Assembly (NCBI GenBank): GCA_040881665.1
Contig: JBBECT010000006.1
Location: 1 to 64,000, forward strand
DNA from: Actinomycetota bacterium
Lineage (GTDB): Bacteria > Actinomycetota > UBA4738 > HRBIN12
DNA length: 64,000 nt
Direction of reading: 5' to 3'
Each line of letters opens with the position of its first letter. Positions within the stretch are counted from its first letter, which is position 1. Shown here piece after piece: positions 1 to 64,000 of this stretch. A model generated the notes under the pieces. The model was not told where the DNA came from. It searched no databases and was given only the letters and a program-made list of their open reading frames with translations. A program made the translations under genes and the position numbers.

Positions 1-58
1 TTGCATGTGTTAAGCACGCCGCCAGCGTTCGTCCTGAGCCAGGATCAAACTCTCCGTA
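1..58 (-). rRNA. rrs: 16S rRNA, 5' end only (partial)
   Basis: Read on the minus strand, this edge carries the near-universal start of 16S rRNA: GAGTTTGATCCTGGCTCAG, then GACGAACGCTGGCGGC and GTGCTTAACACATGC. Only about 58 bases are inside the window; the rest lies to the left. The exact 5' end is placed by analogy with other 16S genes. The gene reads away from tyrS and is preceded by a leader with boxA and a strong promoter. Confidence 0.96.
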
Positions 59-273
59 GAAGATGCACCGTCGATCCGACCCCGGAGGGCCTGGTCGCCG
101 GGCGCATCTGGTTCGGAGGTGGCCTCGGGAACTAGCACCGCTCCCTCGACCGCTTCCTGACCCGTCCGGCCGACTACTCCGGACGGTTCGTGTTTGTTTC
201 GTACGACCCTTCGGTTCGGAACGCGCGTGAACGCGCCCTCCCCGACGGGGAACGCACTGGCTTTCATCGGCAC

Positions 274-292
274 ACTGTTCAGTTCTCAAGGT
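274..292 (-). promoter_or_regulatory. boxA-like antitermination element in the 16S leader
   Basis: On the minus strand the leader contains CCTTGAGAACTGAACAGTG, the boxA-type sequence found upstream of actinobacterial 16S genes, where NusB/NusE-type factors load for rRNA antitermination. It lies about 215 bases upstream of the 16S 5' end and about 50 bases downstream of the predicted transcription start. The leader between position 60 and about 341 shows no other gene. Confidence 0.65.
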
Positions 293-347
293 GCGAGCTG
301 CGCCCCGCTGAGGAAGGATCCTCGGAAGTGGGGACGCGCAACCGGTG

Positions 348-376
348 ATGATAGCTACATCGTGAGTTGTTGTCAA
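348..376 (-). promoter_or_regulatory. rRNA operon promoter
   Basis: A perfect -35 hexamer TTGACA (371-376) and a -10 hexamer TATCAT (348-353) are separated by exactly 17 bases on the minus strand. The predicted start near 341 gives a leader of about 280 bases before 16S. This is the best consensus promoter in the window, as expected for rRNA. It lies just 3' of the STAS/GHKL gene end at 401. Confidence 0.75.
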
Positions 377-400
377 ACAGTCGCACCAGTCACTCGTAAG

Positions 401-1666
401 CTATTTCCCCGCGAAACCCCACCGCCTTGGCCATGCCCAGTTCCCGGTCCTAGTCCCCAGCGTCGTCAGAACAATGGCAGCCACAGACTCATTCATGCCT
501 CGCAATTCCACCTCGGCAATCATCCGCTCACGTCCTAGTTCCATCGACATTCTCCCCACGAACTCGTCCAAGAACGACGACGAAGCCATGGGCACTTTCG
601 AAAAGTCGAGGACGATGCGCTCGCCGTTCGGTATCGCGTGCGCGAGGTTCATGACGCGGTTCTTAACTTGTCGGCCGCTCGACCGGGTTCCGAGGTCGGG
701 TGCGTCGCCCGCGACGTCGAATACGAGTTCTCCACCAACCGCCTGCTCAAGTTCAAGGAGGGTGACCGGGTCCCTCTGACCGAGTGCGGCCGCTAGCTCA
801 ACCTGGCGATTCGTTCGCAGCTGGAGCTCCACAAGAGTTCCCACATGTGGGGCGAGTGTGGGGGTGTATCGCAAGAGGTCGTCGGAACCTCTGCCGACGA
901 CCTCTTGCGACAATCTCGACGACCCTGAGTAGACGATCATCTGACCTCGATTCGACCTGACAATCTGACGACATCCGGCCAGGCCGTACCCGGCATTTCG
1001 CTCGGGATTTCCGGTAACGCCCTGTTCGACCGCTCGCTTGATTGCTTCCTGATCCGTAAGTCCTGAGTACATCCCGGAGAGGGAGGAGCGAATCCCCACT
1101 CCGGAATCTACGACGAGAATGTTCACATGGTCTCGTTTCGCAAACGTGGACACCTGTACCCAGCCTCCATCGGCCTCTGCGTGGTTGAGCACGTTCTCCA
1201 TCACCTCCCAGAGCGCCCACTGGACTGCTTCTGGCACCCACTTTGCCAGCCGACCCTGAGTCGTCACGACTTGCATCACGCTGGCCCGGATCTGATCGAG
1301 CTCCTCGACTGTTGAGAAGAACCTCACCGGTGTGAACTTCTTAGTGAAGGATGGAAGTTCGAGAAAGACGGGTTCAGGCATCTGCAAATACTCACTCCAG
1401 CCAACTCCATCGAAGACACCTCTCATGTTCCGGGTCGCCGGAAGCTCAACTGAGAAATCAACACCAGCATGGGATCTCAGGCTAGACAAGTACGAAATCA
1501 GGGGCAGCACCCCATCAGGAAACGCTCGGGCGCACGATCGGAAGTCGAGAACAAAACGGCTGGTACCACTTGCACGACCTTGTTCCACGCACAGAACGCA
1601 CCACGTGTAGCCGTCGACATCGAACGGCGTTGGGATCTCTATTCGCTCAGGAGTCTTGGACGACAA
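401..1666 (-). CDS. GHKL-type ATPase with STAS-like domains
   Basis: Predicted cytosolic protein of about 421 residues. The centre is a GHKL (histidine-kinase-type) ATPase fold: N-box WEVMENVLNHA, a VVDSGVGI box and a GYGLAGCRQIV lid. The C-terminal 90 residues resemble the STAS-like DUF4325 family (RIVLDFSKVPMASSSFLDEF). The first 90 residues look like a second STAS-like unit (RFVLDFRSC...FPDGVLPLISYL). No histidine-kinase dimerisation domain is visible, so anti-sigma or partner-switch regulation is an inference. The start is a TTG ten bases after GGAGG; another TTG at 1690 is possible. Either overlaps the tyrS 3' end, so it is probably co-transcribed. Base composition (about 55% GC in sampled stretches) is lower than its neighbours, suggesting acquisition. 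Confidence 0.72.
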   Translation of the reverse strand: MSSKTPERIEIPTPFDVDGYTWCVLCVEQGRASGTSRFVLDFRSCARAFPDGVLPLISYLSSLRSHAGVDFSVELPATRNMRGVFDGVGWSEYLQMPEPVFLELPSFTKKFTPVRFFSTVEELDQIRASVMQVVTTQGRLAKWVPEAVQWALWEVMENVLNHAEADGGWVQVSTFAKRDHVNILVVDSGVGIRSSLSGMYSGLTDQEAIKRAVEQGVTGNPERNAGYGLAGCRQIVRSNRGQMIVYSGSSRLSQEVVGRGSDDLLRYTPTLAPHVGTLVELQLRTNRQVELAAALGQRDPVTLLELEQAVGGELVFDVAGDAPDLGTRSSGRQVKNRVMNLAHAIPNGERIVLDFSKVPMASSSFLDEFVGRMSMELGRERMIAEVELRGMNESVAAIVLTTLGTRTGNWAWPRRWGFAGK

Positions 1667-2876
1667 GTCGTACGAACCTCCGTCGACCAATCTGCACGAC
1701 CGAGTCGTGCAGATTCTCTACCGAGATTTCGAGGTTGGGGTCGGAAATCAGCCGGGAATCGATTCGAACACCCTTCTGGAGAATCAGGCGTCTGCCCTCA
1801 GAGCTTGAGGAAACAAGCTCCAGCAGAACTAGCAGCTTGGGGAGGAAGACCCTCCCGTTCGCTCCTATTGCCCCTTCTGGTACAGGAACAACCGCAATCT
1901 CTTCTGGCAGCTCTCGCTCCTTATGGACCCGGTCGAATGCGGCCTCGGCCTGCCGTCCGGCCCCCATCCCGTGGTAGAGATCGACGACCTCTCTGGCCAT
2001 CCGGCGCTTCTGCTCGACCGCCCGGGCCGAGCCGTCGGCGAGCCCCCGCTCGACCTCATCGGCCACCTCGTGACCGAGGGCAGTGCACAGCCGCATGTAC
2101 TTCGCGATCAAGCCGTCGGGGACGCGCATCAACCGCCCGAACATCTCCTCGGGGGGGTCGGTCAGGCCGACGTAGTTGTTGTAGCTCTTCGACATCTTCC
2201 GGACACCGTCGGTGCCCTCGATCAGCGGCATCGTGAGAACGACCTGCGGATCCTGGAGTGCGGCCTTCTGCAGCTCCCTACCCATCAGCAGGTTGAACGT
2301 CTGATCCGTGCCGCCGAGTTCGACGTCCGCTTCGACCGCGACCGAGTCTTGCCCCTGCAGGAGGGGGTAGAGGAACTCAACGAGCGAGATCGGCTTGTGC
2401 GCGGCGTAGCGAGCGTGGAAGTCGTCGCGCTCGAGCATCTGCGCCACGGTCACCGACGACGTGAGGCGGAGCACCTCATCCATCCCCATCGGCGCGAGCC
2501 ACTCGGAGTTGCGGCGGAGCTCGAGGCTCTCCTCTTCCAGGCGGATGACCTTGCCGGCCTGGTCGAGATAGGTTCGCGCGTTCGCCTCGATCTGCTCGAC
2601 CGACATCGACGGACGCAGTTCGGAGCGACCCGACGGATCCCCGATCCGCGCCGTGTAGTCGCCGACGATCAACACCGCCAGATGCCCCGCGTCCTGGAAC
2701 TGCCGCAGCTTGCGCAGCAGGACCGCGTGCCCCAGGTGCAGATCGGGCCGGGTGGGATCGAGCCCGAGCTTGACGCGCAGCGGGCGGCCGAGCGCGAGCT
2801 TGCCCGGCAGCCCGTCCTGAGGCTCGATCAGCTCTGCGCCGGCCGTGAGCCGGTCCACGTCCGCGGCGCGTTTCAT
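1647..2876 (-). CDS. tyrS: Tyrosyl-tRNA synthetase
   Basis: Charges tRNA-Tyr with tyrosine in the cytosol. The 409-residue protein has the class I HIGH-type motif as HLGH (in DPTRPDLHLGHAVLL), the tyrosine/tRNA region LGGTDQTFNLLMG, the KMSKS loop (GVRKMSKSYNNYVG), and a C-terminal S4-like RNA-binding region (LILQKGVRIDS). The ATG at 2876 (protein MKRAADVDRL) was chosen over an upstream in-frame start because it fits the family N-terminus and lies eight bases after a TAGCAT -10 box, implying a leaderless transcript. The gene diverges from the PBP gene, and its 3' end overlaps the STAS/GHKL gene. Confidence 0.95.
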   Translation of the reverse strand: MKRAADVDRLTAGAELIEPQDGLPGKLALGRPLRVKLGLDPTRPDLHLGHAVLLRKLRQFQDAGHLAVLIVGDYTARIGDPSGRSELRPSMSVEQIEANARTYLDQAGKVIRLEEESLELRRNSEWLAPMGMDEVLRLTSSVTVAQMLERDDFHARYAAHKPISLVEFLYPLLQGQDSVAVEADVELGGTDQTFNLLMGRELQKAALQDPQVVLTMPLIEGTDGVRKMSKSYNNYVGLTDPPEEMFGRLMRVPDGLIAKYMRLCTALGHEVADEVERGLADGSARAVEQKRRMAREVVDLYHGMGAGRQAEAAFDRVHKERELPEEIAVVPVPEGAIGANGRVFLPKLLVLLELVSSSSEGRRLILQKGVRIDSRLISDPNLEISVENLHDSVVQIGRRRFVRLVVQDS

Positions 2877-2938
2877 CGTGGCGGATGCTAGCAGTGCCTC
2901 CCGGCCCGGGTCCGTGGTCACGGGTAGCATCGAGGGGC
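2877..2938. promoter_or_regulatory. Divergent, apparently leaderless promoters of tyrS and the PBP gene
   Basis: The 62-base gap between the tyrS ATG and the PBP ATG holds two identical -10 hexamers, TAGCAT: 2885-2890 on the minus strand and 2925-2930 on the plus strand. Each ends eight bases before its start codon. The boxes form an inverted repeat (GATGCTA at 2884-2890, TAGCATC at 2925-2931). No good -35 hexamer is visible for either. Transcription would start at or next to the start codons, which is common in Actinobacteria; this is predicted from position, not measured. Confidence 0.55.
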
Positions 2939-5206
2939 ATGAAGTCCCGCCTCCCACGCTCGATCATCGCGCTGTCCGGCGTCCTCGTGCTCGTGTCGAG
3001 CTGCCGCGGCCTCGCCGACCTCGAGGAGGCCGAGTCCGGTGAGGCGCGCCTGTCCCAAACCTCGTTCCTCTACGCGGCCGACGGCACCCTGTTGAAGGAG
3101 CTCCACGGCGGAGTCAACCGGATCGTGGTGCCCACCGGGAAGATCCCGCGGACGATCCGGGACGCGGTCGTCGCGATCGAGGATCGGCGCTTCTACCAGC
3201 ATCACGGGATCGATCTGAAGGCGCTCGCGCGCGCGGCCTACGTGGACGCGGCGGCCGGGGAGATCGTCGAGGGCGGATCGACGATCACCCAGCAGTACGT
3301 CAAGCAGGTCTACGTCGGCAGCGATCAGACACTCGAGCGCAAACTCAAGGAAGCGTCGCTCGCGTGGCAGATCGAGGAGCAGTACAGCAAGGACCAGATC
3401 CTCACGCGATACCTGAACACGATCTATTTCGGCCGGAGCGCCTACGGGGTCCAGGCCGCAGCACAGGCGTTCTTCTCGGCCGACGCCCCGGAGTTGGACC
3501 TCGCCCGATCGGCGCTGCTCGCGGGGATGATCAACTCTCCCGCCGCATTCAACCCGTTCCGGCATCCGAAACGCGCGCTCGAACGCCGCGCCCTCGTGCT
3601 CCGTCTGATGCGCGAGCAGGACATGATCGGACGCGGCCAGATGCGCGCTGCGCTCGCGACGCGGTTGCGCCTTCGCCCGCCGCGGACCCAACGCACCTCC
3701 GCCCCCTACTTCGTCGACTATGTCTATCGATGGTTCCTGGTGACGCCGAGCTTGCAGCGCGTCGAATGGTTCGGCCCGCCGTGCCCCTTCGACGAACCGC
3801 TCGGGCGGAAGGCGTGCCCCCAGCGCTGGGACGCCTTCTTCGAGGGAGGGCTGCAGATCCAGACCACGCTCGATCCCGAGCTGCAGGTCGAGGCCGAGCG
3901 GGCCGTGAACGCGGTGCTGCGCTACCCGAACGATCCGTACGGCGCGATGACCGTGATCGACCCGAACTCCGGCTCCATAAAGGCGATGGTGGGTGGACGC
4001 GACTACTACGACCCGCGTGTGGAGTTCGCGAAGCTCAACCTCGCGGCCGGCGGAAGCACCGGGCGCCAGGGCGGCTCGACCTTCAAGCCGTTCGCGCTGA
4101 TCGCCGCCCTCGAGAGCGGGCGTTCGCCGCAGGACGTCTATCCGGCTCCGGGTTCGATCGAACTACCCCTCGAGGGCGGGCGGGCCTGGAAGGTCAGCAA
4201 CGCGGACGGCGGATCGTTCGGCAGCCTCACCCTCGAGGACGCGACGATCAACTCGGTGAACACCGTGTTCGCGCAGCTGATCCAGGAGCTGGGGCCGGAG
4301 GCCGTCAACGACGTGGCCACGCGGATGGGCGTGCGCTGTTGCTACCGAACGAGCTACCCGCGGACCCAGGAACTGCTCGACGAACCCGCTGCGGTCCTCG
4401 GGGCGAACGAGGTGAACACGATCGAGATGGCGAGCGCCTTCGGCACCCTGGCAGCCGGCGGATACCAACTCGACCCCACACCGGTCGCGCAGATCCAGGG
4501 CAGCGACGGCAAGGTCCTCTGGCGCTCCTCCGAGTCCCCCCGGCCGGCGATCGATCCGCAGGTCGCCGCGGCCGCGACCGACATCCTGCAGAAGGCGGTC
4601 CAGTTCGGCACCGGCACGGGCGCCAACATCGGCCGTCCGCAGATCGGCAAGACCGGCACCGACGACGGCTTCACCGACGCCTGGTTCGTCGGGGCGATCC
4701 CGCAGCTGGTTGCCGCGGTCTGGATCGGATTCCCCGAGGGACAGATCGCGATGGACACGCCGCGCACGCGGATCACCGTGTTCGGCGGTACCTGGCCGGC
4801 CGACATCTGGCGGACGTTCATGACGAACGCGGTGCGCGGGATGCCACGCCAACGGTTCCCGACCCCCAAGGTGCGCTACACGCAGGTCAAGGTGGACGTC
4901 ACACAGAACTGCCTGCCGAATCGCTACACCCTTCCCCGCAACATCGACGAGGTGGAGTTCATCACGGGAACCCAGCCGATCCGCCAGTGCGAGGAGCCAA
5001 CCTCGGCCCAGACCGTCGACGTGCCGTCCGCGATCGGGCTGTACGAGTCCGCGGCCCGCGACCTGCTCGAGCTCTCGGGCTTCTACACCGAGGTGCGCTA
5101 CGTGAAGTCGAATCAGCCTCGGGGCACGGTGATCGCACAGAGCCCGCAAGGCGGACTGGAAGCCCAGCAGACGAGCACGGTGACGATCACCGTCTCCGGG
5201 ACCTGA
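2939..5206 (+). CDS. Class A penicillin-binding protein with PASTA domain
   Basis: Bifunctional peptidoglycan glycosyltransferase/transpeptidase of about 755 residues, acting at the outer face of the membrane. The GT51 domain shows EDRRFYQHHGID (near 81) and GGSTITQQYVKQ. The transpeptidase triad is complete: STFK near 380, SVN near 439, KTGT near 571. A single PASTA repeat ends the protein (VDVPSAIGLYESAARDLLEL). Instead of a normal transmembrane anchor, the N-terminus is a short signal ending in VSSC, which fits a lipobox with Cys22. The ATG at 2939 lies eight bases after TAGCAT. The 3' end overlaps the convergent glycosylase gene by 20 bases. Confidence 0.93.
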   Translation: MKSRLPRSIIALSGVLVLVSSCRGLADLEEAESGEARLSQTSFLYAADGTLLKELHGGVNRIVVPTGKIPRTIRDAVVAIEDRRFYQHHGIDLKALARAAYVDAAAGEIVEGGSTITQQYVKQVYVGSDQTLERKLKEASLAWQIEEQYSKDQILTRYLNTIYFGRSAYGVQAAAQAFFSADAPELDLARSALLAGMINSPAAFNPFRHPKRALERRALVLRLMREQDMIGRGQMRAALATRLRLRPPRTQRTSAPYFVDYVYRWFLVTPSLQRVEWFGPPCPFDEPLGRKACPQRWDAFFEGGLQIQTTLDPELQVEAERAVNAVLRYPNDPYGAMTVIDPNSGSIKAMVGGRDYYDPRVEFAKLNLAAGGSTGRQGGSTFKPFALIAALESGRSPQDVYPAPGSIELPLEGGRAWKVSNADGGSFGSLTLEDATINSVNTVFAQLIQELGPEAVNDVATRMGVRCCYRTSYPRTQELLDEPAAVLGANEVNTIEMASAFGTLAAGGYQLDPTPVAQIQGSDGKVLWRSSESPRPAIDPQVAAAATDILQKAVQFGTGTGANIGRPQIGKTGTDDGFTDAWFVGAIPQLVAAVWIGFPEGQIAMDTPRTRITVFGGTWPADIWRTFMTNAVRGMPRQRFPTPKVRYTQVKVDVTQNCLPNRYTLPRNIDEVEFITGTQPIRQCEEPTSAQTVDVPSAIGLYESAARDLLELSGFYTEVRYVKSNQPRGTVIAQSPQGGLEAQQTSTVTITVSGT

Positions 5207-5831
5207 CCGCCGTTCCCGCGGCCAGGTCCCCCGCGCCCCGCGCGCGGGAAACCCACCGATCATCGGCGATCTGGAACCGCCAGGGTCGGTCGAGGCCGGT
5301 GCGGATCCCCACACGCGTCGACACGAGCACCCGGCCGCGTGCGGGAGCTCGTCCCTCGTGGATCTCGAGGCCCGTTCCGCGGGCGAGATCCGCCCCGTTG
5401 TCGGTCCCGTCGATCCCCAAGGCCTGACAGAGCTTGCCGGGCCCCGAACACAGAGCGAGCACGTCATCGGTTCCTCGGTTCGCCGACATCTCGGCGATCC
5501 CCGACAGGGGCTCGGCCGATCGGAGCAACACGGCCGCTCCCACGCCGTCTTCCCCCGCGACCACGTTCATGCACTGGTGCACGCCGTAAGACAGGTACAC
5601 GTAGCAGAAGCCGGCGGGTCCGAACATCACGGCATTGCGAGGTGTCGGTCCACGAAACGAATGGCTCGCCGGATCGTCGAACGCGTATGCCTCCGTCTCG
5701 ACGATGCGCACCGCGAGCCGTTCGCCGCCCGCCAGGCGGTGTACGAGCACCCTTCCCAGCAGGTCACGCGCGAGCACCGGGCTCGGCCTGGCGAACCATC
5801 TGCGAGGCAGGCGTCGTCCGGCGCTCGTCAC
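5187..5831 (-). CDS. 3-methyladenine DNA glycosylase (AAG/MPG family)
   Basis: Base-excision repair enzyme that removes alkylated purines from DNA. The 214-residue protein is full length for the AAG family: LARDLLGRVLVH near the start, the catalytic region RIVETEAYAFDDPASHSFRG, the DNA-intercalating tyrosine stretch FCYVYLSYGVHQCMNVV, and LCSGPGKLCQALGI. The start is GTG at 5831, which overlaps the polX stop codon as GTGA, so the two repair genes are probably translationally coupled. Open frame upstream of this GTG is only the antisense shadow of polX. The 3' end overlaps the convergent PBP gene. Confidence 0.92.
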   Translation of the reverse strand: MTSAGRRLPRRWFARPSPVLARDLLGRVLVHRLAGGERLAVRIVETEAYAFDDPASHSFRGPTPRNAVMFGPAGFCYVYLSYGVHQCMNVVAGEDGVGAAVLLRSAEPLSGIAEMSANRGTDDVLALCSGPGKLCQALGIDGTDNGADLARGTGLEIHEGRAPARGRVLVSTRVGIRTGLDRPWRFQIADDRWVSRARGAGDLAAGTAVRSRRR

Positions 5832-7582
5832 GACGTCGAGCGTCCACGGGCTGCGCCGCCCGAGCGCCCTGCGCGCAGGAACCGCTCCAGCTTGGTCCGC
5901 GGCCAGGTGTTGATCACGTCGTCGGGACCCAGCCACCCTCGCTGCGCGGTGCCGACGCCGTAACGAAGCAGGTCGAGGTGACTCACCGCGTGGGCATCCG
6001 AATCGATGGAGAACCGCACACCGAGGCGTTTCGCCCAGAGCACGTGCTCGTCCTTCAGGTCGAGGCGATCGGGATGCGCGTTGATCTCGAGGGCGGTTCC
6101 CGTCCTCGCCGCGGCCTCGAAGACGGCCTCCTCGTCGAACTCGATCGGATCGCGCCTGCCGATCTTGCGCCCGGTCGGATGGCCGATCACGTTCACGAGT
6201 GGGTGCTCGATCGCCCGCAGCAACCGCCGCGTCATCTGGTCCCGGGATTGGCTGAAGTGCGAGTGCACGCTCGCCACCAAGACCTCGAACCCCTCCAGGA
6301 ACGCGTCGTCCCAATCGAGACCGCCCTCCGGATCGATGTTCAGCTCGGCGCCGTGGAGCACCCGCATCTTCGGCACGCGCTCCTGGAGCGACGCGAGGCG
6401 AGCTCGCTGCGTGAGCATCTTGTCCCGGGTCATCCGCTGCATCGAGAGCTGCTCGGCGTGGTCGGTCACCGCGAAGTACGCGTACCGATGCGCTGCTGCG
6501 GCCTCCACCATCTCCTCGAGCGCTCCGTGTCCGTCGGTGAGGTCCGTGTGGGTGTGCAGGTCCCCTCGGATCTGGCGTTGGGTGACGAGATCCGGCAACG
6601 TCCCCTCGAGCGCCGCTTCGATCTCGCCCCGATCCTCACGCAGCGTGGGAGCGATCCACGGGAGATCCAAACGCTCGTAGACCTCCTCCTCGGTCTCGGC
6701 GACGATCAGGCGCCCGCTCTTGGCACGGAACAGTCCGTACTCGTTCAGCTTCAGCCCCGCGCGGACGGCGCGCTCGCGCAGACGGATGTTGTGCGCCTTC
6801 GAGCCCGTGAAGTAGATCATCGCCGCTCCCCACACCTGGGGCGGGACGATCCGCAGGTCGACCTGTACCCCGGCGTCGGTCACGATCGAAGTCTTCGACT
6901 CCCCCGACACGAGCGTCCGGCCGATCCCGGGCGCGGATACGAACGCCTCGGTGACCGCCGAACCGTCTGCGGCCGCGACGAGCAGGTCGACGTCGCCGAT
7001 CGTCTCGGCCATCCGTCGCAACGAACCCGCGTACGCGATGCGCTCCACGCCGCCGACCGCTTCCAGCTGGGCGAGGAAGAGCTCCGCGACGACCATCGCG
7101 GCGCCGATCGGGACCCGTCCCCCGGACGACGCCAGCCGGTCGAGCCCCCGCAGGACGTTCTCCTGGGTCTTGGCTCCGAATCCCTTCTGGGCGGCAAGGG
7201 TGCCGGCCTCCGCGGCGTGGCGCAGGGTCTCGAGCGAGTCGATCCCGAGATCTCGGTACAGGGTGATCGCCCGCTTCGGCCCGAGGCCGGGCACCGACAT
7301 CATGTCGCGTACCCCCGGGGGGATCTGTGCGCGCAACTCGTCGAGCGCGCCGATCGTCCCTGAGTCGAGGTACTCCCGGACCTTCTCGGCGATCGAACGG
7401 CCGACGCTCGGGATCGCGAGCAGCCCCTTCGCGTCGAGCTTCCCGACGTCGCCCGGATGCGCGCCCACGGCGCGGCCCGCCTTCTCGTAGGCACGAGCCT
7501 TGTACGCGTCGTCGGACAGGATCGCGAGAAGATCCGCGTACTCGATCAGGATCTGTTCGACGTCATCGTTCGCGCGCGGCAC
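5828..7582 (-). CDS. polX: DNA polymerase X family protein with PHP domain
   Basis: Gap-filling repair polymerase of 584 residues. Helix-hairpin-helix regions come first (IPSVGRSIAEKV; VPGLGPKRAITLYRDLG), then the family X catalytic site GSLRRMAETIGDVDLLV with paired aspartates and a further Asp in VQVDLRIV. From about residue 340 there is a PHP metal-dependent phosphoesterase domain (GDLHTHTDLTDG, VTDHAE, GAELNI, DSDAH), as in bacterial PolX with 3'-5' exonuclease activity. It starts with GTG 38 bases after argF and overlaps the glycosylase by GTGA. It probably works with the glycosylase in base-excision repair. Confidence 0.93.
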   Translation of the reverse strand: MPRANDDVEQILIEYADLLAILSDDAYKARAYEKAGRAVGAHPGDVGKLDAKGLLAIPSVGRSIAEKVREYLDSGTIGALDELRAQIPPGVRDMMSVPGLGPKRAITLYRDLGIDSLETLRHAAEAGTLAAQKGFGAKTQENVLRGLDRLASSGGRVPIGAAMVVAELFLAQLEAVGGVERIAYAGSLRRMAETIGDVDLLVAAADGSAVTEAFVSAPGIGRTLVSGESKTSIVTDAGVQVDLRIVPPQVWGAAMIYFTGSKAHNIRLRERAVRAGLKLNEYGLFRAKSGRLIVAETEEEVYERLDLPWIAPTLREDRGEIEAALEGTLPDLVTQRQIRGDLHTHTDLTDGHGALEEMVEAAAAHRYAYFAVTDHAEQLSMQRMTRDKMLTQRARLASLQERVPKMRVLHGAELNIDPEGGLDWDDAFLEGFEVLVASVHSHFSQSRDQMTRRLLRAIEHPLVNVIGHPTGRKIGRRDPIEFDEEAVFEAAARTGTALEINAHPDRLDLKDEHVLWAKRLGVRFSIDSDAHAVSHLDLLRYGVGTAQRGWLGPDDVINTWPRTKLERFLRAGRSGGAARGRSTS

Positions 7583-7620
7583 GGGAGCTCAGCGCCGCAC
7601 GCGGCCGGTCGCGCATCGGC

Positions 7621-8541
7621 TCACGCCAGATCGAGGATCCACAACAGGAGCGCCTTCGCGGTGTGCAGCCGGTTCTCCGCCTCGTCCCAGACCGCCGATC
7701 GGGGCCCGTCGATCACCTCGTCGGTGATCTCCTGACCGCGGTGCGCCGGGAGACAGTGCAACACGATCGCGTCGGCCGCGGCGAGGTCGACGAGCCGCTG
7801 GTTCAGTTGGTAGGCCGGGAACACCAACGATCGCTCGTCCGCCTCGGCCTCTTGGCCCATACTCGCCCAGACGTCGGTCGCGAGCACGTCCGAACCCGCC
7901 GCCGCTTCGAGCGGGTCCGTGAGCAACGCGACGCTGCCACCGGTCGCGCTCGCGATCTCGCTCGCACGGTGCACCACCTGCGGGATCGGCTCGAACCCCG
8001 GCGGTGTCGCGACGCGAACGTGCATCCCGCACTTCGCCCCGCCGAGCAACAAGGAGTGCGTGACGTTGTTGCCGTCACCCAGGTAGGTCAGCGTGAGCCC
8101 CGAGAGGTCGCCCCTGCGCTCGCGGATCGTCAACAGATCGGCGAGCGCCTGGCACGGGTGTTCGAAGTCAGACAGGCTGTTGACCACGGGCGCGTCGGAC
8201 GCGCCGGCGAGCACCTCCAGGCGCTCCTGTTCGAAGGTCCGGAGGACGATCGCGTCGACGTATCGCGAGAGGACCCTGCCGGTGTCTTCGATCGTCTCGC
8301 CGCGGCCCAGCTGGAGCTCGGTGCTCGACAGCACGACGGGGTGACCGCCCATCGCCGCGACGGCGACCTCGAAGGACACTCGCGTCCGGGTCGACGGCTT
8401 CTCGAAGATCAGGGCAACGGACCGGCGACGCAACACATCGGCGACGCCGGCGGGGTCGGTCTTGGTCTTCGCAGACAGGTCGAGCAGCGTGAAGAGCTCC
8501 TCGCGCGAGACGTCGTCGATCGAGAGGTAATCCCGAGTCAT
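7621..8541 (-). CDS. argF: Ornithine carbamoyltransferase
   Basis: Makes citrulline from ornithine and carbamoyl phosphate in arginine synthesis. The 306-residue protein is complete: carbamoyl-phosphate motif STRTR (EKPSTRTRVSFE), FEHPCQALADLLT, and the ornithine-side motif HCLPAHRG. The ATG at 8541 (MTRDYLSIDD) matches the family start; longer open frame upstream is pheT in another frame. A TAGACT box ends seven bases before the ATG, so the gene may also have its own leaderless promoter in the 25-base gap after pheT. No other arg gene is present, so the rest of the pathway lies elsewhere. Confidence 0.94.
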   Translation of the reverse strand: MTRDYLSIDDVSREELFTLLDLSAKTKTDPAGVADVLRRRSVALIFEKPSTRTRVSFEVAVAAMGGHPVVLSSTELQLGRGETIEDTGRVLSRYVDAIVLRTFEQERLEVLAGASDAPVVNSLSDFEHPCQALADLLTIRERRGDLSGLTLTYLGDGNNVTHSLLLGGAKCGMHVRVATPPGFEPIPQVVHRASEIASATGGSVALLTDPLEAAAGSDVLATDVWASMGQEAEADERSLVFPAYQLNQRLVDLAAADAIVLHCLPAHRGQEITDEVIDGPRSAVWDEAENRLHTAKALLLWILDLA

Positions 8542-8548
8542 GGACGCA

Positions 8549-8554
8549 AGTCTA
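8549..8554 (-). promoter_or_regulatory. -10 box of a predicted leaderless argF promoter
   Basis: TAGACT on the minus strand ends seven bases before the argF ATG, so a transcript would begin at about the start codon. There is no clear -35 hexamer. The same spacing recurs at rpe, fmt, metK and mltG. Confidence 0.45.
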
Positions 8555-8566
8555 TCGGCTGGCTCG

Positions 8567-10957
8567 TCAGCCCGCTCGAAGCTCTGCGTCGAAGGCCGCT
8601 TCGATCCGACGCACGATGTCCGCCACGGCCGCGTCCGCCTCCCCGTCGGTGAGGGTGCGGTCCGGGGCACGGAACGCGAGTGCGAATGCCAGGCTCTTCC
8701 GGCCCTCGCCGACCTGCCCTCCGGTGAACAGATCGAACACGGCGACCTCCTCGAGGAGATCGCCGCCGGCCGCGAGGATCGCTTCCCGGACCGCCTCGGA
8801 TGCCACGTCTTCTTCCAGGATGAAGGCGAGGTCGCGCCGCACCGGCGGGAAGCGGGGAGCCTCGTGGAGCTCGACATCGGCCGGGGTCCGTTCCATCAAC
8901 ACCGTCGCATCCAGCTCGCAGGTCGCGACCCGTCCGGGCAGGCCGGCGGGCTCGGCGATCCGCGGGTGCAGTTCCCCGACGGCGCCCGCGCGGTCGTCAC
9001 CGATCCATACCTCGGCCGCGCGCGCCGGATGCCACGGATCGACCGTCAGCGGTGCGAGCCGCCAGTCCCGGATCCCCAGCCCGGCGAGGATCGCCTCGAG
9101 CATCCCCTTCGCGTCGAAGTAGTCCGCGGGGCGGTCGGCTCCGTGCCAGCCGCCGTCGAGGGGACCGGTCAGGATCAACCCCAGGTGGAAACGTTCATCG
9201 ACCGGTGCCTCGGCATCACCGGTCAGCGCGAACACCGACCCAACCTCGAAGGCCGCGACGGGGGCCACCCCGCGGGCGAGGTTGCGAGCGGCGGCATGCA
9301 CCAAACCGGGGAGCAGACGCGTGCGCAACAGCCCCTCCTCGGCGGACAGGGGATTCGCGATCGGCACGGCCACATCGGTGTCCCCGGTGAGGGCGATGTC
9401 CTCGGGCGAGGCGAACGACAGGAGCTTGAGCTCCACGAGCCCGGAGCGGACGCAGAGCTCTCGCAGACGATCGCGGAAGGCGTAGGCGGCCGGGACACCG
9501 CCCGCCTGGCGGATCGCCGGCAGGGTCGCCGGCACCGTGTCGTACCCGCGGACTCGCGCGACCTCCTCGACCAGATCCTCCTCGAGCCGCAGGTCTACCC
9601 GGTAGCTCGGAACGGTCACCGTCGCGACGTCGTGCTCGATGACCGCCGTGACATCGACGAGGCGGTCGAACGCCGAACCCACGTCCTCGGGCGTGACGTC
9701 GATCCCGAGCAGCCGGGATGCCCGGGACGAGCGCAGGCGGACCCGGGACCGTTCCGGGGCCTCCCCAACCTCGAGCACACCGGCGAGCACCGCGGCACCC
9801 GTCCACGACGAGATCAGCTCCGTCGCCCGATCGGCCGCCGGCCCCACGGCCTCTGGGTTGGCTCCCCGCTCGAACCGCGCCGAGGCTTCGGTCGACAGCC
9901 CGAGCCGGCGCGCGGTGCGCAGGATCCCCCGGGACGCGAACGAGGCGCTCTCGAGCAGCAGGTCCGTGGTCGTCGGCATCACCTCGGCGCTCGCGGAGCC
10001 CATCACCCCGGCGACGGCAACCCCGCGCGCGTGATCGGCGATCACCAGATCGTCCTCGGTGAGCTCGCGCTCCACCCCGTCCAGGGTCGTGATCCGCTCT
10101 CCGGCGTCGGCGAGACGGACGACGATCCCCGGTCCGTCGAGCTGCTGGAGATCGAACGCGTGCAGCGGCTGTCCGAGCTCGAGCATCGCGTAGTTCGTCG
10201 CATCGACGACGGCGGAGAGCGGACGCATCCCCGCGGCTGTGAGCCGCGCCTGAACCTGCACCGGCGACGGCCCATGAACCACCCCCCGGAGCACCCGCGC
10301 CCGATACCGCGGACAACGCTCGAGGTCGAGCACCCGGAGGTCGGCGACGGCCTCGGCCGCGTCGGCAGACTCGACGATCGACACCTCTCGCGGGGAGAAG
10401 GGAACGCCCGTCGCCATCGCGGCCTCTCGTGCGACCCCCACGACCGACATCAGATCCGGGCGGTTCGGCTCGATCTCGACGTCGAAGACGGCATCGTCGA
10501 GCCCCAACAGTGCCTTCACGTCGGTTCCCGGTTCCACGGCAGGGTCGAGGACGAGGATCCCCTCATGCAGATCGGAAACGGCGAGCTCTCGGGGCGAGCA
10601 GAGCATGCCTTCCGATCGCGCGCCACGGATCGTGCGTTCACCGAGTGGCTCGTCGAGGGCAGGGACGCGCGACCCCGGGCCCGCGTAGGGAACGAGGTCT
10701 CCCGCAACCATGTTCCGCACGCCGACCACCACGTTCCGCTCGGTCGATCCGGTCTGCACACGGGCCAGGCAGAGCTTGTCGGAGTCGGGATGGTCGCGAA
10801 CCTCGAGAACACAGGCCGCGATCACGCCCTCGAGCCCATCCCACGGCCGAAGGACGTCCTCGACCTTGACCCCCTTCGCGGTCAGCAGCTCGGCGAGCTC
10901 GTCCGGACCGAGGTCGGTCGGGCAGAACTCCCGCATCCAGCCGAGGACGACCTTCAC
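8567..10957 (-). CDS. pheT: Phenylalanyl-tRNA synthetase beta subunit
   Basis: Beta chain of the alpha2beta2 PheRS, 796 residues, the normal length. Domains in order: N-terminal tRNA-binding EMAP-like fold (VLEVRDHPDSDKLCLARVQ), B3/B4 editing region (VDATNYAMLELGQPLHAFD), B5 domain, catalytic-like core, and C-terminal FDX-ACB anticodon-binding domain (APRFPPVRRDLAFI). It starts with GTG at 10957, overlapping the pheS stop as GTGA, which couples the subunits in translation. argF follows after a 25-base gap. Confidence 0.96.
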   Translation of the reverse strand: MKVVLGWMREFCPTDLGPDELAELLTAKGVKVEDVLRPWDGLEGVIAACVLEVRDHPDSDKLCLARVQTGSTERNVVVGVRNMVAGDLVPYAGPGSRVPALDEPLGERTIRGARSEGMLCSPRELAVSDLHEGILVLDPAVEPGTDVKALLGLDDAVFDVEIEPNRPDLMSVVGVAREAAMATGVPFSPREVSIVESADAAEAVADLRVLDLERCPRYRARVLRGVVHGPSPVQVQARLTAAGMRPLSAVVDATNYAMLELGQPLHAFDLQQLDGPGIVVRLADAGERITTLDGVERELTEDDLVIADHARGVAVAGVMGSASAEVMPTTTDLLLESASFASRGILRTARRLGLSTEASARFERGANPEAVGPAADRATELISSWTGAAVLAGVLEVGEAPERSRVRLRSSRASRLLGIDVTPEDVGSAFDRLVDVTAVIEHDVATVTVPSYRVDLRLEEDLVEEVARVRGYDTVPATLPAIRQAGGVPAAYAFRDRLRELCVRSGLVELKLLSFASPEDIALTGDTDVAVPIANPLSAEEGLLRTRLLPGLVHAAARNLARGVAPVAAFEVGSVFALTGDAEAPVDERFHLGLILTGPLDGGWHGADRPADYFDAKGMLEAILAGLGIRDWRLAPLTVDPWHPARAAEVWIGDDRAGAVGELHPRIAEPAGLPGRVATCELDATVLMERTPADVELHEAPRFPPVRRDLAFILEEDVASEAVREAILAAGGDLLEEVAVFDLFTGGQVGEGRKSLAFALAFRAPDRTLTDGEADAAVADIVRRIEAAFDAELRAG

Positions 10958-12006
10958 CGCACGCTCCCGAACTGCGCGAGGAACCGGACGTCGCCGTCGA
11001 AGAGCAACCGGATGTCGGGGATCGAGAACCGCAGCAGCGCGGCCCGGTCGATCCCCATCCCGAAGGCGAAGCCCGTGAACCGTTCGGGGTCATAGCCGAC
11101 GTTGCGCAGGACGGTCGGATGCACCATGCCGGCACCCAGCAGCTCGATCCAGCCGTTCCCACAGACCCGGCACCCCGAGCCCCCGCACTTGAAGCACGAG
11201 ACGTCGACCTGCGCTCCCGGCTCGACGAACGGGAAGTACGACGGCACGAGCCGCACCTTCGACGAGGCGCCGAACAGTTCGCGCGCGAACGCGCTCAGCG
11301 TTCCCTTCAGGTCGGCGAAGGTGATCCCCTCGTCTACGGCGAGCGCCTCGATCTGGTGGAACACGGGCGAATGCGTGGCGTCGGAGGTCTCCCTACGGAA
11401 CACCCGGCCTGGCCCCACGATGGACACGGGGGGCGTGGTCGATTCCATCGTTCGGATCTGGATCGCGGAGGTCTCGGTGCGGAGCAGGAGATCAGCGCCG
11501 GGCACGTCGAGGAAGATCGAGTCCTTCATCGTCCGCGCGGGATGATCGGCGGGGATGTTGAGCGCCTGGAAGTTGTACCAGTCCGTCTCGACCTCGGGCC
11601 CTTCGGCGACGCGGAAGCCGAGACGCGTGAAGATCTCGACGAGCTCACGCTCCACGATCGTCAGGGGATGCAACGCGCCCAGCCGTGGTCGGCGTCCCGG
11701 CAAGGTCACATCCACGCCGTCGGCCGCGAGCAGCTGGGTCTCCGCGGCCCGTCCCAGGGTCTCCCGGCGCTGTTCCAGCGCCCCGGTGAGTGCGGTCCGA
11801 ACCTCGTTCGCCAGCTTGCCGACCTCCTTGCGATCGGCGGGCTCGAGATCGCCGACCGAGCGCTGCACCTGGGAGAAGGGCGACTTGCGTCCGAGGACCG
11901 CCGTCTGGGCCGAGTCGAGATCCTCGAGCGAGGGCGCGGCCGTCAGGGTCGCGAGCCCACGCTCACGCTCGGACTCCAGGATGCGGATCGCCTCGGCACG
12001 GTCCAT
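10954..12006 (-). CDS. pheS: Phenylalanyl-tRNA synthetase alpha subunit
   Basis: Catalytic alpha chain of PheRS (350 residues), a class II synthetase. It has an N-terminal coiled coil (about 1-90), motif 2 (GRVFRRETSDATHSPVFHQIE) and motif 3 (GFAFGMGIDRAALLRF). A four-Cys insert CFKCGGSGCRVCG sits near residue 273 and may bind zinc; this insert is seen in many PheS proteins. The ATG at 12006 lies ten bases after a TAGACT box, so transcription may start within a few bases of it. It is the first gene of the pheS-pheT pair. Confidence 0.96.
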   Translation of the reverse strand: MDRAEAIRILESERERGLATLTAAPSLEDLDSAQTAVLGRKSPFSQVQRSVGDLEPADRKEVGKLANEVRTALTGALEQRRETLGRAAETQLLAADGVDVTLPGRRPRLGALHPLTIVERELVEIFTRLGFRVAEGPEVETDWYNFQALNIPADHPARTMKDSIFLDVPGADLLLRTETSAIQIRTMESTTPPVSIVGPGRVFRRETSDATHSPVFHQIEALAVDEGITFADLKGTLSAFARELFGASSKVRLVPSYFPFVEPGAQVDVSCFKCGGSGCRVCGNGWIELLGAGMVHPTVLRNVGYDPERFTGFAFGMGIDRAALLRFSIPDIRLLFDGDVRFLAQFGSVR

Positions 12007-12016
12007 ACGGGTTCGG

Positions 12017-12022
12017 AGTCTA
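12017..12022 (-). promoter_or_regulatory. -10 box of the pheS promoter
   Basis: TAGACT on the minus strand ends ten bases before the pheS ATG. This spacing predicts a 5' UTR of only a few bases. A purine-rich stretch lies upstream of the box and so would not act as a Shine-Dalgarno sequence. Confidence 0.42.
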
Positions 12023-12079
12023 GCGGGGAGGAACCGCCGCCCCGGTGCACGACGGCATCGAAACGAACCGCGACGCTGA

Positions 12080-13507
12080 TCACGCCTCGGTCGCCACCGG
12101 AACCTCGAGGCGGAACTCCAGCCGCCCGTCGCGCACCCGCGCCGTGGCGGTGCCTCCCTGGGACTCGGCGATGCCGCGGGAGACGAAGAGCCCGATCTTG
12201 CTCCCCGACCCGGTTCCGGGGCGTCGCGGAAGGAACAGCGTCTCGGCGCCGTCGTCGTCGAGCTCGGTCCCGGTTCGGGTGACGACCACGACCAGCCGGC
12301 CGTCGTCGATCCGTGCGTCGACGTCGATCGCGCCCTCCCAGCCGAACCAGATCTGTCCCTCGACGAACGCGCCCAGGACCGTGCGGAGGCGGTCGGCGTC
12401 GACGAGCCCGGTCACCTCGCCTCCGGTCCATCGCAGACCGGGGAACTCCGGGTCGCGCCGCAGCGACGCGTCGAACTCGCGAACGAGCGAACCGATGTCG
12501 GTCTGCTCGGGGCTCAGCTCGAGCCGTCCTCCGACGATCCGAGCGGCGTCGACCAGGAGCGTGAGGATCTGATCCATGCGGTCGGTGTCGTGCGCGATCC
12601 CCCGGAACATCAGCTCGCGCTGTTCGTCGGTCATGTCCTCCCAGCGACGCTGCAGCGCGTAGGCGAAGCCCTTCATCGCCGTCAGGGGCGACCGGATGTC
12701 GTGTGCCGCGGCGGCGATCACCGCCTCGAGCGCCACGCGCCTGCCCTCCCGGCGGCGACGCGCCCACTCGAACAGGCACACCGTCGCGGCGGCCGCGAGG
12801 TTCAACGACTCGGCGCGGCCTCCCAGTGGGATCCGAGCGCGGACATCCGCGCGATCGGCGACCTCGGCGGGAAGCCCCCATGACTCGTTCCCGAACACGA
12901 ACGCGATCGGTCGCTGAAGGTCGAGCTCGAACAGGTCGGCTTCGCCGTCGCCGGCCATCGCCAGCACGGTCCGGCCCTGTTCCCGCAACCGGTCGATCGC
13001 CTCCACGGTCTCGGTTTCCCGAACCACGGGCAGATGGAACGCCGACCCGGCCGAGGCTCGGACGGCCTTCGGGTTGTACGGGTCGACCGAGGACGCGGCG
13101 AACACCACCCCCTCGGCACCCGCGGCGTCGGCCGATCGGAGGATCGTTCCCGCGTTCCCGGGATCGCGTACCGCATGCAGCACGGCCACGCATCCCTGTC
13201 CGTCCAGTGCCTCGAGATCGCGGTCGACGATCGGCGCCACGCCGACGAGTCCCTGGGGCGTGACGGTGGAGGCGAGCTTGGCCATCACGGGCTCGCTCAC
13301 CTCGAAGACCTCGACGCCCCCCGCCTGGGCCCGAGAGACCAGGTCGTGCGTGCCGGTATGGAACAACGACTCGAGCCGTCCCGCCGCGAGCGCCTCCGTC
13401 ACGGTCTGTTCTCCCTCGACCAGGAAGCGCCGGTCGCGCTCGCGGAACGCGCGCTTGTGCAACCGGGCCGCGTCGGCCACCTTCCGGTTGTTCGGCGAGC
13501 TGATCAC
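12080..13507 (-). CDS. SpoU-family RNA methyltransferase fused to a histidine-kinase-like module
   Basis: The N-terminal 250 residues are a SpoU/TrmH-type 2'-O-ribose methyltransferase using S-adenosylmethionine: substrate-binding region (NNRKVADAARLHKRAFRERD), then the three SPOUT motifs DPGNAGTILRSADAAG, FVFGNESWGL and IPLGGRAESLNLAAAA. The chain continues without a stop into a HisKA-like helix with an intact H-box (AAAHDIRSPLTAMKGF) and a GHKL-type fold (VDADRLRTVL ... GLFVSRGIAESQGG). The N-box asparagines and the DxGxG motif are missing, so ATP binding is doubtful. In many Actinobacteria this slot, between rplT and pheS, holds a plain SpoU methyltransferase. GTG at 13507 is preferred; GTG at 13519 is possible. 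The role of the fusion is unknown. Confidence 0.88.
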   Translation of the reverse strand: MISSPNNRKVADAARLHKRAFRERDRRFLVEGEQTVTEALAAGRLESLFHTGTHDLVSRAQAGGVEVFEVSEPVMAKLASTVTPQGLVGVAPIVDRDLEALDGQGCVAVLHAVRDPGNAGTILRSADAAGAEGVVFAASSVDPYNPKAVRASAGSAFHLPVVRETETVEAIDRLREQGRTVLAMAGDGEADLFELDLQRPIAFVFGNESWGLPAEVADRADVRARIPLGGRAESLNLAAAATVCLFEWARRRREGRRVALEAVIAAAAHDIRSPLTAMKGFAYALQRRWEDMTDEQRELMFRGIAHDTDRMDQILTLLVDAARIVGGRLELSPEQTDIGSLVREFDASLRRDPEFPGLRWTGGEVTGLVDADRLRTVLGAFVEGQIWFGWEGAIDVDARIDDGRLVVVVTRTGTELDDDGAETLFLPRRPGTGSGSKIGLFVSRGIAESQGGTATARVRDGRLEFRLEVPVATEA

Positions 13508-13555
13508 GCCCCGGCACACCCCTCGCGTGGGCGCGCCAGAGCGCCCGATGGGGGG

Positions 13556-13561
13556 AGTCTA
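13556..13561 (-). promoter_or_regulatory. -10 box upstream of the methyltransferase-kinase fusion
   Basis: TAGACT (within GGACTAGACTCC) lies between the rplT stop and the fusion gene. It would give a 5' UTR of about 40 bases that includes a GAGGGG sequence before the GTG start. The gene may therefore be transcribed apart from infC-rpmI-rplT. No clear -35 is visible. Confidence 0.38.
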
Positions 13562-13584
13562 GTCCGCGGACATCGCCGGCCGGG

Positions 13585-13950
13585 CTAGGCCGACGCCGAC
13601 AACGCTGCGCGCGCGGTTTCGACGAGCTGGCCGAACACCTTCGGTTCGTGAACCGCGAGGTCTGCGAGGACCTTGCGATCGACCTCGACCTCGGCTGCCT
13701 TGAGTCCGGCGATGAACGTCGAGTAGCTCATGCCGTTCTGCCGGGCGCCGGCGCCGACCCGCGTGATCCACAACCGCCGGAACTGGGCCTTGCGGTCGCG
13801 ACGATCGCGATAGCTGTACTGCAGGGAGTGGCGAACCTGTTCGGTCGCCATCTTCATCCGACGGTGCCGGCCACCCCGGTAGCCCTTGGCTGCCTCGAGG
13901 GTCTCGCGGCGCTTCTTCTTGGCGTGGACGGAACGTTTGACCCGGGCCAT
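13585..13950 (-). CDS. rplT: 50S ribosomal protein L20
   Basis: Early-assembly protein of the 50S subunit, binding 23S rRNA. The 121-residue sequence shows the family signature: [26 protein letters not shown] and [14 protein letters not shown], followed by the compact C-terminal domain ([20 protein letters not shown]). It follows rpmI by six bases. In other bacteria L20 represses this operon by binding its own leader or an intergenic RNA structure. Confidence 0.98.
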
Positions 13951-13956
13951 CGTCCG

Positions 13957-14148
13957 CTACCCCCCCAGCAACCGGCGGATCGTCTTGCGCTCGGCGGTCG
14001 TCTCGGACCAGCCCTCGATGCGCCGGCGCTTGCTCGACGACTTCTTGGTCAGCATGTGGTTGCCGGTCGCCTTCCGGTGCAGCACCTTGCCGGTCCGGGT
14101 CACCCGGAAACGCTTGTGGGTGGCGCTATGGGTCTTCTGCTTCGGCAT
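13957..14148 (-). CDS. rpmI: 50S ribosomal protein L35
   Basis: Small basic protein of the 50S subunit, 63 residues, the normal size. It shows the family pattern MPKQKTHSATHKRFRVTRTG near the start and KKSSSKRRRIEG in the middle. It sits between infC (gap of two bases) and rplT (gap of six bases) in the conserved infC-rpmI-rplT order. Confidence 0.97.
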   Translation of the reverse strand: MPKQKTHSATHKRFRVTRTGKVLHRKATGNHMLTKKSSSKRRRIEGWSETTAERKTIRRLLGG

Positions 14149-14150
14149 GC

Positions 14151-14693
14151 CTAGCCTTCCTCACCGGCCGTCTGCACGACGGGCTTCTTGACCGGGGCGA
14201 TCACCATGATCATGTTCCGCCCATCCTGCTTCGGTTGCGAGTCGACGATCGCCAGATCCTTCAGGTCGTCGACGAGACGATCGAGGATCTTGCGGCCGAG
14301 CTCCGTATGGGCCATCTCGCGCCCGCGGAACATGATCGTCACCTTGACCCGCGCTCCGGCCTTGAGGAACCGCACGACGTGACCCTTCTTCGTCTCGTAG
14401 TCGTGCGGATCGATCTTGGGTCGGAACTTGATCTCTTTCACCTCGACCCGCAGCTGCTTCTTGCGGGCCTCCTTCTGGCGGATGTCGCGCTCGTACTTGT
14501 ACTTGCCGTAGTCCATGATCCGCGCGACCGGCGGATCGGCGTTGGGCGCGACCTCGACGAGATCGAGATCGAGGTCACGAGCCTGCGTGAGGGCGTCCTG
14601 GGTCGGCACGATGCCGACCTGATCGCCGTCGGGCCCGACCAGACGGACCCGGGGTGACCGGATCCGATCGTTTATGCGCGGGTCACTGGATAC
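14151..14693 (-). CDS. infC: Translation initiation factor IF-3 (non-canonical start codon)
   Basis: IF-3 prevents 30S/50S joining and proofreads start codons. The coding signal is clear from [20 protein letters not shown] through [26 protein letters not shown] to the C-terminal domain ending [12 protein letters not shown]. The first in-frame ATG/GTG/TTG is a GTG at 14609, well inside the conserved N-terminal domain. Upstream the frame is closed by TGA at 14700-14702. The start must be a rare codon: GTA at 14691-14693, nine bases after GGAGG, or ATA at 14673-14675. Rare starts are established for infC, where IF-3 discriminates against them to autoregulate. I placed the start at GTA because of the Shine-Dalgarno spacing, giving 180 residues; this is uncertain. 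Confidence 0.9.
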
Positions 14694-14721
14694 CCCGCAT
14701 CACCTCCGTCCTCGAAACTGG

Positions 14722-14748
14722 GCGGCGCCGACCTCGGGTCGACGCCGC
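14722..14748 (-). promoter_or_regulatory. Stable hairpin in the infC leader
   Basis: The minus-strand leader contains GCGGCGTCGACC, a CGA loop, and GGTCGGCGCCGC: a 12-bp stem with one G-U pair. It starts about 20 bases after the predicted transcription start and ends about a dozen bases before the GGAGG upstream of infC. No U-run follows, so it is not a typical terminator. It may be part of an L20- or IF-3-responsive control element; that role is inferred only from position. Confidence 0.5.
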
Positions 14749-14775
14749 AGGTGGAACAACGGAAAACGCTTCCCG

Positions 14776-14804
14776 AGTATAGGGGCAGGCACCCACGGTG
14801 TCGA
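14776..14804 (-). promoter_or_regulatory. infC-rpmI-rplT operon promoter
   Basis: On the minus strand a -35 hexamer TCGACA (14799-14804) and a -10 hexamer TATACT (14776-14781) are separated by 17 bases. Transcription should start near 14769, giving a leader of about 75 bases containing the hairpin at 14722-14748. The promoter lies just upstream of infC and downstream of the cupin gene. Confidence 0.68.
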
Positions 14805-14858
14805 CGGAGCCTGGCCTCCGGTGGACCCGACGGTCCGAGGGACCCCGAACGCGTGCGC

Positions 14859-15209
14859 TCACCAATCCGATTCCAGCGGGCGACCGTAGTCGTCCTGCAG
14901 GCGCAGCGTATCGTCCTCGGTCGTGTACCCGTAAGCGATCTCGAGCACCCTGCCCCGCGCCGGAGCGCCGTTCGTGATCCGATGGACCTCTTCGGCCGAG
15001 ACGACGAACTCCTCCCCGGTCTTCGCCTGGACCGTGCGGTTGCCGATCTGGATCGTCAGCCCCGGATCGAGCACGACCCACATCTCGTCGCGCATCTGGT
15101 GGTAGTGAACGCTCGTCTCCTGGCCGGGTTCGACCGTGATCACCCGCACCGACGAGGGTTGGTTCAGGGCGTAGGTCGCGACCTTCCCCCAGGGCTTGTC
15201 GAGGATCAC
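14859..15209 (-). CDS. Cupin protein, mannose-6-phosphate isomerase type II-like
   Basis: Single-domain cupin of 116 residues. It matches the C-terminal cupin of bifunctional GDP-mannose pyrophosphorylase/phosphomannose isomerases: PWGKVATYALN, the metal-binding motif PGQETSVHYHQMRDEMWVVL (His and Glu ligands) and the second motif GEEFVVSAEEVHRI. It could isomerise mannose-6-phosphate/fructose-6-phosphate, but short stand-alone cupins of this type also have other sugar-related roles. It starts with GTG after a GGAAGGG stretch, a few bases downstream of ribH, so it is probably the last gene of the riboflavin transcript although it has no obvious flavin role. Confidence 0.8.
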   Translation of the reverse strand: MILDKPWGKVATYALNQPSSVRVITVEPGQETSVHYHQMRDEMWVVLDPGLTIQIGNRTVQAKTGEEFVVSAEEVHRITNGAPARGRVLEIAYGYTTEDDTLRLQDDYGRPLESDW

Positions 15210-15215
15210 GGACGA

Positions 15216-15689
15216 TCACCCTTCCTGCTTCGGGAGACGGTCCAGCAGCGACGCCGTCTCGAGGGCGGCCTGCGCGGCCTCCCATCCCTTGTTCCCGTGA
15301 CGTCCCCCGGCGCGATCCGTGGCCTGCTCGAGGGTATCGGTCGTCAGGACACCGAAGATCACGGGCACTCCGGTGTCGCGCGCAGCACCGGCTATCCCGC
15401 GGGCAGCCTCTCGCGCCACGTGATCGAAGTGCGCGGTCTCTCCACGGATCACGGCCCCGATGCAGACAACGCCCTCGTAGACACCCGAACCGGCGAGCCG
15501 CCGCGCCACGAGCGGCAGCTCGAACGCGCCCGGCACCCATGCGACGTCGACGTCGTCCTCGGCCGCGCCCGATGCATGGAAGCAGCCGAGGGCCCCCTCG
15601 ACCAGGGGTTCGGTTACGTGCGGGTTGAACCGGGCCGCCACGATCGCGAACCGGCGCCCACCCGTGCGCTGCTCTCCCCGATACTCCAT
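15216..15689 (-). CDS. ribH: 6,7-dimethyl-8-ribityllumazine synthase
   Basis: Condenses the ribityl-aminouracil intermediate with dihydroxybutanone phosphate, the penultimate riboflavin step. The 157-residue protein has FAIVAARFNPHVTEPLVEGA, the substrate loop VPGAFELPLVARRL, and GAVIRGETAHFDHVAREAARG with the catalytic-region His. The ATG at 15689 shares one base with the ribBA stop (TGATG), indicating translational coupling. The genes ribD-ribE-ribBA-ribH form one riboflavin operon. Confidence 0.96.
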   Translation of the reverse strand: MEYRGEQRTGGRRFAIVAARFNPHVTEPLVEGALGCFHASGAAEDDVDVAWVPGAFELPLVARRLAGSGVYEGVVCIGAVIRGETAHFDHVAREAARGIAGAARDTGVPVIFGVLTTDTLEQATDRAGGRHGNKGWEAAQAALETASLLDRLPKQEG

Positions 15690-16975
15690 CAGGGAACCTC
15701 CGTGACGGCTTTCGCGCCGTTGCCGGACGCTTGATCGAGGTCGCCGAGCAGGTGACCCAGCTTGTCGCGCTTGGTCCGCAGGTACTCGATGTTCTGCTCG
15801 GTCGGTCGCGTCGCCAGCGGCAGGCGCTCGGAGATCGACAGTCCGTACCCCTCGAGACCGGCGCGCTTCGACGGGTTGTTCGTCAGGAGGCGCATCGACC
15901 GCACGCCGAGATCGGCCAGGATCTGCGCGCCGATACCGTAGTCCCGAGGATCGGCCGGGAAGCCGAGGTCTTCGTTCGCCTCGACCGTGTCGCGGCCCTC
16001 CTCCTGGAGCTGGTACGCGCGCAGCTTGTGACTGAGCCCGATCGCGCGACCCTCGTGACCCCGCACGTAGAGCACCACGCCGCGGCCCTCCTCCCCGACC
16101 GCCGCAAGCGCCCGCTGCAGTTGATCGCCGCAGTCGCACCGCAACGAACCGAACACGTCGCCGGTGAGGCACTCGGAGTGAACGCGCACGAGGATGTCCT
16201 CGCCGTCGCCGATGTCGCCGAGCACCATCGCGATGTGGGTCCGGCCGTCGACCGTGCTCTCGTAGGCAGTCGCCCGGAACGCTCCGTGCTCGGTCGGGAT
16301 GTTGGCCTCGGCAACCTTGCGCACGAGCTTCTCACGCGTGCGGCGGTACTCGATCAGGCCGGCGATCGAGATGATCTTGAGGTCGTGTTCGCGGGCCACC
16401 TTCACGAGCTCGGGCATCCGCGCCATCGAGCCGTCCGGGTGAAGCACCTCGCACAGCACCGCCGCCGGATACATGCCGGCGAGCACCGACAGGTCGACGC
16501 CGGCCTCCGTGTGACCCGCGCGGACCAGGACCCCTCCCTCGCGCGCCATCAGCGGGAAGATGTGGCCCGGCATGTGGATGTCCTCGGGTGCGAGCTGCTG
16601 ATCGCAGATCGCGTTCACCGTCGCAGCGCGGTCGAAGGCGCTCGTCCCGGTGGTCGTCACGCCGCGGACGTCGATCGAGACGGCGAAGGCTGTTCCGTGG
16701 CTCTCGTTGTTCTTCGAAACCATCAGCGGGATCCGCAGCTCGTCGAGACGCTCGGGCGTCACCGGCATACACACGATCCCTCGTCCGTGCGTCACCATGA
16801 AGTTGATCGCCTCGGGGGTCGCCTTCTCCGCGGCCATGATGAAGTCGCCCTCGTTCTCACGATCGGCGTCGTCGACGACGATCACCATCTTGCCCGCGCG
16901 AACGTCCTCGAGAGCCTCGTCGATCGTCGAGAAGACCGATCGATCCGCGACCGGCGTACCCGTGTCCTCGTTCAT
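15689..16975 (-). CDS. ribBA: Bifunctional DHBP synthase / GTP cyclohydrolase II
   Basis: Supplies both riboflavin precursors. The N-terminal half (about 15-215) makes 3,4-dihydroxy-2-butanone 4-phosphate from ribulose 5-phosphate: DDADRENEGDFIMAAE and THGRGIVCMPV. The C-terminal half (about 220-415) is zinc-dependent GTP cyclohydrolase II with the three Cys ligands in ECLTGDVFGSLRCDCGDQL, plus RGHEGRAIGL. At 428 residues it is the normal fused length. The start overlaps the ribE stop by four bases (ATGA), and its own stop overlaps ribH. Confidence 0.96.
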   Translation of the reverse strand: MNEDTGTPVADRSVFSTIDEALEDVRAGKMVIVVDDADRENEGDFIMAAEKATPEAINFMVTHGRGIVCMPVTPERLDELRIPLMVSKNNESHGTAFAVSIDVRGVTTTGTSAFDRAATVNAICDQQLAPEDIHMPGHIFPLMAREGGVLVRAGHTEAGVDLSVLAGMYPAAVLCEVLHPDGSMARMPELVKVAREHDLKIISIAGLIEYRRTREKLVRKVAEANIPTEHGAFRATAYESTVDGRTHIAMVLGDIGDGEDILVRVHSECLTGDVFGSLRCDCGDQLQRALAAVGEEGRGVVLYVRGHEGRAIGLSHKLRAYQLQEEGRDTVEANEDLGFPADPRDYGIGAQILADLGVRSMRLLTNNPSKRAGLEGYGLSISERLPLATRPTEQNIEYLRTKRDKLGHLLGDLDQASGNGAKAVTEVP

Positions 16976-17643
16976 CGTGTGTCCTCCATCGTCCTGTGCG
17001 GTCCGTCGGCGGATCCCGCCGCCACTGGTGCGTTCGTTCGATCCGTATCGCCGTCGTCCTGCTGAACGCCGACGTATCGGGCGACGTACTTCGCGATAAC
17101 GTCGACCTCGACGTTCACCGGCGTTCCGGGTCCGGCGCTCCCGAAGGTTGTTGCCGCGAGGGTGTGCGGGATCAACGCCACCGTCAGGGAGGTGGGTCCG
17201 AGCGCGGCGACCGTCAGGCTCACGCCGTCGATCGTGATCGAGCCCTTCTCGACGACGTACCGCCGGAGCCCGGACGGCACCGAGAACGTGATCTCCGCGC
17301 CGGTTCCCTCCGATGACCGGCGGACCTGCAGCACCTCACCGACGCCGTCCACGTGGCCCTGCACGAGATGACCACCGATCCGGGTCGCAAGCGTCAGGGG
17401 CCGTTCCAGGTTGACCGGGTCTCCTCCGGTGAGCCGTCGCAGGCTCGTGCGCCGTTGCGTCTCCGCGGAGACGTCGAACGCGAGGCCCCCGTCGCCACGT
17501 TCGACCACCGTCAGGCATGTGCCGTTCACGGCGATCGAGGCTCCCACCTCAGCGTCGTCCGCCACCGTGGTGCAGGCGATCGCCAGGCGGTCGCCCTCGA
17601 ACGATCGCACCTCGCCGAGCTCCTCAATGATCCCGGTGAACAT
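16972..17643 (-). CDS. ribE: Riboflavin synthase alpha subunit
   Basis: Dismutates two lumazine molecules into riboflavin. The 223-residue protein begins with the hallmark MFTGIIEELGEV and consists of two lumazine-binding repeats: ASIAVNGTCLTVV in the first and KGSITIDGVSLTVAAL in the second. GHLVQGHVDGVG lies at their junction. The last 30 residues are acidic and unconserved. It overlaps the 3' end of ribD by 20 bases and ribBA by four. Confidence 0.96.
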   Translation of the reverse strand: MFTGIIEELGEVRSFEGDRLAIACTTVADDAEVGASIAVNGTCLTVVERGDGGLAFDVSAETQRRTSLRRLTGGDPVNLERPLTLATRIGGHLVQGHVDGVGEVLQVRRSSEGTGAEITFSVPSGLRRYVVEKGSITIDGVSLTVAALGPTSLTVALIPHTLAATTFGSAGPGTPVNVEVDVIAKYVARYVGVQQDDGDTDRTNAPVAAGSADGPHRTMEDTR

Positions 17644-18769
17644 GAGCCTCCACCCGCACGTCGTCGCCGATCCGATCGACCGCGTCGATCCGAAGGTCGA
17701 GGGCCTCGGTCACCGGAGCGAATCCGGTCCCTCCCAAGGCCCCCGGTGCCTCGATGCCTCCGAGCAGCTTCGGAGCCAGGTAGAGGACGACCTGGTCGAT
17801 CAGTCCCGCGCTCGCGAAACCCCACGCCAACGTCGGCCCGCCCTCGAGGAGCACGCCCTGCACGTCCCGCTTCCCGAGATCTTCGAGCAGCGGTCGGAGG
17901 GCGACGAGGCCTCCCCGCTCGTCCTCGGTTCCGCGTGTCCCGTCCAGCACGAGCACCTCGGCACCGGCAGCTCGCCACGCGTCCCGCACCGAGCTCGGCG
18001 AGCGCTCCGTGGTCGCGACGAGCGTCGGCGGCGCACCGTCGAACAGCGCACCGCTCGCCGGAGTGCCGCCCGCGGCGTCCACGAGGACCCGCATGGTGGG
18101 CCTGGCGCGCGAGCCCTCGAGCTGGACCGTGAGCGACGGATCGTCGGCGAGCGCCGTTCCGGCACCGACGACGATCGCATCCGCCCACGCGCGCATCGCG
18201 TGCACGTCCCGGCGAGCCGCCTCGCCCGTGATCCACCGGGACGTCCCGTCGCGGGCGGCCACCTTGCCGTCGAGGGTCGCAGCCGCCTTCCATCGCACGA
18301 TCGGAAGACCGGTGCGGACATGGTGCAGGTAGGCGCCGTTCAACCGGTCCGCCGCGCCGCGATGGGCACCCGCTCGCACCTGCACACCCGCCGTCCGAAG
18401 CCGTCGTGCGCCCCGGCCGTCCACGAGGGGGTTCGGATCCGGCGAGGCGTACTCCACCCGCGCGATGCCCGCATCGATCACGGCGGCGGTGCACGCCGGG
18501 GTCCGTCCCTGGTGATCGCAGGGCTCGAGGGTGCACACGAGGGTCGCTCCGCGCGCGCGATCTCCTGCCGCCCGGAGCGCGACGACCTCGGCGTGCGGCG
18601 TTCCGGGACCGTCGTGGAACCCGTCGCCGACGATCGCGCCGTCGCGCAGCACGACCGCCCCGACGAGCGGATTGGGCGACACGCGCCCGGATCCCCGCGC
18701 TGCGAGCTCGAGCGCGCGTGCGAACGCCGCGTCGAGGGAGGAGGTCCCGGTTGCCTGCCCCTGTTCCAC
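17624..18769 (-). CDS. ribD: Bifunctional riboflavin deaminase/reductase
   Basis: Performs the second and third riboflavin steps. The N-terminal deaminase domain has the zinc site TPHAEVVAL and CTLEPCDHQGRTPAC with catalytic Glu. The C-terminal domain is the NADPH-dependent reductase (RWKAAATLDGKVAARDG; VLLEGGPTLAWGF). The start is GTG at 18769, six bases after AAAGG; open frame further upstream runs into the riboswitch and is not coding. Length is 381 residues. It is the first gene of the operon, so FMN feedback at the riboswitch would control the whole pathway. Confidence 0.95.
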   Translation of the reverse strand: MEQGQATGTSSLDAAFARALELAARGSGRVSPNPLVGAVVLRDGAIVGDGFHDGPGTPHAEVVALRAAGDRARGATLVCTLEPCDHQGRTPACTAAVIDAGIARVEYASPDPNPLVDGRGARRLRTAGVQVRAGAHRGAADRLNGAYLHHVRTGLPIVRWKAAATLDGKVAARDGTSRWITGEAARRDVHAMRAWADAIVVGAGTALADDPSLTVQLEGSRARPTMRVLVDAAGGTPASGALFDGAPPTLVATTERSPSSVRDAWRAAGAEVLVLDGTRGTEDERGGLVALRPLLEDLGKRDVQGVLLEGGPTLAWGFASAGLIDQVVLYLAPKLLGGIEAPGALGGTGFAPVTEALDLRIDAVDRIGDDVRVEAHVHRDH

Positions 18770-18847
18770 GAACGACCTTTCCCGGAGCAAGGGTGGGAGC
18801 AACCACGGCCGCGAGCACTCGTGCCGAGGCACGACGCACCGGCCGAC

Positions 18848-18971
18848 GTCTCCTCCCATCCCGACTTTCACGGTCGGTCCCGGAGTTCCACCGGGTCAGC
18901 CCTCGTGCGTGTCGCGCCGAGGGGTCGCGGACTCTCACCGCCGGTGGGGAATCGCACCCCGCCCCGAAGAC
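18848..18971 (-). promoter_or_regulatory. FMN riboswitch (RFN element)
   Basis: The minus strand reads as a canonical RFN element: CTTCGGGGCGGGGTGCGATT, CCCACCGGCGGTGAGAGTCC, GCTGACCCGGTGGAACTCC, then GACCGTGAAAGTCGGGATGG and GAGGAGACG. It folds FMN-binding RNA upstream of ribD. About 75 bases separate it from the ribD start; they contain GTGCCTCGGCAC and the AAAGG Shine-Dalgarno. There is no U-run, so control by masking the Shine-Dalgarno is more likely than transcription termination. Confidence 0.95.
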
Positions 18972-18988
18972 GTAGCTATCTGCCAGGC

Positions 18989-18994
18989 AGTATA
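18989..18994 (-). promoter_or_regulatory. -10 box of the riboflavin operon promoter
   Basis: TATACT (in GGCGTATACTGCC) on the minus strand lies about 18 bases upstream of the first riboswitch nucleotides, so transcription would begin just before the RFN element. The -35 region is weak, with only GAGCGT at the right distance. Confidence 0.55.
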
Positions 18995-19092
18995 CGCCTC
19001 CGTTCGAGAGGACGCTCAGGCCGGAGTCGGTCAGCCGATGACCCGCGGACATCCGGTTGACCACCGGGTCCCGGTGCTCGGATGATGGCCCG

Positions 19093-20187
19093 GTGAGCGG
19101 CGAGGAGACCACCGCCCCCGAGGGGATCTCGGTCGAGGAGCTGCAGCTGGCGACACGCAACCACGGGATGCCGCTCGAAGCGCTGCGCTACGACCTCACG
19201 CCGGCGGGGATGCACTACCTCCTGATCCACTACGACGTCCCCGAGGTCGACCCGGCGACGTGGTCCCTTCGGATCGACGGCGGCGTCGATCGTCCGGCGA
19301 CCTTCGACCTCGCCGCACTTCGCGCGCGTCCACGCCGGACCGTCACGACGACGATGGAGTGCGCGGGCAACGGTCGGGCGCTGCTGACACCGCGTGCGAT
19401 CAGTCAGCCCTGGCTCCGAGAGGCGGTCGGCACTGCTGCGTGGAGTGGCGTGCCCCTGACCGCTCTCCTCGACGAGGTGGGGGTGCGCGACGACACGGTC
19501 GAGCTCGTGTTCACCGGACTCGACCGTGGCATCGAAGGCGGGATCGAACAGGCGTACGCCCGGAGCCTGCCGGTGATGGAGTGCCGCCGTGAGGAGGTGC
19601 TCCTCGCCGACGTGATGAACGGGGCGCCTCTGCTTCCCCAGCACGGAGCACCCGTGCGGCTGCTTGTGCCCGGCTGGTACGGCATGACGAACGTGAAGTG
19701 GCTCGCGCGGATCGACGCGGTGTCCGAGCCGTTCCGCGGGTACCAACAAGAGAAGGGGTACCGGTTCCGCACGAACGAACACGACCCAGGCGACCCGGTG
19801 ACACGGATCGCGCCGCGGGCGCTCGTCGAGCCCCCCGGCGTCCCCGACTTCATGACCCGCGCGCGATCGGCTCCCCCCGGCCCCACGCTCCTGCGGGGTC
19901 GCGCGTGGTCCGGACGAGGCCCGATCCGAGCCGTCGACGTCAGCACGGACGACGGCGCGACCTGGGCGACTGCCGAGCTCGGGCCGGAGATCTCACCGTG
20001 GGCGTGGCGATCGTGGCAGGCTCCGTGGAACGCGACCGAGGGCACGCACGTGATCCGTGCCAGGGCGCGGGATGCGACCGGGCGGGTCCAGCCCGATGAA
20101 CCCACGTGGAACGTCGGTGGCTATGCGAACAACGCCGTGCAACGGGTACCGGTGCACGTCCAGGGCGGCATCGAAACCGCGGGGTGA
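19093..20187 (+). CDS. Sulfite-oxidase-like molybdopterin oxidoreductase
   Basis: Predicted molybdenum-cofactor enzyme of about 364 residues. The central oxidoreductase domain shows the Moco-binding region with its conserved Cys in TTMECAGNGRALL, LTALLDEVGV and RLLVPGWYGMTNVKWL. The C-terminal third is the Mo-oxidoreductase dimerisation (Ig-like) domain (RAVDVSTDDGATW; NVGGYANNAVQRVPV). No heme domain and no clear signal peptide are present, so electron acceptor and location are unknown. The GTG at 19093 is chosen because it begins a typical N-terminus; an upstream start at 19057 is less likely. It stands alone on the plus strand, diverging from ribD and nearly abutting the convergent REC-GGDDF gene. 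Confidence 0.85.
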   Translation: MSGEETTAPEGISVEELQLATRNHGMPLEALRYDLTPAGMHYLLIHYDVPEVDPATWSLRIDGGVDRPATFDLAALRARPRRTVTTTMECAGNGRALLTPRAISQPWLREAVGTAAWSGVPLTALLDEVGVRDDTVELVFTGLDRGIEGGIEQAYARSLPVMECRREEVLLADVMNGAPLLPQHGAPVRLLVPGWYGMTNVKWLARIDAVSEPFRGYQQEKGYRFRTNEHDPGDPVTRIAPRALVEPPGVPDFMTRARSAPPGPTLLRGRAWSGRGPIRAVDVSTDDGATWATAELGPEISPWAWRSWQAPWNATEGTHVIRARARDATGRVQPDEPTWNVGGYANNAVQRVPVHVQGGIETAG

Positions 20188-20203
20188 TCGTCCGGGCGCT
20201 GAG

Positions 20204-21136
20204 CTACTCGGGGGTTCGCCGGTCGACCGCGTAGGAGGAACCGGGCTCGCGCTTGGCGAACTGCTTCATCTCCGTCGCGACCGAGACGGCGTTCGCGTAG
20301 TGTTCGAAACCCCGTTTCGCCGTCGTGGCGACGCCGACGGAGATCGCGACGAGCGGGATCTCCTGCAGGACTCCCTTGCGATCCTCCATCTTCACGAACC
20401 CGCGCTCGAGGTCCTCGGGCTCGTAGAACTCGATCCGATGCTCGTCGAAGCGAGCCGTGATGCGTTTCGCGGCCTCCTCGGCCACCTCCGGTGGTACGAC
20501 CGCGACGAAATCGTCGCCACCGACGTGCCCGACGAACCCTTCGGAGGCCCCGTACTCGGCGACGGCGTCCTGGATGATGCGCGCCGTGGTCTGGATCAAC
20601 CGGTCACCGCGAACGAACCCCTTCTGGTCGTTGTAGGTCTTGAAGTTGTCCAGGTCGCAATACAGGACGGCGAACGGGGTCCCGTTGCCGACCATGCGCT
20701 CGATCTCCTCCTGGATGCGGATGTTGCCGGGAAGGCCGGTGAGCGGCGAGAGGTTCCGCATCTCCTTCGCGCGGCGCAGGGTGCCCTTCACGCGCGCGAG
20801 CAGTTCGATCGGGTCGAACGGCTTGATGATGTAGTCGTCGGCGCCGGCGGTCAGCCCCAACACCTTGTCGGTCGACAGCGCCTTCGCGGTGAGCATGATG
20901 ATGCTGGTGTTCGAGGTCTTCGGGTTCTTCCGCAACCGCTGCGCGACCTCGAAGCCGTCGATCCGGGGCATCATCACGTCGAGGAGGACCAGGTCGGGGT
21001 GGAGCTCGTCGGCCTTCGACAGGGCCTCTTCCCCATCGCCGGCGACCGAGACGTCGTAGCCGGCCGAGCGGAGGTTGACCTCGACGAACCGTGCGATGTC
21101 CGGATCGTCGTCGACGACGAGGATCGTCTCGGGCAT
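20204..21136 (-). CDS. Response regulator with GGDEF-type (GGDDF) output domain
   Basis: Two-domain cytosolic signalling protein of 310 residues. The receiver domain (1-120) has the acidic pocket VDDDPD, phospho-acceptor Asp in LLDVMMP, LTAKA and KPFDP. The output (about 130-295) is a diguanylate-cyclase-like domain: LTGLPG, CDLDNFKTYNDQKGFVRGD and the active-site loop VGGDDF. The signature is GGDDF, not GGDEF, and no RxxD inhibitory site precedes it. It may make c-di-GMP when phosphorylated, but activity is uncertain. The start shares one base with the rpe stop. No partner kinase is adjacent. Confidence 0.9.
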   Translation of the reverse strand: MPETILVVDDDPDIARFVEVNLRSAGYDVSVAGDGEEALSKADELHPDLVLLDVMMPRIDGFEVAQRLRKNPKTSNTSIIMLTAKALSTDKVLGLTAGADDYIIKPFDPIELLARVKGTLRRAKEMRNLSPLTGLPGNIRIQEEIERMVGNGTPFAVLYCDLDNFKTYNDQKGFVRGDRLIQTTARIIQDAVAEYGASEGFVGHVGGDDFVAVVPPEVAEEAAKRITARFDEHRIEFYEPEDLERGFVKMEDRKGVLQEIPLVAISVGVATTAKRGFEHYANAVSVATEMKQFAKREPGSSYAVDRRTPE

Positions 21137-21813
21137 CAGGCCGCCCTCCTTCCACCCTGTGCGATCGCCGCGAGGCGTCCCGCGGCGTCCGCGATATCCG
21201 GTTGGCCGAACACTCCCGACGCCGCGATCAACACGTTCGCTCCCGCGTCGACGGCGCGCTGCGCGTTCGCGATCTTCACGCCCCCGTCGATCTCGAGATC
21301 CACGTCGAGACCCTGGCGATCGATCTCGGCGCGTGCCGACTCGAGCCGCGGGTACACCTCCTCGTTGAGCGTCTGCCCCGACCAGCCGGGTCGGATGCTC
21401 ATCAGCATCAGGTCGTCGATCCGTTCCAGGTGCGGCGCGACCTCGTCGACCGGGGTCTCGAGGTTGAGGGTGAGACCGACGCCGAGTCCGGCGTCCCGGG
21501 CCTTGCCGATCGCGGAACCGGGGTCGCCGACCGCCTCGACGTGGAACGACACCATGTCGAGCCCCGCTTCGCGGAGTTCGTCGAAGAAGCTCTCGGGGGC
21601 GTCAACCATGAGATGGCCGTGCAGCACCCGCTCGGTCACGGGGCGCAGCGAGGCCACCACGACCGCCCCGAGGGCGATCGGGGGCACGAAATGCCCGTCC
21701 ATGATGTCCACGTGGACTACCTCGGCGTACGGTTCCACGAGCTTGACCTGGTCGGCCAGGTACGCGAGATCCGCTCCGAGGATCGACGCTGAGAGCTTGC
21801 CGCTCGTGCTCAC
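21136..21813 (-). CDS. rpe: Ribulose-phosphate 3-epimerase
   Basis: Interconverts ribulose 5-phosphate and xylulose 5-phosphate in the pentose phosphate pathway. The 225-residue TIM barrel has SASILGADLAYL, the metal ligands in VVHVDIMDGHFVPP, HLMVDAPE, and the phosphate-binding DLEIDGGV and IAASGVFG. GTG at 21813 lies seven bases after a TAGGAT box, suggesting a leaderless transcript. That box overlaps the rsmB stop region, so rpe may be transcribed both from this site and with the upstream rsmB. Ribulose 5-phosphate is also the RibB substrate. Confidence 0.95.
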   Translation of the reverse strand: MSTSGKLSASILGADLAYLADQVKLVEPYAEVVHVDIMDGHFVPPIALGAVVVASLRPVTERVLHGHLMVDAPESFFDELREAGLDMVSFHVEAVGDPGSAIGKARDAGLGVGLTLNLETPVDEVAPHLERIDDLMLMSIRPGWSGQTLNEEVYPRLESARAEIDRQGLDVDLEIDGGVKIANAQRAVDAGANVLIAASGVFGQPDIADAAGRLAAIAQGGRRAA

Positions 21814-21820
21814 GAGGCCA

Positions 21821-21826
21821 ATCCTA
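21821..21826 (-). promoter_or_regulatory. -10 box of a predicted leaderless rpe promoter
   Basis: TAGGAT on the minus strand ends seven bases before the rpe GTG and overlaps the rsmB stop codon. No -35 hexamer is evident. The spacing is the same as at argF, fmt, metK and mltG. Confidence 0.42.
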
Positions 21827-23158
21827 CCGGGGCGAACCCCCCTCGCCGGGAGGCCCGCCCCCCCTCGGCGGAGACCGCCCTTTCGTGAACCCGGCGAGGA
21901 ACATCCCGTCTGTGCCGTGCAGGTGCGGCCAGAGCCGGATCCGTTCGCTCGGCCCGTCGGGGCCGTCGATCGCCGTCGGAACCAGGTCCGGACGGGCGCG
22001 CACGAGGGCGTCGCACACGGCCACCGTCTCGGCCCGGGGGAAGGTGCAGACCGAGTACACGAGCCGTCCTCCCGGGCGCAGCAGGTCCGCGACGGCGGTC
22101 GCGATCGCTACCTGGAGCCGCGCGAGCTCGGACAAGCGCCCCTCGTCCGGACGCCACAGCAGCTCGGGTCGCCTGCGCGCCGAGCCGATCCCCGTGCACG
22201 GAGCGTCGACGAGGACCCGGTCGAAGGTGCCCGGGCGCAGGGCCGGGCGCCGAGCGTCCTGGACGAGCGGCGATGCGTCGGTCCGCAGACGACGAAGGGC
22301 CCCCGCCGCCAGCAGCGCCCTCCCGACGCCGACGTCCGCGGCGACCAGATGCCCGTCCGGGGCGACCGCGCACGCGAGGATCCCCGCCTTGCCCCCGGGA
22401 CCCGCGCACGCATCGAGCACGCGCTCCCCCGCGAGCGCGCCGACCGCGTGTCCGACGAACGCCGACGCCTGGTCCTGGACCGCGAAGGCTCCGCGCGCGT
22501 ACCCGGGAAGGTCCTCAACGGCGCTTCCCTCGACGAGGAGGCAGTCGGGCGCGATGACTCCCCGACGAGGATCCAGACCCGCCTCTCGGAACGACGCCTC
22601 GAGCTCCTCGACGTTCGCGACGCACGGGTTCGCGCGGACGCACAGCGGAGCGCGCTCGGCGAATGCGCCGGCGGCCCGCTCCAGGTCGCCGTCGCCGACG
22701 AGATTCCGCAGCTCGCCGACGATCCACGGGCTCATGCCCGCGCGGATCCCGATCGCGTCGTTGCCGTCCCCCTCGGGCAGCGGCGGAGGGTCGGCCGCGA
22801 GCGCCCGCAGGATCGCGTTCACGTAGCCGCGCTCCCGACCCGTGGCGAGCGAGACCGTCTCGCCCACGGCCGCGTGCGGAGGGATGCGCAGCTCCAACAA
22901 CTGGTAGGTCCCGAGGCGAAGAAGCGTCCGGGCACGCTCGCTCATCCGAGGGACCGGACGGTCCGCGTCCCGTCCGATCGCGTGGTCGATCCGGCGCAGA
23001 CGGCGGAGCGTTCCGTAGGTCAGCTCGGTGGCAAGATCGCGGTCGCGACGATCGAGCGCCGTGGCGCGCAAGGCCGACCGCAACGCCAGGTTCGAGTACG
23101 CGCCGCGCTCGCAGACGTCGCCGATCACCTGCGCGGCGATCCCTCGGGCCGTGCTCAT
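21824..23158 (-). CDS. rsmB: 16S rRNA m5C967 methyltransferase
   Basis: Methylates cytosine 967 of 16S rRNA with S-adenosylmethionine. The 444-residue protein has an N-terminal NusB-like RNA-binding domain (about 1-130) and a C-terminal RsmB/Nop2 methyltransferase domain: AdoMet loop DACAGPGGKAGIL, catalytic-site DAPCTGIGSARRRPELLW, and nucleophile Cys in VYSVCTFPRAE. The start overlaps the fmt stop by four bases (ATGA). It belongs to the def-fmt-rsmB group typical of bacteria. Confidence 0.95.
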   Translation of the reverse strand: MSTARGIAAQVIGDVCERGAYSNLALRSALRATALDRRDRDLATELTYGTLRRLRRIDHAIGRDADRPVPRMSERARTLLRLGTYQLLELRIPPHAAVGETVSLATGRERGYVNAILRALAADPPPLPEGDGNDAIGIRAGMSPWIVGELRNLVGDGDLERAAGAFAERAPLCVRANPCVANVEELEASFREAGLDPRRGVIAPDCLLVEGSAVEDLPGYARGAFAVQDQASAFVGHAVGALAGERVLDACAGPGGKAGILACAVAPDGHLVAADVGVGRALLAAGALRRLRTDASPLVQDARRPALRPGTFDRVLVDAPCTGIGSARRRPELLWRPDEGRLSELARLQVAIATAVADLLRPGGRLVYSVCTFPRAETVAVCDALVRARPDLVPTAIDGPDGPSERIRLWPHLHGTDGMFLAGFTKGRSPPRGGGPPGEGGSPR

Positions 23159-24123
23159 CCCAGGCGTTCGCCGGCCTCGATCCGGGCGCCGCGCGCGAAC
23201 GCCGCTCCGTCCATCCGGCCACGGCCCTCCGGTCCGACCTCCAGGAGCGCGACCGATCCGCTCCCCGTCGCCACGAGGGGCGTCGCGTCGGCTCCCGGGA
23301 CGATCGTGCCCGGCGCGTCCGGGGCGTCCTGCGCGCCCGGGGGCGGGGCGTCCGCGTCGATCGCCGCGGCCCGGAACACCTTGAGACCCTTCCCACGGAA
23401 CCTCGTGGTGGCCGCGGGTGCCGGGGACAGGGCCCGGACGCGCCGAACGAGCTCGCGCGCGGCGCCCGACCAGTCCACGACCCGGTCGGCGGGTCCGAGC
23501 TTCGGAGCCCAGGTCGCCTTCGTCGGATCCTGGATCCGCGGGGAGAGGGCATCGCGTGCCGCGGCATCCAGGGTCTGGACCAGCAGCTCGCCGCCGGCCG
23601 CCGCGAGCCGGAGTCCTAGGGCTCCCGCATCTTCGTCGGACCCGATCACGATCGGCCGCTGCAGAAGGATCGGGCCCGTGTCGAGTCCCTCGTCCATCCG
23701 CATCGTCGTCACGCCGGTCTCGTCCAGGCCGGCCAGCAACGCATGCTGGACCGGAGCGGCGCCGCGCAGTGCGGGCAACAGCGAGAAGTGCAGGTTCACG
23801 GCACCCCGCGGCGCCAGGCCGAGCAGCTCCCCGGTGAGCAGCTCTCCGAAGGCGACCACGACGAGGACGTCCGGTGCCGCCTCTCGCACCCGCTGCGTCC
23901 CTCCGCCGTCACGGATCGTCGCCGTCTCCAGCAGCGGCCGGCCCGCCACGTGCGCGGCGTCGGCGACCGCTGTAGGACGCAGCTTCGATCCGCGCCCCGC
24001 TGGACGAGGGGCCGCCGTGACCACCAGAGCGATCTCGTGGGCCGATGCGTCGATCGCGGCGAGCGCGGGCACCGACCAGGGATCGTTCCCGAGGAACACG
24101 ACGCGGAGCGGGGCTTGGTCCAC
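23155..24123 (-). CDS. fmt: Methionyl-tRNA formyltransferase
   Basis: Formylates initiator Met-tRNA using 10-formyl-THF. The 322-residue protein has VVFLGNDPWSVPAL at the start, the catalytic Asn-His-Ser region GAVNLHFSLLPALRGAAPVQ, Asp in MDEGLDTGPIL, and a C-terminal OB-like tRNA-binding domain. The start is GTG at 24123, seven bases after a TATCGT box; longer open frame upstream belongs to def in another frame. It follows def by 26 bases and overlaps rsmB. Confidence 0.94.
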   Translation of the reverse strand: MDQAPLRVVFLGNDPWSVPALAAIDASAHEIALVVTAAPRPAGRGSKLRPTAVADAAHVAGRPLLETATIRDGGGTQRVREAAPDVLVVVAFGELLTGELLGLAPRGAVNLHFSLLPALRGAAPVQHALLAGLDETGVTTMRMDEGLDTGPILLQRPIVIGSDEDAGALGLRLAAAGGELLVQTLDAAARDALSPRIQDPTKATWAPKLGPADRVVDWSGAARELVRRVRALSPAPAATTRFRGKGLKVFRAAAIDADAPPPGAQDAPDAPGTIVPGADATPLVATGSGSVALLEVGPEGRGRMDGAAFARGARIEAGERLG

Positions 24124-24130
24124 GACGCGG

Positions 24131-24136
24131 ACGATA
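24131..24136 (-). promoter_or_regulatory. -10-like box seven bases before fmt
   Basis: TATCGT on the minus strand fits TANNNT and ends seven bases before the fmt GTG, in the 26-base gap after def. It may give fmt a separate leaderless transcript. The hexamer is less convincing than those at metK or argF. Confidence 0.3.
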
Positions 24137-24149
24137 CCCCCGTCGGGAC

Positions 24150-24665
24150 TCAGGCCTCCGACGTTCTCGCCGCGCGCTGCAGCTCGAGCTGGCGGAGCTG
24201 GCGCATGACGTCCTTGCGACCCGCGTCGTCCAAACGGTCGATGTAGAGGAGCCCGTCGAGGTGATCGGTCTCGTGCTGGAAGATGCGGGCGAGCAACCCC
24301 TCGGCGACGACCTCGACATCTCGCCCCTTGAGGTCGTGTCCCCGGATCCTCGCGCGGGCCGCGCGCCGCGTGGGGTGGAACGGCCCGGGGATCGACAGGC
24401 ACCCTTCGTCCTGGACCAACTCGCCCTCGAGGTCCTCGACCACCGCGTTCGCGAGGAAGCCCCGATTGCCCGCGCCGTCGTCGTAGACGAAGAACCGGCT
24501 CGCGATACCGACCTGCGGTGCGGCCAGTCCGACGCCCGGTGCGTCCTCCATCGTCTCGAACATGTCGTCGACGAGCCGTCGCAACGAGCGGTCGAAGCGC
24601 TCGACCGGCCGGGTCGCCTCGCGCAGGACGGGATCCCCCAGCGTTCGGATCGACATCAGCGACAT
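24150..24665 (-). CDS. def: Peptide deformylase
   Basis: Removes the N-formyl group from nascent proteins. The 171-residue protein has all three metal-site motifs: GVGLAAPQVG, EGCLSIPG with the Cys ligand, and QHETDHLDG, the HExxH site. Two nearby ATGs are possible (24665 and 24656; protein MSLMSIRTLGD). It sits between priA and fmt, in the order priA-def-fmt-rsmB common in Actinobacteria. Confidence 0.95.
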   Translation of the reverse strand: MSLMSIRTLGDPVLREATRPVERFDRSLRRLVDDMFETMEDAPGVGLAAPQVGIASRFFVYDDGAGNRGFLANAVVEDLEGELVQDEGCLSIPGPFHPTRRAARARIRGHDLKGRDVEVVAEGLLARIFQHETDHLDGLLYIDRLDDAGRKDVMRQLRQLELQRAARTSEA

Positions 24666-24738
24666 CGTCTCTGCGGCTCCTCTCCCGTCCGCGTCGTCGC
24701 GCGGTCCCGGCGTGTTCGCTCGACCCGTTCGTGCGTGA

Positions 24739-26538
24739 TCACAGGTGCGGCTCGGCTTCGACCCGCTCGAGCACCCCGCTCGCCGCGAGCTCGCGGGCAC
24801 GCGCACCGAAGCGTGCGATCGCGTCCGGCTCGAGCGCGAGCAAGCATATCGCCTGTTCCCCCTGCCTCGAAGCGAGGAACGTGATCGGTGCGAGGGCTTC
24901 CAATGCGGCCGGCAGCTCGTCGGACCCGACGACGCGGAAGACCGCGGCCCCGACCGGGAACCCCCCCTCGGCGCGCCGGGCTCGCTCCGCGCGATGGAAC
25001 CGTTCCGGCGTTCCCTGTACGAGCGATTGCACCGCGGGATCGTTCGGTCGCGACGACTGCACGATCACTCGTCCGCCCTGCGGCGCAGCCCACGCGGCCA
25101 CCTCGGTCCATGTGGTGAGCGCGCGTTCGAGTGCGGAGATGCCCGGCCTGCGCGAGGCCAGGTCGGCGTCGAGGATGCCGACGAGGTCGAGCCCGAGCGG
25201 ACCCACGTCCTTCACCGACTCGGGGCCGCCGACCACGACCTGGTCGCCGCCGGCGAGGGACGCGAGGGCCGAGGGGTCCGCCGAGGCCGATCGGACCGGA
25301 ACGCGCGCCGCACGCCCTGCCCATTCCTCGACGTGCTCCGCGCCGCCACGCCGCAGTCCGAAGCTCTTCGCCCCGCACGATGCACACTCGCCGTCGCGTC
25401 CACACACGACGCAGCGCACCCGTCCTTGCTCCGCGCGCAGCACGCCTCCGCATGTCGCGCAGGCGGCGGGCTCGTGGCAGGCGCGACAGACCTGGGCGAT
25501 CCCGTACCCGGGCAACGGCGCGTACAGGAACGCGCGCCGCGACGAGCGCAGCGACGCGGTCAACCGCGGGGCCCGGGCCTCCGGTCCGGGGCGCACCACC
25601 TCGACCGGTGGCCACCGGCGCTGCGAGGGCTCCACCCGGACGGCCTCGAGCACCGCGGTTTCGACCGACGGGGCGAGCGCCGACACGAGGCACGCGGCAC
25701 CCTCGAGTTCGGCGCGCGCGAGGGCGACGTCTCGGACGTGGTAGTAAGGGGAGCGATCCTCACGATGCGCAGGATGGGACTCGCGCGCGACGGCGACGAG
25801 TCCCAACCTCGGCAAGGGCGCGAAGATCGCCGGGCGCGTACCGACCACCACGTCGTAGCGACCCGCGGCGATCTCGAGCCATCGCCGGTACCGCATCCGC
25901 TTGGACCCCCCGGCGAACAGTGCGGCACGCTCGCCGAACGCTTCGAGCACCGCCGTCGCCGTGAAGGGAACCGGATCGGCCTCGGGCACGAGCACGATCG
26001 CCCGTCGGCCACCCGCGAGTGTTCGGCCCACGGCGTCGACCACGATCGTGGCCTCGTCCGCGGGCGTGGGGCGCACGACGAACGCCCCACGGTGCTCGTC
26101 GAGCCCGGTCCGAACCCTCGCTCCTTCCCGGTAGGCGTCCCAGGGTCCCGCCGGGGGGGTCGGTGGCAGGTCCGTCCCGCGATCGGTCGCCACGAGGCCG
26201 GTCCACTCCTGTTCCTCGGACACGACGCGCGGCGGGGTCAACCGGCCGAGCACCGACGCGAGCGGAGCGACGTACCGCTGCGAGATCCATCGCGCGAGTT
26301 CGAGCAGATGCTCGTCGAACATGCGAACCGGAGAAACGCGCGCGCGAACCGGAAGCACGCGCTTGCCGAGCTCCCCCGCCGGGCCGAGGACCCAGCCTCG
26401 GACCTTCCGTCCGTGGAACGCGACCTCGACGAGGCTCCCGAGGCCCGCCTCGAGATCGGCGTTCAGCTCGTAGGTGAAGGGACGGTCGAGGGCGAGCAGG
26501 GGTCGGTCGACGCAGACCGCGACGGGTCCCGAAAGGAT
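24739..26538 (-). CDS. priA: PriA-like primosomal protein N' without helicase motifs
   Basis: Replication-restart protein homologue of roughly 600 residues. The N-terminal DNA-binding domain is clear (VDRPLLALDRPFTYEL; GSLVEVAFHGRKVRGWVLG). Motifs that bind ATP in other PriA proteins are absent: the Walker A position reads RPTPADE, the DEEH box reads ARESHP, SATPS reads SALAPS. VVVGTRPAIFAPL and a Cys-rich zinc-binding region (CRACHEPAACATCGG; CVVCGRDGECASCG) remain. This matches the helicase-lacking PriA known from Actinobacteria. The first ATG/GTG/TTG in frame is GTG at 26358, which would delete the conserved N-terminus. The boundary at 26538 is only a candidate position, because no conventional start lies upstream. 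metK ends at 26558. Confidence 0.82.
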   Translation of the reverse strand: MLSGPVAVCVDRPLLALDRPFTYELNADLEAGLGSLVEVAFHGRKVRGWVLGPAGELGKRVLPVRARVSPVRMFDEHLLELARWISQRYVAPLASVLGRLTPPRVVSEEQEWTGLVATDRGTDLPPTPPAGPWDAYREGARVRTGLDEHRGAFVVRPTPADEATIVVDAVGRTLAGGRRAIVLVPEADPVPFTATAVLEAFGERAALFAGGSKRMRYRRWLEIAAGRYDVVVGTRPAIFAPLPRLGLVAVARESHPAHREDRSPYYHVRDVALARAELEGAACLVSALAPSVETAVLEAVRVEPSQRRWPPVEVVRPGPEARAPRLTASLRSSRRAFLYAPLPGYGIAQVCRACHEPAACATCGGVLRAEQGRVRCVVCGRDGECASCGAKSFGLRRGGAEHVEEWAGRAARVPVRSASADPSALASLAGGDQVVVGGPESVKDVGPLGLDLVGILDADLASRRPGISALERALTTWTEVAAWAAPQGGRVIVQSSRPNDPAVQSLVQGTPERFHRAERARRAEGGFPVGAAVFRVVGSDELPAALEALAPITFLASRQGEQAICLLALEPDAIARFGARARELAASGVLERVEAEPHL

Positions 26539-26557
26539 CGGCGGCTCGGGCGAGGGG

Positions 26558-27748
26558 TCAGCCGAGCGCGCGACGGAGGTCGTCGGCGCGATCGGTCGCC
26601 TCCCAGGGGAACTCCTTACGACCGAAGTGCCCGTAGGCCGCCGTGTCGAGATAGATCGGGCGGCGCAGGTCGAGGTCGCGGATGATCGCCGCGGGCCGGA
26701 AGTCGAACAGGTCCCACACCACGTCGACGAGCTTCGCCGGGTCGGTGGTCTCGGTGCCGAACGTGTCGATCGCGAGCGAGACGGGGTGTGCGGTGCCGAT
26801 CGCGTACGCGACCTGGATCTGCACGCGTTCGGCCGTGCCGGCGGCCACGAGGTTCTTCGCCACGTACCGGGCCATGTACGCCGCCGAGCGATCGACCTTC
26901 GTCGGGTCTTTGCCCGAGAAGCAGCCGCCGCCGTGCGGCGCCATCCCTCCGTAGGTGTCGACGATGATCTTGCGTCCGGTGAGCCCGGTGTCGGCCTTCG
27001 GTCCGCCGATCTCGAACCGGCCGGTCGGGTTCACGAGGACACGGACGTCCTCGGAGTCGAGCTCGGGGAACTCCTTCAGCACGGGCTCGACCACCTCGCT
27101 CTCGACATCGGGAGCGAGCAGGGTCTCGACGTCGACCTCCTCGCGGTGCTGCGTAGAGATCAAGACAGTGTCGACCTTCGTGGGGCGACCGCCCTCATAG
27201 GAGATCGAGACCTGGCTCTTCCCGTCCGGTCGGAGATACGGAACGACGCCCGCTTTGCGGACGTCGGCAAGGCGCTTGGTGAGCCGATGAGCCATCGCGA
27301 TCGGCACCGGCATCAACTCCTCGGTGTCGCGGCACGCGTAGCCGAACATCATGCCTTGGTCGCCCGCACCGAGCGTGTCGAGCTCGTCGGTTGAGTGCTC
27401 CTCGCGATGCTCGAGCGCGTCGTCGACGCCGCGCGCGATGTCGGGCGACTGCTCTTGGATCGACGTCACGACCCCGCATGTCTCGCCGTCGAGGCCGAAC
27501 TTCGCGTCCGTGTAACCGACCTCGGACACGGTCCGGCGCACGATCGCAGGGATGTCGATGTACTCCGACGTGCTGATCTCGCCGGCCACCATCACGAGTC
27601 CGGTGGTGACGAGCGTTTCGCACGCGACGCGGCCGACCGGGTCGACGGTCAGGATCGCGTCGAGAACCGCATCGGAGAGCTGGTCGGCGAGCTTGTCCGG
27701 GTGGCCTTCGGTGACCGATTCGGAGGAGAACAGGTAGCCCTTGGACAT
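26558..27748 (-). CDS. metK: S-adenosylmethionine synthetase
   Basis: Makes S-adenosylmethionine from methionine and ATP. The 396-residue protein has the family motifs [16 protein letters not shown] near the N-terminus, [12 protein letters not shown], and the phosphate-binding loop [18 protein letters not shown]. The ATG at 27748 (MSKGYLF) lies seven bases after TATACT, so the transcript is probably leaderless. It supplies methyl donor for the two RNA methyltransferases in the window. coaBC lies 61 bases upstream. Confidence 0.97.
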
Positions 27749-27755
27749 GGCGCGG

Positions 27756-27761
27756 AGTATA
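27756..27761 (-). promoter_or_regulatory. -10 box of a predicted leaderless metK promoter
   Basis: TATACT (in GATATACTCC) on the minus strand ends seven bases before the metK ATG. It is a near-perfect -10 with no recognisable -35. The position predicts transcription starting at the ATG itself. Confidence 0.55.
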
Positions 27762-27809
27762 TCGGCCCGGACCGTCGCCGCCGCGACCGCGCGACCGGAC
27801 CCGCTCACT

Positions 27810-29021
27810 TCAGCCGTACAGCGCGTCGAGCCGATCGCAGATCGCGGTCGCGAGCTCGCGCTTCGACCACGTGCGCAGCGGCGTCGCGTCCCCCGTCCTC
27901 TGGACGAGCATCGCGTCGTTCGTACTCGAACCGAAGCCGGTGCCCTCCCGCCCGACCTCGTTCACGACGATGAGGTCGAGCTTCTTCTTCTCCAGCTTCT
28001 GCCGGCCGGTCGTTTCGAGGGCGTCGGTGTCGGTCTCCGCGGCGAAGCCGACGAGCACCTGCGCCTCCTTGCGCTCTCCCAGCTCGGCGAGGATGTCGGT
28101 GGTGGGCACGAGCTCCAGATCGGGAACCCCGCCGTCCTTCCTCAGCTTGTCGTCGGCGGCCTGCGACGGCCGGAAGTCGGCGACCGCGGCCGCCATCACG
28201 ACCGCGTCCATCGCATCGAACTCGGCGAGCACCGCGTCACGCATCTGCGCGGAGGTCTCGACGGGGATCACGCGGATGCCGGCCGGTGGAGCGACGGTCC
28301 CGGGGCCGAGCACGAGGGTCACCTCGGCACCCCGGGCGGCGGCCTCGCGTGCGACCTCGATCCCCATCAACCCGCTCGATCGGTTCCCGATGTAGCGGAC
28401 GGGATCGATCGGCTCGTGGGTGGGTCCCGCGGTGACCAGGATCCTCCATTCGTCCAGGTCACCGCGAAGTCCCAGCGCCGCTTCGCTCGCGCGCACGATG
28501 TCCTCGGGCTCGGCGAGACGGCCCTGCCCCTCGTCCCCGGCCGCCAGCGATCCGTATGCGGGACCGACGATCGTCGCCCCTCTCGCCTCGAGGGAACGGA
28601 CGTTGTCCTGGGTCGGCGGTGCCTGCCACATCCCGGTGTGCATCGCGGGAGCGAGGATGAGGGGACGGCCGGAGGCCTCGAGCAGCGTCGAGCTCAACAG
28701 ATCGTCGGCGAGCCCGAGGGCGAGCTTCGCGAGGATGTTCGCGGTCGCCGGGGCCACCACGATCAGGTCGGCCTCCCGTGCCAGCTCCACATGGGCCACG
28801 CGGCCGGGCTCGTCCCAGAGCGAGGTGTGCACGGGGTTGCCGGTGAGGGCGGCGAAGGTGTCCGCACCGATGAAACGCGTCGCGTTGTCGGTCATCGCGA
28901 CCGTCACGTCGGCGCCCGCAGCGGCGAGCAAGCGCGCGAGGTGCGCGGCTTTGTAGGCGGCGATCCCGCCCGTCACGCCGAGCAGGACTCGGCGTCCGGC
29001 GAGGGGGCTACTTGGTGACAA
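27810..29021 (-). CDS. coaBC: Phosphopantothenoylcysteine synthetase/decarboxylase
   Basis: Bifunctional coenzyme A enzyme of 403 residues. The CoaC half (1-185) is an FMN-dependent decarboxylase: [18 protein letters not shown], the active-site His in [13 protein letters not shown], and APAMHTGMW. The CoaB half joins phosphopantothenate and cysteine with [33 protein letters not shown] and a Lys-rich loop ([13 protein letters not shown]). The PAMH variant replaces the PAMN seen in other phyla and is usual in Actinobacteria. It overlaps the rpoZ 3' end by 14 bases. Confidence 0.95.
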
Positions 29022-29253
29022 CCTCGTCGGGGCGCTCGGCGCTGATCTTCGCCTCGGCGACCTCTTCGAGGGCCAGGCTGAGCGGCTTGTTCCGCAGTCC
29101 GGTCTCGACGAGCGGCGGCACGAACTCGCCGCGGCCCTCGCCGAGCTGGCTGTAGTAGTTGTTGATCTCCCGGGCGCGCTTGGCGGACACGATCACCAGG
29201 GAGTACTTCGAGTCCACACGGGCAAGCAGGTCGTCGATCTTCGGCTCGATCAT
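29008..29253 (-). CDS. rpoZ: RNA polymerase omega subunit
   Basis: Helps fold and assemble the beta' subunit of RNA polymerase. The 81-residue protein has the family pattern: [20 protein letters not shown], the [11 protein letters not shown] helix and a C-terminal [11 protein letters not shown] good Shine-Dalgarno (GGAGG, nine bases before the ATG) is present. It lies between gmk and coaBC, the standard gmk-rpoZ-coaBC order. Confidence 0.94.
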
Positions 29254-29325
29254 TCCGGGATGCCTCCAGGCTCCTCCGCCGCGCGTCCGGGCGGGTGGTC
29301 GGGTGGGACCGGCATCGACCGGACC

Positions 29326-29913
29326 TCAGTCTCGGCCACGCCGTTCCTTGAGTATAGCCGCGACCTGGGTTGTTGCCCGCTCCAGGTCGTCGTTGACCAC
29401 GGTCTCGTCTTGGAGCCCCTCCGCTTCGGCGATCTCACGGTCGGCCTCGGCGAGGCGCCGCACGATCTCCTCCTCGTGCTCGGTGCCCCGGGTCTCGAGC
29501 CGCCTGCGCAGAACCTCCCGCATCCGGCTGCGGTCGGGCGGGGCGAGGAAGAGGAGGAAGGCGTCCGGAGACGCCGCGCGCACCTGCCGGGCTCCCTGGA
29601 CGTCGATCTCGAGCACGACGTCCTTGCCCTCGGCGCGGGCCCGGACCACGGGCTCGGCCGGGGTCCCGTAGAGGTGCCCGAACACCTCCGCCCATTCGAG
29701 CAGCCCGCCGTCATCGATCAGCTTCCGGAACCGTTCGTCGGAGACGAACCGGTAGTCCCGGCCGTCGACCTCTCCCGGGCGGGGCCGGCGGGTCGTCGCC
29801 GACACCGAAAGGAACAGCGCCCCCGGGTTCGACGAGAGGAGACGCGCGATCACGCTCCCTTTGCCGACCCCGGAGGGGCCGAAGATGACGTAGAGACCGC
29901 CGGTGCGGTTCAG
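29326..29913 (-). CDS. gmk: Guanylate kinase (apparent CTG start)
   Basis: Phosphorylates GMP to GDP. The P-loop is complete (FGPSGVGKGS), followed by SVSATTRRPRPGEVDGRDY, the GMP-binding FLEWAEVFGHLYGT-type stretch and VLEIDVQGARQV. The first standard start in frame (GTG within GKGSVIAR) would remove the P-loop, so the real start must be upstream. The only plausible one is CTG at 29911-29913, giving 195 residues (LNRTGGLYVIFGPSG), ten bases after the mihF stop. No strong Shine-Dalgarno precedes it, so translation may depend on coupling to mihF. Confidence 0.9.
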   Translation of the reverse strand: MNRTGGLYVIFGPSGVGKGSVIARLLSSNPGALFLSVSATTRRPRPGEVDGRDYRFVSDERFRKLIDDGGLLEWAEVFGHLYGTPAEPVVRARAEGKDVVLEIDVQGARQVRAASPDAFLLFLAPPDRSRMREVLRRRLETRGTEHEEEIVRRLAEADREIAEAEGLQDETVVNDDLERATTQVAAILKERRGRD

Positions 29914-29923
29914 CGGCCCGTGA

Positions 29924-30235
29924 CTACTTGGCGAACTTCAGGAGCAGCTGCTCGCGCTGCTTGGCCCCGAGGCCCCGAACACGACGGCTCGCGGAGATGT
30001 CGAGCTCCTCCATGATCTTCGTTGCCCGGACCTTCCCCACGCCGGGCAGCGACTCGAGCACGTTCGAAACCTTCATCTTGCCGACGATATCGTCGGCGGA
30101 ACGACCCAGGAGCGCGTCGAGCGAGAGCTTGCCGGACTTCAGCTGCGCCTTGATCTCCGCGCGCTTCTTGCGCGCTTCGGCAGCTTTCGCCAGCGCCTGC
30201 TTACGCTGCTCCTCGGTGAGCTGGGGCAGGGGCAT
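29924..30235 (-). CDS. mihF: Integration host factor-like protein MihF
   Basis: Actinobacterial nucleoid protein of 103 residues, unrelated in fold to proteobacterial IHF. The N-terminal 50 residues are a charged helix (LTEEQRKQALAKAAEARKKR). The C-terminal part is the helix-hairpin-helix-like DNA-binding domain (VSNVLESLPGVGKVRATKIM; RRVRGLGAKQREQLL). The ATG at 30235 has AAGGAGG seven bases upstream, with a promoter at 30274-30302. It heads the mihF-gmk-rpoZ-coaBC group; this order is a strong actinobacterial marker. Confidence 0.95.
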   Translation of the reverse strand: MPLPQLTEEQRKQALAKAAEARKKRAEIKAQLKSGKLSLDALLGRSADDIVGKMKVSNVLESLPGVGKVRATKIMEELDISASRRVRGLGAKQREQLLLKFAK

Positions 30236-30273
30236 GTAGGTGCCTCCTTCGTCTCGGGGTTGAGGACCTGGGG

Positions 30274-30302
30274 AGTATACGCACGGCGGGGAACCGGAGC
30301 AA
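30274..30302 (-). promoter_or_regulatory. mihF-gmk operon promoter
   Basis: On the minus strand a -35 hexamer TTGCTC (30297-30302) and a -10 hexamer TATACT (30274-30279) are 17 bases apart. The predicted start is near 30267, leaving a leader of about 30 bases with AAGGAGG before the mihF ATG. From here to the pyrF stop at 30397 I see no gene and no convincing terminator. Confidence 0.62.
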
Positions 30303-30396
30303 AGAGAACATGCGCCGTGACCTGTGGTTTCCCTTCGACCCTCCACCTACTCCTGAGGGGGAGGTCCGTCCGCGGGGCGGCGAGGCGAAGGGTCGG

Positions 30397-31080
30397 TCAG
30401 CGCACCGACGCCACGATCGCGCGCGCGGCGCCGGCCGGATCGCTCGCGCCGGTGATCGGTCGTCCGACGACGAGGTAGTCCGCGCCCGCTTCGACGGCCT
30501 CCTCCGGCGTCAGGATCCGTACCTGGTCGTCGCCGTTGGATCCCGACGGCCGGATCCCGGGGACGACGAGCACGAACGCCTCCCCGACCACCTCGCGGAC
30601 CGCCGCGACGTCCGGACCCGACACGACACATGCCGCCGCACCCGCCGCTTTCGCTTCGAAGGCAAGAGATGCGGGCGAGGCAAGGTCCTCACCGGACATG
30701 CTCGACAGCACGGTCACGGCCGTAACGAGCGGTGGGGAAACGCGCGCGTCTCGCGCTCCCTGTTCTGCGCCGCGTACCGCCGCGGCGATCATCCGCTCAC
30801 CGCCGAGCGCGTGCACGGTGAGCATCAACACCCCGAGCTTCGCGGCGTTGCGCGCAGCGGCTTCGACGGTGTTCGGGATGTCGTGCAGCTTCAGGTCCAG
30901 GAACACGGGCGCGTGTTGCCCGACGCGACGGACCGCCTCCGGACCGTGCGCCGAGAACAACTCGAGCCCGACCTTCACCGCGCCGACGTTCGGCGCGAGG
31001 TCGCGGGCGAGGTTCTCCGCAGCCTCGATGTCCGACACGTCCAGCGCAGGGATCAGGGGGTTGTCTGGACGCGGGATCAC
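30397..31080 (-). CDS. pyrF: Orotidine 5'-phosphate decarboxylase
   Basis: Last step of UMP synthesis. The 227-residue TIM barrel has PLIPALDVSDIEAAENLARD, the catalytic Lys-Asp network in VFLDLKLHDIPNTV, VHALGGERMI, and the phosphate gate VVPGIRPSGS and LVVGRPITGA. GTG at 31080 overlaps the upstream pyrD-like stop as GTGA. It is the last gene of the pyr operon. This is the short bacterial OMP decarboxylase form of group I. Confidence 0.95.
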   Translation of the reverse strand: MIPRPDNPLIPALDVSDIEAAENLARDLAPNVGAVKVGLELFSAHGPEAVRRVGQHAPVFLDLKLHDIPNTVEAAARNAAKLGVLMLTVHALGGERMIAAAVRGAEQGARDARVSPPLVTAVTVLSSMSGEDLASPASLAFEAKAAGAAACVVSGPDVAAVREVVGEAFVLVVPGIRPSGSNGDDQVRILTPEEAVEAGADYLVVGRPITGASDPAGAARAIVASVR

Positions 31081-32054
31081 GCGGATCCCCCGCTCTCGAA
31101 CCGCGAGGGGGCGTCGGGACGCACAGCCGGCGCACGCATGCGTCCCCGGATGTCGCTGGGCGAGACGAGACCTTTGCCGCGCAGGTAGTCGGCGAGCCCG
31201 GAGGCCACCCGGCCGGCCGCGGCGGGATCGGTCAGCATCGCCGTTCCCACCTGGACCGCCCAGGCGCCCGCCAGCAGCAGTTCGGCGGCATCGCGACCGG
31301 TCCAGACGCCGCCGACGCCCATGATCGGGAGCTCGGGAAGCGCGCTCGCGACCTCGTGCACCGCCCGAAGCGCCAGCGGGCGCACGGCGGGACCCGAGAG
31401 GAACCCCTCGACCGCACCGAGCGAGCTCGCGAGTTCGTCCGCATCGACGGCCATGCCGGGAACGCCGTCGATCAGGGTGACCCCGTGGACCCCTGCGCGG
31501 GCACACGCTCCGGCGACGTCCACGAGACCGACCGGCATCGCCGGCAGTTTCGCGAACACGGGCACACCGGCACGCCGGGCGACGGCGCCCGTGACCTCCG
31601 CACACCGTTCCGGCCGGGCCGTGAACGCCTGGCCGTCGAGCTCCTCGTCCGGTCCGGCGAGGTAGACCTCGACCGCCACGACGCCGGGAGCCCCGTCGAG
31701 CATCGCCGTGACACGGACGTACTCCTCGACGGAGCCGCCCGCCACCGACACGATCACGGGGAGCCCGAGGCTGGCCATGTGCAGGAGATCGTCGGCCACG
31801 AACGCATCCGCGCCGGGGTTCTGGAGTCCGACCATCGACAGCAGCCCCGACGGTGTCTCCGCCGCCCGCGGCGAGGGCGCTCCTTTCCGGGGGCTCGCCG
31901 TCACCGTGCGGGACACGACACCGCCGAGTCCCCGCGCCTCGAACAGATCGCCGAGCTCGCGCCCCGACCCGAAGCATCCGGACGCCACCAACACGGCGCC
32001 CGGAAGCACCAGCCCGTTGAGATCCACGGCGAGATCGACGTCCTTCACGGCCAT
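31077..32054 (-). CDS. Dihydroorotate dehydrogenase-like protein (class 1B fold, active-site residues missing)
   Basis: By overall sequence a class 1B PyrD homologue of 325 residues in the correct operon slot next to PyrK: VASGCFGSGREL, GLQNPGADAF, FLSGPAVRPLALRAV, MGVGGVWTGRDAAE and VQVGTAMLTDP align along the family. The FMN phosphate site is kept. The catalytic NISCPN motif reads YLAGPD, removing the base Cys and both Asn. GMLNAIG reads GLLSMVG, KLSPN reads KLPAM, and INT reads IDG. Every residue expected to contact orotate is therefore changed. It may use another substrate or be inactive, with real dihydroorotate oxidation elsewhere. It starts at ATG 32054 after GGAGG and overlaps pyrF by GTGA. 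Confidence 0.85.
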   Translation of the reverse strand: MAVKDVDLAVDLNGLVLPGAVLVASGCFGSGRELGDLFEARGLGGVVSRTVTASPRKGAPSPRAAETPSGLLSMVGLQNPGADAFVADDLLHMASLGLPVIVSVAGGSVEEYVRVTAMLDGAPGVVAVEVYLAGPDEELDGQAFTARPERCAEVTGAVARRAGVPVFAKLPAMPVGLVDVAGACARAGVHGVTLIDGVPGMAVDADELASSLGAVEGFLSGPAVRPLALRAVHEVASALPELPIMGVGGVWTGRDAAELLLAGAWAVQVGTAMLTDPAAAGRVASGLADYLRGKGLVSPSDIRGRMRAPAVRPDAPSRFESGGSA

Positions 32055-32079
32055 CGCCGCGACCTCCGGTCCCGAGGGA

Positions 32080-32958
32080 TCAGTCCGGCCACGATCGCAC
32101 CACCGGGGATCCCTCGGGAGGCGTCGGGACCATCTCCTCCGCCGAACGCTCGCCCATCCATTGATCCCACAGCACACGCGCGGGGTTGAACACCGGCCCG
32201 TCGACGCACGCGCGCAATGGGTCGTAGCCGGATCCGTCCTTACGCGCCACGGGGACGGTGCACGTGTAGCACAGCCCGTAGCCGCAGCCCATCCGCTCCT
32301 CGACCGCGATCTGCGCCGGCAACCCCCGGGCGTTGCTGAAATCCGCGACGCCCCGGAGCATCTGCTGCGGTCCAGCGGCGTAGAGCACCTGGGCCCGCGT
32401 CTGCTCGGCCATGCCGGAAAGCGCGTCGAGCACCGAACCGCGTTCGCCCATGCTGCCGTCGGCGGTCATGAAGGCGACCGTCTGGGAGAGGCGCTTGCCC
32501 TCGATCGGCTTGAAGACGTGTTCGAGGTCGCGCGCGCCGACGAGCAGATCGACTCGCTTGCCCTGCGCGCGCAGCTCCTGGGCGAGGAAATAGAGCGATC
32601 CGGCACCGTGCCCCTCGGCCACCAGCAGACAGTTCGTGAGCCGGCGCGGGAACGCGAACGGCGTTCCGATCGGGCCGAGCACGTCGAGGAACGAGTGCGC
32701 GCGTTGGTGCGCGAGCCAGTCGGTGCCGTGTCCGTGCTGCTCGAAGGTGAACTCGAGGGTGCCCGCCCAGCCACCACGCCGGGACGACTGATGGATCGAG
32801 AAGTGCCGCCGGAGCAGGAACGCCCGTCCCTCGGGCATCGCGACCGAGAGGAACTGTCCCGGCCGCGCGGTCTCGGCGATCTCCGGAGCGACGATCGTCA
32901 CCGAGTGGTAGGCGCCGTAGCTCCGGTTCGACAGGATCTCTGCCCGCGCGCGCTTCAC
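32080..32958 (-). CDS. pyrK: PyrK-like iron-sulfur flavoprotein (electron-transfer subunit)
   Basis: FAD/[2Fe-2S] reductase that passes electrons from class 1B dihydroorotate dehydrogenase to NAD. The 292-residue protein has an N-terminal flavin-binding barrel ([22 protein letters not shown]), a nucleotide-binding middle ([30 protein letters not shown]), and a C-terminal iron-sulfur loop with four Cys ([17 protein letters not shown] ... [10 protein letters not shown]). GTG at 32958 overlaps the carB stop as GTGA. Its presence implies the neighbouring PyrD-like protein still works with an NAD-linked electron partner. Confidence 0.9.
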
Positions 32959-35900
32959 GGCGTCGTTTCGGGCGGCGCGGTGACCGCGGACGTGGACGAG
33001 GGGCCCGTCGTGGTTCGGCCGATCCCGAGCCGCCCCTGGATCGGCACCGCGGCGGCCTCGGCGTGGTACTCCTGGATCGAGCGCGGCTGGGTCGCGGGGG
33101 CGGCGACCGCCTCGATCCCGCGGACCGCGGCCAGCACGCCCGGGATCGTCGTGACGCACGGCACGCCGGCGATCGCGGCGGCGGTGCGGATCCAGTAGCC
33201 GTCGGTGCGCGCGCCGCGGCCGAACGGCGTGTTGATCACGAGGTCGACCTGCCCGCCTTTCAGCAGATCGACGATCGTCGGCGTCACCTCACCGGTCGCG
33301 CCCGGGCGCGCGTGCTCACCCTCGGCCGCTGTGCCCTCCGAGACCTTCTGGACGAGCTCGACGGGGATCCCTCCGCGTGTGAGCACGCCGGCCGTTCCCT
33401 TCGTCGCGAGCAGGTGGAACCCCATATCGGCGAGGCGCTTGGCCGGTAGCAGGATCGCGCGCTTGTCCCGATTGGCGACCGAGACGAACACCGTGCCCTT
33501 CACCGGGAGCGAGGTGCCTCCGGCGACCAACGCCTTCGCCAGCGCCGCGCCGGAGTCCTGATCGACGCCCATGACCTCGCCGGTGGATTTCATCTCCGGG
33601 CCGAGCACCGTGTCCGCGCCGGGGAACCGGTTGAACGGCAGCACCGCCGCCTTGACCGACGTGTAGCGCAGATGCCGGTAGTGGTGTGGATCGTCGGGCA
33701 AGACACCATCGTCGATCAGCTGCGCGATCGATCGGCCGGCGAGCAGCAGCGTGGCGGAGCGCGCGAGCGAGACCCCGATCACCTTCGATACGAAGGGAAC
33801 GGTGCGCGATGCCCGCGGGTTCGCCTCGAGCACCCAGATCGTCTCGTCCTTCACGGCGAGCTGCAGGTTGAGCAAGCCGATCACTCCGAGCCGGCGCGCG
33901 AGCGCCCTGGTGATCTCCTCGACCCGGTCCATCTCGCCGTCGGAGAGCGTCTGGGGTGGGATCGCGCAGCTCGAATCACCGGAGTGGACCCCCGCTTCCT
34001 CGATGTGCTCCATGACCGCGCCGATGAACACGTCGGTCCCGTCGCACACCGCATCCACGTCGACCTCGATCGCGCCCTCCAGGAACCGGTCGATCAGCAC
34101 CGGGTGGTCCGGAGACGCCTCCGCCGCCGTGCGCACGAAGTGCTCGAGATCCTCGGCGTCGTACACGATCTCCATCGCGCGCCCTCCGAGCACGTAGGAG
34201 GGACGGACGACGACCGGGTAGCCGATGTCCTGCGCGATCCGCCGCGCCTCCCCGAGATCGCGCGCCTCACCATGCGGCGGCGCAGGGATGTCGAGCTCGC
34301 GCAGCACCTCCGCGAACTTCCCGCGGTCCTCCGCCAGATCGATCGCGGACGGTGGGGTTCCGAGGATCCGAACACCGCGCTCGGCGAGGAAGTGCGCGAG
34401 CCGCAGCGGCGTCTGGCCGCCGAACTGGCAGATCACACCCTCGGGGCGTTCGGACTCCACGATCGCCAGGACGTCCTCTTCCGAGAGCGGCTCGAAATAG
34501 AGGCGGCTCGAGGTGTCGTAGTCGGTCGAGACCGTCTCGGGGTTGGAGTTGACCATCACCGATTCGAAGCCGGCCTCCTCGAGTGCGAAGGCGGCGTGCA
34601 CGCAGGCGTAATCGAACTCGATCCCCTGCCCGATCCGGTTCGGCCCGGCGCCGAGGATCACGACCCGGGGTCGCTGCGCCGGCGTCACCTCGTCGGAGTC
34701 CTCGTAGGTCGAGTAGTGGTACGGCGTGCGGGCCGCGAACTCCCCGCCGCAGGTGTCGACGGTCTTGAACACCGGCCGGACCGCGAGCTCGCGGCGCCGC
34801 TCGGTCGCGGCACGCGCACCCGTTCCGGTCATGTGGGCGATCCGCCGGTCCGAGAGGCCGACCCGTTTGGCGCGCCGGATCTGTTCCGCGGAGAGTTCGG
34901 CGAGCGACCGTCCACGTAACGCCTCGGCCTCCTCGACCACCTCGGCGATCTGATCGACGAACCACGGGTCGATCGCCGAGGCTTCCGCGACCTCCTCGAT
35001 ACCGTGGCCGTCGCGCAGCGCGCGCTCGACCAGCAACAGCCGGTGCTCGGTCCCCTCGGCGATCGCGCTGAGCACATCACCCCCGTCGTCCCCCGGACCG
35101 TCGGCACCGAGGTCGAAACCGGTCCTCTCGATCGCGCGCCAGGACTTGCCGAGCGCCTCTTTGAAGGTTCGCCCGATCGCCATGACCTCACCGACCGACT
35201 TCATCGTGCTGGTGAGGGTCGGATCGGCCTCCGGGAACTTCTCGAAGGCGAACCGCGGCACCTTCACGACGACGTAGTCGAGCGTCGGCTCGAAGGCGGC
35301 CGGAGTCTCGCCGGTGATGTCGTTGACGATCTCGTCGAGGCGGTAGCCGACGGCGAGCAGGGCGGCGATCTTCGCGATCGGGAACCCGGTCGCCTTCGAC
35401 GCGAGCGCGGACGAGCGCGACACGCGAGGGTTCATCTCGATCACGACCCGCCGGCCCGTCCGTGGGTCGACGGCGAACTGGACGTTCGATCCACCGGTCT
35501 CGACACCGATCGCGCGGATGCAGGTGATGGCGTCGTCGCGCATCTGTTGGTACTCGCGGTCGGTGAGCGTCTGCTGCGGGGCGACGGTGATCGAGTCCCC
35601 CGTGTGCACACCCATCGGGTCGACGTTCTCGATCGAACAGATGATGACGGCGTTGTCGGCGCCGTCGCGCATCACCTCGAGCTCGAACTCTTTCCAGCCC
35701 TTGACCGATTCCTCGATCAGGACCTCGGTCGCCGGCGATTCCGCGAGGCTCCGACGGACCAGCTCCACGAGCTCGGCGCGGTCGTCCGCGAAGCCGCTGC
35801 CGCCGCCGCCCAGCATGAAGGAGGGCCGCACGATCACGGGGTAGCCGATCCGATCGGCGATCGCGGCGGCGTCAGCGACCGTGGTCGCGGTCTCCGCCCG

Positions 35901-36332
35901 TGGTACCTCCAACCCCGCCGCGACCATCCTCTCCTTGAATCGGCTGCGGTCCTCGGCGGCGTGGATCGCATCGAGCTTCGCCCCGATCAGCTCGACACCG
36001 AGTCGGTCGAGCTCCCCGGTTCCGGCGAGCGCGACCGCCACGTTGAGCCCCGTCTGCCCGCCGAGCGTCGGCAGCAACACGTCGGGCCGTTCGCGCCGCA
36101 CGATCGCCAGCACCGACTCCGGCGTCAGCGGCTCGATGTAGGTCGCGTCGGCGAACGACGGGTCGGTCATGATCGTCGCGGGGTTCGAGTTCACGAGGCA
36201 GACCTCGTACCCTTCAGCGCGCAGCGCCCGGCACGCCTGCGTTCCCGAGTAGTCGAACTCGCATGCCTGCCCGATCACGATCGGACCCGACCCGATCACC
36301 ATCACTTTGCGGATGTCGTTTCGTTTAGGCAC
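32955..36332 (-). CDS. carB: Carbamoyl-phosphate synthase large subunit
   Basis: Makes carbamoyl phosphate from ammonia, bicarbonate and ATP for pyrimidine and arginine synthesis. The 1125-residue protein has two homologous ATP-grasp halves: [20 protein letters not shown] begins the first and [20 protein letters not shown] the second. Both show an NSNPxT motif ([20 protein letters not shown]). The C-terminal MGS-like allosteric domain follows ([14 protein letters not shown]). GTG at 36332 directly abuts the carA stop. The product feeds pyrB here and argF at 7621. Confidence 0.97.
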
Positions 36333-37511
36333 CTAGGATGCCTCCCGCATCGACGCGCGGAACTCGTCGAACAGGTAGCGGGAATCGTGCGGCCCGGGCG
36401 CGGCCTCGGGGTGGTACTGCACCGAGAACGCGGGCACGTCGAGGCAGCGGAGCCCCTCGAGCGTTCCGTCGTTCAGGTTCCAGTGGGTGAGCGCAACACG
36501 TCCCGACGCCGTCTCGACCACGGCCGGCTCGCCGGCGGCCGCCGCCTCGGCGGGATCGAGCCCGTCGTCCCACGACCGCGCGTCCACCGCGAACCCGTGG
36601 TTGTGGCTGGTGATCTCGACTCGGCCCGACCGGAGGTCCTTCACCGGCTGGTTCACCCCACGGTGACCGAACTTCATCTTGTAGGTGCTCCCACCGAGCG
36701 CGTGTCCCAACAGTTGGTGCCCCAGACAGATCCCGAACACCGGCACCGTCCCGAGCAACGCCCGCGTCGTCGCGATCCCGTAGCGCGTCGCCCCCGGATC
36801 GCCGGGTCCGTTCGACAGGAACAGCCCCTCGAACCCTCCGGCGGCGATCTCCTCGGGCGGCGTCTGTGCGGGGAACACCGACGCCTCGATGCCCTCCGCC
36901 GCAAGCAGCCGCAGGATGTTCCGCTTCATACCGAGGTCGAGGGCCGCGACCGCGTGGGTGCGCCCCTCATGCGCCTTCGCGGGGCCGACGAGCTCGCGAG
37001 CCTCGTAGGGCCGCGGAGCGCTCACGTTTTTGGCCAGGTCGGCACCCTCCATCCCCGACTGCTCCCGCACGCGGTCGGTCAGCGAGCCGGGGTCGAGATC
37101 GGTGGTGGACACCCCGCACCGCATCGCGCCCGCCTCGCGGATCCGCAGCGTGAGCCGACGGGTGTCGACATCTTCGATCCCCACGACGCCGGCCGCGCCC
37201 AGTTCCTCGTGCAGCGTGCGCCGGGCCCGCCAGCTCGATGCCCGGCGCGAGGCCTCACGGACCACGAATCCCGCAACCTGGACGTCCGATGATTCGGCGT
37301 CCTCGTCGTTCGTCCCGTAGTTGCCCTGCTGCGGCGCGGTCATCACGACGACCTGGCCGGCGTACGAGGGATCGGTGAGCACCTCCTGGTAGCCGACCAT
37401 GCCGGTGTTGAACACGACCTCACCGAAGCTCTCCCCTGCCGCGCCGAACCCGCGCCCGTGGAATGCCGTGCCGTCCTCGAGCACCAGGAGCGCCTCCGGA
37501 CCCCGGGTCAC
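36333..37511 (-). CDS. carA: Carbamoyl-phosphate synthase small subunit
   Basis: Glutaminase subunit supplying ammonia to CarB. The 392-residue protein has the N-terminal CPSase domain (LVLEDGTAFHGRGFG; VVFNTGMVGYQEVLTDPSY) and a class I amidotransferase domain with nucleophile Cys in VFGICLGHQLLGHALGG and catalytic His in VQYHPEAAPGPHDS. The start is GTG at 37511, overlapping the pyrC stop as GTGA; open frame further upstream is a shadow of pyrC. Confidence 0.96.
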   Translation of the reverse strand: MTRGPEALLVLEDGTAFHGRGFGAAGESFGEVVFNTGMVGYQEVLTDPSYAGQVVVMTAPQQGNYGTNDEDAESSDVQVAGFVVREASRRASSWRARRTLHEELGAAGVVGIEDVDTRRLTLRIREAGAMRCGVSTTDLDPGSLTDRVREQSGMEGADLAKNVSAPRPYEARELVGPAKAHEGRTHAVAALDLGMKRNILRLLAAEGIEASVFPAQTPPEEIAAGGFEGLFLSNGPGDPGATRYGIATTRALLGTVPVFGICLGHQLLGHALGGSTYKMKFGHRGVNQPVKDLRSGRVEITSHNHGFAVDARSWDDGLDPAEAAAAGEPAVVETASGRVALTHWNLNDGTLEGLRCLDVPAFSVQYHPEAAPGPHDSRYLFDEFRASMREAS

Positions 37512-38810
37512 CGCTGGGCCTTCCCGTCCGCGACGACGAGCTCCCCCCGGAAGCACGTGTGGACCACCCGCCCCGTGAGCGATGCCCCGAGGAACGCGGA
37601 GTTCCGACTCTTGGAGACGAACGGCGCCTCCGCGGTCCACCGCGCGGCCGGGTCGAACACGACGAGGTTGGCCGGGTCGCCGACCTCGAGCGGGCCACCG
37701 TGGTCGGTCGCTCCCAGGATCCGAGCGGGAGCGCTCGAGAGCGCGTCGATCGCCCGCGACAGCGGGAGCAGTCCGGGCTCCACGAGGTGGGTGAGCACGG
37801 CGGCCAGCGCCGTCTCGAGACCGATCGTGCCCGGAGGGCTCCGGTCGAACTCGGCCTCCTTCTCCTCGACCGCGTGGGGGGCGTGGTCGGTGGCGATCAC
37901 GTCGATCGTGCCGTCGGCCAGGCCGGCGCGCAGCGCGTCCCGGTCGTCGGAGGTGCGCAGCGGCGGGTTCACCTTCAGGTTCGTGTCGTAGGTGACGAGG
38001 TCGTCGTCGGTGAACACGAGATGGTGCGGCGTGACCTCGGCCGAGACCCGCAGACCCTCATCCTTCGCGCGGCGGATCAGGTCGATCGAACCCGCGGAGG
38101 ACACGTGGCATACGTGGAGCCGCCCGCCGGTCATCCGTGCGATCGCGAGGTCGCGGGCGAGCGCCACCTCTTCCGCCTCGCGCGGACGCCCCGCCAGACC
38201 CAGGGAGTAGGAGTTGTATCCCTCGTGCATCTGTCCGCCCTCGACGAGGCTCGGGTCCTCACAGTGCTCGGCGATCACCACGTCGTCGAACGCGGTCGCG
38301 TACCGCAGCGCATAGCGCAGCACGCGCGCGTTCGGCACGCAGTTCCCGTCGTCGCTGAAGATCCGCACCCCCGCCTCGACCATCTCGCCGAGCTCGGCGA
38401 GGTCTTCTCCCTCGAGCCTGCGGGTGATCGCACCGACCGGGAACACGTCGCAGAGGCCCGCGCGGGCCGCGAGTGCCTGCACCTCTCGGATCACCGCGGC
38501 ATTGTCGGCAACCGGATCGGTGTTCGCCATCGCCGAGATCGCGGTGAACCCTCCGGCCGCGGCGGCACGCGACCCGCTCTCGATCGTCTCCTTGTCCTCG
38601 CGGCCGGGTTCCCGCAGATGCGTGTGCAGATCGACGAGCCCCGGTGTCAGCACGAGCCCGTCGCACTCGACGATGTCCGCATCACCGGCCTCGGCCCCGT
38701 CGCCGATCGCGGCGATCCTGCCGCCTGAGACGAGCAGGTCGGCCGGGGTGTCGCGTTCCCCGGCGGGATCGATCACGCGAGCCCCCCGGAACAGCAGCTT
38801 CGCGCTCGCC

Positions 38811-38818
<8 letters not shown>
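37508..38818 (-). CDS. pyrC: Dihydroorotase (class I, PyrC)
   Basis: Cyclises carbamoyl-aspartate to dihydroorotate. The 436-residue amidohydrolase has the metal site [10 protein letters not shown] with HxH, the DDGN loop (IFSDDGNCV), the His ligands in VIAEHCED and HVCHVSSAG, and the catalytic-loop Asp in [12 protein letters not shown]. The ATG at 38818 (MSEASAK) falls in the last eight bases of pyrB, so the two are translationally coupled. Confidence 0.96.
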
Positions 38819-40440
<1,622 letters not shown>

Positions 40441-40456
40441 GAAGTGCTGCCCAGAG

Positions 40457-40472
40457 AGGATAGCACTACACT
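40457..40472. promoter_or_regulatory. Divergent, nearly overlapping -10 boxes for the pyr operon and tatA
   Basis: TATCCT on the minus strand (40457-40462) would start the pyr leader near 40450, just before the PyrR element. TACACT on the plus strand (40467-40472) would start tatA about 20 bases before its ATG. The boxes are only four bases apart, so the two polymerases could interfere. Both -35 regions are weak. Confidence 0.45.
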
Positions 40473-40499
40473 TGAGGTCGCCCGAGACAAGGAGTCACC

Positions 40500-40727
40500 A
40501 TGCTGGCCATCTCCCTCGGCCCGACCGAGATCGCGATCATCGTGGGTGTCGTCGCGCTGCTGTTCGGCGCCAAGAAGATCCCCGAGCTCGCCCGCTCGAT
40601 CGGCCGGTCACAGTCGGAGTTCAAGAAGGGGATGAAGGAAGGCACGGCGGACGACGTGGATGAGGCCGACGCCGCGGACACCACTGTCGAGTCCACCGAC
40701 ACCAAGGCCGAGAAGACCACCGACTGA
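40500..40727 (+). CDS. tatA: Sec-independent translocase TatA/TatE family protein
   Basis: Pore-forming component of the twin-arginine translocase, which exports folded proteins. The 75-residue protein has an N-terminal membrane helix ([20 protein letters not shown]), the amphipathic helix beginning [20 protein letters not shown], and an acidic Thr-rich tail. AAGGAG precedes the ATG. tatC is not in the window. It is one of three plus-strand genes here and converges with nusB. Confidence 0.92.
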
Positions 40728-40756
40728 GGTCGGGGTCGGCACACCCCTTCAGTCGG
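40720..40756. terminator. Bidirectional terminator-like hairpin between tatA and nusB
   Basis: CCGACTGA (40720-40727), ending in the tatA stop codon, is inverted at 40749-40756 as TCAGTCGG, which contains the nusB stop. Inside it GGGG (732-735) pairs with CCCC (744-747) and GG with CC, giving a long imperfect hairpin. There are no U-runs, so efficiency is unclear, but it sits exactly between convergent genes. Confidence 0.45.
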
Positions 40757-41153
40757 CCGGCTCGCGTTCGCGGGCCAGCCGGCCGAGCACCCCGTTCACG
40801 AACCGTCCCGAGTCCTCCGTGCTGAGCTGCTTGACCGCCTCGACCGCCTCGTCGATCGCCACCGCCGCCGGGATATCGTCGCGGTGCACGATCTCGTAGA
40901 CCGCCAGCCGGAGCACGCTGCGATCCACCGCCGGCATCCGCTCCACCGTCCAGCCCTCCGCGAGCCTGCCCAACACCTCGTCGATCTCGGGCAGCGCGTC
41001 CGTCGCTCCCTCGACCAGCTCGCGGGAGAACGGCGGCACGGCTCGTCCCGACGTCCCCCACTCCTCGAGCACGACCAGAGGATCGTGGTCCAGGATGTCG
41101 GCCTGACAGAGGATGTCCAGCGCGATCCTGCGGGCGTCGCGCCGCGACGCCAC
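40749..41153 (-). CDS. nusB: Transcription antitermination protein NusB
   Basis: Binds boxA RNA with ribosomal protein S10 during rRNA transcription. The 134-residue all-helical protein shows RRDARRIALDILCQADILD at the start and the C-terminal signature RLAVYEIVHRDDIPAAVAID...LSTEDSGRFVNGVLGRL. It starts with GTG four bases after the efp stop. Its probable target in this window is the boxA at 274-292. The order efp-nusB next to pyrR is typical of Gram-positive bacteria. Confidence 0.95.
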   Translation of the reverse strand: MASRRDARRIALDILCQADILDHDPLVVLEEWGTSGRAVPPFSRELVEGATDALPEIDEVLGRLAEGWTVERMPAVDRSVLRLAVYEIVHRDDIPAAVAIDEAVEAVKQLSTEDSGRFVNGVLGRLAREREPAD

Positions 41154-41157
41154 CGTC

Positions 41158-41721
41158 CTACTTCTCCCGCTCGAGGTAGTCGCCCGAACGCGTGTCGACC
41201 TTGACGCGCTCGCCCTCTTCGATGAACAGCGGAACCTGGACCACGACGCCGGTCTCCATCGTCGCCGGTTTCAGGGCGTTCGTCCGTGTGTCGCCCTTGA
41301 CGCCCGGCTCGGTCGATGCGACGGCCAGCACGACCGAGGCAGCCAGCTCGACCGCGATCGGCGTTCCCTCGTGGGTGGAGACCTGCGCGGTGGCGCTCTC
41401 GCTCAGGAACTCCTTGGCGCCGCCCACGATCGAGGCCGGCACGTGGAGCTGGTCGAAGGTCTGCAGGTCCATGAACACGAGGTCGTCGCCGTCCGGGTAC
41501 AGGTACTGCATCTCCTTGCGCTCGACGATCGCCATCCCGACCTTTATTCCGGCGTTGAAGGTCTTCTCGATCACGGCGCCCGTCTTGACGTTGCGCAGCT
41601 TCGTGCGGACGAACGCCCCGCCCTTGCCCGGCTTGACGTGCTGGAACTCGATGATCTGGAACAGCGCTCCCTCCAGGTTCAGGGTCATCCCGTTCTTCAG
41701 ATCGTTGGTCGAAACGCTCAC
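41158..41721 (-). CDS. efp: Elongation factor P
   Basis: Relieves ribosome stalling at polyproline stretches, which are common in the Pro-rich pilus proteins encoded here. The 187-residue protein has three beta-barrel domains: KOW-like N-terminus with the modification-site loop QHVKPGKGGAFVRT, then YLYPDGDDLVFMD and the C-terminal OB fold (VQVPLFIEEGERVKVDTRSGDY). GTG at 41721 follows GAGGAG by five bases. A TAGGCT box at 41764-41769 could be its own promoter. Confidence 0.95.
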   Translation of the reverse strand: MSVSTNDLKNGMTLNLEGALFQIIEFQHVKPGKGGAFVRTKLRNVKTGAVIEKTFNAGIKVGMAIVERKEMQYLYPDGDDLVFMDLQTFDQLHVPASIVGGAKEFLSESATAQVSTHEGTPIAVELAASVVLAVASTEPGVKGDTRTNALKPATMETGVVVQVPLFIEEGERVKVDTRSGDYLEREK

Positions 41722-41763
41722 ACAGACTCCTCGCGCCGTGCTCTTCGCCGATCGGACCACGAG

Positions 41764-41769
41764 AGCCTA
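41764..41769 (-). promoter_or_regulatory. -10-like box upstream of efp
   Basis: TAGGCT (in CTCTAGGCTCTC) on the minus strand lies between the M24 peptidase stop and efp and would give a 5' UTR of about 35-40 bases containing GAGGAG. No clear -35 is present. Confidence 0.32.
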
Positions 41770-41788
41770 GAGGCCGTCCGTGATCGCG

Positions 41789-42862
41789 TCACAGGACGAG
41801 CAGGTCCTTCGACGCGTCCGGCAGCGGGCGAGGGCCGTCCTCGGTGACCTCGACCATGTCCTCGATCCGCACGCCCCCGAGACCGGGGACGTAGATCCCC
41901 GGCTCGATCGTCACGACCGCGCCGTCGGGGATCGTGGTCCGCTCGTCACGGCGCAGGATCGGTGCTTCGTGGATCTGGAGTCCGACCCCGTGTCCGAGCG
42001 GATGCACCCAGGCGTGTCCGTACCCGGCCTCCTCGACGACCGCACGCGCGGCGGCCTCGACCTCGCGGACCTGGACCCCCGGCGTCAGCGCCGCCACGCC
42101 CGCCTCGTGCGCGCCGAGGACCGTCGCGTGGATCCGCCGGAGCTCGGGACCCGGATCGCCGAGGGCAGCGGTCCGCGTCATGTCCGCGTGGTAGCCGTCC
42201 ACGAGGGCGCCGAAGTCCATCTTCACGACGTCGGCGGTCGTCAGCGCGCGATCGGTCGGGGCGTGGTGCGGCTCGGCCGCCCGCTCGCCGAACGCGACGA
42301 TCGGCTCGAACGCCCGGTCGTCCGCCCCGGCCCGGCGCATCGCGATCTCGAGCTCGAGCGCGACCTGCCGTTCGGTGACCCCCGGACGCAGCCCCCCGAT
42401 CACCGCGTCGAAGGCGGCGTCGGTACACGCCTGGGCTCGCTCGAGCGTCCGGACCTCGTCGGCATCCTTGGTCAGACGCTCCCCCTCGACCAACCCGGAC
42501 ACACCGATCAGCTCGACGCCGTCGAGCCGCTCCGCGAGGTCGCCGAAGGACGCGTACGGCAGCGACGTCTCGAACCCGATCCGCGAGGCGCCGGCATCCA
42601 CCGCGCGTTCGGCGGCCGCACGGAGCAGCCCGGTGGCCGGCGTGAGCACCTCGACGCCGGATCCCTCTCGTCTGGCCTGCTCGGTGTACCGGCCGTCGGT
42701 CAGCAGGAGGGCGGGTCGATCTCCGCTCAGCAGGAGCACTCCCGCGCTCCCGGTGAATCCCGTGAGGTAGCGCACGTTCGCCCGATCGGTGACGAGGATC
42801 GTGGGGACCCCGATCTCCGCCAGACGAGCCGCGACCCGTGTGCGGCGCCCCGCGTGATCCAC
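41789..42862 (-). CDS. M24 family Xaa-Pro aminopeptidase
   Basis: Cytosolic metallopeptidase that removes N-terminal residues before proline or cleaves Xaa-Pro dipeptides. The 357-residue protein has a creatinase-like N-terminal domain (VTDRANVRYLTGFTGSAG) and a pita-bread catalytic domain with both metal Asp in MDFGALVDGYHADMTRTA, the His in HPLGHGVGLQIHEAP, and the Glu ligands in VVTIEPGIYVPGLGGVRIEDM. GTG at 42862 follows the aroQ stop by five bases; open frame upstream is an aroQ shadow. The order aroQ-pepQ-efp-nusB is common in Gram-positive bacteria. Confidence 0.92.
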   Translation of the reverse strand: MDHAGRRTRVAARLAEIGVPTILVTDRANVRYLTGFTGSAGVLLLSGDRPALLLTDGRYTEQARREGSGVEVLTPATGLLRAAAERAVDAGASRIGFETSLPYASFGDLAERLDGVELIGVSGLVEGERLTKDADEVRTLERAQACTDAAFDAVIGGLRPGVTERQVALELEIAMRRAGADDRAFEPIVAFGERAAEPHHAPTDRALTTADVVKMDFGALVDGYHADMTRTAALGDPGPELRRIHATVLGAHEAGVAALTPGVQVREVEAAARAVVEEAGYGHAWVHPLGHGVGLQIHEAPILRRDERTTIPDGAVVTIEPGIYVPGLGGVRIEDMVEVTEDGPRPLPDASKDLLVL

Positions 42863-42867
42863 GCCGG

Positions 42868-43296
42868 TTACAGGCCCGAGACGGCTTCGAGCGCGAGGTG
42901 ATACCCGAGCGTTCCCGCGCCGGCGATCGTGATGCGCGAGACCGGCGAGATCACGGAGTGTCGCCGCCACTCCTCCCGCGCATAGATGTTCGTCTGGTGC
43001 ACCTCGATCACGGGCGCCTCGCCCGCTTCGATCGCGTCCCGGAGCGCGTAGGAGGAATGGGTCAGGGCCCCGGCGTTCAGCACCACGGCCTCGAAGCCGT
43101 CGCCCGAGGCTCCGCGCACCCATCCGAGGATCTCGCCCTCGTGGTCGGACTGACGCCACTCGACCTCATGTCCGAGCTCGGCGGCGCGCTTGGCAACACC
43201 CTCCATGATCTCGGGCAGCGTTTGGGTCCCGTACTTCTCCGGCTCACGCTCGCCCAGCGCTCCGAGGTTCGGACCGAACACGTACAGCACGCGCAT
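42868..43296 (-). CDS. aroQ: 3-dehydroquinate dehydratase, type II
   Basis: Third shikimate step. The 142-residue protein is the small type II enzyme: YVFGPNLGALGEREPEKYGT carries the flexible-loop Arg and catalytic Tyr, LNAGALTHSSYALRDAI the substrate region, and EVHQTNIYAREEWRRHSVIS the catalytic His. A GGGAG sequence precedes the ATG. It follows aroB in the aroC-aroK-aroB-aroQ order. Confidence 0.95.
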   Translation of the reverse strand: MRVLYVFGPNLGALGEREPEKYGTQTLPEIMEGVAKRAAELGHEVEWRQSDHEGEILGWVRGASGDGFEAVVLNAGALTHSSYALRDAIEAGEAPVIEVHQTNIYAREEWRRHSVISPVSRITIAGAGTLGYHLALEAVSGL

Positions 43297-43360
43297 ATCC
43301 CGTGTCTCCCTCTCTCCGCGTCGGTGGTCGGTCCCCGTCGGTCGCCGGCATGCGCGACCC

Positions 43361-44449
43361 TCAGGCCGGCGCTCCCATCGCGGTTAGCGTGGCACGGATC
43401 CGGTCCCGGGGCACGCCGTCGACGACCTCGGGCTGTCCGATCCCCCGCAGCAGGACGAAGCGGATCCCGCCCTGGAACTTCTTGTCGAGGTGAAACGCAT
43501 CGAGGATCTCCTCCACCGGAGGGAGCCCGACCTCGGCCTCCAGGCCCAACGAGGTGAGCAGCCGCACGTGCCGGGCGGTAAGTCCCGGCTCGGCGATTCC
43601 GACGGCCTCGGCCAGTCGGGCCGCGAACACCATCCCGATCGCGACCGCTTCGCCGTGGGTGTGCCCGGCGAAGGACTCGATCCGCTCGAGCGCGTGACCC
43701 AAGGTGTGCCCGTAGTTCAGGAAGAGCCGCGTTCCCTCGTCCTTCTCGTCCTCGGCGACCGTGCGCGCCTTCGCCTCGACGCAACGCGCGACGAGCTCGA
43801 CCATCACCTCGGGCTCTCGCGCGAGGACGACGTCGAGCCGCGTTTCGAGCAGCGCGAGCAGCTCGGTGTCGAGCGTGAGCCCGTACTTCGCGACCTCGGC
43901 CAGCCCGGATCGCAGATCCCGATCCGGCACCGATGCGAGCGTCCCCACGTCGGCAAGCACCGCCGAGGGCTGGTAGAAGGCGCCGACGAGGTTCTTGCCC
44001 TCCGGGAGGTTCACCGCGGTCTTGCCGCCGATCGCAGCGTCGACCTGCGCGGTGAGCGTCGTCGGGACCTGCACGAAGGGCACGCCACGCGCGTAGCTGG
44101 CCGCGACGAACCCCGCGAGGTCCCCGACCGCACCGCCGCCGAGCGCCACGACGAGGTCACCGCGATGCGCCCGTTGCGTGGCGAGCTGGCGCACCAGCGT
44201 GCCGTGGACCTGAAGCGTCTTGGCCTCCTCGCCGGAGGGCACCCCGAGCAGCACCGGCTCGAGATCCCGCTCACGCAACGAGGCTGCGAGCGGTTCGAAC
44301 CACGTGTCGGAGACCGTGCGGTCGCTGACCACGAACGCGCGCGAAGCCGCGGGAAGCTCGGGGAGGTGCTCGCCGGCGGCGGCGATAAGCCCCTCGCCGA
44401 TCGTCACCTCGTAGGGCCGGCCGGGGATCGCGACGCTCACGCGACGCAC
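43361..44449 (-). CDS. aroB: 3-dehydroquinate synthase
   Basis: Second shikimate step, an NAD- and metal-dependent cyclase. The 362-residue protein has the NAD-binding ALGGGAVGDLAGFVAASYARG, VPTTLTAQVDAAIGGKTAVN and the metal ligands in GYGHTLGHALE-type NYGHTLGHALERIE and AGHTHGEAVAIGM. GTG at 44449 (five bases after GGGAG) is preferred; GTG at 44440 is possible. Open frame further upstream is an aroK shadow. Confidence 0.95.
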   Translation of the reverse strand: MRRVSVAIPGRPYEVTIGEGLIAAAGEHLPELPAASRAFVVSDRTVSDTWFEPLAASLRERDLEPVLLGVPSGEEAKTLQVHGTLVRQLATQRAHRGDLVVALGGGAVGDLAGFVAASYARGVPFVQVPTTLTAQVDAAIGGKTAVNLPEGKNLVGAFYQPSAVLADVGTLASVPDRDLRSGLAEVAKYGLTLDTELLALLETRLDVVLAREPEVMVELVARCVEAKARTVAEDEKDEGTRLFLNYGHTLGHALERIESFAGHTHGEAVAIGMVFAARLAEAVGIAEPGLTARHVRLLTSLGLEAEVGLPPVEEILDAFHLDKKFQGGIRFVLLRGIGQPEVVDGVPRDRIRATLTAMGAPA

Positions 44450-44462
44450 GGGCGCTCCCGCT

Positions 44463-44960
44463 TCACGCGCTGCCTCGCAGCTCCTGCTCGATCGCCGCCG
44501 CAACCGCTCCCGGCGTGCCGCTGCCGTCGACCACGTGCGCGGCGAACTCCCGGTAGGCCGGCTCCCTCTGGGCGAGGAGCAGCTCGAGATCACCTTCTTC
44601 GTGGATCAGCGGTCGCTCGGCCGCGGGCCGCACACGGCGTTTCAGGATGTCGATCGGGACGTCCAGGAACACCACGTGGCCCGTGGCACGCAGCGTGACG
44701 CGGTTGGCCGGCTCGATCACGACGCCGCCTCCGCACGCGACCACGCTCGGATCGTCGGCCGCCGCCTTCGTCAGCACCTGCGCTTCCAGCGCCCGGAAGG
44801 CCGGCTCGCCCTCGTCGGCGAAGATCGCCGTGATCGACTTGCCCGCCTCCCGCTCGATCTCGTGATCGAGATCGACGAACGGAACGCCGAGCCGGCCCGC
44901 GAGCTCCGCGCCGACGACGCTCTTGCCCGACCCGGGCATGCCCACGAGATAGACGATCAC
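44463..44960 (-). CDS. aroK: Shikimate kinase
   Basis: Phosphorylates shikimate. The 165-residue P-loop kinase begins [17 protein letters not shown], with shikimate contacts in [11 protein letters not shown] and [11 protein letters not shown], and the lid region [15 protein letters not shown] at 44960 overlaps the aroC stop as GTGA, coupling the two proteins. Length is normal. Confidence 0.96.
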
Positions 44961-46123
44961 GCGAGCGTCTCCCGGTAGGACTCGAGGTTGCGACGGGTCT
45001 CGCCGACGGAGTCGCCGCCGAACTTCTCCAGCACGGCGTCGGCGATCACGTACGCGGTGGCCGCCTCCCCCACCACGCCACCGGCCGGGACGGCGCAGAC
45101 ATCGGTCCTCTGCTTGATCGCGACGGCCTCCTCGCGGGTGACGATGTCCACCGTCGACAGGGGCTTGGGCACCGTGGAGAACGGTTTCATCGCGGCCCGC
45201 ACCCGGATCGGCTGACCGGTGCTCATCCCGCCCTCGATCCCGCCGGCGCGCATCGTCCTGCGGGTCAGCTCCCCACTGCGCGAGACGATCTCGTCGTGCG
45301 CCTTTGATCCGAGCCGGGCGGCGAGCGCGAATCCGTCCCCGACCTCGACACCCTTCACGGACTGGATCCCCATCAGCGCGAGCGCGAACCGGGCATCGAG
45401 CTTGCGGTCGTAGTGCACGTGCGAGCCGAGGCCGGGCGGCGCTCCGTACACGAGGACCTCGAACGTGCCGCCGATCGTGTCCCGCGACTTCCGTACCGCG
45501 TCGATCTCGGCCACCATCTTCTTGGAGACCGTCGGGTCGAAGCAGCGAACGGGCGACGCATCGATGCCCTCGAGGTCCTCGGGCCGCGGTGGCTTGGCGG
45601 TCGCGAGAACCGCGACCTTGCCGATCCTCACGATGTGGGACAGCACCCGGATCCCGAGATCGGCCAGGAACGCCTTCGCGAAGCACCCGACCGCTACGCG
45701 CGCCGCCGTCTCCCGAGCGCTCGCGCGCTCGAGCACGTTGCGGACGTCGTCGAAACCGTACTTCTGGACGCCGACGAGGTCCGCGTGTCCCGGCCGGGGC
45801 CGCGTGAGCCGGTCATCGGGGTCGATCTCGCCTTCGACCCCCATCAGCTCGGAGTACTTCGCGTCCCACTCCTTGTTCGGGATCACCACCGCGATCGGGC
45901 TCCCGAGGGTGCGACCGTGCCGGACGCCCGTGAGGATCTCGAACAGATCGGATTCGAACTTCTGTCGGCCGCTGCGCCCGTGCCCGAGGCGGCGGCGGGC
46001 CAGCTCGTCGGCGAGCTGCTTCGGGGAGACGGGCACACCGGCCGGCAGCCCCTCGAGGGTGGCCACGAGCGCCTGCCCGTGGGATTCCCCGGCCGTCAGC
46101 ATCCGCAACATGCGTCTCATCAT
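44957..46123 (-). CDS. aroC: Chorismate synthase
   Basis: Last shikimate step, making chorismate with reduced FMN. The 388-residue protein has the three family signatures: [21 protein letters not shown], the central ELVRPGHADL-type [20 protein letters not shown] with [14 protein letters not shown], and [21 protein letters not shown]. Several ATG codons crowd the start (46123, 46120, 46111, 46102); the true one is unsettled. It is the first gene after the pilus-operon terminator at 46186-46212. Confidence 0.95.
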
Positions 46124-46185
46124 AGGGAGTGAACAGGGGCGACGACCCTCGGAAGTCGCGTGGCGGCGTGCCTCCGGACATGGAA

Positions 46186-46212
46186 GAGGGCGGCCCCAAT
46201 GGGGCCGCCCTC
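46186..46212 (-). terminator. Terminator-like hairpin at the end of the pilMNO-P operon
   Basis: GAGGGCGGCCCC, loop ATT (minus strand), GGGGCCGCCCTC: a perfect 12-bp GC stem between the PilP-like gene stop and aroC. On the minus strand it is followed only by TTCC, so it is a strong hairpin without a long U-run. It separates the pilus and shikimate units. Confidence 0.68.
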
Positions 46213-46267
46213 GAACCGGCGACCGCTCCCCCCGTGGGCGGAACGCCGGTGACCTTTGCTCCGTTCG

Positions 46268-46846
46268 CTACTTCGGAGCGTCCGAACAGAGGCGGAACGA
46301 CTCGTCGCCGTACACGAACGTCGCGCAGCTGCTCGTCGTGTCGATCGACCGCACCTCGTAGTTCTGGTCGAACGTTCCTCCGACCGCCTCGTCGTAGACC
46401 TTCCCCTCGACATCCACGGTCACCCGGGGCGTTCCCCCGCGTGTGTAGACCGTGGTGAGGGTCACCTGCTTGCCGGCGACGTTCGAGCTCTGGTCGTCCG
46501 CGGGCTTCGCCGGATCGGTCTCCGGGTCCGCCGTGGTCTCGGTCGAGGTCGGGCTCGTCGTCGTGGTCGCCGTCACGGTCGGAGAGGGAGCCAGTTCCGG
46601 TGGCGTCGAGAATGGGTCGCGCCCGCTGAAGTTCACGACCTCCTTCGGCGACTTCGTCGGCGTCGGCGAGGCGGTGGTCGGCTCGGGCTCGGGAGCACCG
46701 CTCGCAGGAACCGGAGCCGGTGTCGGTGCCGCCGTCTCCTCGTCTCCTCCCCCGAGCACCTGCGTGACCAGGAAGAAGGCGACGGCGATCCCCGCGATCA
46801 CGCCGAGGATGATCAAAGCCCGTCGGTCGCGCTCGGTCATCGCCAT
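46268..46846 (-). CDS. PilP/GspC-like pilus assembly protein
   Basis: Membrane-anchored protein of 192 residues at the PilP position of a pilMNOP operon. After MAMTERDRRA there is one membrane helix (IILGVIAGIAVAFFLVTQVL), then a Pro/Thr/Ser-rich linker of about 100 residues. Within it lies NFSGRDPFSTPP, matching the RNPF/GRDPF motif of PilP and GspC. A small C-terminal beta domain follows (VTLTTVYTRGGTPRVTVDVEG) with two Cys that may pair. It should link PilNO to the outer assembly; as a Gram-positive-type lineage is likely, no PilQ secretin is expected or seen. One-base junction with pilO. Confidence 0.7.
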   Translation of the reverse strand: MAMTERDRRALIILGVIAGIAVAFFLVTQVLGGGDEETAAPTPAPVPASGAPEPEPTTASPTPTKSPKEVVNFSGRDPFSTPPELAPSPTVTATTTTSPTSTETTADPETDPAKPADDQSSNVAGKQVTLTTVYTRGGTPRVTVDVEGKVYDEAVGGTFDQNYEVRSIDTTSSCATFVYGDESFRLCSDAPK

Positions 46847-47511
46847 CAGGCACCTCCCTCGGTCGCGGGTTCAGCAGCAGCGTCTTCGCTCGGACCCGGG
46901 ACGGAGTTCGGCCCGGCACTGATGTCCGTCGTGAAGAACTCAACGGTGAACTGCCCGGTGAGCTCGGCCGTCGTCGCGGTCGTGGTGTCTGTGGCCGTCT
47001 CTTCCGTGGTCGTCTCCTCCGTCGTCGCCGCGGTCGTCGTGCCCCCGGTCAGCGATACCGACGTGACCTTCGCGGCTCGAGGGAGCGTCTCCAGGTTGTA
47101 CAGGAACTCCTCGAGCGCGAAGTAGGTTCCGCTCGTGTCGAGCGTGACGATCACCGTCGAGTACTCCGCGCCCTCGGCCGCGACCGGGTTGGCGGTCGAG
47201 ATCGACAACGGATCGACACCCGCGCGGTCAGCCGCGCTCTGCAGTAGCAAGATCATCCCGGGCTGGTCTTCCGTCGGCGGGATCATCGTGCCGATCTGCC
47301 GGATCTTCTCGTTCGTCACCGGGGCGTCCTCTCTCGCCGCCTCGAGTTGAGCGAGCGTCAGCTGCAACGAGGTTTCCTGCTGCTCCGCTTGGTCGAGCTC
47401 ATCCTGCTTCTCCGAGACCTGTGCTCGCTTCGGCATGACGAGGAAAAAGATCACGAGCACCGCGAGTAGAACTCCGGCCACGGCTGCGATGAGCGGCGCA
47501 CGCTTGTTCAC
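46846..47511 (-). CDS. pilO: Type IV pilus assembly protein PilO
   Basis: Inner-membrane alignment subcomplex protein of 221 residues. A single N-terminal membrane helix (APLIAAVAGVLLAVLVIFFL) is followed by a coiled coil (VSEKQDELDQAEQQETSLQL), the IPPTEDQPGMILLLQSAADR region typical of PilO, and a ferredoxin-like domain (YFALEEFLYNLETLPRAAKV). A Thr-rich low-complexity insert near 155-180 interrupts the last domain. It starts four bases inside the pilN 3' end. Confidence 0.88.
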   Translation of the reverse strand: MNKRAPLIAAVAGVLLAVLVIFFLVMPKRAQVSEKQDELDQAEQQETSLQLTLAQLEAAREDAPVTNEKIRQIGTMIPPTEDQPGMILLLQSAADRAGVDPLSISTANPVAAEGAEYSTVIVTLDTSGTYFALEEFLYNLETLPRAAKVTSVSLTGGTTTAATTEETTTEETATDTTTATTAELTGQFTVEFFTTDISAGPNSVPGPSEDAAAEPATEGGA

Positions 47512-48143
47512 GCGATCTCCTCAACTTCCCGGCCGCGTTCGGTAACGACGTCGTCGGTCAGGTCCGCCGAGCTGGAGAACGTGTACTGCCTGCTCCGCGG
47601 CGACGTTTCCGTCAAAACGGACGAGAACGGGTTCACCCAGCCATCGACCTGCGTCTGCCTCGTCAGCCAGACCGTAGCCGCCTCGAGGTTGGCCACGGTG
47701 CCCGTGAACGTCAAGGTGCCGATGATCCCCGTGTCCGCGAGAGTGGGATCGACGACGGTCGCCGCCGCGCCGGTGGCCGCGGTGGTTCCGCTCAAGTTGT
47801 CGAGGACCGCGTCGGGCGGGATCACGCGCGAGACGTCCAAGAGGATGCCCGACCACGCGACCTCACCGGCGAACACCTGCGCTTCGAGCGCCTCCTTCTC
47901 CGCGAGATCGGTCTGTAGATCGCCGAACTCCTGCAGACTCGCGATCTTCGTCTGAAGGGCGGCATTCGTTTGTTCCTGCGCCGCGAGCTCGTCCTCGACG
48001 CTCGAAAGGTTCATCGTCTGAAGCACGTAGTACGCACCGATCAGCACGAGCACACCGACCACGCCGAGGATCACCAGGGCCGTTCGCTGCCGCAGCTTCT
48101 GCCGCTGTTTGATCTCGGGGGGGAGGAGGTTGACCTGGCTCAC
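47508..48143 (-). CDS. pilN: Type IV pilus assembly protein PilN
   Basis: Partner of PilM and PilO in the membrane. The 211-residue protein begins MSQVNLLPPEIKQRQKLRQR, with the NLLP motif that docks into PilM. It has one membrane helix (ALVILGVVGVLVLIGAYYVL), a coiled coil and a periplasmic-type domain (WSGILLDVSRVIPPDAVLDN). It overlaps pilM and pilO by four bases each, indicating tight translational coupling. Confidence 0.9.
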   Translation of the reverse strand: MSQVNLLPPEIKQRQKLRQRTALVILGVVGVLVLIGAYYVLQTMNLSSVEDELAAQEQTNAALQTKIASLQEFGDLQTDLAEKEALEAQVFAGEVAWSGILLDVSRVIPPDAVLDNLSGTTAATGAAATVVDPTLADTGIIGTLTFTGTVANLEAATVWLTRQTQVDGWVNPFSSVLTETSPRSRQYTFSSSADLTDDVVTERGREVEEIA

Positions 48144-49198
48144 TTGCCTCCTCCTTCCGGGATCGCAAGGCCGACCGCGGTGGCAAGCACCGGCTCGGCC
48201 TCTCCCATCGCCGCGTCGGAGAGCTTGAGCTGAGGTCGCACGGTTCCGAACGCGTGGCCGCGTTCGACCCGGACGGGGATCCGCTCCTGCAGCATCTCGA
48301 GGAAGCCCTCGAGCTTCGAACCGCCACCGGTGACCAGGAGGCGGCCCACACGAGCGCCGGGGACCTGTGCCGTGTAGAACTCGAGCGACGAGCGAACCTC
48401 GTCGACGAAGGCGCTCGCTCGCGTCATCGCGACGCGGTGCACGTCGTCGAACGACGGGGCGCCCTCGAGCTCCTCGCCCTTCTTCACGCGTTCGGCGACG
48501 TCGTCCTCCAGCCCGAGGTCGCGGGCGATCGTGCTCGTGACGTCCTTGCCTCCCGACGGGAGGATCCGTACGAAGCGCGTGATCCCGTCCGCGTGGACGC
48601 AGATGTTCGTCACGTCTGATCCGACGTCGATCACCGCCTCGTCGCCGGGCGTCTCGAGCTCCATCCCCGCCTCGGCACTGCCGATCGACCGAACGAGGGC
48701 GAACGGGATCAGATCGAGACCGATCGGGACGAGCTTCGCGCGGTCCACGGCGTCGACAAGGGCCTCGACCATCCCCTTCTGGGCCGCGACGAGGAGGATC
48801 CGCAGCATCTTGCGGTCCTCCTGCTCGAACTCACCGAGCACGTCGAAGTCGAGCACGGCCTCGTCGACCGGCATCGGGATGAACTCCTGCACCTGGAATC
48901 CGAGGGACTCGCGAAGTTCCTTCTCCGGGAGCCACGGAAGGGCGACCTCGCGGACGACAACGCGTTGGTTGCCGACACCCAGCACGACCTGGCGTCCCTT
49001 GAACCCGCCGCGGCTCCACAGTTCCTTGAGGGCTTCACCGACGATCTCGGGATTGCGAACCTCACCGTTCTCGACGGCACCGACCGGCAGCGCGACCTGG
49101 GCGGCGCGCACGAGGGACGGAGGGTTGCCGCCGCCGAGCTCGACCGCCCGAACGCTCGTCGAGCCGATGTCGAGTCCGATCCGGGTCCGTCGCGGCAC
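48140..49198 (-). CDS. pilM: Type IV pilus assembly ATPase PilM
   Basis: Actin-like cytosolic protein that recruits PilN to the pilus machine. The 352-residue protein has the phosphate-1 motif RIGLDIGSTSVRAVEL, the NQRVVVREVALPWLPEKEL stretch typical of PilM, VIDVGSDVTNICVHADG and the adenosine motif LLVTGGGSKLEGFLEML. GTG at 49198 immediately follows the HTH gene stop (49200), so the HTH protein and PilM are probably made from one transcript. Confidence 0.93.
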   Translation of the reverse strand: MPRRTRIGLDIGSTSVRAVELGGGNPPSLVRAAQVALPVGAVENGEVRNPEIVGEALKELWSRGGFKGRQVVLGVGNQRVVVREVALPWLPEKELRESLGFQVQEFIPMPVDEAVLDFDVLGEFEQEDRKMLRILLVAAQKGMVEALVDAVDRAKLVPIGLDLIPFALVRSIGSAEAGMELETPGDEAVIDVGSDVTNICVHADGITRFVRILPSGGKDVTSTIARDLGLEDDVAERVKKGEELEGAPSFDDVHRVAMTRASAFVDEVRSSLEFYTAQVPGARVGRLLVTGGGSKLEGFLEMLQERIPVRVERGHAFGTVRPQLKLSDAAMGEAEPVLATAVGLAIPEGGGK

Positions 49199-49199
49199 G

Positions 49200-49436
49200 C
49201 TACTCGCCCTCCACCCAGACCGAGCGCTCCGAGAGGTAGCGTTCGATCTCCGACTCCCGGATCCGGTAGTTCTTGCCGACACGGATCGCCGCCAGCTGCC
49301 CGCTCTTGATCAGGCGGTACACGGTCATGTTGGACACGCGCATGATGTCCGCCACTTCAGCGACGGTCAGCAGGCGGTCCCCCACTCCGGACTTCTGGCT
49401 CACCGGCTCCGTCTCCACGTGTGGCTCGGGCGCCAC
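49200..49436 (-). CDS. Small excisionase/MerR-like helix-turn-helix protein
   Basis: 78-residue DNA-binding protein with a winged-helix fold of the excisionase/BldC type: DRLLTVAEVADIMRVSNMTV is the helix-turn-helix, followed by YRLIKSGQLAAIRVGKNYRI as the wing, and SEIERYLSER. About 20 unconserved residues precede it. No integrase or phage gene is nearby, so it is more likely a regulator than a true excisionase. It is the first gene of the unit that continues into pilMNO, so it may control pilus genes or itself. Targets are unknown. Confidence 0.85.
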   Translation of the reverse strand: MAPEPHVETEPVSQKSGVGDRLLTVAEVADIMRVSNMTVYRLIKSGQLAAIRVGKNYRIRESEIERYLSERSVWVEGE

Positions 49437-49502
49437 GTCGGCAACACTTGCAACATCACGCTCAGATCGCCTCTCCGACGCTCCTGAGCCACAAGCTCAC
49501 GG

Positions 49503-49532
49503 AACGTAGCCGTCTGCCACAGATCGTGTCAA
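49503..49532 (-). promoter_or_regulatory. Promoter of the HTH-pilM-pilN-pilO operon
   Basis: A perfect -35 TTGACA (49527-49532) and a -10 TACGTT (49503-49508) are 18 bases apart on the minus strand. Transcription should begin near 49496, giving a 5' UTR of about 60 bases before the HTH gene. Confidence 0.6.
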
Positions 49533-49701
49533 TGCGGTTCATCTCTGTACCCTCGGCAATCCGAGCGTAATTACGTAGGTGTGATTCCCAAGTGCCCCAA
49601 AGATTCACACAGGTAACGACAATGCTCTCCCCCGACAGACCTGCGGCGGGGTGGGCCGATCGGGTGATGCGGCGCGGTCGACGGGCGATGGCCCGAAGGG
49701 A
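49533..49701. other. Non-coding gap with palindrome between pilD and the HTH operon
   Basis: This stretch contains no gene. CGTAATTACG at 49566-49575 is a perfect 10-base palindrome about 35 bases upstream of the operon -35 box and could be an operator. Just beyond it, TGTGATTC and GATTCACA form an imperfect inverted repeat (about 49580-49609). Its AT content is higher than the surroundings. No clear terminator for pilD was seen. Confidence 0.35.
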
Positions 49702-50481
49702 TCAGCCCGGCAGGGTCAGATCGAGGTAGGCCCTCGAGATGGGTTCGGCGAAGAATGCGGCGATCATCGCGCCGGCCGCGAGGTAGGGCCCGAACGGGAT
49801 CGCCTGCTTCCGCCCGAGCCCGATCAGCAGCGCGACGATCGACCCGATCCCCCCGAGCAGGATCCCCACGCCGGCCGCGACCCCCACGTAGCGCAGGCCA
49901 AGAGAGCCAAGCACGAGGCCGATCAGCGCCACGAGCTTCACGTCGCCCATCCCCATGCCCCGGGGGACAACGACCGCGATCAGCAGCAGCGCCCCCCCAT
50001 AGATGGCGAGCCCGAACCCCGCTCGGGCGAGGTCGACGGGCGCTCCGAACAGCCGGGCGATCACCAGATACACGGGGAAAACGATCAGCGCCGGATAGGT
50101 GATCAGGTTGGGGATGATCCGGTGGCGGATGTCGATCACAGCGATCGGCGGCATCAGCGCGAGGAACAACGCCATCATCACCGCCACCCACAGATCGTCG
50201 AAGACGAGCGCTGCAGCGACGAACAGCCCGGCGGTCCCGAGCTCCACGATCGGATAGACGACCGAGATCCGTGCGCCGCACGAGCGACATCGGCCGCGAA
50301 GGAGCAGCCACGACACGACGGGGATGTTGTCGACGTTCCGGAGCTCGGCGCCACACGAGGGACACCTCGAGCGCGGCGCGACGACAGACTCCCGGTTGGG
50401 GACGCGGTGCACCACGACCGTAAGGAAGCTGCCGATCGGCAGGCCGAACAGACCGAAGATGATGGCTCGTAAGGTCGTCAT
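49702..50481 (-). CDS. pilD: Prepilin peptidase (A24 family)
   Basis: Membrane aspartic protease that cleaves the leader peptides of the pilins encoded nearby and may N-methylate them. The 259-residue protein has several membrane helices, a cytosolic zinc loop with two CxxC pairs (SRCPSCGAELRN; GRCRSCGARIS), and both catalytic aspartates: AVIDIRHRIIPN and MGMGDVKLVALIG. The ATG at 50481 lies nine bases after a TAGGCT box, so it may be transcribed alone as well as after the PilX-like gene. Confidence 0.95.
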   Translation of the reverse strand: MTTLRAIIFGLFGLPIGSFLTVVVHRVPNRESVVAPRSRCPSCGAELRNVDNIPVVSWLLLRGRCRSCGARISVVYPIVELGTAGLFVAAALVFDDLWVAVMMALFLALMPPIAVIDIRHRIIPNLITYPALIVFPVYLVIARLFGAPVDLARAGFGLAIYGGALLLIAVVVPRGMGMGDVKLVALIGLVLGSLGLRYVGVAAGVGILLGGIGSIVALLIGLGRKQAIPFGPYLAAGAMIAAFFAEPISRAYLDLTLPG

Positions 50482-50490
50482 CGGGACGGG

Positions 50491-50496
50491 AGCCTA
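50491..50496 (-). promoter_or_regulatory. -10 box upstream of pilD
   Basis: TAGGCT (in GAATAGGCTCC) on the minus strand ends nine bases before the pilD ATG. It predicts a leader of only two or three bases. No -35 is obvious. Confidence 0.38.
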
Positions 50497-50530
50497 TTCG
50501 GTGATGCGGCTCCAAGGTGGGACCCGGCGT

Positions 50531-52027
50531 CTAGAGGCAGGCCCAGGGGTCGCTCGTCGGCCGGCACTCGTTCCACAGCGTCTGCTCGAGCCCGGTGCCG
50601 AAACCCAGGATCCGTTCGATCCGGGAGTTGTAGACGATGTCGAATCCGTTCTTGATGTTCATCGAACCCGCGTAGAGGGCACCCTCGGCCGAGTTGGAGG
50701 AGTTCTTGAAGGCCATCTTCCCCGGCGTGTACAAGACGCCGGCAACACCGTCGTCGGGGTCCGTGGAAGTGCCCGAGTCGAACACGACCGAGTTCTTCCC
50801 GTAGATGCTGCAGTCACCGCCGTTCGTCGTGCACGTCGTCCCCGTGGGTGGCACGTAGAGCGAGACGATCACGACCGTCACCCCGGGCACACTCGTGCTG
50901 ATCGTGCCCGTGTTACCCAAGTCGATCGGCGCGTTCGTGATGATGGTCAGGTCTCCTCCGAGCGAGAGACCATCCAGATCGATCCGCGTCGTCTTGCTCG
51001 GCTGCGTCTGCCAGATCGCGAACGAGCCGGACATGTCCGATTTCGAGACCGCGTTGAACTGCGTCACCGCGGTCGCCGAAGTGTTCGTCGCTCCGCACGT
51101 CCCGCTGCTCGGGTAGCAGTTCAGCGACGGGTAGTTCGTCGGGTCAAAGGTGAACGCCGGCAGCGGAACCACGGCGGGGGGCTCGGTCAGGGTGCGCGGC
51201 TGGGCCGGTAGATTGGGTACCGACGAGGTGATCGTGCCGCAGGCGGTTGCCTGACCCTCGACCGTACCGCCGGTGATGTTGTAGAGCGCCTGCGTAGCGC
51301 ACCCGGGACTCACGCTCGACGGTGCGGAGGCCTTCGCGTCGCCTTCGGTCCTCGCGCCGTTGCTCATCGCGATGCCGGGCTCACCCCCCGTCCAGACACT
51401 GCCTTCCTTGTCGGTGCATTCGTGTCCGCTGGGGAACGTGTGGGACTTGAGCACCACGGAATTGTTCGCCATCGTCACGCCCCCGTTAGCGCTGAGCACG
51501 CTGCCGCAGATCGTGGTGTTCTGGCCGATCGTGACGCTGTTCGTGGCGTAGATGTCCCCGGCGATGTTCTGGTCGTTCTTGACCTCCATGTCGGACGCGG
51601 AGAACAGGGCGTAGCGGAACGTCGGGATCGGCTCCAACAAGATCTGCACCTTCCGGATCTGTCGCGCACCGGTCATCGTCGGGTAGTACCCCACGGATTC
51701 GATCTCGACGTCTCCGGCGCCCACCGTGCGCCAACTCACTTGGTACTCGCCGTCCTGACCGTCGATGGGCGTGCAGACATCCACCGGATCGTCGACCGCA
51801 CAGTCCGAGGTCGCGGCCCGGTCGGCGGTGAGCCGGCCGATCGCGTCGTTTAGTCCGGATTCGGCTACCCCGAGGGTGCGCGACCAGCGCGCACCGTTCT
51901 CCGCAAGGTTGAACGCGGCGTTGCCCGCTGAAAGGGCCACGACCATCAGCAGGGTCATCACCGTCAGCAGGATGATCGCGGTCACGAGGGCGAAGCCCTC
52001 TTCCTCGCGTCGAAGCCTCGAGAGCAT
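50531..52027 (-). CDS. PilX-like minor pilin / pilus tip protein
   Basis: Secreted pilus component of 498 residues. The N-terminus (REEEGFALVTAIILLTVMTL) is the hydrophobic helix of PilX-type minor pilins, with Glu before the membrane segment and a GFAL cleavage-like site. The long C-terminal region is rich in Thr, Ser, Asn and Gly, with repeated short beta-like segments (IAGDIYATNSVTIGQNTTIC; DLTIITNAPIDLGNTGTIST), consistent with a beta-helical domain. At least eight Cys could form disulfides outside the cell. Adhesion or tip function is inferred. GGAGG precedes the ATG. Confidence 0.75.
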   Translation of the reverse strand: MLSRLRREEEGFALVTAIILLTVMTLLMVVALSAGNAAFNLAENGARWSRTLGVAESGLNDAIGRLTADRAATSDCAVDDPVDVCTPIDGQDGEYQVSWRTVGAGDVEIESVGYYPTMTGARQIRKVQILLEPIPTFRYALFSASDMEVKNDQNIAGDIYATNSVTIGQNTTICGSVLSANGGVTMANNSVVLKSHTFPSGHECTDKEGSVWTGGEPGIAMSNGARTEGDAKASAPSSVSPGCATQALYNITGGTVEGQATACGTITSSVPNLPAQPRTLTEPPAVVPLPAFTFDPTNYPSLNCYPSSGTCGATNTSATAVTQFNAVSKSDMSGSFAIWQTQPSKTTRIDLDGLSLGGDLTIITNAPIDLGNTGTISTSVPGVTVVIVSLYVPPTGTTCTTNGGDCSIYGKNSVVFDSGTSTDPDDGVAGVLYTPGKMAFKNSSNSAEGALYAGSMNIKNGFDIVYNSRIERILGFGTGLEQTLWNECRPTSDPWACL

Positions 52028-52044
52028 GGTGTCCGATCCCTCCG

Positions 52045-52542
52045 TTAGGTGGTCGTCGCGTTGCGCAAGAAGACGTCAGCCTGGATCGGCACATCCTGCG
52101 TGTGCGTATCCAGGTCCAGCGAGATGTCGACCGAGAGGTCGTCGGGATAGGTGAACACCTGGTCCGAAGCAAGTTGCGAGAGCTGCGGTACCGCGGTGCC
52201 CCCGTCGACCGCGCGGACCAGCGTGTAGGGGGCAGAACCCCCCTGGACGCGCCACGAGATGTCGTGCGGGTCTCCGTCGATGTAGGTGTCCACGTCGATC
52301 CGGCTTGCGGTGCTCGTCCCCGCGTCGACCGATACTCCCTGGCGCAGATCCTTGGTCAAGCGCTGCAGTGCGATCTGGCCGTCGCCGAGCACGTCGCGGC
52401 GGTTCGAGATGATGCTCGTATCCTTGAACGCCCTCATGGCGACCCCCAGAACGGCGGTCGTGATGATGCTCATGATCATCAGCGTCACCATGACCTCGAC
52501 GAGCGTGAACCCGCCCTCCCGGGGATCAGACCGAGACGACAT
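52045..52542 (-). CDS. PilW-like minor prepilin
   Basis: Minor pilin of about 165 residues. The type IV prepilin motif is clear: EGGFTLVEVMVTLMIMSI, with cleavage after Gly and Glu at +5. The head domain includes RDVLGDGQIALQRLTKDLRQ, a pattern seen in PilW/PilJ-type pseudopilins. The ATG at 52542 (MSSRSDPREGGF) gives a short leader peptide; an in-frame start at 52554 is less likely. The gene overlaps the end of the PilV-like gene, so the three minor pilins are one unit. Confidence 0.85.
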   Translation of the reverse strand: MSSRSDPREGGFTLVEVMVTLMIMSIITTAVLGVAMRAFKDTSIISNRRDVLGDGQIALQRLTKDLRQGVSVDAGTSTASRIDVDTYIDGDPHDISWRVQGGSAPYTLVRAVDGGTAVPQLSQLASDQVFTYPDDLSVDISLDLDTHTQDVPIQADVFLRNATTT

Positions 52543-54013
52543 TGCTGGCTCCACCGATATTGCCGGCGAGATCCTGGACGACGACGTAGAACTGGTAGTC
52601 GGTCTGGTTGTTCAGACCGCTCACTCGGCACTTCGGCTGTGGGCTGCCTTCCGTCACACAGGTGACCTGCGAGTAGGGCAGGTTCGGCGGTGTCGTCGCG
52701 CGCTGGTAGACGAGATATCCACCGAAGTCCGCGGGGAGCGGTGACGGGGCAGTCCAGCTCAGCACGGTCGAGAGGTTGTTGACGGCCCTCGTACCGATCA
52801 GTCCCGTCGGCACGGCCGCTGGAGCTCCAGTGTCGAGGAGGATCGAATCTGACGCCGTCGCGCCGTGCTTGCCCAACGAGTCGATGAACCGCACGTAGAC
52901 GGTCTTCGTCCCGTCTCCCGACGTCAACGTATACAGTGGGGAGGTCGCGTAGGTCAGAGCGGCACCCCACGTCAGTCCGTCGGTCGACAGCTGCATCTGA
53001 GTGGCACCAGCTGAGGACAGGTTCAATGTGACCTGGGCCGAGGTCGTGTAATCCTGCCCATTCAGGATCGAGATCGTGCCGTTCGGTCCGCCGTTCCCGC
53101 CTCCGCCTGCCGTGGAAACGGTGACCGTGCAGTTCGCCCCGGCGTTGGACGCGGTGGCGCCGTCGTCGTCGTAGACGGTGTTGCTGATCTGATAGGTCCC
53201 TACACCGGCGTAGGTGTGCTGCTGGTCCACGCCGCCGTCGGTGACCGAGGCACCGTCACCGAACTCCCAGTCGATGCGATCGATCGTGCCGTCGGTGTCC
53301 GACGCGCTCGCTGTCAGGTTCACGGTGAGGGCGTTCGCGGTGATGTCCGGACAACCCACCGAGGGCCCCTGATTCGTCGACGATTCGGGTACGACGTAAG
53401 GCACCTCGCCGTTCGAGAACAGGGACGAGATCTTCAGCTGTCGGGCGAAGGGCTTGGGGTTGTCCCAGGTGACGACCGCGGTGACTCGCTTGAGGTCTTC
53501 GGTCGATCCGCCGTCATCCAGATCGACCCACGTGACGTACACGTACACCTCGAACTCGGTGTTCCCTCTGGAGAACGGATCCTGCACGTGCGTCAGCTGA
53601 GGCGTGCCCGGCTCCTCGGGCGTGACGATCAACGGCTCGTAGCAGGTGCTCCCACCCCCGACGCACGCTGCGCCCGTGGGATTGTAGGTTTGGGCATCCT
53701 CGTCAACCCAGAAATCGGGATTGCTCTCGTTTGCCGAGTGCGGCACTTCGCCTCCGACGAGCGAATCCTGGTTCAAGGCCAGAGCTTCGTAGTTGAGGGA
53801 TCGCGCGAACTCCATCTGCTCCTCAGCGCCGGCTTGCGCCGCGAGTCGCTCGCGGGCGAGTCCACTCGTCGTGAGGCCGTAGCCGAGCGCCTGGGCGACC
53901 GCAAAGGCGCCCACGGCGAGGATCATGCCCGCGACCATCCCCTCCACGAGGGTGAATCCACGCTCGTCAGCGTGAAGGCGGGCGTGGAACCATGTGAACA
54001 GGGATCCGCGCAT
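52526..54013 (-). CDS. PilV-like prepilin with PKD and fibronectin-III-like domains
   Basis: Unusually large minor pilin of about 495 residues. The N-terminus has a prepilin site (ADERGFTLVEGMVAGMIL, Glu at +5). A pilin head follows to about 205. From about 225 a PKD domain is recognisable (IDWEFGDGASVTD ... HTYAGVGTYQISNTVYDDDG), then a Gly-rich linker, a second beta domain (QMQLSTDGLTWG ... VYVRFIDSLGKHG), and a C-terminal fibronectin-III-like domain (STVLSWTAPSPLPADFGGYL ... NNQTDYQFYVVVQDLAGN). PKD and Fn3 domains commonly bind sugars or surfaces, so this is probably a tip adhesin. ATG at 54013 preferred over TTG at 54019. Confidence 0.85.
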   Translation of the reverse strand: MRGSLFTWFHARLHADERGFTLVEGMVAGMILAVGAFAVAQALGYGLTTSGLARERLAAQAGAEEQMEFARSLNYEALALNQDSLVGGEVPHSANESNPDFWVDEDAQTYNPTGAACVGGGSTCYEPLIVTPEEPGTPQLTHVQDPFSRGNTEFEVYVYVTWVDLDDGGSTEDLKRVTAVVTWDNPKPFARQLKISSLFSNGEVPYVVPESSTNQGPSVGCPDITANALTVNLTASASDTDGTIDRIDWEFGDGASVTDGGVDQQHTYAGVGTYQISNTVYDDDGATASNAGANCTVTVSTAGGGGNGGPNGTISILNGQDYTTSAQVTLNLSSAGATQMQLSTDGLTWGAALTYATSPLYTLTSGDGTKTVYVRFIDSLGKHGATASDSILLDTGAPAAVPTGLIGTRAVNNLSTVLSWTAPSPLPADFGGYLVYQRATTPPNLPYSQVTCVTEGSPQPKCRVSGLNNQTDYQFYVVVQDLAGNIGGASNVVSV

Positions 54014-54101
54014 ACGCAATACGATCAGCCTCTCTGAGCCTCTCTTGGCCTTATCGGCCCAGGTCCCACGGAACTGAAGGCGCCGAAGCGGAAGGGAACG
54101 A

Positions 54102-54129
54102 AGAGAGGCGGCCCTCGGGCCGCCTCTCT
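54102..54129 (-). terminator. Terminator-like hairpin downstream of pilA
   Basis: A perfect 13-bp stem, AGAGAGGCGGCCC / GGGCCGCCTCTCT with a three-base loop, lies in the pilA to PilV-like gap. On the minus strand it is followed by TCGTTCCC, so no long U-run. It probably ends or attenuates the abundant pilA transcript. It shares its core with the hairpin at 46186-46212. Confidence 0.68.
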
Positions 54130-54156
54130 TGCGTTCCTTCCTTTTTCCGTTACGAC

Positions 54157-54660
54157 CTACGAGAACGACGGATCCGCGACGTTGGCCTCGTCAGCCGCGG
54201 CCCAGGCACCTGTGCAGGTCCCGCTGTCGGCGTAGAACGTGCCGGGCTCCGCACCGCCACCGGTCCCCGCCGTGTCGCGGATGTGGTAGCACGTCTGCGA
54301 GTCAGACAGCGCGGAGGCACCGAACGTTTGTCCAGCACCACCGACGGCCGAGACATCGAAGCTGACGACCGTTGGTCCGGTGGAAGCGCCCGCTTGGTAG
54401 TCCAGCGACCCTTCCGCGTCTTCCAGGGACGAAATCGTCACTGGCGTGTACGTGTTGTTGTCCGTGTAGATCGTCTTCGCAGCGGCCAGGCCGTTACGAA
54501 GGCTTGACTGCGCTGCCCGGTTCTGGGCACGCTGCCTGGCGCCGAGGAAGGTCGGCAGAGCGATGGCGATCAGGATGCCGATGATCAGAACGACCACCAT
54601 CAGCTCGATCAGTGTGAAGCCTTCCTCGTCACGGCGCCGCTCTCTGAGGCGCTGGATCAT
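54157..54660 (-). CDS. pilA: Major type IV pilin
   Basis: Main pilus subunit, 167 residues before processing. The leader and N-terminal helix are textbook: RRRDEEGFTLIELMVVVLII, with cleavage at G-F and Glu5, then an amphipathic helix (ALPTFLGARQRAQNRAAQSS). The head domain has two Cys (SQTCYHIRDT; DSGTCTGAWAA) that probably form the C-terminal disulfide loop. The ATG at 54660 follows GGGGGAG. A hairpin terminator lies 28 bases after the stop, and a long leader precedes the gene, in keeping with separately regulated high expression. Confidence 0.94.
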   Translation of the reverse strand: MIQRLRERRRDEEGFTLIELMVVVLIIGILIAIALPTFLGARQRAQNRAAQSSLRNGLAAAKTIYTDNNTYTPVTISSLEDAEGSLDYQAGASTGPTVVSFDVSAVGGAGQTFGASALSDSQTCYHIRDTAGTGGGAEPGTFYADSGTCTGAWAAADEANVADPSFS

Positions 54661-54896
54661 GGAGACTCCCCCTTTCGAGGACTCCGTCGCGGATCCCGAT
54701 GACCCGCGCTCTGCAAAAGGTGTCGGCCCCACGCCTTCCTGGCTGTAGTTGGCCTCAGGCGGATTTCCCAATGCAGCGGAGCCCATGCCCCGATAGTCCG
54801 AACGAACTACCAGCAGAAGGACAAGTTCTTGCAGCACACCGAAACACACGCATGCCCGCCCCCTGAGGGAACGGGCCCAGCGCGCTGCAATCGGGA
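54661..54896 (-). promoter_or_regulatory. pilC-pilA gap: structured-looking pilA leader
   Basis: This 236-base gap has no gene. CTGCA (54772-54776) can pair with TGCAG (54711-54715), enclosing small hairpins such as GCCTGAGGC, GCCAGGAAGGC and GTGGGGCCGACAC. Closer to pilA, CGCGG and CCGCG can pair around GTCATCGGGAT. At 54854-54876 GCCCGTTCCC pairs with GGGGGCGGGC, a hairpin without U-run just after pilC. The leader resembles a multi-helix RNA, but I could not match it to a known riboswitch. No convincing promoter was identified. Confidence 0.35.
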
Positions 54897-56108
54897 CTAC
54901 TGGATCAGGTTGATGATGTTGAACATCGGCATGTAGAGAGCGATCACCGCGGCTCCGACCGCACCACCGATGACCGCGATCAAAAGCGGCTCGATCAGAG
55001 ACGTCAGAGCGTCGACCGTTGCCTTGACCTCTTCCTCGTAGAAGGCCGCGACCTTCTCGAGCATCGTGTCGACGGCGCCGGTCTCCTCACCGACCGCCAG
55101 CATCTGCACCACCATCGGCGTGAACACCGCGTGCCTACCGAGCGGCTTGGCCATCGACTCACCCTCGCGCACGGCCGACTGCACGTCGGTGACGGCGATC
55201 GCGATCACCTTGTTGTTCACGGTGTCGATCACGATGTCGAGGGCCTGGAGGATCGGAACGCCCGACTTCAGCAGCATCGCAAGGGTTCCGGAGAACCGCG
55301 CCATAGCCGTCTTGTGGAACAGCTGGCCGAACACCGGGACGCGCAACTTGAACTTGTCGACCACGAGACGTCCTTGCTCGGTCTTCTTGTACTTATTGAG
55401 ACCGATCCAGAAGCCGATCCCGGCGATCAGGAACATCCACCAGAAGGTTCGGAGTGCGTTCGACGCGTTCAGCAGGAGCTGGGTCGGCAACGGGAGCTTT
55501 CCACCCAATTGCGCGTAGATCGTCTCGAACTGAGGAACGACGAAGAGCAGCATCGCGCTCATGATCAACATCACGAGGATGACCACGACGACGGGATAGG
55601 TCATCGCCGACTTGATCCGCCGCCGGAGCTCGACCTCCGACTCGATCTGGTCCGCCAGTCGCAGCAGCACCAGGTCGAGCACACCGCCCATCTCGCCGGC
55701 CGCGACCATCGCCGTGTACAGCTCGTTGAAGCACTTGGGGTGCTTCTCCAGGGCCTTCGTGAGCGAGGAGCCTTGCTCGACATCGGTGCGGACCTGCACG
55801 AGGATCTTCTCGAGCTCGGAGTTATCGGTCTGGTCCGCGAGGATCGAGAGGGCGCGCAGGATCGGCAGTCCGGAGTTGATCATCGTCGCGAACTGGCGGG
55901 AGAAGACCGACAGGTCCTTCAGCTTCACGCGGCCTGGGCGGAGGTTGATCTCCATCTTGAGGCCGGCCTTCTCCTTGTTGACCTCCAGCGGTGCGTAGCC
56001 CATCTCACGCAGCTTGTTCAGCGCGAGGGACTCGCTGTCGGCCATCATCGTCCCGGTGACGACGTTGCCGGTCTTGTCGCGGACCTTGTAGGCGTAGGAC
56101 TCAGGCAT
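54897..56108 (-). CDS. pilC: Type IV pilus inner-membrane platform protein PilC
   Basis: Polytopic platform on which the PilB and PilT motors act. The 403-residue protein has two homologous T2SSF domains: FSRQFATMINSGLPILRALS and FSGTLAMLLKSGVPILQALD, each followed by membrane helices (YPVVVVILVMLIMSAMLLFV; LLIAVIGGAVGAAVIALYMP). An N-terminal cytosolic region (YAYKVRDKTGNVVTGTMMAD) precedes them. The ATG at 56108 overlaps the pilT 3' end by eight bases. Order pilB-pilT-pilC as in many Gram-positive and deep-branching bacteria. Confidence 0.96.
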   Translation of the reverse strand: MPESYAYKVRDKTGNVVTGTMMADSESLALNKLREMGYAPLEVNKEKAGLKMEINLRPGRVKLKDLSVFSRQFATMINSGLPILRALSILADQTDNSELEKILVQVRTDVEQGSSLTKALEKHPKCFNELYTAMVAAGEMGGVLDLVLLRLADQIESEVELRRRIKSAMTYPVVVVILVMLIMSAMLLFVVPQFETIYAQLGGKLPLPTQLLLNASNALRTFWWMFLIAGIGFWIGLNKYKKTEQGRLVVDKFKLRVPVFGQLFHKTAMARFSGTLAMLLKSGVPILQALDIVIDTVNNKVIAIAVTDVQSAVREGESMAKPLGRHAVFTPMVVQMLAVGEETGAVDTMLEKVAAFYEEEVKATVDALTSLIEPLLIAVIGGAVGAAVIALYMPMFNIINLIQ

Positions 56109-57291
56109 ACGGCGAACCACCCCCCATCGGTGCACTCATCGGTGTTCCGCCGTTGGCGCTGTAGCCATCTTGAGGCGGTGGCATGCCGCCGCCGCTCCCG
56201 ACGAGGCGCTGGAGCTCCTCGGGGTCATGGCAGCGCTCGAAGGCCAGCTGCTGGCTGATCTTGCCCGCCTTCAGCAGCTGCGACAGGGACATGTCCATCG
56301 TCTGCATCCCGAACCGGCCGCCCGCCTGCATCACCGAGTAGATCTGGTGGACCTTGCCCTCGCGGACGAGGTTGCGGACGGCGGGGGTGGTGACGAGCAC
56401 CTCGGACGCGACCGCACGGCCACGGCCGTCGGTCGTCTGCAGCAGCTGCTGGGTCACGATGCCCTGCAGGGTCGTGGCCAGCTGCACCCGCACCTGCTGT
56501 TGCTGGTGGGGCGGGAACACGTCGATGATGCGGTCGATCGTCTGCGGGGCGTCCTGCGTGTGGAGCGTGGCGAACACGAGATGACCGGTCTCGGCCGCCG
56601 TGATCGCGGTGGAGATCGTCTCGAGGTCGCGCATCTCACCAACCAGGATCACGTCGGGGTCCTGGCGCAACACATGCTTGAGCGCCGGAGCGAACCCGTG
56701 CGTGTCGGTGCCGACCTCACGCTGGTTCACGATGCACTTCTGGTGGCGATGGAGGAACTCGATCGGGTCCTCGACCGTCATGATGTGCCCGGAGCGTTCC
56801 TTGTTGACCACGTCGACCATGCCGGCCAGCGTGGTCGACTTCCCCGAACCCGTCGGACCGGTGACGACGACGAACCCACGCGGGAACCGTGCGAGATCGG
56901 CCACCACCGGTGGCAAGCCCAAGGTGTCGAGCTCCTTAATCTCGTAGGGGATCAGCCGGAACGCGGCCCCGATCGAGTCGCGCTGGAAGTACACGTTCAC
57001 GCGGAACCGGGCCTTGCCCGGGAGCGCGTAGGACATGTCGAGCTCGAGCTCCTGCTCGAGCCGCTCCCGCAGTTTCTGGGGGAGGATCGCGTAGATCATG
57101 CCCTGCAGCGACCTCGGGCCGAGCACCGGATACTCGGCGAGGCGCTCCAGGTCTCCGTGCAGGCGCACCGTCGGCGGCGCGCCCGCGGTCAGGTGCAGGT
57201 CCGAACATCCCCGCTCGAGGACCGCCTCGAGCAGCTCAGGGATGGGCACCTGCACATCGTCGTTCACGACTTCCATGCCGGGGATACTCAT
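56101..57291 (-). CDS. pilT: Type IV pilus retraction ATPase PilT
   Basis: Hexameric motor that depolymerises pili, enabling twitching and DNA uptake. The 396-residue protein has an N-terminal PAS-like domain (RGCSDLHLTAGAPPTVRLHG), Walker A GPTGSGKSTTLAG, the Asp box HIMTVEDPIEFLH, Walker B VILVGEMRDLETI and the His box ATLHTQDA. GMQTMDMSLSQLL corresponds to the C-terminal retraction region. A Gly/Pro-rich tail ends the protein. It starts three bases after the pilB stop; its presence implies retractable pili. Confidence 0.96.
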   Translation of the reverse strand: MSIPGMEVVNDDVQVPIPELLEAVLERGCSDLHLTAGAPPTVRLHGDLERLAEYPVLGPRSLQGMIYAILPQKLRERLEQELELDMSYALPGKARFRVNVYFQRDSIGAAFRLIPYEIKELDTLGLPPVVADLARFPRGFVVVTGPTGSGKSTTLAGMVDVVNKERSGHIMTVEDPIEFLHRHQKCIVNQREVGTDTHGFAPALKHVLRQDPDVILVGEMRDLETISTAITAAETGHLVFATLHTQDAPQTIDRIIDVFPPHQQQQVRVQLATTLQGIVTQQLLQTTDGRGRAVASEVLVTTPAVRNLVREGKVHQIYSVMQAGGRFGMQTMDMSLSQLLKAGKISQQLAFERCHDPEELQRLVGSGGGMPPPQDGYSANGGTPMSAPMGGGSPYA

Positions 57292-57294
57292 CTG

Positions 57295-58983
57295 CTACTT
57301 CACCACCCTCGCGACTTCCTCGATCGATGTCTGTCCCATCCTTGCTTTGGTCAGACCGTCGTCTCGCAGGGTGGACATCCCCTGCTCGATCGCGACCCGC
57401 CTCACATCATCGGCAGACGAACGCTCGACCGTGAGCCGTTCGATCTCCTCGCTCATCTGCATCACCTCGTACAACCCGATCCGGCCTCGATAGCCCGTGT
57501 TCGTGCACGCCGAGCAGCCCTCGGCGCGGAACAGCTCGGTAATCTCGTCCCACTGGTACTCGGGGTAGCCGGCGGCCTCGAGCTCGGGCTGATCCGGCGC
57601 GTATGCCACGCGGCAGCGCTCACAGAGCTTGCGCGCCAGGCGTTGCGCCACCACGCAATCAACCGCCGAAGCGACCAAGAAGGTCTCGACGTCCATCTCG
57701 GTGAGCCTGGTGATCGCCGAGGGAGCATCGTTGGTGTGCAACGACGAAAGCACGAGGTGACCGGTGAGCGCGGCCTCGACCGCGATCATCGCCGTCTCGC
57801 GGTCGCGGATCTCTCCGATCAGCACGATATCGGGGTCCGATCGCAGGATCGATCGCAGCGCCGTGGCGAAGGTCAGGCCCGCCTTGTTGTTGACCTGGAT
57901 CTGGTTCACGCCGGGAAGTCGGTACTCGACCGGATCCTCGACGGTGATGATGTTGCGCTCCGGGTCGTTGAGGATGTTCAGCGTCGCATACATCGACGTC
58001 GACTTCCCCGACCCGGTCGGGCCGGTGACGAGCAGCGCGCCATACGGCTTGCGGAACGACTGCTCGAACCGCTTGTAGCTGTCCTCGAGGAACCCGAGCT
58101 CCTCGAGGCGGATCAGCGCGTGGCTCGTGTCGAGGATCCGGATCACGATCTTCTCGCCGTAGACGGTCGGCAGGCTGGCGAGCCGCAGGTCGACCTTTCG
58201 ACCGCCGACCGTCATGCCAATGCGGCCGTCCTGGGGGAGGCGCTTCTCCGCGATGTTGAGATCGGCCATGACCTTGAGCCGGCTGACGAGGCCGTTCTGG
58301 ACGTTCTTCGGGACGCGCTGCATCGCCTCGTGGAGCACGCCGTCCACGCGGAAGCGGACGCGGACGTCCTTCTCCCCCGGTTCGATGTGGACGTCCGATG
58401 CCCGGTCGGCGACGGCCTGGGTCATGATCGAGGTCACGAGCTTGACGATCGGTGCGTCCTCGACCGCCGCCTCGACGTCGCCCAGACCGTCCTCACCGGC
58501 CTGCACGTCCGCCGACGCCTCGGCGACCATGTCGTCGAGCTGCGCATCGAGCGACGCGAACTTAGCGATCGCCTGTTCGACGTCGCTGGCCGTCGCCACG
58601 ACCGGCTTCACGTCTCGGTTCGTGATCGCCCGGATGTCGTCGAGCGCGTACACGTTGGCGGGGTCGGACATCGCGACGAGCAGCTTGTCTTCGCGGGTCG
58701 CGATCGGGATCGCCCGGTAGCGGCGGGCCAGGGTCTCCGGCAGCAGGGAAGCGGCCATCGGATCGATCTGGAAGTCGGAAAGGTCGACGAACTCCAGGCC
58801 GACCTGCTCGGAGAGGGCGCGCACGAGGTCGGCTTCCTTGATGAAGCCCTTGTCGATCAGGACGCGGCCGAGCGCCTTCGGCGTCTTCTTGTGCTCGTCG
58901 AGTGCCTGATCGAGCTGTTCCTGCGTGAGGAGCCCCTGCTCGATCAGGATCTGACCGAGCTGCTTGGGCTTGCGCTTCGCCAT
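57295..58983 (-). CDS. pilB: Type IV pilus extension ATPase PilB with MshEN-type N-terminus
   Basis: Hexameric motor that polymerises pilin. The 562-residue protein begins with tandem MshEN-like repeats: LGQILIEQGLLTQEQLDQAL and LGRVLIDKGFIKEADLVRAL, the type that binds c-di-GMP in MshE. A second domain (about 60-150) and the ATPase core follow: DVHIEPGEKDVRVRFRVDG, Walker A GPTGSGKSTSMYATL, Asp box TVEDPVEYRLPG, Walker B VLIGEIRDRETA. Four Cys (LCERCRV; GCSACTN) form a zinc site. GGGGAGG precedes the ATG. It leads pilB-pilT-pilC. Confidence 0.96.
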   Translation of the reverse strand: MAKRKPKQLGQILIEQGLLTQEQLDQALDEHKKTPKALGRVLIDKGFIKEADLVRALSEQVGLEFVDLSDFQIDPMAASLLPETLARRYRAIPIATREDKLLVAMSDPANVYALDDIRAITNRDVKPVVATASDVEQAIAKFASLDAQLDDMVAEASADVQAGEDGLGDVEAAVEDAPIVKLVTSIMTQAVADRASDVHIEPGEKDVRVRFRVDGVLHEAMQRVPKNVQNGLVSRLKVMADLNIAEKRLPQDGRIGMTVGGRKVDLRLASLPTVYGEKIVIRILDTSHALIRLEELGFLEDSYKRFEQSFRKPYGALLVTGPTGSGKSTSMYATLNILNDPERNIITVEDPVEYRLPGVNQIQVNNKAGLTFATALRSILRSDPDIVLIGEIRDRETAMIAVEAALTGHLVLSSLHTNDAPSAITRLTEMDVETFLVASAVDCVVAQRLARKLCERCRVAYAPDQPELEAAGYPEYQWDEITELFRAEGCSACTNTGYRGRIGLYEVMQMSEEIERLTVERSSADDVRRVAIEQGMSTLRDDGLTKARMGQTSIEEVARVVK

Positions 58984-59031
58984 ATCCTCCCCTTGGGGTC
59001 ACGCCCCTCGCTGGCGAGTAGTTCGGACTAC

Positions 59032-59724
59032 TTAGGACTCTTCGTCATCGACGCTGGTCTCCTGAAGGAGTCGGGAGAACTCCTGGGCGAGCAGCACCCG
59101 ATCCACCTCCCCGTCCTCTTCCGGCGACGGCTTCGGTGCCTTCGCCGGCGGGTCCGCCGGAGGCGTCTGCGCGGCCGGCTCGGGCTCCGCCGCAGCCGGT
59201 TCCGGGGCCGCCGCCGGCTCCGGAGCGGGCGCGTTCCCGGCGGGTCCGGCGCCTTCGCCCGGGCCACCGGCCGCCCCTGCGGCGGTCTGCTTGGATTCCG
59301 CGGCGATGGGCTGCTCGACCGGCGCCTTCGCGTCCTTGTGCAGAGATGTCCGCGGCTTGCCGCTGGGAGCGGCGGGAGCGTCGGGGATCTTCAAGGCGTC
59401 CTTCTTCGCGCGCCCCTCCTCGGCCTGCAGCAGTGCTTGCTCGAGCTGATCGATCAGCAGTCCCGGACGGATCGTCGTCCCCCCCAAGGCGAACGCGCCG
59501 TACGGACCGCGACGGACATAGACCCAGAGTTCGTCGGCGAACTCGAGGAAGCCTTTGTCGGAGTCTCCGAGCGTCGCGAACCGGAGCCAGGCCGGCTTGA
59601 TCTCCTGCTCGGCGTCCGGGGGGAAGGCGCCCAGGACCAGACCGTCGCGTGAGACGATCAGCACGCCGCGCAGGTCGTTGAACGACACCGCGATCCGTGA
59701 CGCGAGCGCCGCGAAGTCTTCCAA
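59032..59724 (-). CDS. Roadblock/LC7-like protein with Pro/Ala-rich tail
   Basis: Protein of about 230 residues immediately upstream of pilB. Residues 1-105 fit a roadblock/LC7 (MglB-like) fold: FNDLRGVLIVSRDGLVLGAF, FATLGDSDKGFLEFADELWV and GLLIDQLEQALLQAEEG. Residues 120-205 are a low-complexity Pro/Ala/Glu-rich linker, and the acidic C-terminus (VDRVLLAQEFSRLLQETSVD) forms a short predicted helix. Roadblock proteins usually partner small GTPases or build scaffolds; no GTPase gene is present. A role in pilus placement or PilB regulation is inferred from context only. TTG at 59724 follows AGAGAGGAG by eight bases; ATG at 59751 is the alternative. Confidence 0.72.
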   Translation of the reverse strand: MEDFAALASRIAVSFNDLRGVLIVSRDGLVLGAFPPDAEQEIKPAWLRFATLGDSDKGFLEFADELWVYVRRGPYGAFALGGTTIRPGLLIDQLEQALLQAEEGRAKKDALKIPDAPAAPSGKPRTSLHKDAKAPVEQPIAAESKQTAAGAAGGPGEGAGPAGNAPAPEPAAAPEPAAAEPEPAAQTPPADPPAKAPKPSPEEDGEVDRVLLAQEFSRLLQETSVDDEES

Positions 59725-59850
59725 TCCCGGATCTCCTCTCTGAGGAGGCATCGGGAGCGCATCCGGAGCGCTTGAGGCTCCCCGCGCACGCACGACCGGG
59801 AACCATCACAACGGCCCATCCCGGCGTGGTTCCGCCGTGGAACGACGGTC

Positions 59851-60711
59851 CTACGAGGGCTCGGCCAGCTCCACCAGCGCGGCCGCCGACATCCGCTCGA
59901 GCGGAGGCGTTCGGCCGGTCCAGAGCTCGAAGGCCAGCGCCGCCTGGTGCAGCAGCAGGCCCAGTCCACCGAACACCGTCGCACCCGCCGCCCGAGCGGC
60001 GGTCTGCAGCGGGGTCACCGACGGCCGGTACAGCAGATCGACGACGAGCACGTCCGGGTGCAGGGCGGGGTGTGGCAGTTCCTCCCCCTGGGCGCCGAGC
60101 GGGGTGGCGTTCACCACGAGCGGCACGTCGAGCCCGGCCGCATCGGCGATCGGAACGACCGAGACCTCCGTGGACATCCCCTCCAAGCCCGACGTGAGGG
60201 CACCTGCGCCGGCCGGGTCGCGCACGGCGACGTGGAGGCGACCCAGGCCCGCTCGTGAGAGTGCGAGTGCACACGAGCGTGCCGCTCCCCCGGCGCCGAA
60301 CACGAGCGCATCACGATCCGCCGGATCGAAGCCGGCGTCGAGCCGAAGGAAACGATCGAACCCCGGTGTGTCGGTGTTGTGTCCGACGAGTGCGGTCGGC
60401 GTCACGACGATCGTGTTCACGGCCTGCAACCGTTCCGCGTCGTCGGAGAGCTCGTCGCAGATGGATGCCGCCTCGGTCTTGTGCGGCATCGTCACGTTCG
60501 TCCCCGAGAACCCCAGGACCCGCAGACCGCGTACCGCGTCGGCGAGCCCGTCGGGTGGCACCGGGAGGGGCACGTACACCCAATCGAGATCGAGCGCACC
60601 GAACGCCGCGTTGTGGATCGCGGGCGACAGGCTGTGCTCGACGGGCCACCCGATCACCCCGACCGTGTGGGTTCCTCCGCGCACCCGCATCGCGTTCCCT
60701 TCCTCAGCCAT
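59851..60711 (-). CDS. aroE: Shikimate dehydrogenase
   Basis: NADP-dependent reduction of 3-dehydroshikimate. The 286-residue protein has VIGWPVEHSLSPAIHNAAF, the catalytic Lys in TNVTMPHKTEA, the Asp in NTDTPGFDRFL, a Rossmann loop VFGAGGAARSCALAL, and GGLGLLLHQAALAFELWTG. The ATG at 60711 shares a base with the mltG stop; ATG at 60690 is also possible. It is separated from the other aro genes by the pilus cluster. Confidence 0.95.
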   Translation of the reverse strand: MAEEGNAMRVRGGTHTVGVIGWPVEHSLSPAIHNAAFGALDLDWVYVPLPVPPDGLADAVRGLRVLGFSGTNVTMPHKTEAASICDELSDDAERLQAVNTIVVTPTALVGHNTDTPGFDRFLRLDAGFDPADRDALVFGAGGAARSCALALSRAGLGRLHVAVRDPAGAGALTSGLEGMSTEVSVVPIADAAGLDVPLVVNATPLGAQGEELPHPALHPDVLVVDLLYRPSVTPLQTAARAAGATVFGGLGLLLHQAALAFELWTGRTPPLERMSAAALVELAEPS

Positions 60712-61808
60712 CAGCCGAGACAGCGCTGTTTGTCGGCGAGGAACTCGTCGTAGTCGTCGGTGAACTCGTGGCTGCCGTCCTCTCCGCACAGGACGTAGTA
60801 GCGCACGTTCGAGTCCGCCGGCTCGAGGGCGGCTCGGATCGAGTCCAGGCCCGGGTTCGCGATCGGTGTCGGCGGCAGACCCTTGAACAATCGCGTGTTG
60901 TACGGGCTGTCGATCTCCAGGTCGGACTGGGTCAGCCCATCCTCGGGATTCGGGTCGATGTACTGCAGGGTGGCGTCGATCCCGAGGATCTCCCCGACCT
61001 CGAGACGGTTGTAGATCACCGCCGACACGAGCGGCCGTTCGTCCGTGACGGAGGCCTCACGCTCGACCATCGAGGCGATCGTCACGATCTCGTACGGCGT
61101 GACGCCCAGCTCCTTCGCGTTCTCCCACGGGAGCTTCGCGACCTGGGAATCGAACTGCTGTAAGAGGACGTCGATCGCTTCGCCGGGGTTCGTTCCCTTC
61201 GTGAAGAACTCGTAGGTGTTGGGGAACAGGAACCCCTCCGTCGTCTCCGTGCCCTCGGGGAGGGAAGGCGGCAGCGACCGAGACCCGTCGGTGGCAGCCG
61301 TCAGGAGCTTGTTCTCCGACAACCCCAGCTCGTCGGAGAGCACCTCGACGATCTGCTCGACGGTGTAGCCCTCGGGGATCGTGACCGTGGTCGTCGGAGT
61401 GGCCGGGGGCAGGGGTTTCGACAGGATCCTGATCGCCTGGTCGAGGGAGATCTCGGTGCGCAGCTCGTGTTCGCCCGCGCGGACGTCCTCGGCCTTGTCG
61501 TTGCCGTTGAGCAGGATGCGTCCGATGAACCCGCCGCACCGGATCACCTCCTCCTCGCTGAGCACCTGGACGACCTGCTCGCCGGTCGCTCCGTCGGGGA
61601 TCGTGATCGTGATCGGCTCGTGGCGATCGCCGCTCCCCTTGCACCACGAGTAATAGGTAGCCGCCCCGGCCACGCCTCCCGCGACCACGAGGAACGCGAC
61701 GATCAGCGCCACGAGGCCCCAGCGTCGTCGGCGCCGGGATCTCCGTGACTCCTCCTGTGGGTCGGGTCCGGGGAGGTTGCCGAGCAGGGTCTGCGGGTCG
61801 TGTGGCAT
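60711..61808 (-). CDS. mltG: Endolytic murein transglycosylase MltG
   Basis: Membrane-anchored YceG-family enzyme that cleaves nascent glycan strands. The 365-residue protein has a basic cytosolic N-terminus (RRSRRRRRWG), one membrane helix (about 31-51), a LysM-like region (ITIPDGATGEQVVQVLSEEE; VTIPEGYTVEQIVEVLSDEL), and the catalytic domain with Glu in VTIASMVEREASVTDERPLV and ATLQYIDP. The ATG lies seven bases after TATCCT. The order alaS-ruvX-mltG-aroE is conserved in Actinobacteria. Confidence 0.95.
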   Translation of the reverse strand: MPHDPQTLLGNLPGPDPQEESRRSRRRRRWGLVALIVAFLVVAGGVAGAATYYSWCKGSGDRHEPITITIPDGATGEQVVQVLSEEEVIRCGGFIGRILLNGNDKAEDVRAGEHELRTEISLDQAIRILSKPLPPATPTTTVTIPEGYTVEQIVEVLSDELGLSENKLLTAATDGSRSLPPSLPEGTETTEGFLFPNTYEFFTKGTNPGEAIDVLLQQFDSQVAKLPWENAKELGVTPYEIVTIASMVEREASVTDERPLVSAVIYNRLEVGEILGIDATLQYIDPNPEDGLTQSDLEIDSPYNTRLFKGLPPTPIANPGLDSIRAALEPADSNVRYYVLCGEDGSHEFTDDYDEFLADKQRCLG

Positions 61809-61815
61809 CCCGGCG

Positions 61816-61821
61816 AGGATA
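61816..61821 (-). promoter_or_regulatory. -10 box of a predicted leaderless mltG promoter
   Basis: TATCCT (in CGCTATCCTCGC) on the minus strand ends seven bases before the mltG ATG in the 23-base gap after ruvX. It may give mltG-aroE a transcript independent of alaS-ruvX. Confidence 0.4.
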
Positions 61822-61831
61822 GCGGCCGGGG

Positions 61832-62305
61832 TCAGGTCCGGCTCGGCCCGGCGGTCGCGCTCGTGCCCCGGCGCCGGTCGAGCCAGGACTGCAGGATCAC
61901 CGTCGCGGCCGAGCGGTCGGACGCCCGCTTGCGCTCACGTGCCGACGCACCGGCCGCTGCGAGCGCGCGCTCGGCCTCCGCGGTGGACAGGCGCTCGTCC
62001 TCCAACTCGACGGGTACCTGCAGGAACGTCCGCAGGGCGCCCGCGAACGCCTCCGCGTGGTCGGCCCGGGTCCCCGCCGCGCCCGACATCGACAGCGGCA
62101 GGCCGACCACGATCGCCACGATGCCGTGCTCGCGAACGAGCGAGGCGACCGCCTTGAGATCGGCGGCAGCACCCGTGTGGATCGTGCCGAGCGGCACGGC
62201 GAGTCGCCGGCCGGGATCGGAGATCGCGACACCGATCCTGGCGTCGCCGTGATCGAGGCCGAGCACCCGGCCGGTCGCGGGAACGGCATCCCCGCCCTCA
62301 GTCAC
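61832..62305 (-). CDS. ruvX: Holliday junction resolvase-like protein RuvX/YqgF
   Basis: RNase H-fold nuclease implicated in 16S rRNA 5'-end maturation and in recombination. The 157-residue protein has GRVLGLDHGDARIGVAISDP with the first catalytic Asp, VVGLPLSMSGAAG, VELEDERLSTAEAERAL with the acidic residues, and SDRSAATVILQSWLD with the last Asp. Its start overlaps the alaS 3' end by eight bases. Confidence 0.94.
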   Translation of the reverse strand: MTEGGDAVPATGRVLGLDHGDARIGVAISDPGRRLAVPLGTIHTGAAADLKAVASLVREHGIVAIVVGLPLSMSGAAGTRADHAEAFAGALRTFLQVPVELEDERLSTAEAERALAAAGASARERKRASDRSAATVILQSWLDRRRGTSATAGPSRT

Positions 62306-64000
62306 CGGCGGTCAGGAGCTCCTGGAGCCGCGTGGGGATCGTCGCGAGCGCGTCCGGGACGGCGTCGCCCTTCTTGCCGCCGGCGAACGCGAGGATCGGT
62401 TTGCCTCCGGCTCCGCCGCCGACCTGCTTCGCGGCGGCCTCGAGCAGCTTCGGCGCCTCGACGCCGCGCTCGAGCAATCGCTTGGAGACGGCGGCCACCA
62501 GCAGGGCCTTCCCCTCGGAGCCGTTGCCGAGCACGACCGCGGCTCCGCCCTTGCCTTCGAGCTTGCCGACGGCCTTCTGGGCCAGCTCGCGCAGGGAGTC
62601 GGCGTCGGCGTCCTGCGCCGACGCCACGAGTCTGGCTCCTCCGACCTCCGAGGCGCGCCCGACGATCTCGTCCACGAGCCCGACGACGTCCTGCTTCTTC
62701 AGCGATCCCAGCTCGTTCTGGAGCCGCTTCAGCTCCGCCATCACGTGTGACGCGCGTTCGGGCGCCGAGCGCAGGTCCCCCGCGCGGAGCACCTCGCTGA
62801 CCTCCTCGAGCAGGCGGCGTTCCAGGTTGATCTCCCGGATCGCGTCGGGTCCCACGAGCGCCTCGACCCGGCGCATGCCCGCACCGATGCTCGACTCTCC
62901 GAGCACCCGGAGGATCGCGACGTTGCCCGTGCGGAGCACGTGTGTTCCCCCGCACAGCTCGCGGGAGTACTCACCGATCTCCACGACCCGGACGAGGTCT
63001 CCGTACTTCTCGCCGAACAGCGCCGTGGCTCCCAGACGCTTCGCCTCGTCGAAGGTCGTCTCGAAGATCCGGACCGACTCGTCGTCGGCGAGCCGGCGGT
63101 TCACGAGCTCCTCCGCCTGTTCGAGCTGCTCGCGGGGCACCGACGCATGATGGGAGAAGTCGAACCGGAGCCGCCCCGGCGCGACGAGGGAACCCGCCTG
63201 CCGGGCGTGCTCCCCGAGCAGGTGCTTCAACGTCCAGTGGAGCACGTGCGTGCCAGTGTGCGAACGCGCGGTCGACGCGCGGAACAGCGGGTCGACGGCG
63301 GCGTGGGCGTGCTCACCGACTCGGATCTCGCCCGACGCCACGAGTCCGCTGTGCACGATCACCTCGCCGGGCGCCCACTGTGCGTCCGTGACGCGGACCA
63401 CACCACCCGAGGTCCGGATGACGCCCTGGTCTCCGACCTGCCCTCCGGCCTCGGCGTAGAACGGGGTGCGCGGCAGGATTAGGCGGACCTCGTCGCCCTC
63501 GCCCGCGACCTCGACCCCACCGACGGGCGTCAGCAGCGCGGCGATCTCGGCGTCGGACTCGAGCTCGCGGTATCCCACGAAGTCGGTGGCGCCGGTACGA
63601 CCGACAGCGTCGGCCACCGCCGCGTCGACCGATCCCTTCTTGACGGCGTCCTTCGCGCGGCGCCGCTGCTCGTCCATCAGTGCCTCGAAACGATCGAGGT
63701 CCACCTCGAGACCCGCGTCCCCCGCGAGCTCGAGGGTGAGTTCCTTCGGGAAACCGAACGTGTCGTGCAGCTTGAACGCGTCGTCGCCCGAGAGCTTGGT
63801 TCCCGCGTCGGTTCGATCGATCGCCTCCGCCAGCAGGTCCCGGCCTTGGCGGAGCGTTCCGGAGAACCGTTCCTCTTCCGAGCCTGCGACCTGGGCGGCG
63901 AACGCCCGGTTCTCGCGCAGCTCGGGGTAGGTATCGCCGAGCAGCTCCACGGTCGTGTCGACGAGCGGCTCGGTGACCGTGCCCGCGATCCCGAGCCGGC
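62298..64000 (-). CDS. alaS: Alanyl-tRNA synthetase (C-terminal part, runs off window)
   Basis: About 567 codons are present; the N-terminal catalytic domain continues beyond the right edge, and the frame is open to base 64000. Visible regions: the end of the tRNA-recognition domain (DDAFKLHDTFGFPKELTLEL), the editing domain with zinc ligands in ARSHTGTHVLHWTLKHLLG and ELCGGTHVLRTGNVA, and the C-terminal DHHA1-like domain (LREKAQK-type RELAQKAVGKLEGKGGAAVV; GGGAGGKPILAFAGG). It heads the alaS-ruvX-mltG-aroE unit. Confidence 0.96.
   Translation of the reverse strand, partial: RLGIAGTVTEPLVDTTVELLGDTYPELRENRAFAAQVAGSEEERFSGTLRQGRDLLAEAIDRTDAGTKLSGDDAFKLHDTFGFPKELTLELAGDAGLEVDLDRFEALMDEQRRRAKDAVKKGSVDAAVADAVGRTGATDFVGYRELESDAEIAALLTPVGGVEVAGEGDEVRLILPRTPFYAEAGGQVGDQGVIRTSGGVVRVTDAQWAPGEVIVHSGLVASGEIRVGEHAHAAVDPLFRASTARSHTGTHVLHWTLKHLLGEHARQAGSLVAPGRLRFDFSHHASVPREQLEQAEELVNRRLADDESVRIFETTFDEAKRLGATALFGEKYGDLVRVVEIGEYSRELCGGTHVLRTGNVAILRVLGESSIGAGMRRVEALVGPDAIREINLERRLLEEVSEVLRAGDLRSAPERASHVMAELKRLQNELGSLKKQDVVGLVDEIVGRASEVGGARLVASAQDADADSLRELAQKAVGKLEGKGGAAVVLGNGSEGKALLVAAVSKRLLERGVEAPKLLEAAAKQVGGGAGGKPILAFAGGKKGDAVPDALATIPTRLQELLTAGD

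Follow-up and report, generated by a model that had tools for sequence, protein, structure and literature searches.

A PyrD-PyrK pair altered at both its orotate and NAD sites persists in the pyr operon of an actinobacterial family beside a second, class-2-like PyrD

Class 1B dihydroorotate dehydrogenase (DHODB) works reversibly, and the catalytic base of class 2 dihydroorotate dehydrogenases (DHODs) is normally a serine. In the two-subunit class 1B enzymes, PyrDB is required for the cluster of PyrK, and either subunit is destabilized without the other (PMC8097209). Mutants of a class 1A enzyme in which the catalytic cysteine or the lysine was replaced by alanine (C->A, K->A) did not complement (PMC10395836). 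In the T. brucei DHODH, the counterparts of K48, N132, and N197 (Lactococcus lactis numbering is used here for active-site positions) touch the FMN ring, while the FMN phosphate and ribose are held by equivalents of Gly, Thr, and Lys residues retained in the protein described below (PMC5881531).

The locus lies in a window of 64,000 nucleotides, the whole stretch of DNA that was analyzed, from an Actinomycetota genome (G000). The operon reads pyrR-(pyrB)-pyrC-carA-carB-pyrK-pyrD-pyrF, followed by an actinobacterial-type IHF gene and gmk, with pyrB assigned by position. The other pyrimidine genes, all on the minus strand, were located at 39782-40369 (pyrR, the regulator heading the operon), 37508-38884 (pyrC, ORF bounds with an approximate start), 36333-37640 (carA, ORF bounds), 32955-36332 (carB, upstream), 32080-32958 (pyrK), 31077-32054 (pyrD), and 30397-31080 (pyrF, above its curated cut-off). 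The PyrD homolog, PyrD1, has 325 residues, starts with the ATG at 32054 and stops at 31077; a GGAGG stands ahead of the start at 32063-32067 on the same strand. The 292-residue PyrK homolog starts with GTG in a GTGA overlap with the carB stop. The GTG start of pyrF likewise shares four nucleotides (GTGA) with the pyrD stop, confirming the coupling by overlap noted in the initial annotation. In the order sample of 27 genomes, 17 belong to the same family (f1), and the place of PyrD1-PyrK in the operon was constant across it. Elsewhere in the window, we observed an FMN riboswitch at 18844-18975 (minus strand, 104 bits) and a PriA-like protein at 24739-26358 (minus strand) scoring 182 bits vs a curated cut-off of 980 bits. 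The helicase part of this protein may be degenerate, as is known for actinobacterial PriA.

PyrD1 aligned end-to-end with L. lactis PyrDB (1ep1; phmmer, E 2e-54), with no gap across the active site. At residues 131-136 (positions 31647-31664, minus strand), the motif NISCPN is replaced by YLAGPD, which makes N132 a tyrosine (Y131 of PyrD1), C135 a glycine (G134), and N137 an aspartate (D136). Further substitutions are K48 to R49, N72 to S73, N197 to D196, and T198 to G197, with K170 retained as K169. The loss of the catalytic Cys and the substrate Asn residues, which the initial annotation had claimed for this gene, was therefore borne out by the gapless alignment. Misalignment was rejected as the source of the missing residues: the alignment to 1EP1 is unambiguous across the motifs, so that no realignment brings back Cys or Asn, and the check that could have restored them restored neither.

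The FMN phosphate-binding loops LSGPA, GVGGV, and VGTA are present, as had been noted before, and the ribose residues are retained too. The predicted structure of PyrD1 (AlphaFold, pLDDT 79) is a barrel whose best PDB matches in Foldseek were those of L. lactis DHODB, with TM scores of 0.80-0.87. With the NCBIfam model PRK07259, PyrD1 scored 267 bits vs a curated cut-off of 269 bits, and a relative in f4 scored 369. PyrD1 is thus a class 1B protein by fold and descent, and stands outside the class by its defining catalytic features. The class 1A data on C->A and K->A mutants (PMC10395836) make a loss of dihydroorotate activity strongly expected, and by this analogy PyrD1 has presumably lost it. 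Since the FMN ring contacts K48, N132, and N197 are among the losses, the binding of FMN may itself be altered or lost.

The claim that the PyrK partner is kept held for the gene and its four cluster cysteines, but not for the NAD motif and the CGP cysteine, which were lost in parallel. The region of the [2Fe-2S] cysteines (32206-32286, minus strand) retains four of four, while the NAD motif GGGxGxxP has given way to AEGHGAGS at 32596-32619 on the same strand. Throughout the f1 PyrKs (15/15), this motif is changed to [A/S/C]E-x-[H/R]..., with a Glu fixed where GGG has its second Gly, and CGP has Ala instead of its Cys; RPFS has mostly become RHFS, and the four cluster cysteines are unchanged in all 15. 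PyrK matches PF10418 above the cut-off; its predicted model is weak (pLDDT 64.5, and near 30 in the Fe-S domain), and the fold match is therefore trusted only to the family level. As read from the sequences, the PyrD1-PyrK electron chain is changed at both reactant ends and conserved in between. That the residues for the flavin phosphate and the cluster are retained points to cofactors that are still bound and important for redox chemistry or folding, and the mutual stabilization of PyrDB and PyrK (PMC8097209) would account for the retention of both subunits. The pair probably behaves as a cofactor-bearing pseudo-DHODB. A literature search, with subscription journals mostly outside its coverage, returned no report of such a PyrD-PyrK complex.

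The pocket set was lost in all 13 f1 PyrD homologs with a readable pocket, and the catalytic Cys was absent from each, the base position being Gly, Ala, or Thr. Arginine at position 48 is fixed, and D137 occurs in 12 of 13 (G once). The other pocket positions are variable (S/W/T at 72, Y/H/Q at 132, D/G/A/S at 197), and positions 72, 132, 134-136, 197, and 198 differ between f1 genera. The entropy of the substrate positions averaged 1.04 bits in f1 vs 0 in f3/f4, where all eight PyrDs are canonical. In the PyrD tree, f1 and f2 formed one clade (98/99) nested within the class 1B PyrD of the order, so PyrD1 descends vertically from a canonical class 1B PyrD; the loss is clade-wide in f1 (13/13), with the exact loop variable between genera. 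The f2 protein (G017) is intermediate, with K48Q, N72W, N137D, N197G, and T198P and the Cys retained. If f2 mirrors the path, the catalytic Cys would have been the last residue to go. The pocket ligands are canonical in every sampled class 1B copy outside f1, f2, and an unrelated genus of family f29 (g133, considered below). Every readable f1 homolog is affected, compared to 0 of 96 inspected genomes with class 1B only, and thus the losses are not a matter of chance. Contamination was rejected as the source of the trait, which is clade-wide with fixed synteny. In G020, an additional PyrD whose loop is canonical (L050) lies on a small contig and a long branch and is probably foreign. A single scan of genome contigs with P0002 matched canonical PyrDs of Bacillota only; the actinobacterial type of the IHF is in keeping with Actinomycetota.

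Within f1 genera, dN/dS varied from 0.09 to 0.15 for pyrD1 and from 0.09 to 0.17 for pyrK, comparable to the active relatives in f3/f4. In f1, pyrD1 is under purifying selection. The earlier view that this is not a decayed gene stands, as the gene is intact and clade-wide; its intact copies span ten genera. The mean identity in f1 was 59% for pyrD1 vs 69.5% for pyrK, 68% for pyrF, and 73% for the 3' end of carB, while in f3/f4 all four fell within 70-73%. In f1 pyrD1 alone evolves faster than its neighbors, which is consistent with a relaxed active-site constraint. Two copies deviate: in G008 (L040:5619-6516) pyrD1 has a frameshift in a GC-rich run of a four-contig assembly, which may be a sequencing error, and in G007 (L042:3287-4111) an in-frame gap of ~30 residues removes one barrel strand.

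Besides PyrD1, the genome of the window has one other PF01180 gene, coding for a class-2-like protein (PyrD2, P0003). This second pyrD (L001:1462-2466, minus strand) adjoins pyrE in divergent orientation. PyrD2 has an N-terminal extension and its best matches are among class 2 enzymes, with 172 bits vs a curated class 2 cut-off of 200. The orotate ligands (K67, N112, N166, N171, K202, N234) are all retained in 13/13 copies, those of G000 and 12 relatives. The base in f1 (L001, L015-L032) is Cys (NASCPN) in nine of the 13 and Ser (NASSPN) in the other four; it appears from the sequences to have switched within one family. The f1 copies scored 476-581 bits, compared to no more than 217 elsewhere in the phylum sample; full copies were found in 13 genomes and contig-end fragments in two. 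The host has two nuoH-type genes, which makes quinone coupling of PyrD2 plausible. The suggestion that another enzyme oxidizes dihydroorotate has thus become probable, and PyrD2 probably does so in place of PyrD1-PyrK. A class 2 PyrD is absent from f3/f4. None was found in G005 (93% complete) or in G017, and a good pyrE, which adjoins the class 2 gene in f1, was also missing from both assemblies. A third DHOD-like protein as the replacement was rejected for G000, with its two PF01180 genes. Weak matches of 40-50 bits occurred in relatives, two of them PRK07565-type DHOD-like proteins; G000 has none.

Among the 296 genomes of the phylum sample, class 1B was found in 243 and class 2 in 49, with class 2 present without class 1B in 33. 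Genomes with both classes were confined to f1 (11) and g133 (three); a fourth g133 genome with both is G296. All 96 inspected class-1B-only genomes retain the class 1B Cys. In g133, PyrD has Ser or Ala for C135, and PyrK has G[QAS]G for GGG and SGP for CGP, with the cluster cysteines retained; the same two PyrK positions are altered in f1 and g133. A sister genus without class 2 (G062) is canonical. The g133 losses are independent of those in f1, and the data amount to two events, not 15 independent points. Low to moderate dN/dS values were obtained in g133 (pyrD1, 0.03-0.26). The operon is broken in this genus (L188-L191, L195-L197), with unrelated genes inserted between pyrD and pyrF; the insertion in G251 consists of a response regulator and a histidine kinase. 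The two parallel losses form a natural experiment, suggesting that a class 1B and a class 2 enzyme do not both remain active in one genome of this phylum.

We consider it rather probable that PyrD1-PyrK is a retired DHODB: a class 2 enzyme took over, both ends were disconnected, and the cofactor-bearing complex persists. In the f1 ancestor, a class-2-like, probably quinone-linked PyrD beside pyrE would have taken over dihydroorotate oxidation. NADH could then reduce orotate via DHODB while the class 2 enzyme re-oxidized the product to quinone, a futile loop; such a possible short circuit between a reversible DHODB and a quinone-linked PyrD would be a reason to disconnect DHODB. The PyrD end would have been cut by loss of the catalytic base and the orotate ligands and the PyrK end by loss of the NAD motif and the CGP Cys, while selection would have preserved the core that binds the FMN phosphate and [2Fe-2S] (and probably FAD). 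No longer acting on dihydroorotate, the complex would most likely persist either by relaying electrons from one new partner to another or by giving the pathway structural support; the bound cofactors and this present role are what we infer. A general route, in which an incoming quinone-linked PyrD leads to a DHODB cut from dihydroorotate and NAD and a flavin/[2Fe-2S] core turned redox complex, twice independently in one phylum, is put forward tentatively.

The initial annotation had left a choice between a non-catalytic partner and a subfamily with a new substrate; the former fits better, as the genera differ freely from one another at most positions of the pocket. A purely structural pseudoenzyme, holding or stabilizing pathway enzymes, is one branch of the retirement proposed above and, by itself, somewhat doubtful. 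The constant operon place in f1, the mutual stabilization of PyrDB, PyrK, and the cluster (PMC8097209), and the same-pathway precedent of an inactive dihydroorotase serving aspartate transcarbamoylase (PMC4581275) speak for it, but four cluster cysteines in 15/15 and the flavin phosphate motifs exceed the needs of a scaffold, unless the cofactors aid folding. A new flavin oxidoreductase, with another small substrate in a remodeled PyrD1 pocket and another acceptor at PyrK, seems unlikely. The variation of the pocket between genera (1.04 bits vs 0) is not that of a conserved substrate site, and PyrD1 outpaces its neighbors; in favor of new chemistry are the fixed R48, the D137 in 12/13, the retained K170 and FMN phosphate residues, and the Glu fixed in PyrK, though R48 and D137 may merely pair with each other.

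Slow decay of a dead gene, retained only through the overlapping starts between carB and pyrF, is harder still to credit: the faster rate of pyrD1, one frameshift, and one ~30-residue in-frame gap would fit it, but dN/dS is as low as in the active f3/f4 genes, pyrK is as conserved as pyrF, and pyrD1 is intact in ten genera, with the frameshift possibly a sequencing error. We regard as very improbable a DHOD that still works by an unusual mechanism or with a non-NAD acceptor in the manner of class 1S. That class uses Ser and no NAD (PMC10395836; PMC5881531), the Ser-bearing g133 copies are similar, and f2 retains the Cys; the f1 base is, however, Gly, Ala, or Thr, the Asn ligands and Lys48 are gone, and there is another PyrD whose site is complete.

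If PyrD1-PyrK is a retired DHODB, the f1 genomes would be annotated with a functional NAD-linked DHOD although this enzyme is probably inactive, and electrons would be misplaced in metabolic models. The two parallel losses also suggest a further role of PyrD-PyrK that can be separated from the oxidation of dihydroorotate.

Among known systems, the class 1B DHOD of L. lactis (1EP1-1EP3) shares with the f1 pair the fold, the two-subunit gene pair, the operon place, the FMN phosphate residues, and the [2Fe-2S] cysteines. Unlike class 1B, PyrD1 is without the catalytic Cys, Lys48, and the orotate Asn ligands, and PyrK is without GGGxGxxP and CGP. The class 1S enzyme of Sulfolobus solfataricus, compared by description, is likewise a PyrD-type complex with FMN and Fe-S and no use of NAD; it oxidizes dihydroorotate with a Ser base, whereas PyrD1 of f1 is missing the ligands and has no Ser or Cys as base, and by the same description the Ser-bearing g133 copies are nearer to class 1S than f1 PyrD1 is. 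PyrD2 shares the N-terminal extension of class 2 DHODs but scores below their cut-off and mostly has Cys where class 2 has Ser. Inactive dihydroorotases (of Pseudomonas aspartate transcarbamoylase and of fungal CAD-like proteins) are also dead relatives retained in the pyrimidine pathway; they scaffold one neighbor enzyme, while PyrD1-PyrK is a two-subunit redox complex with both reactant sites lost.
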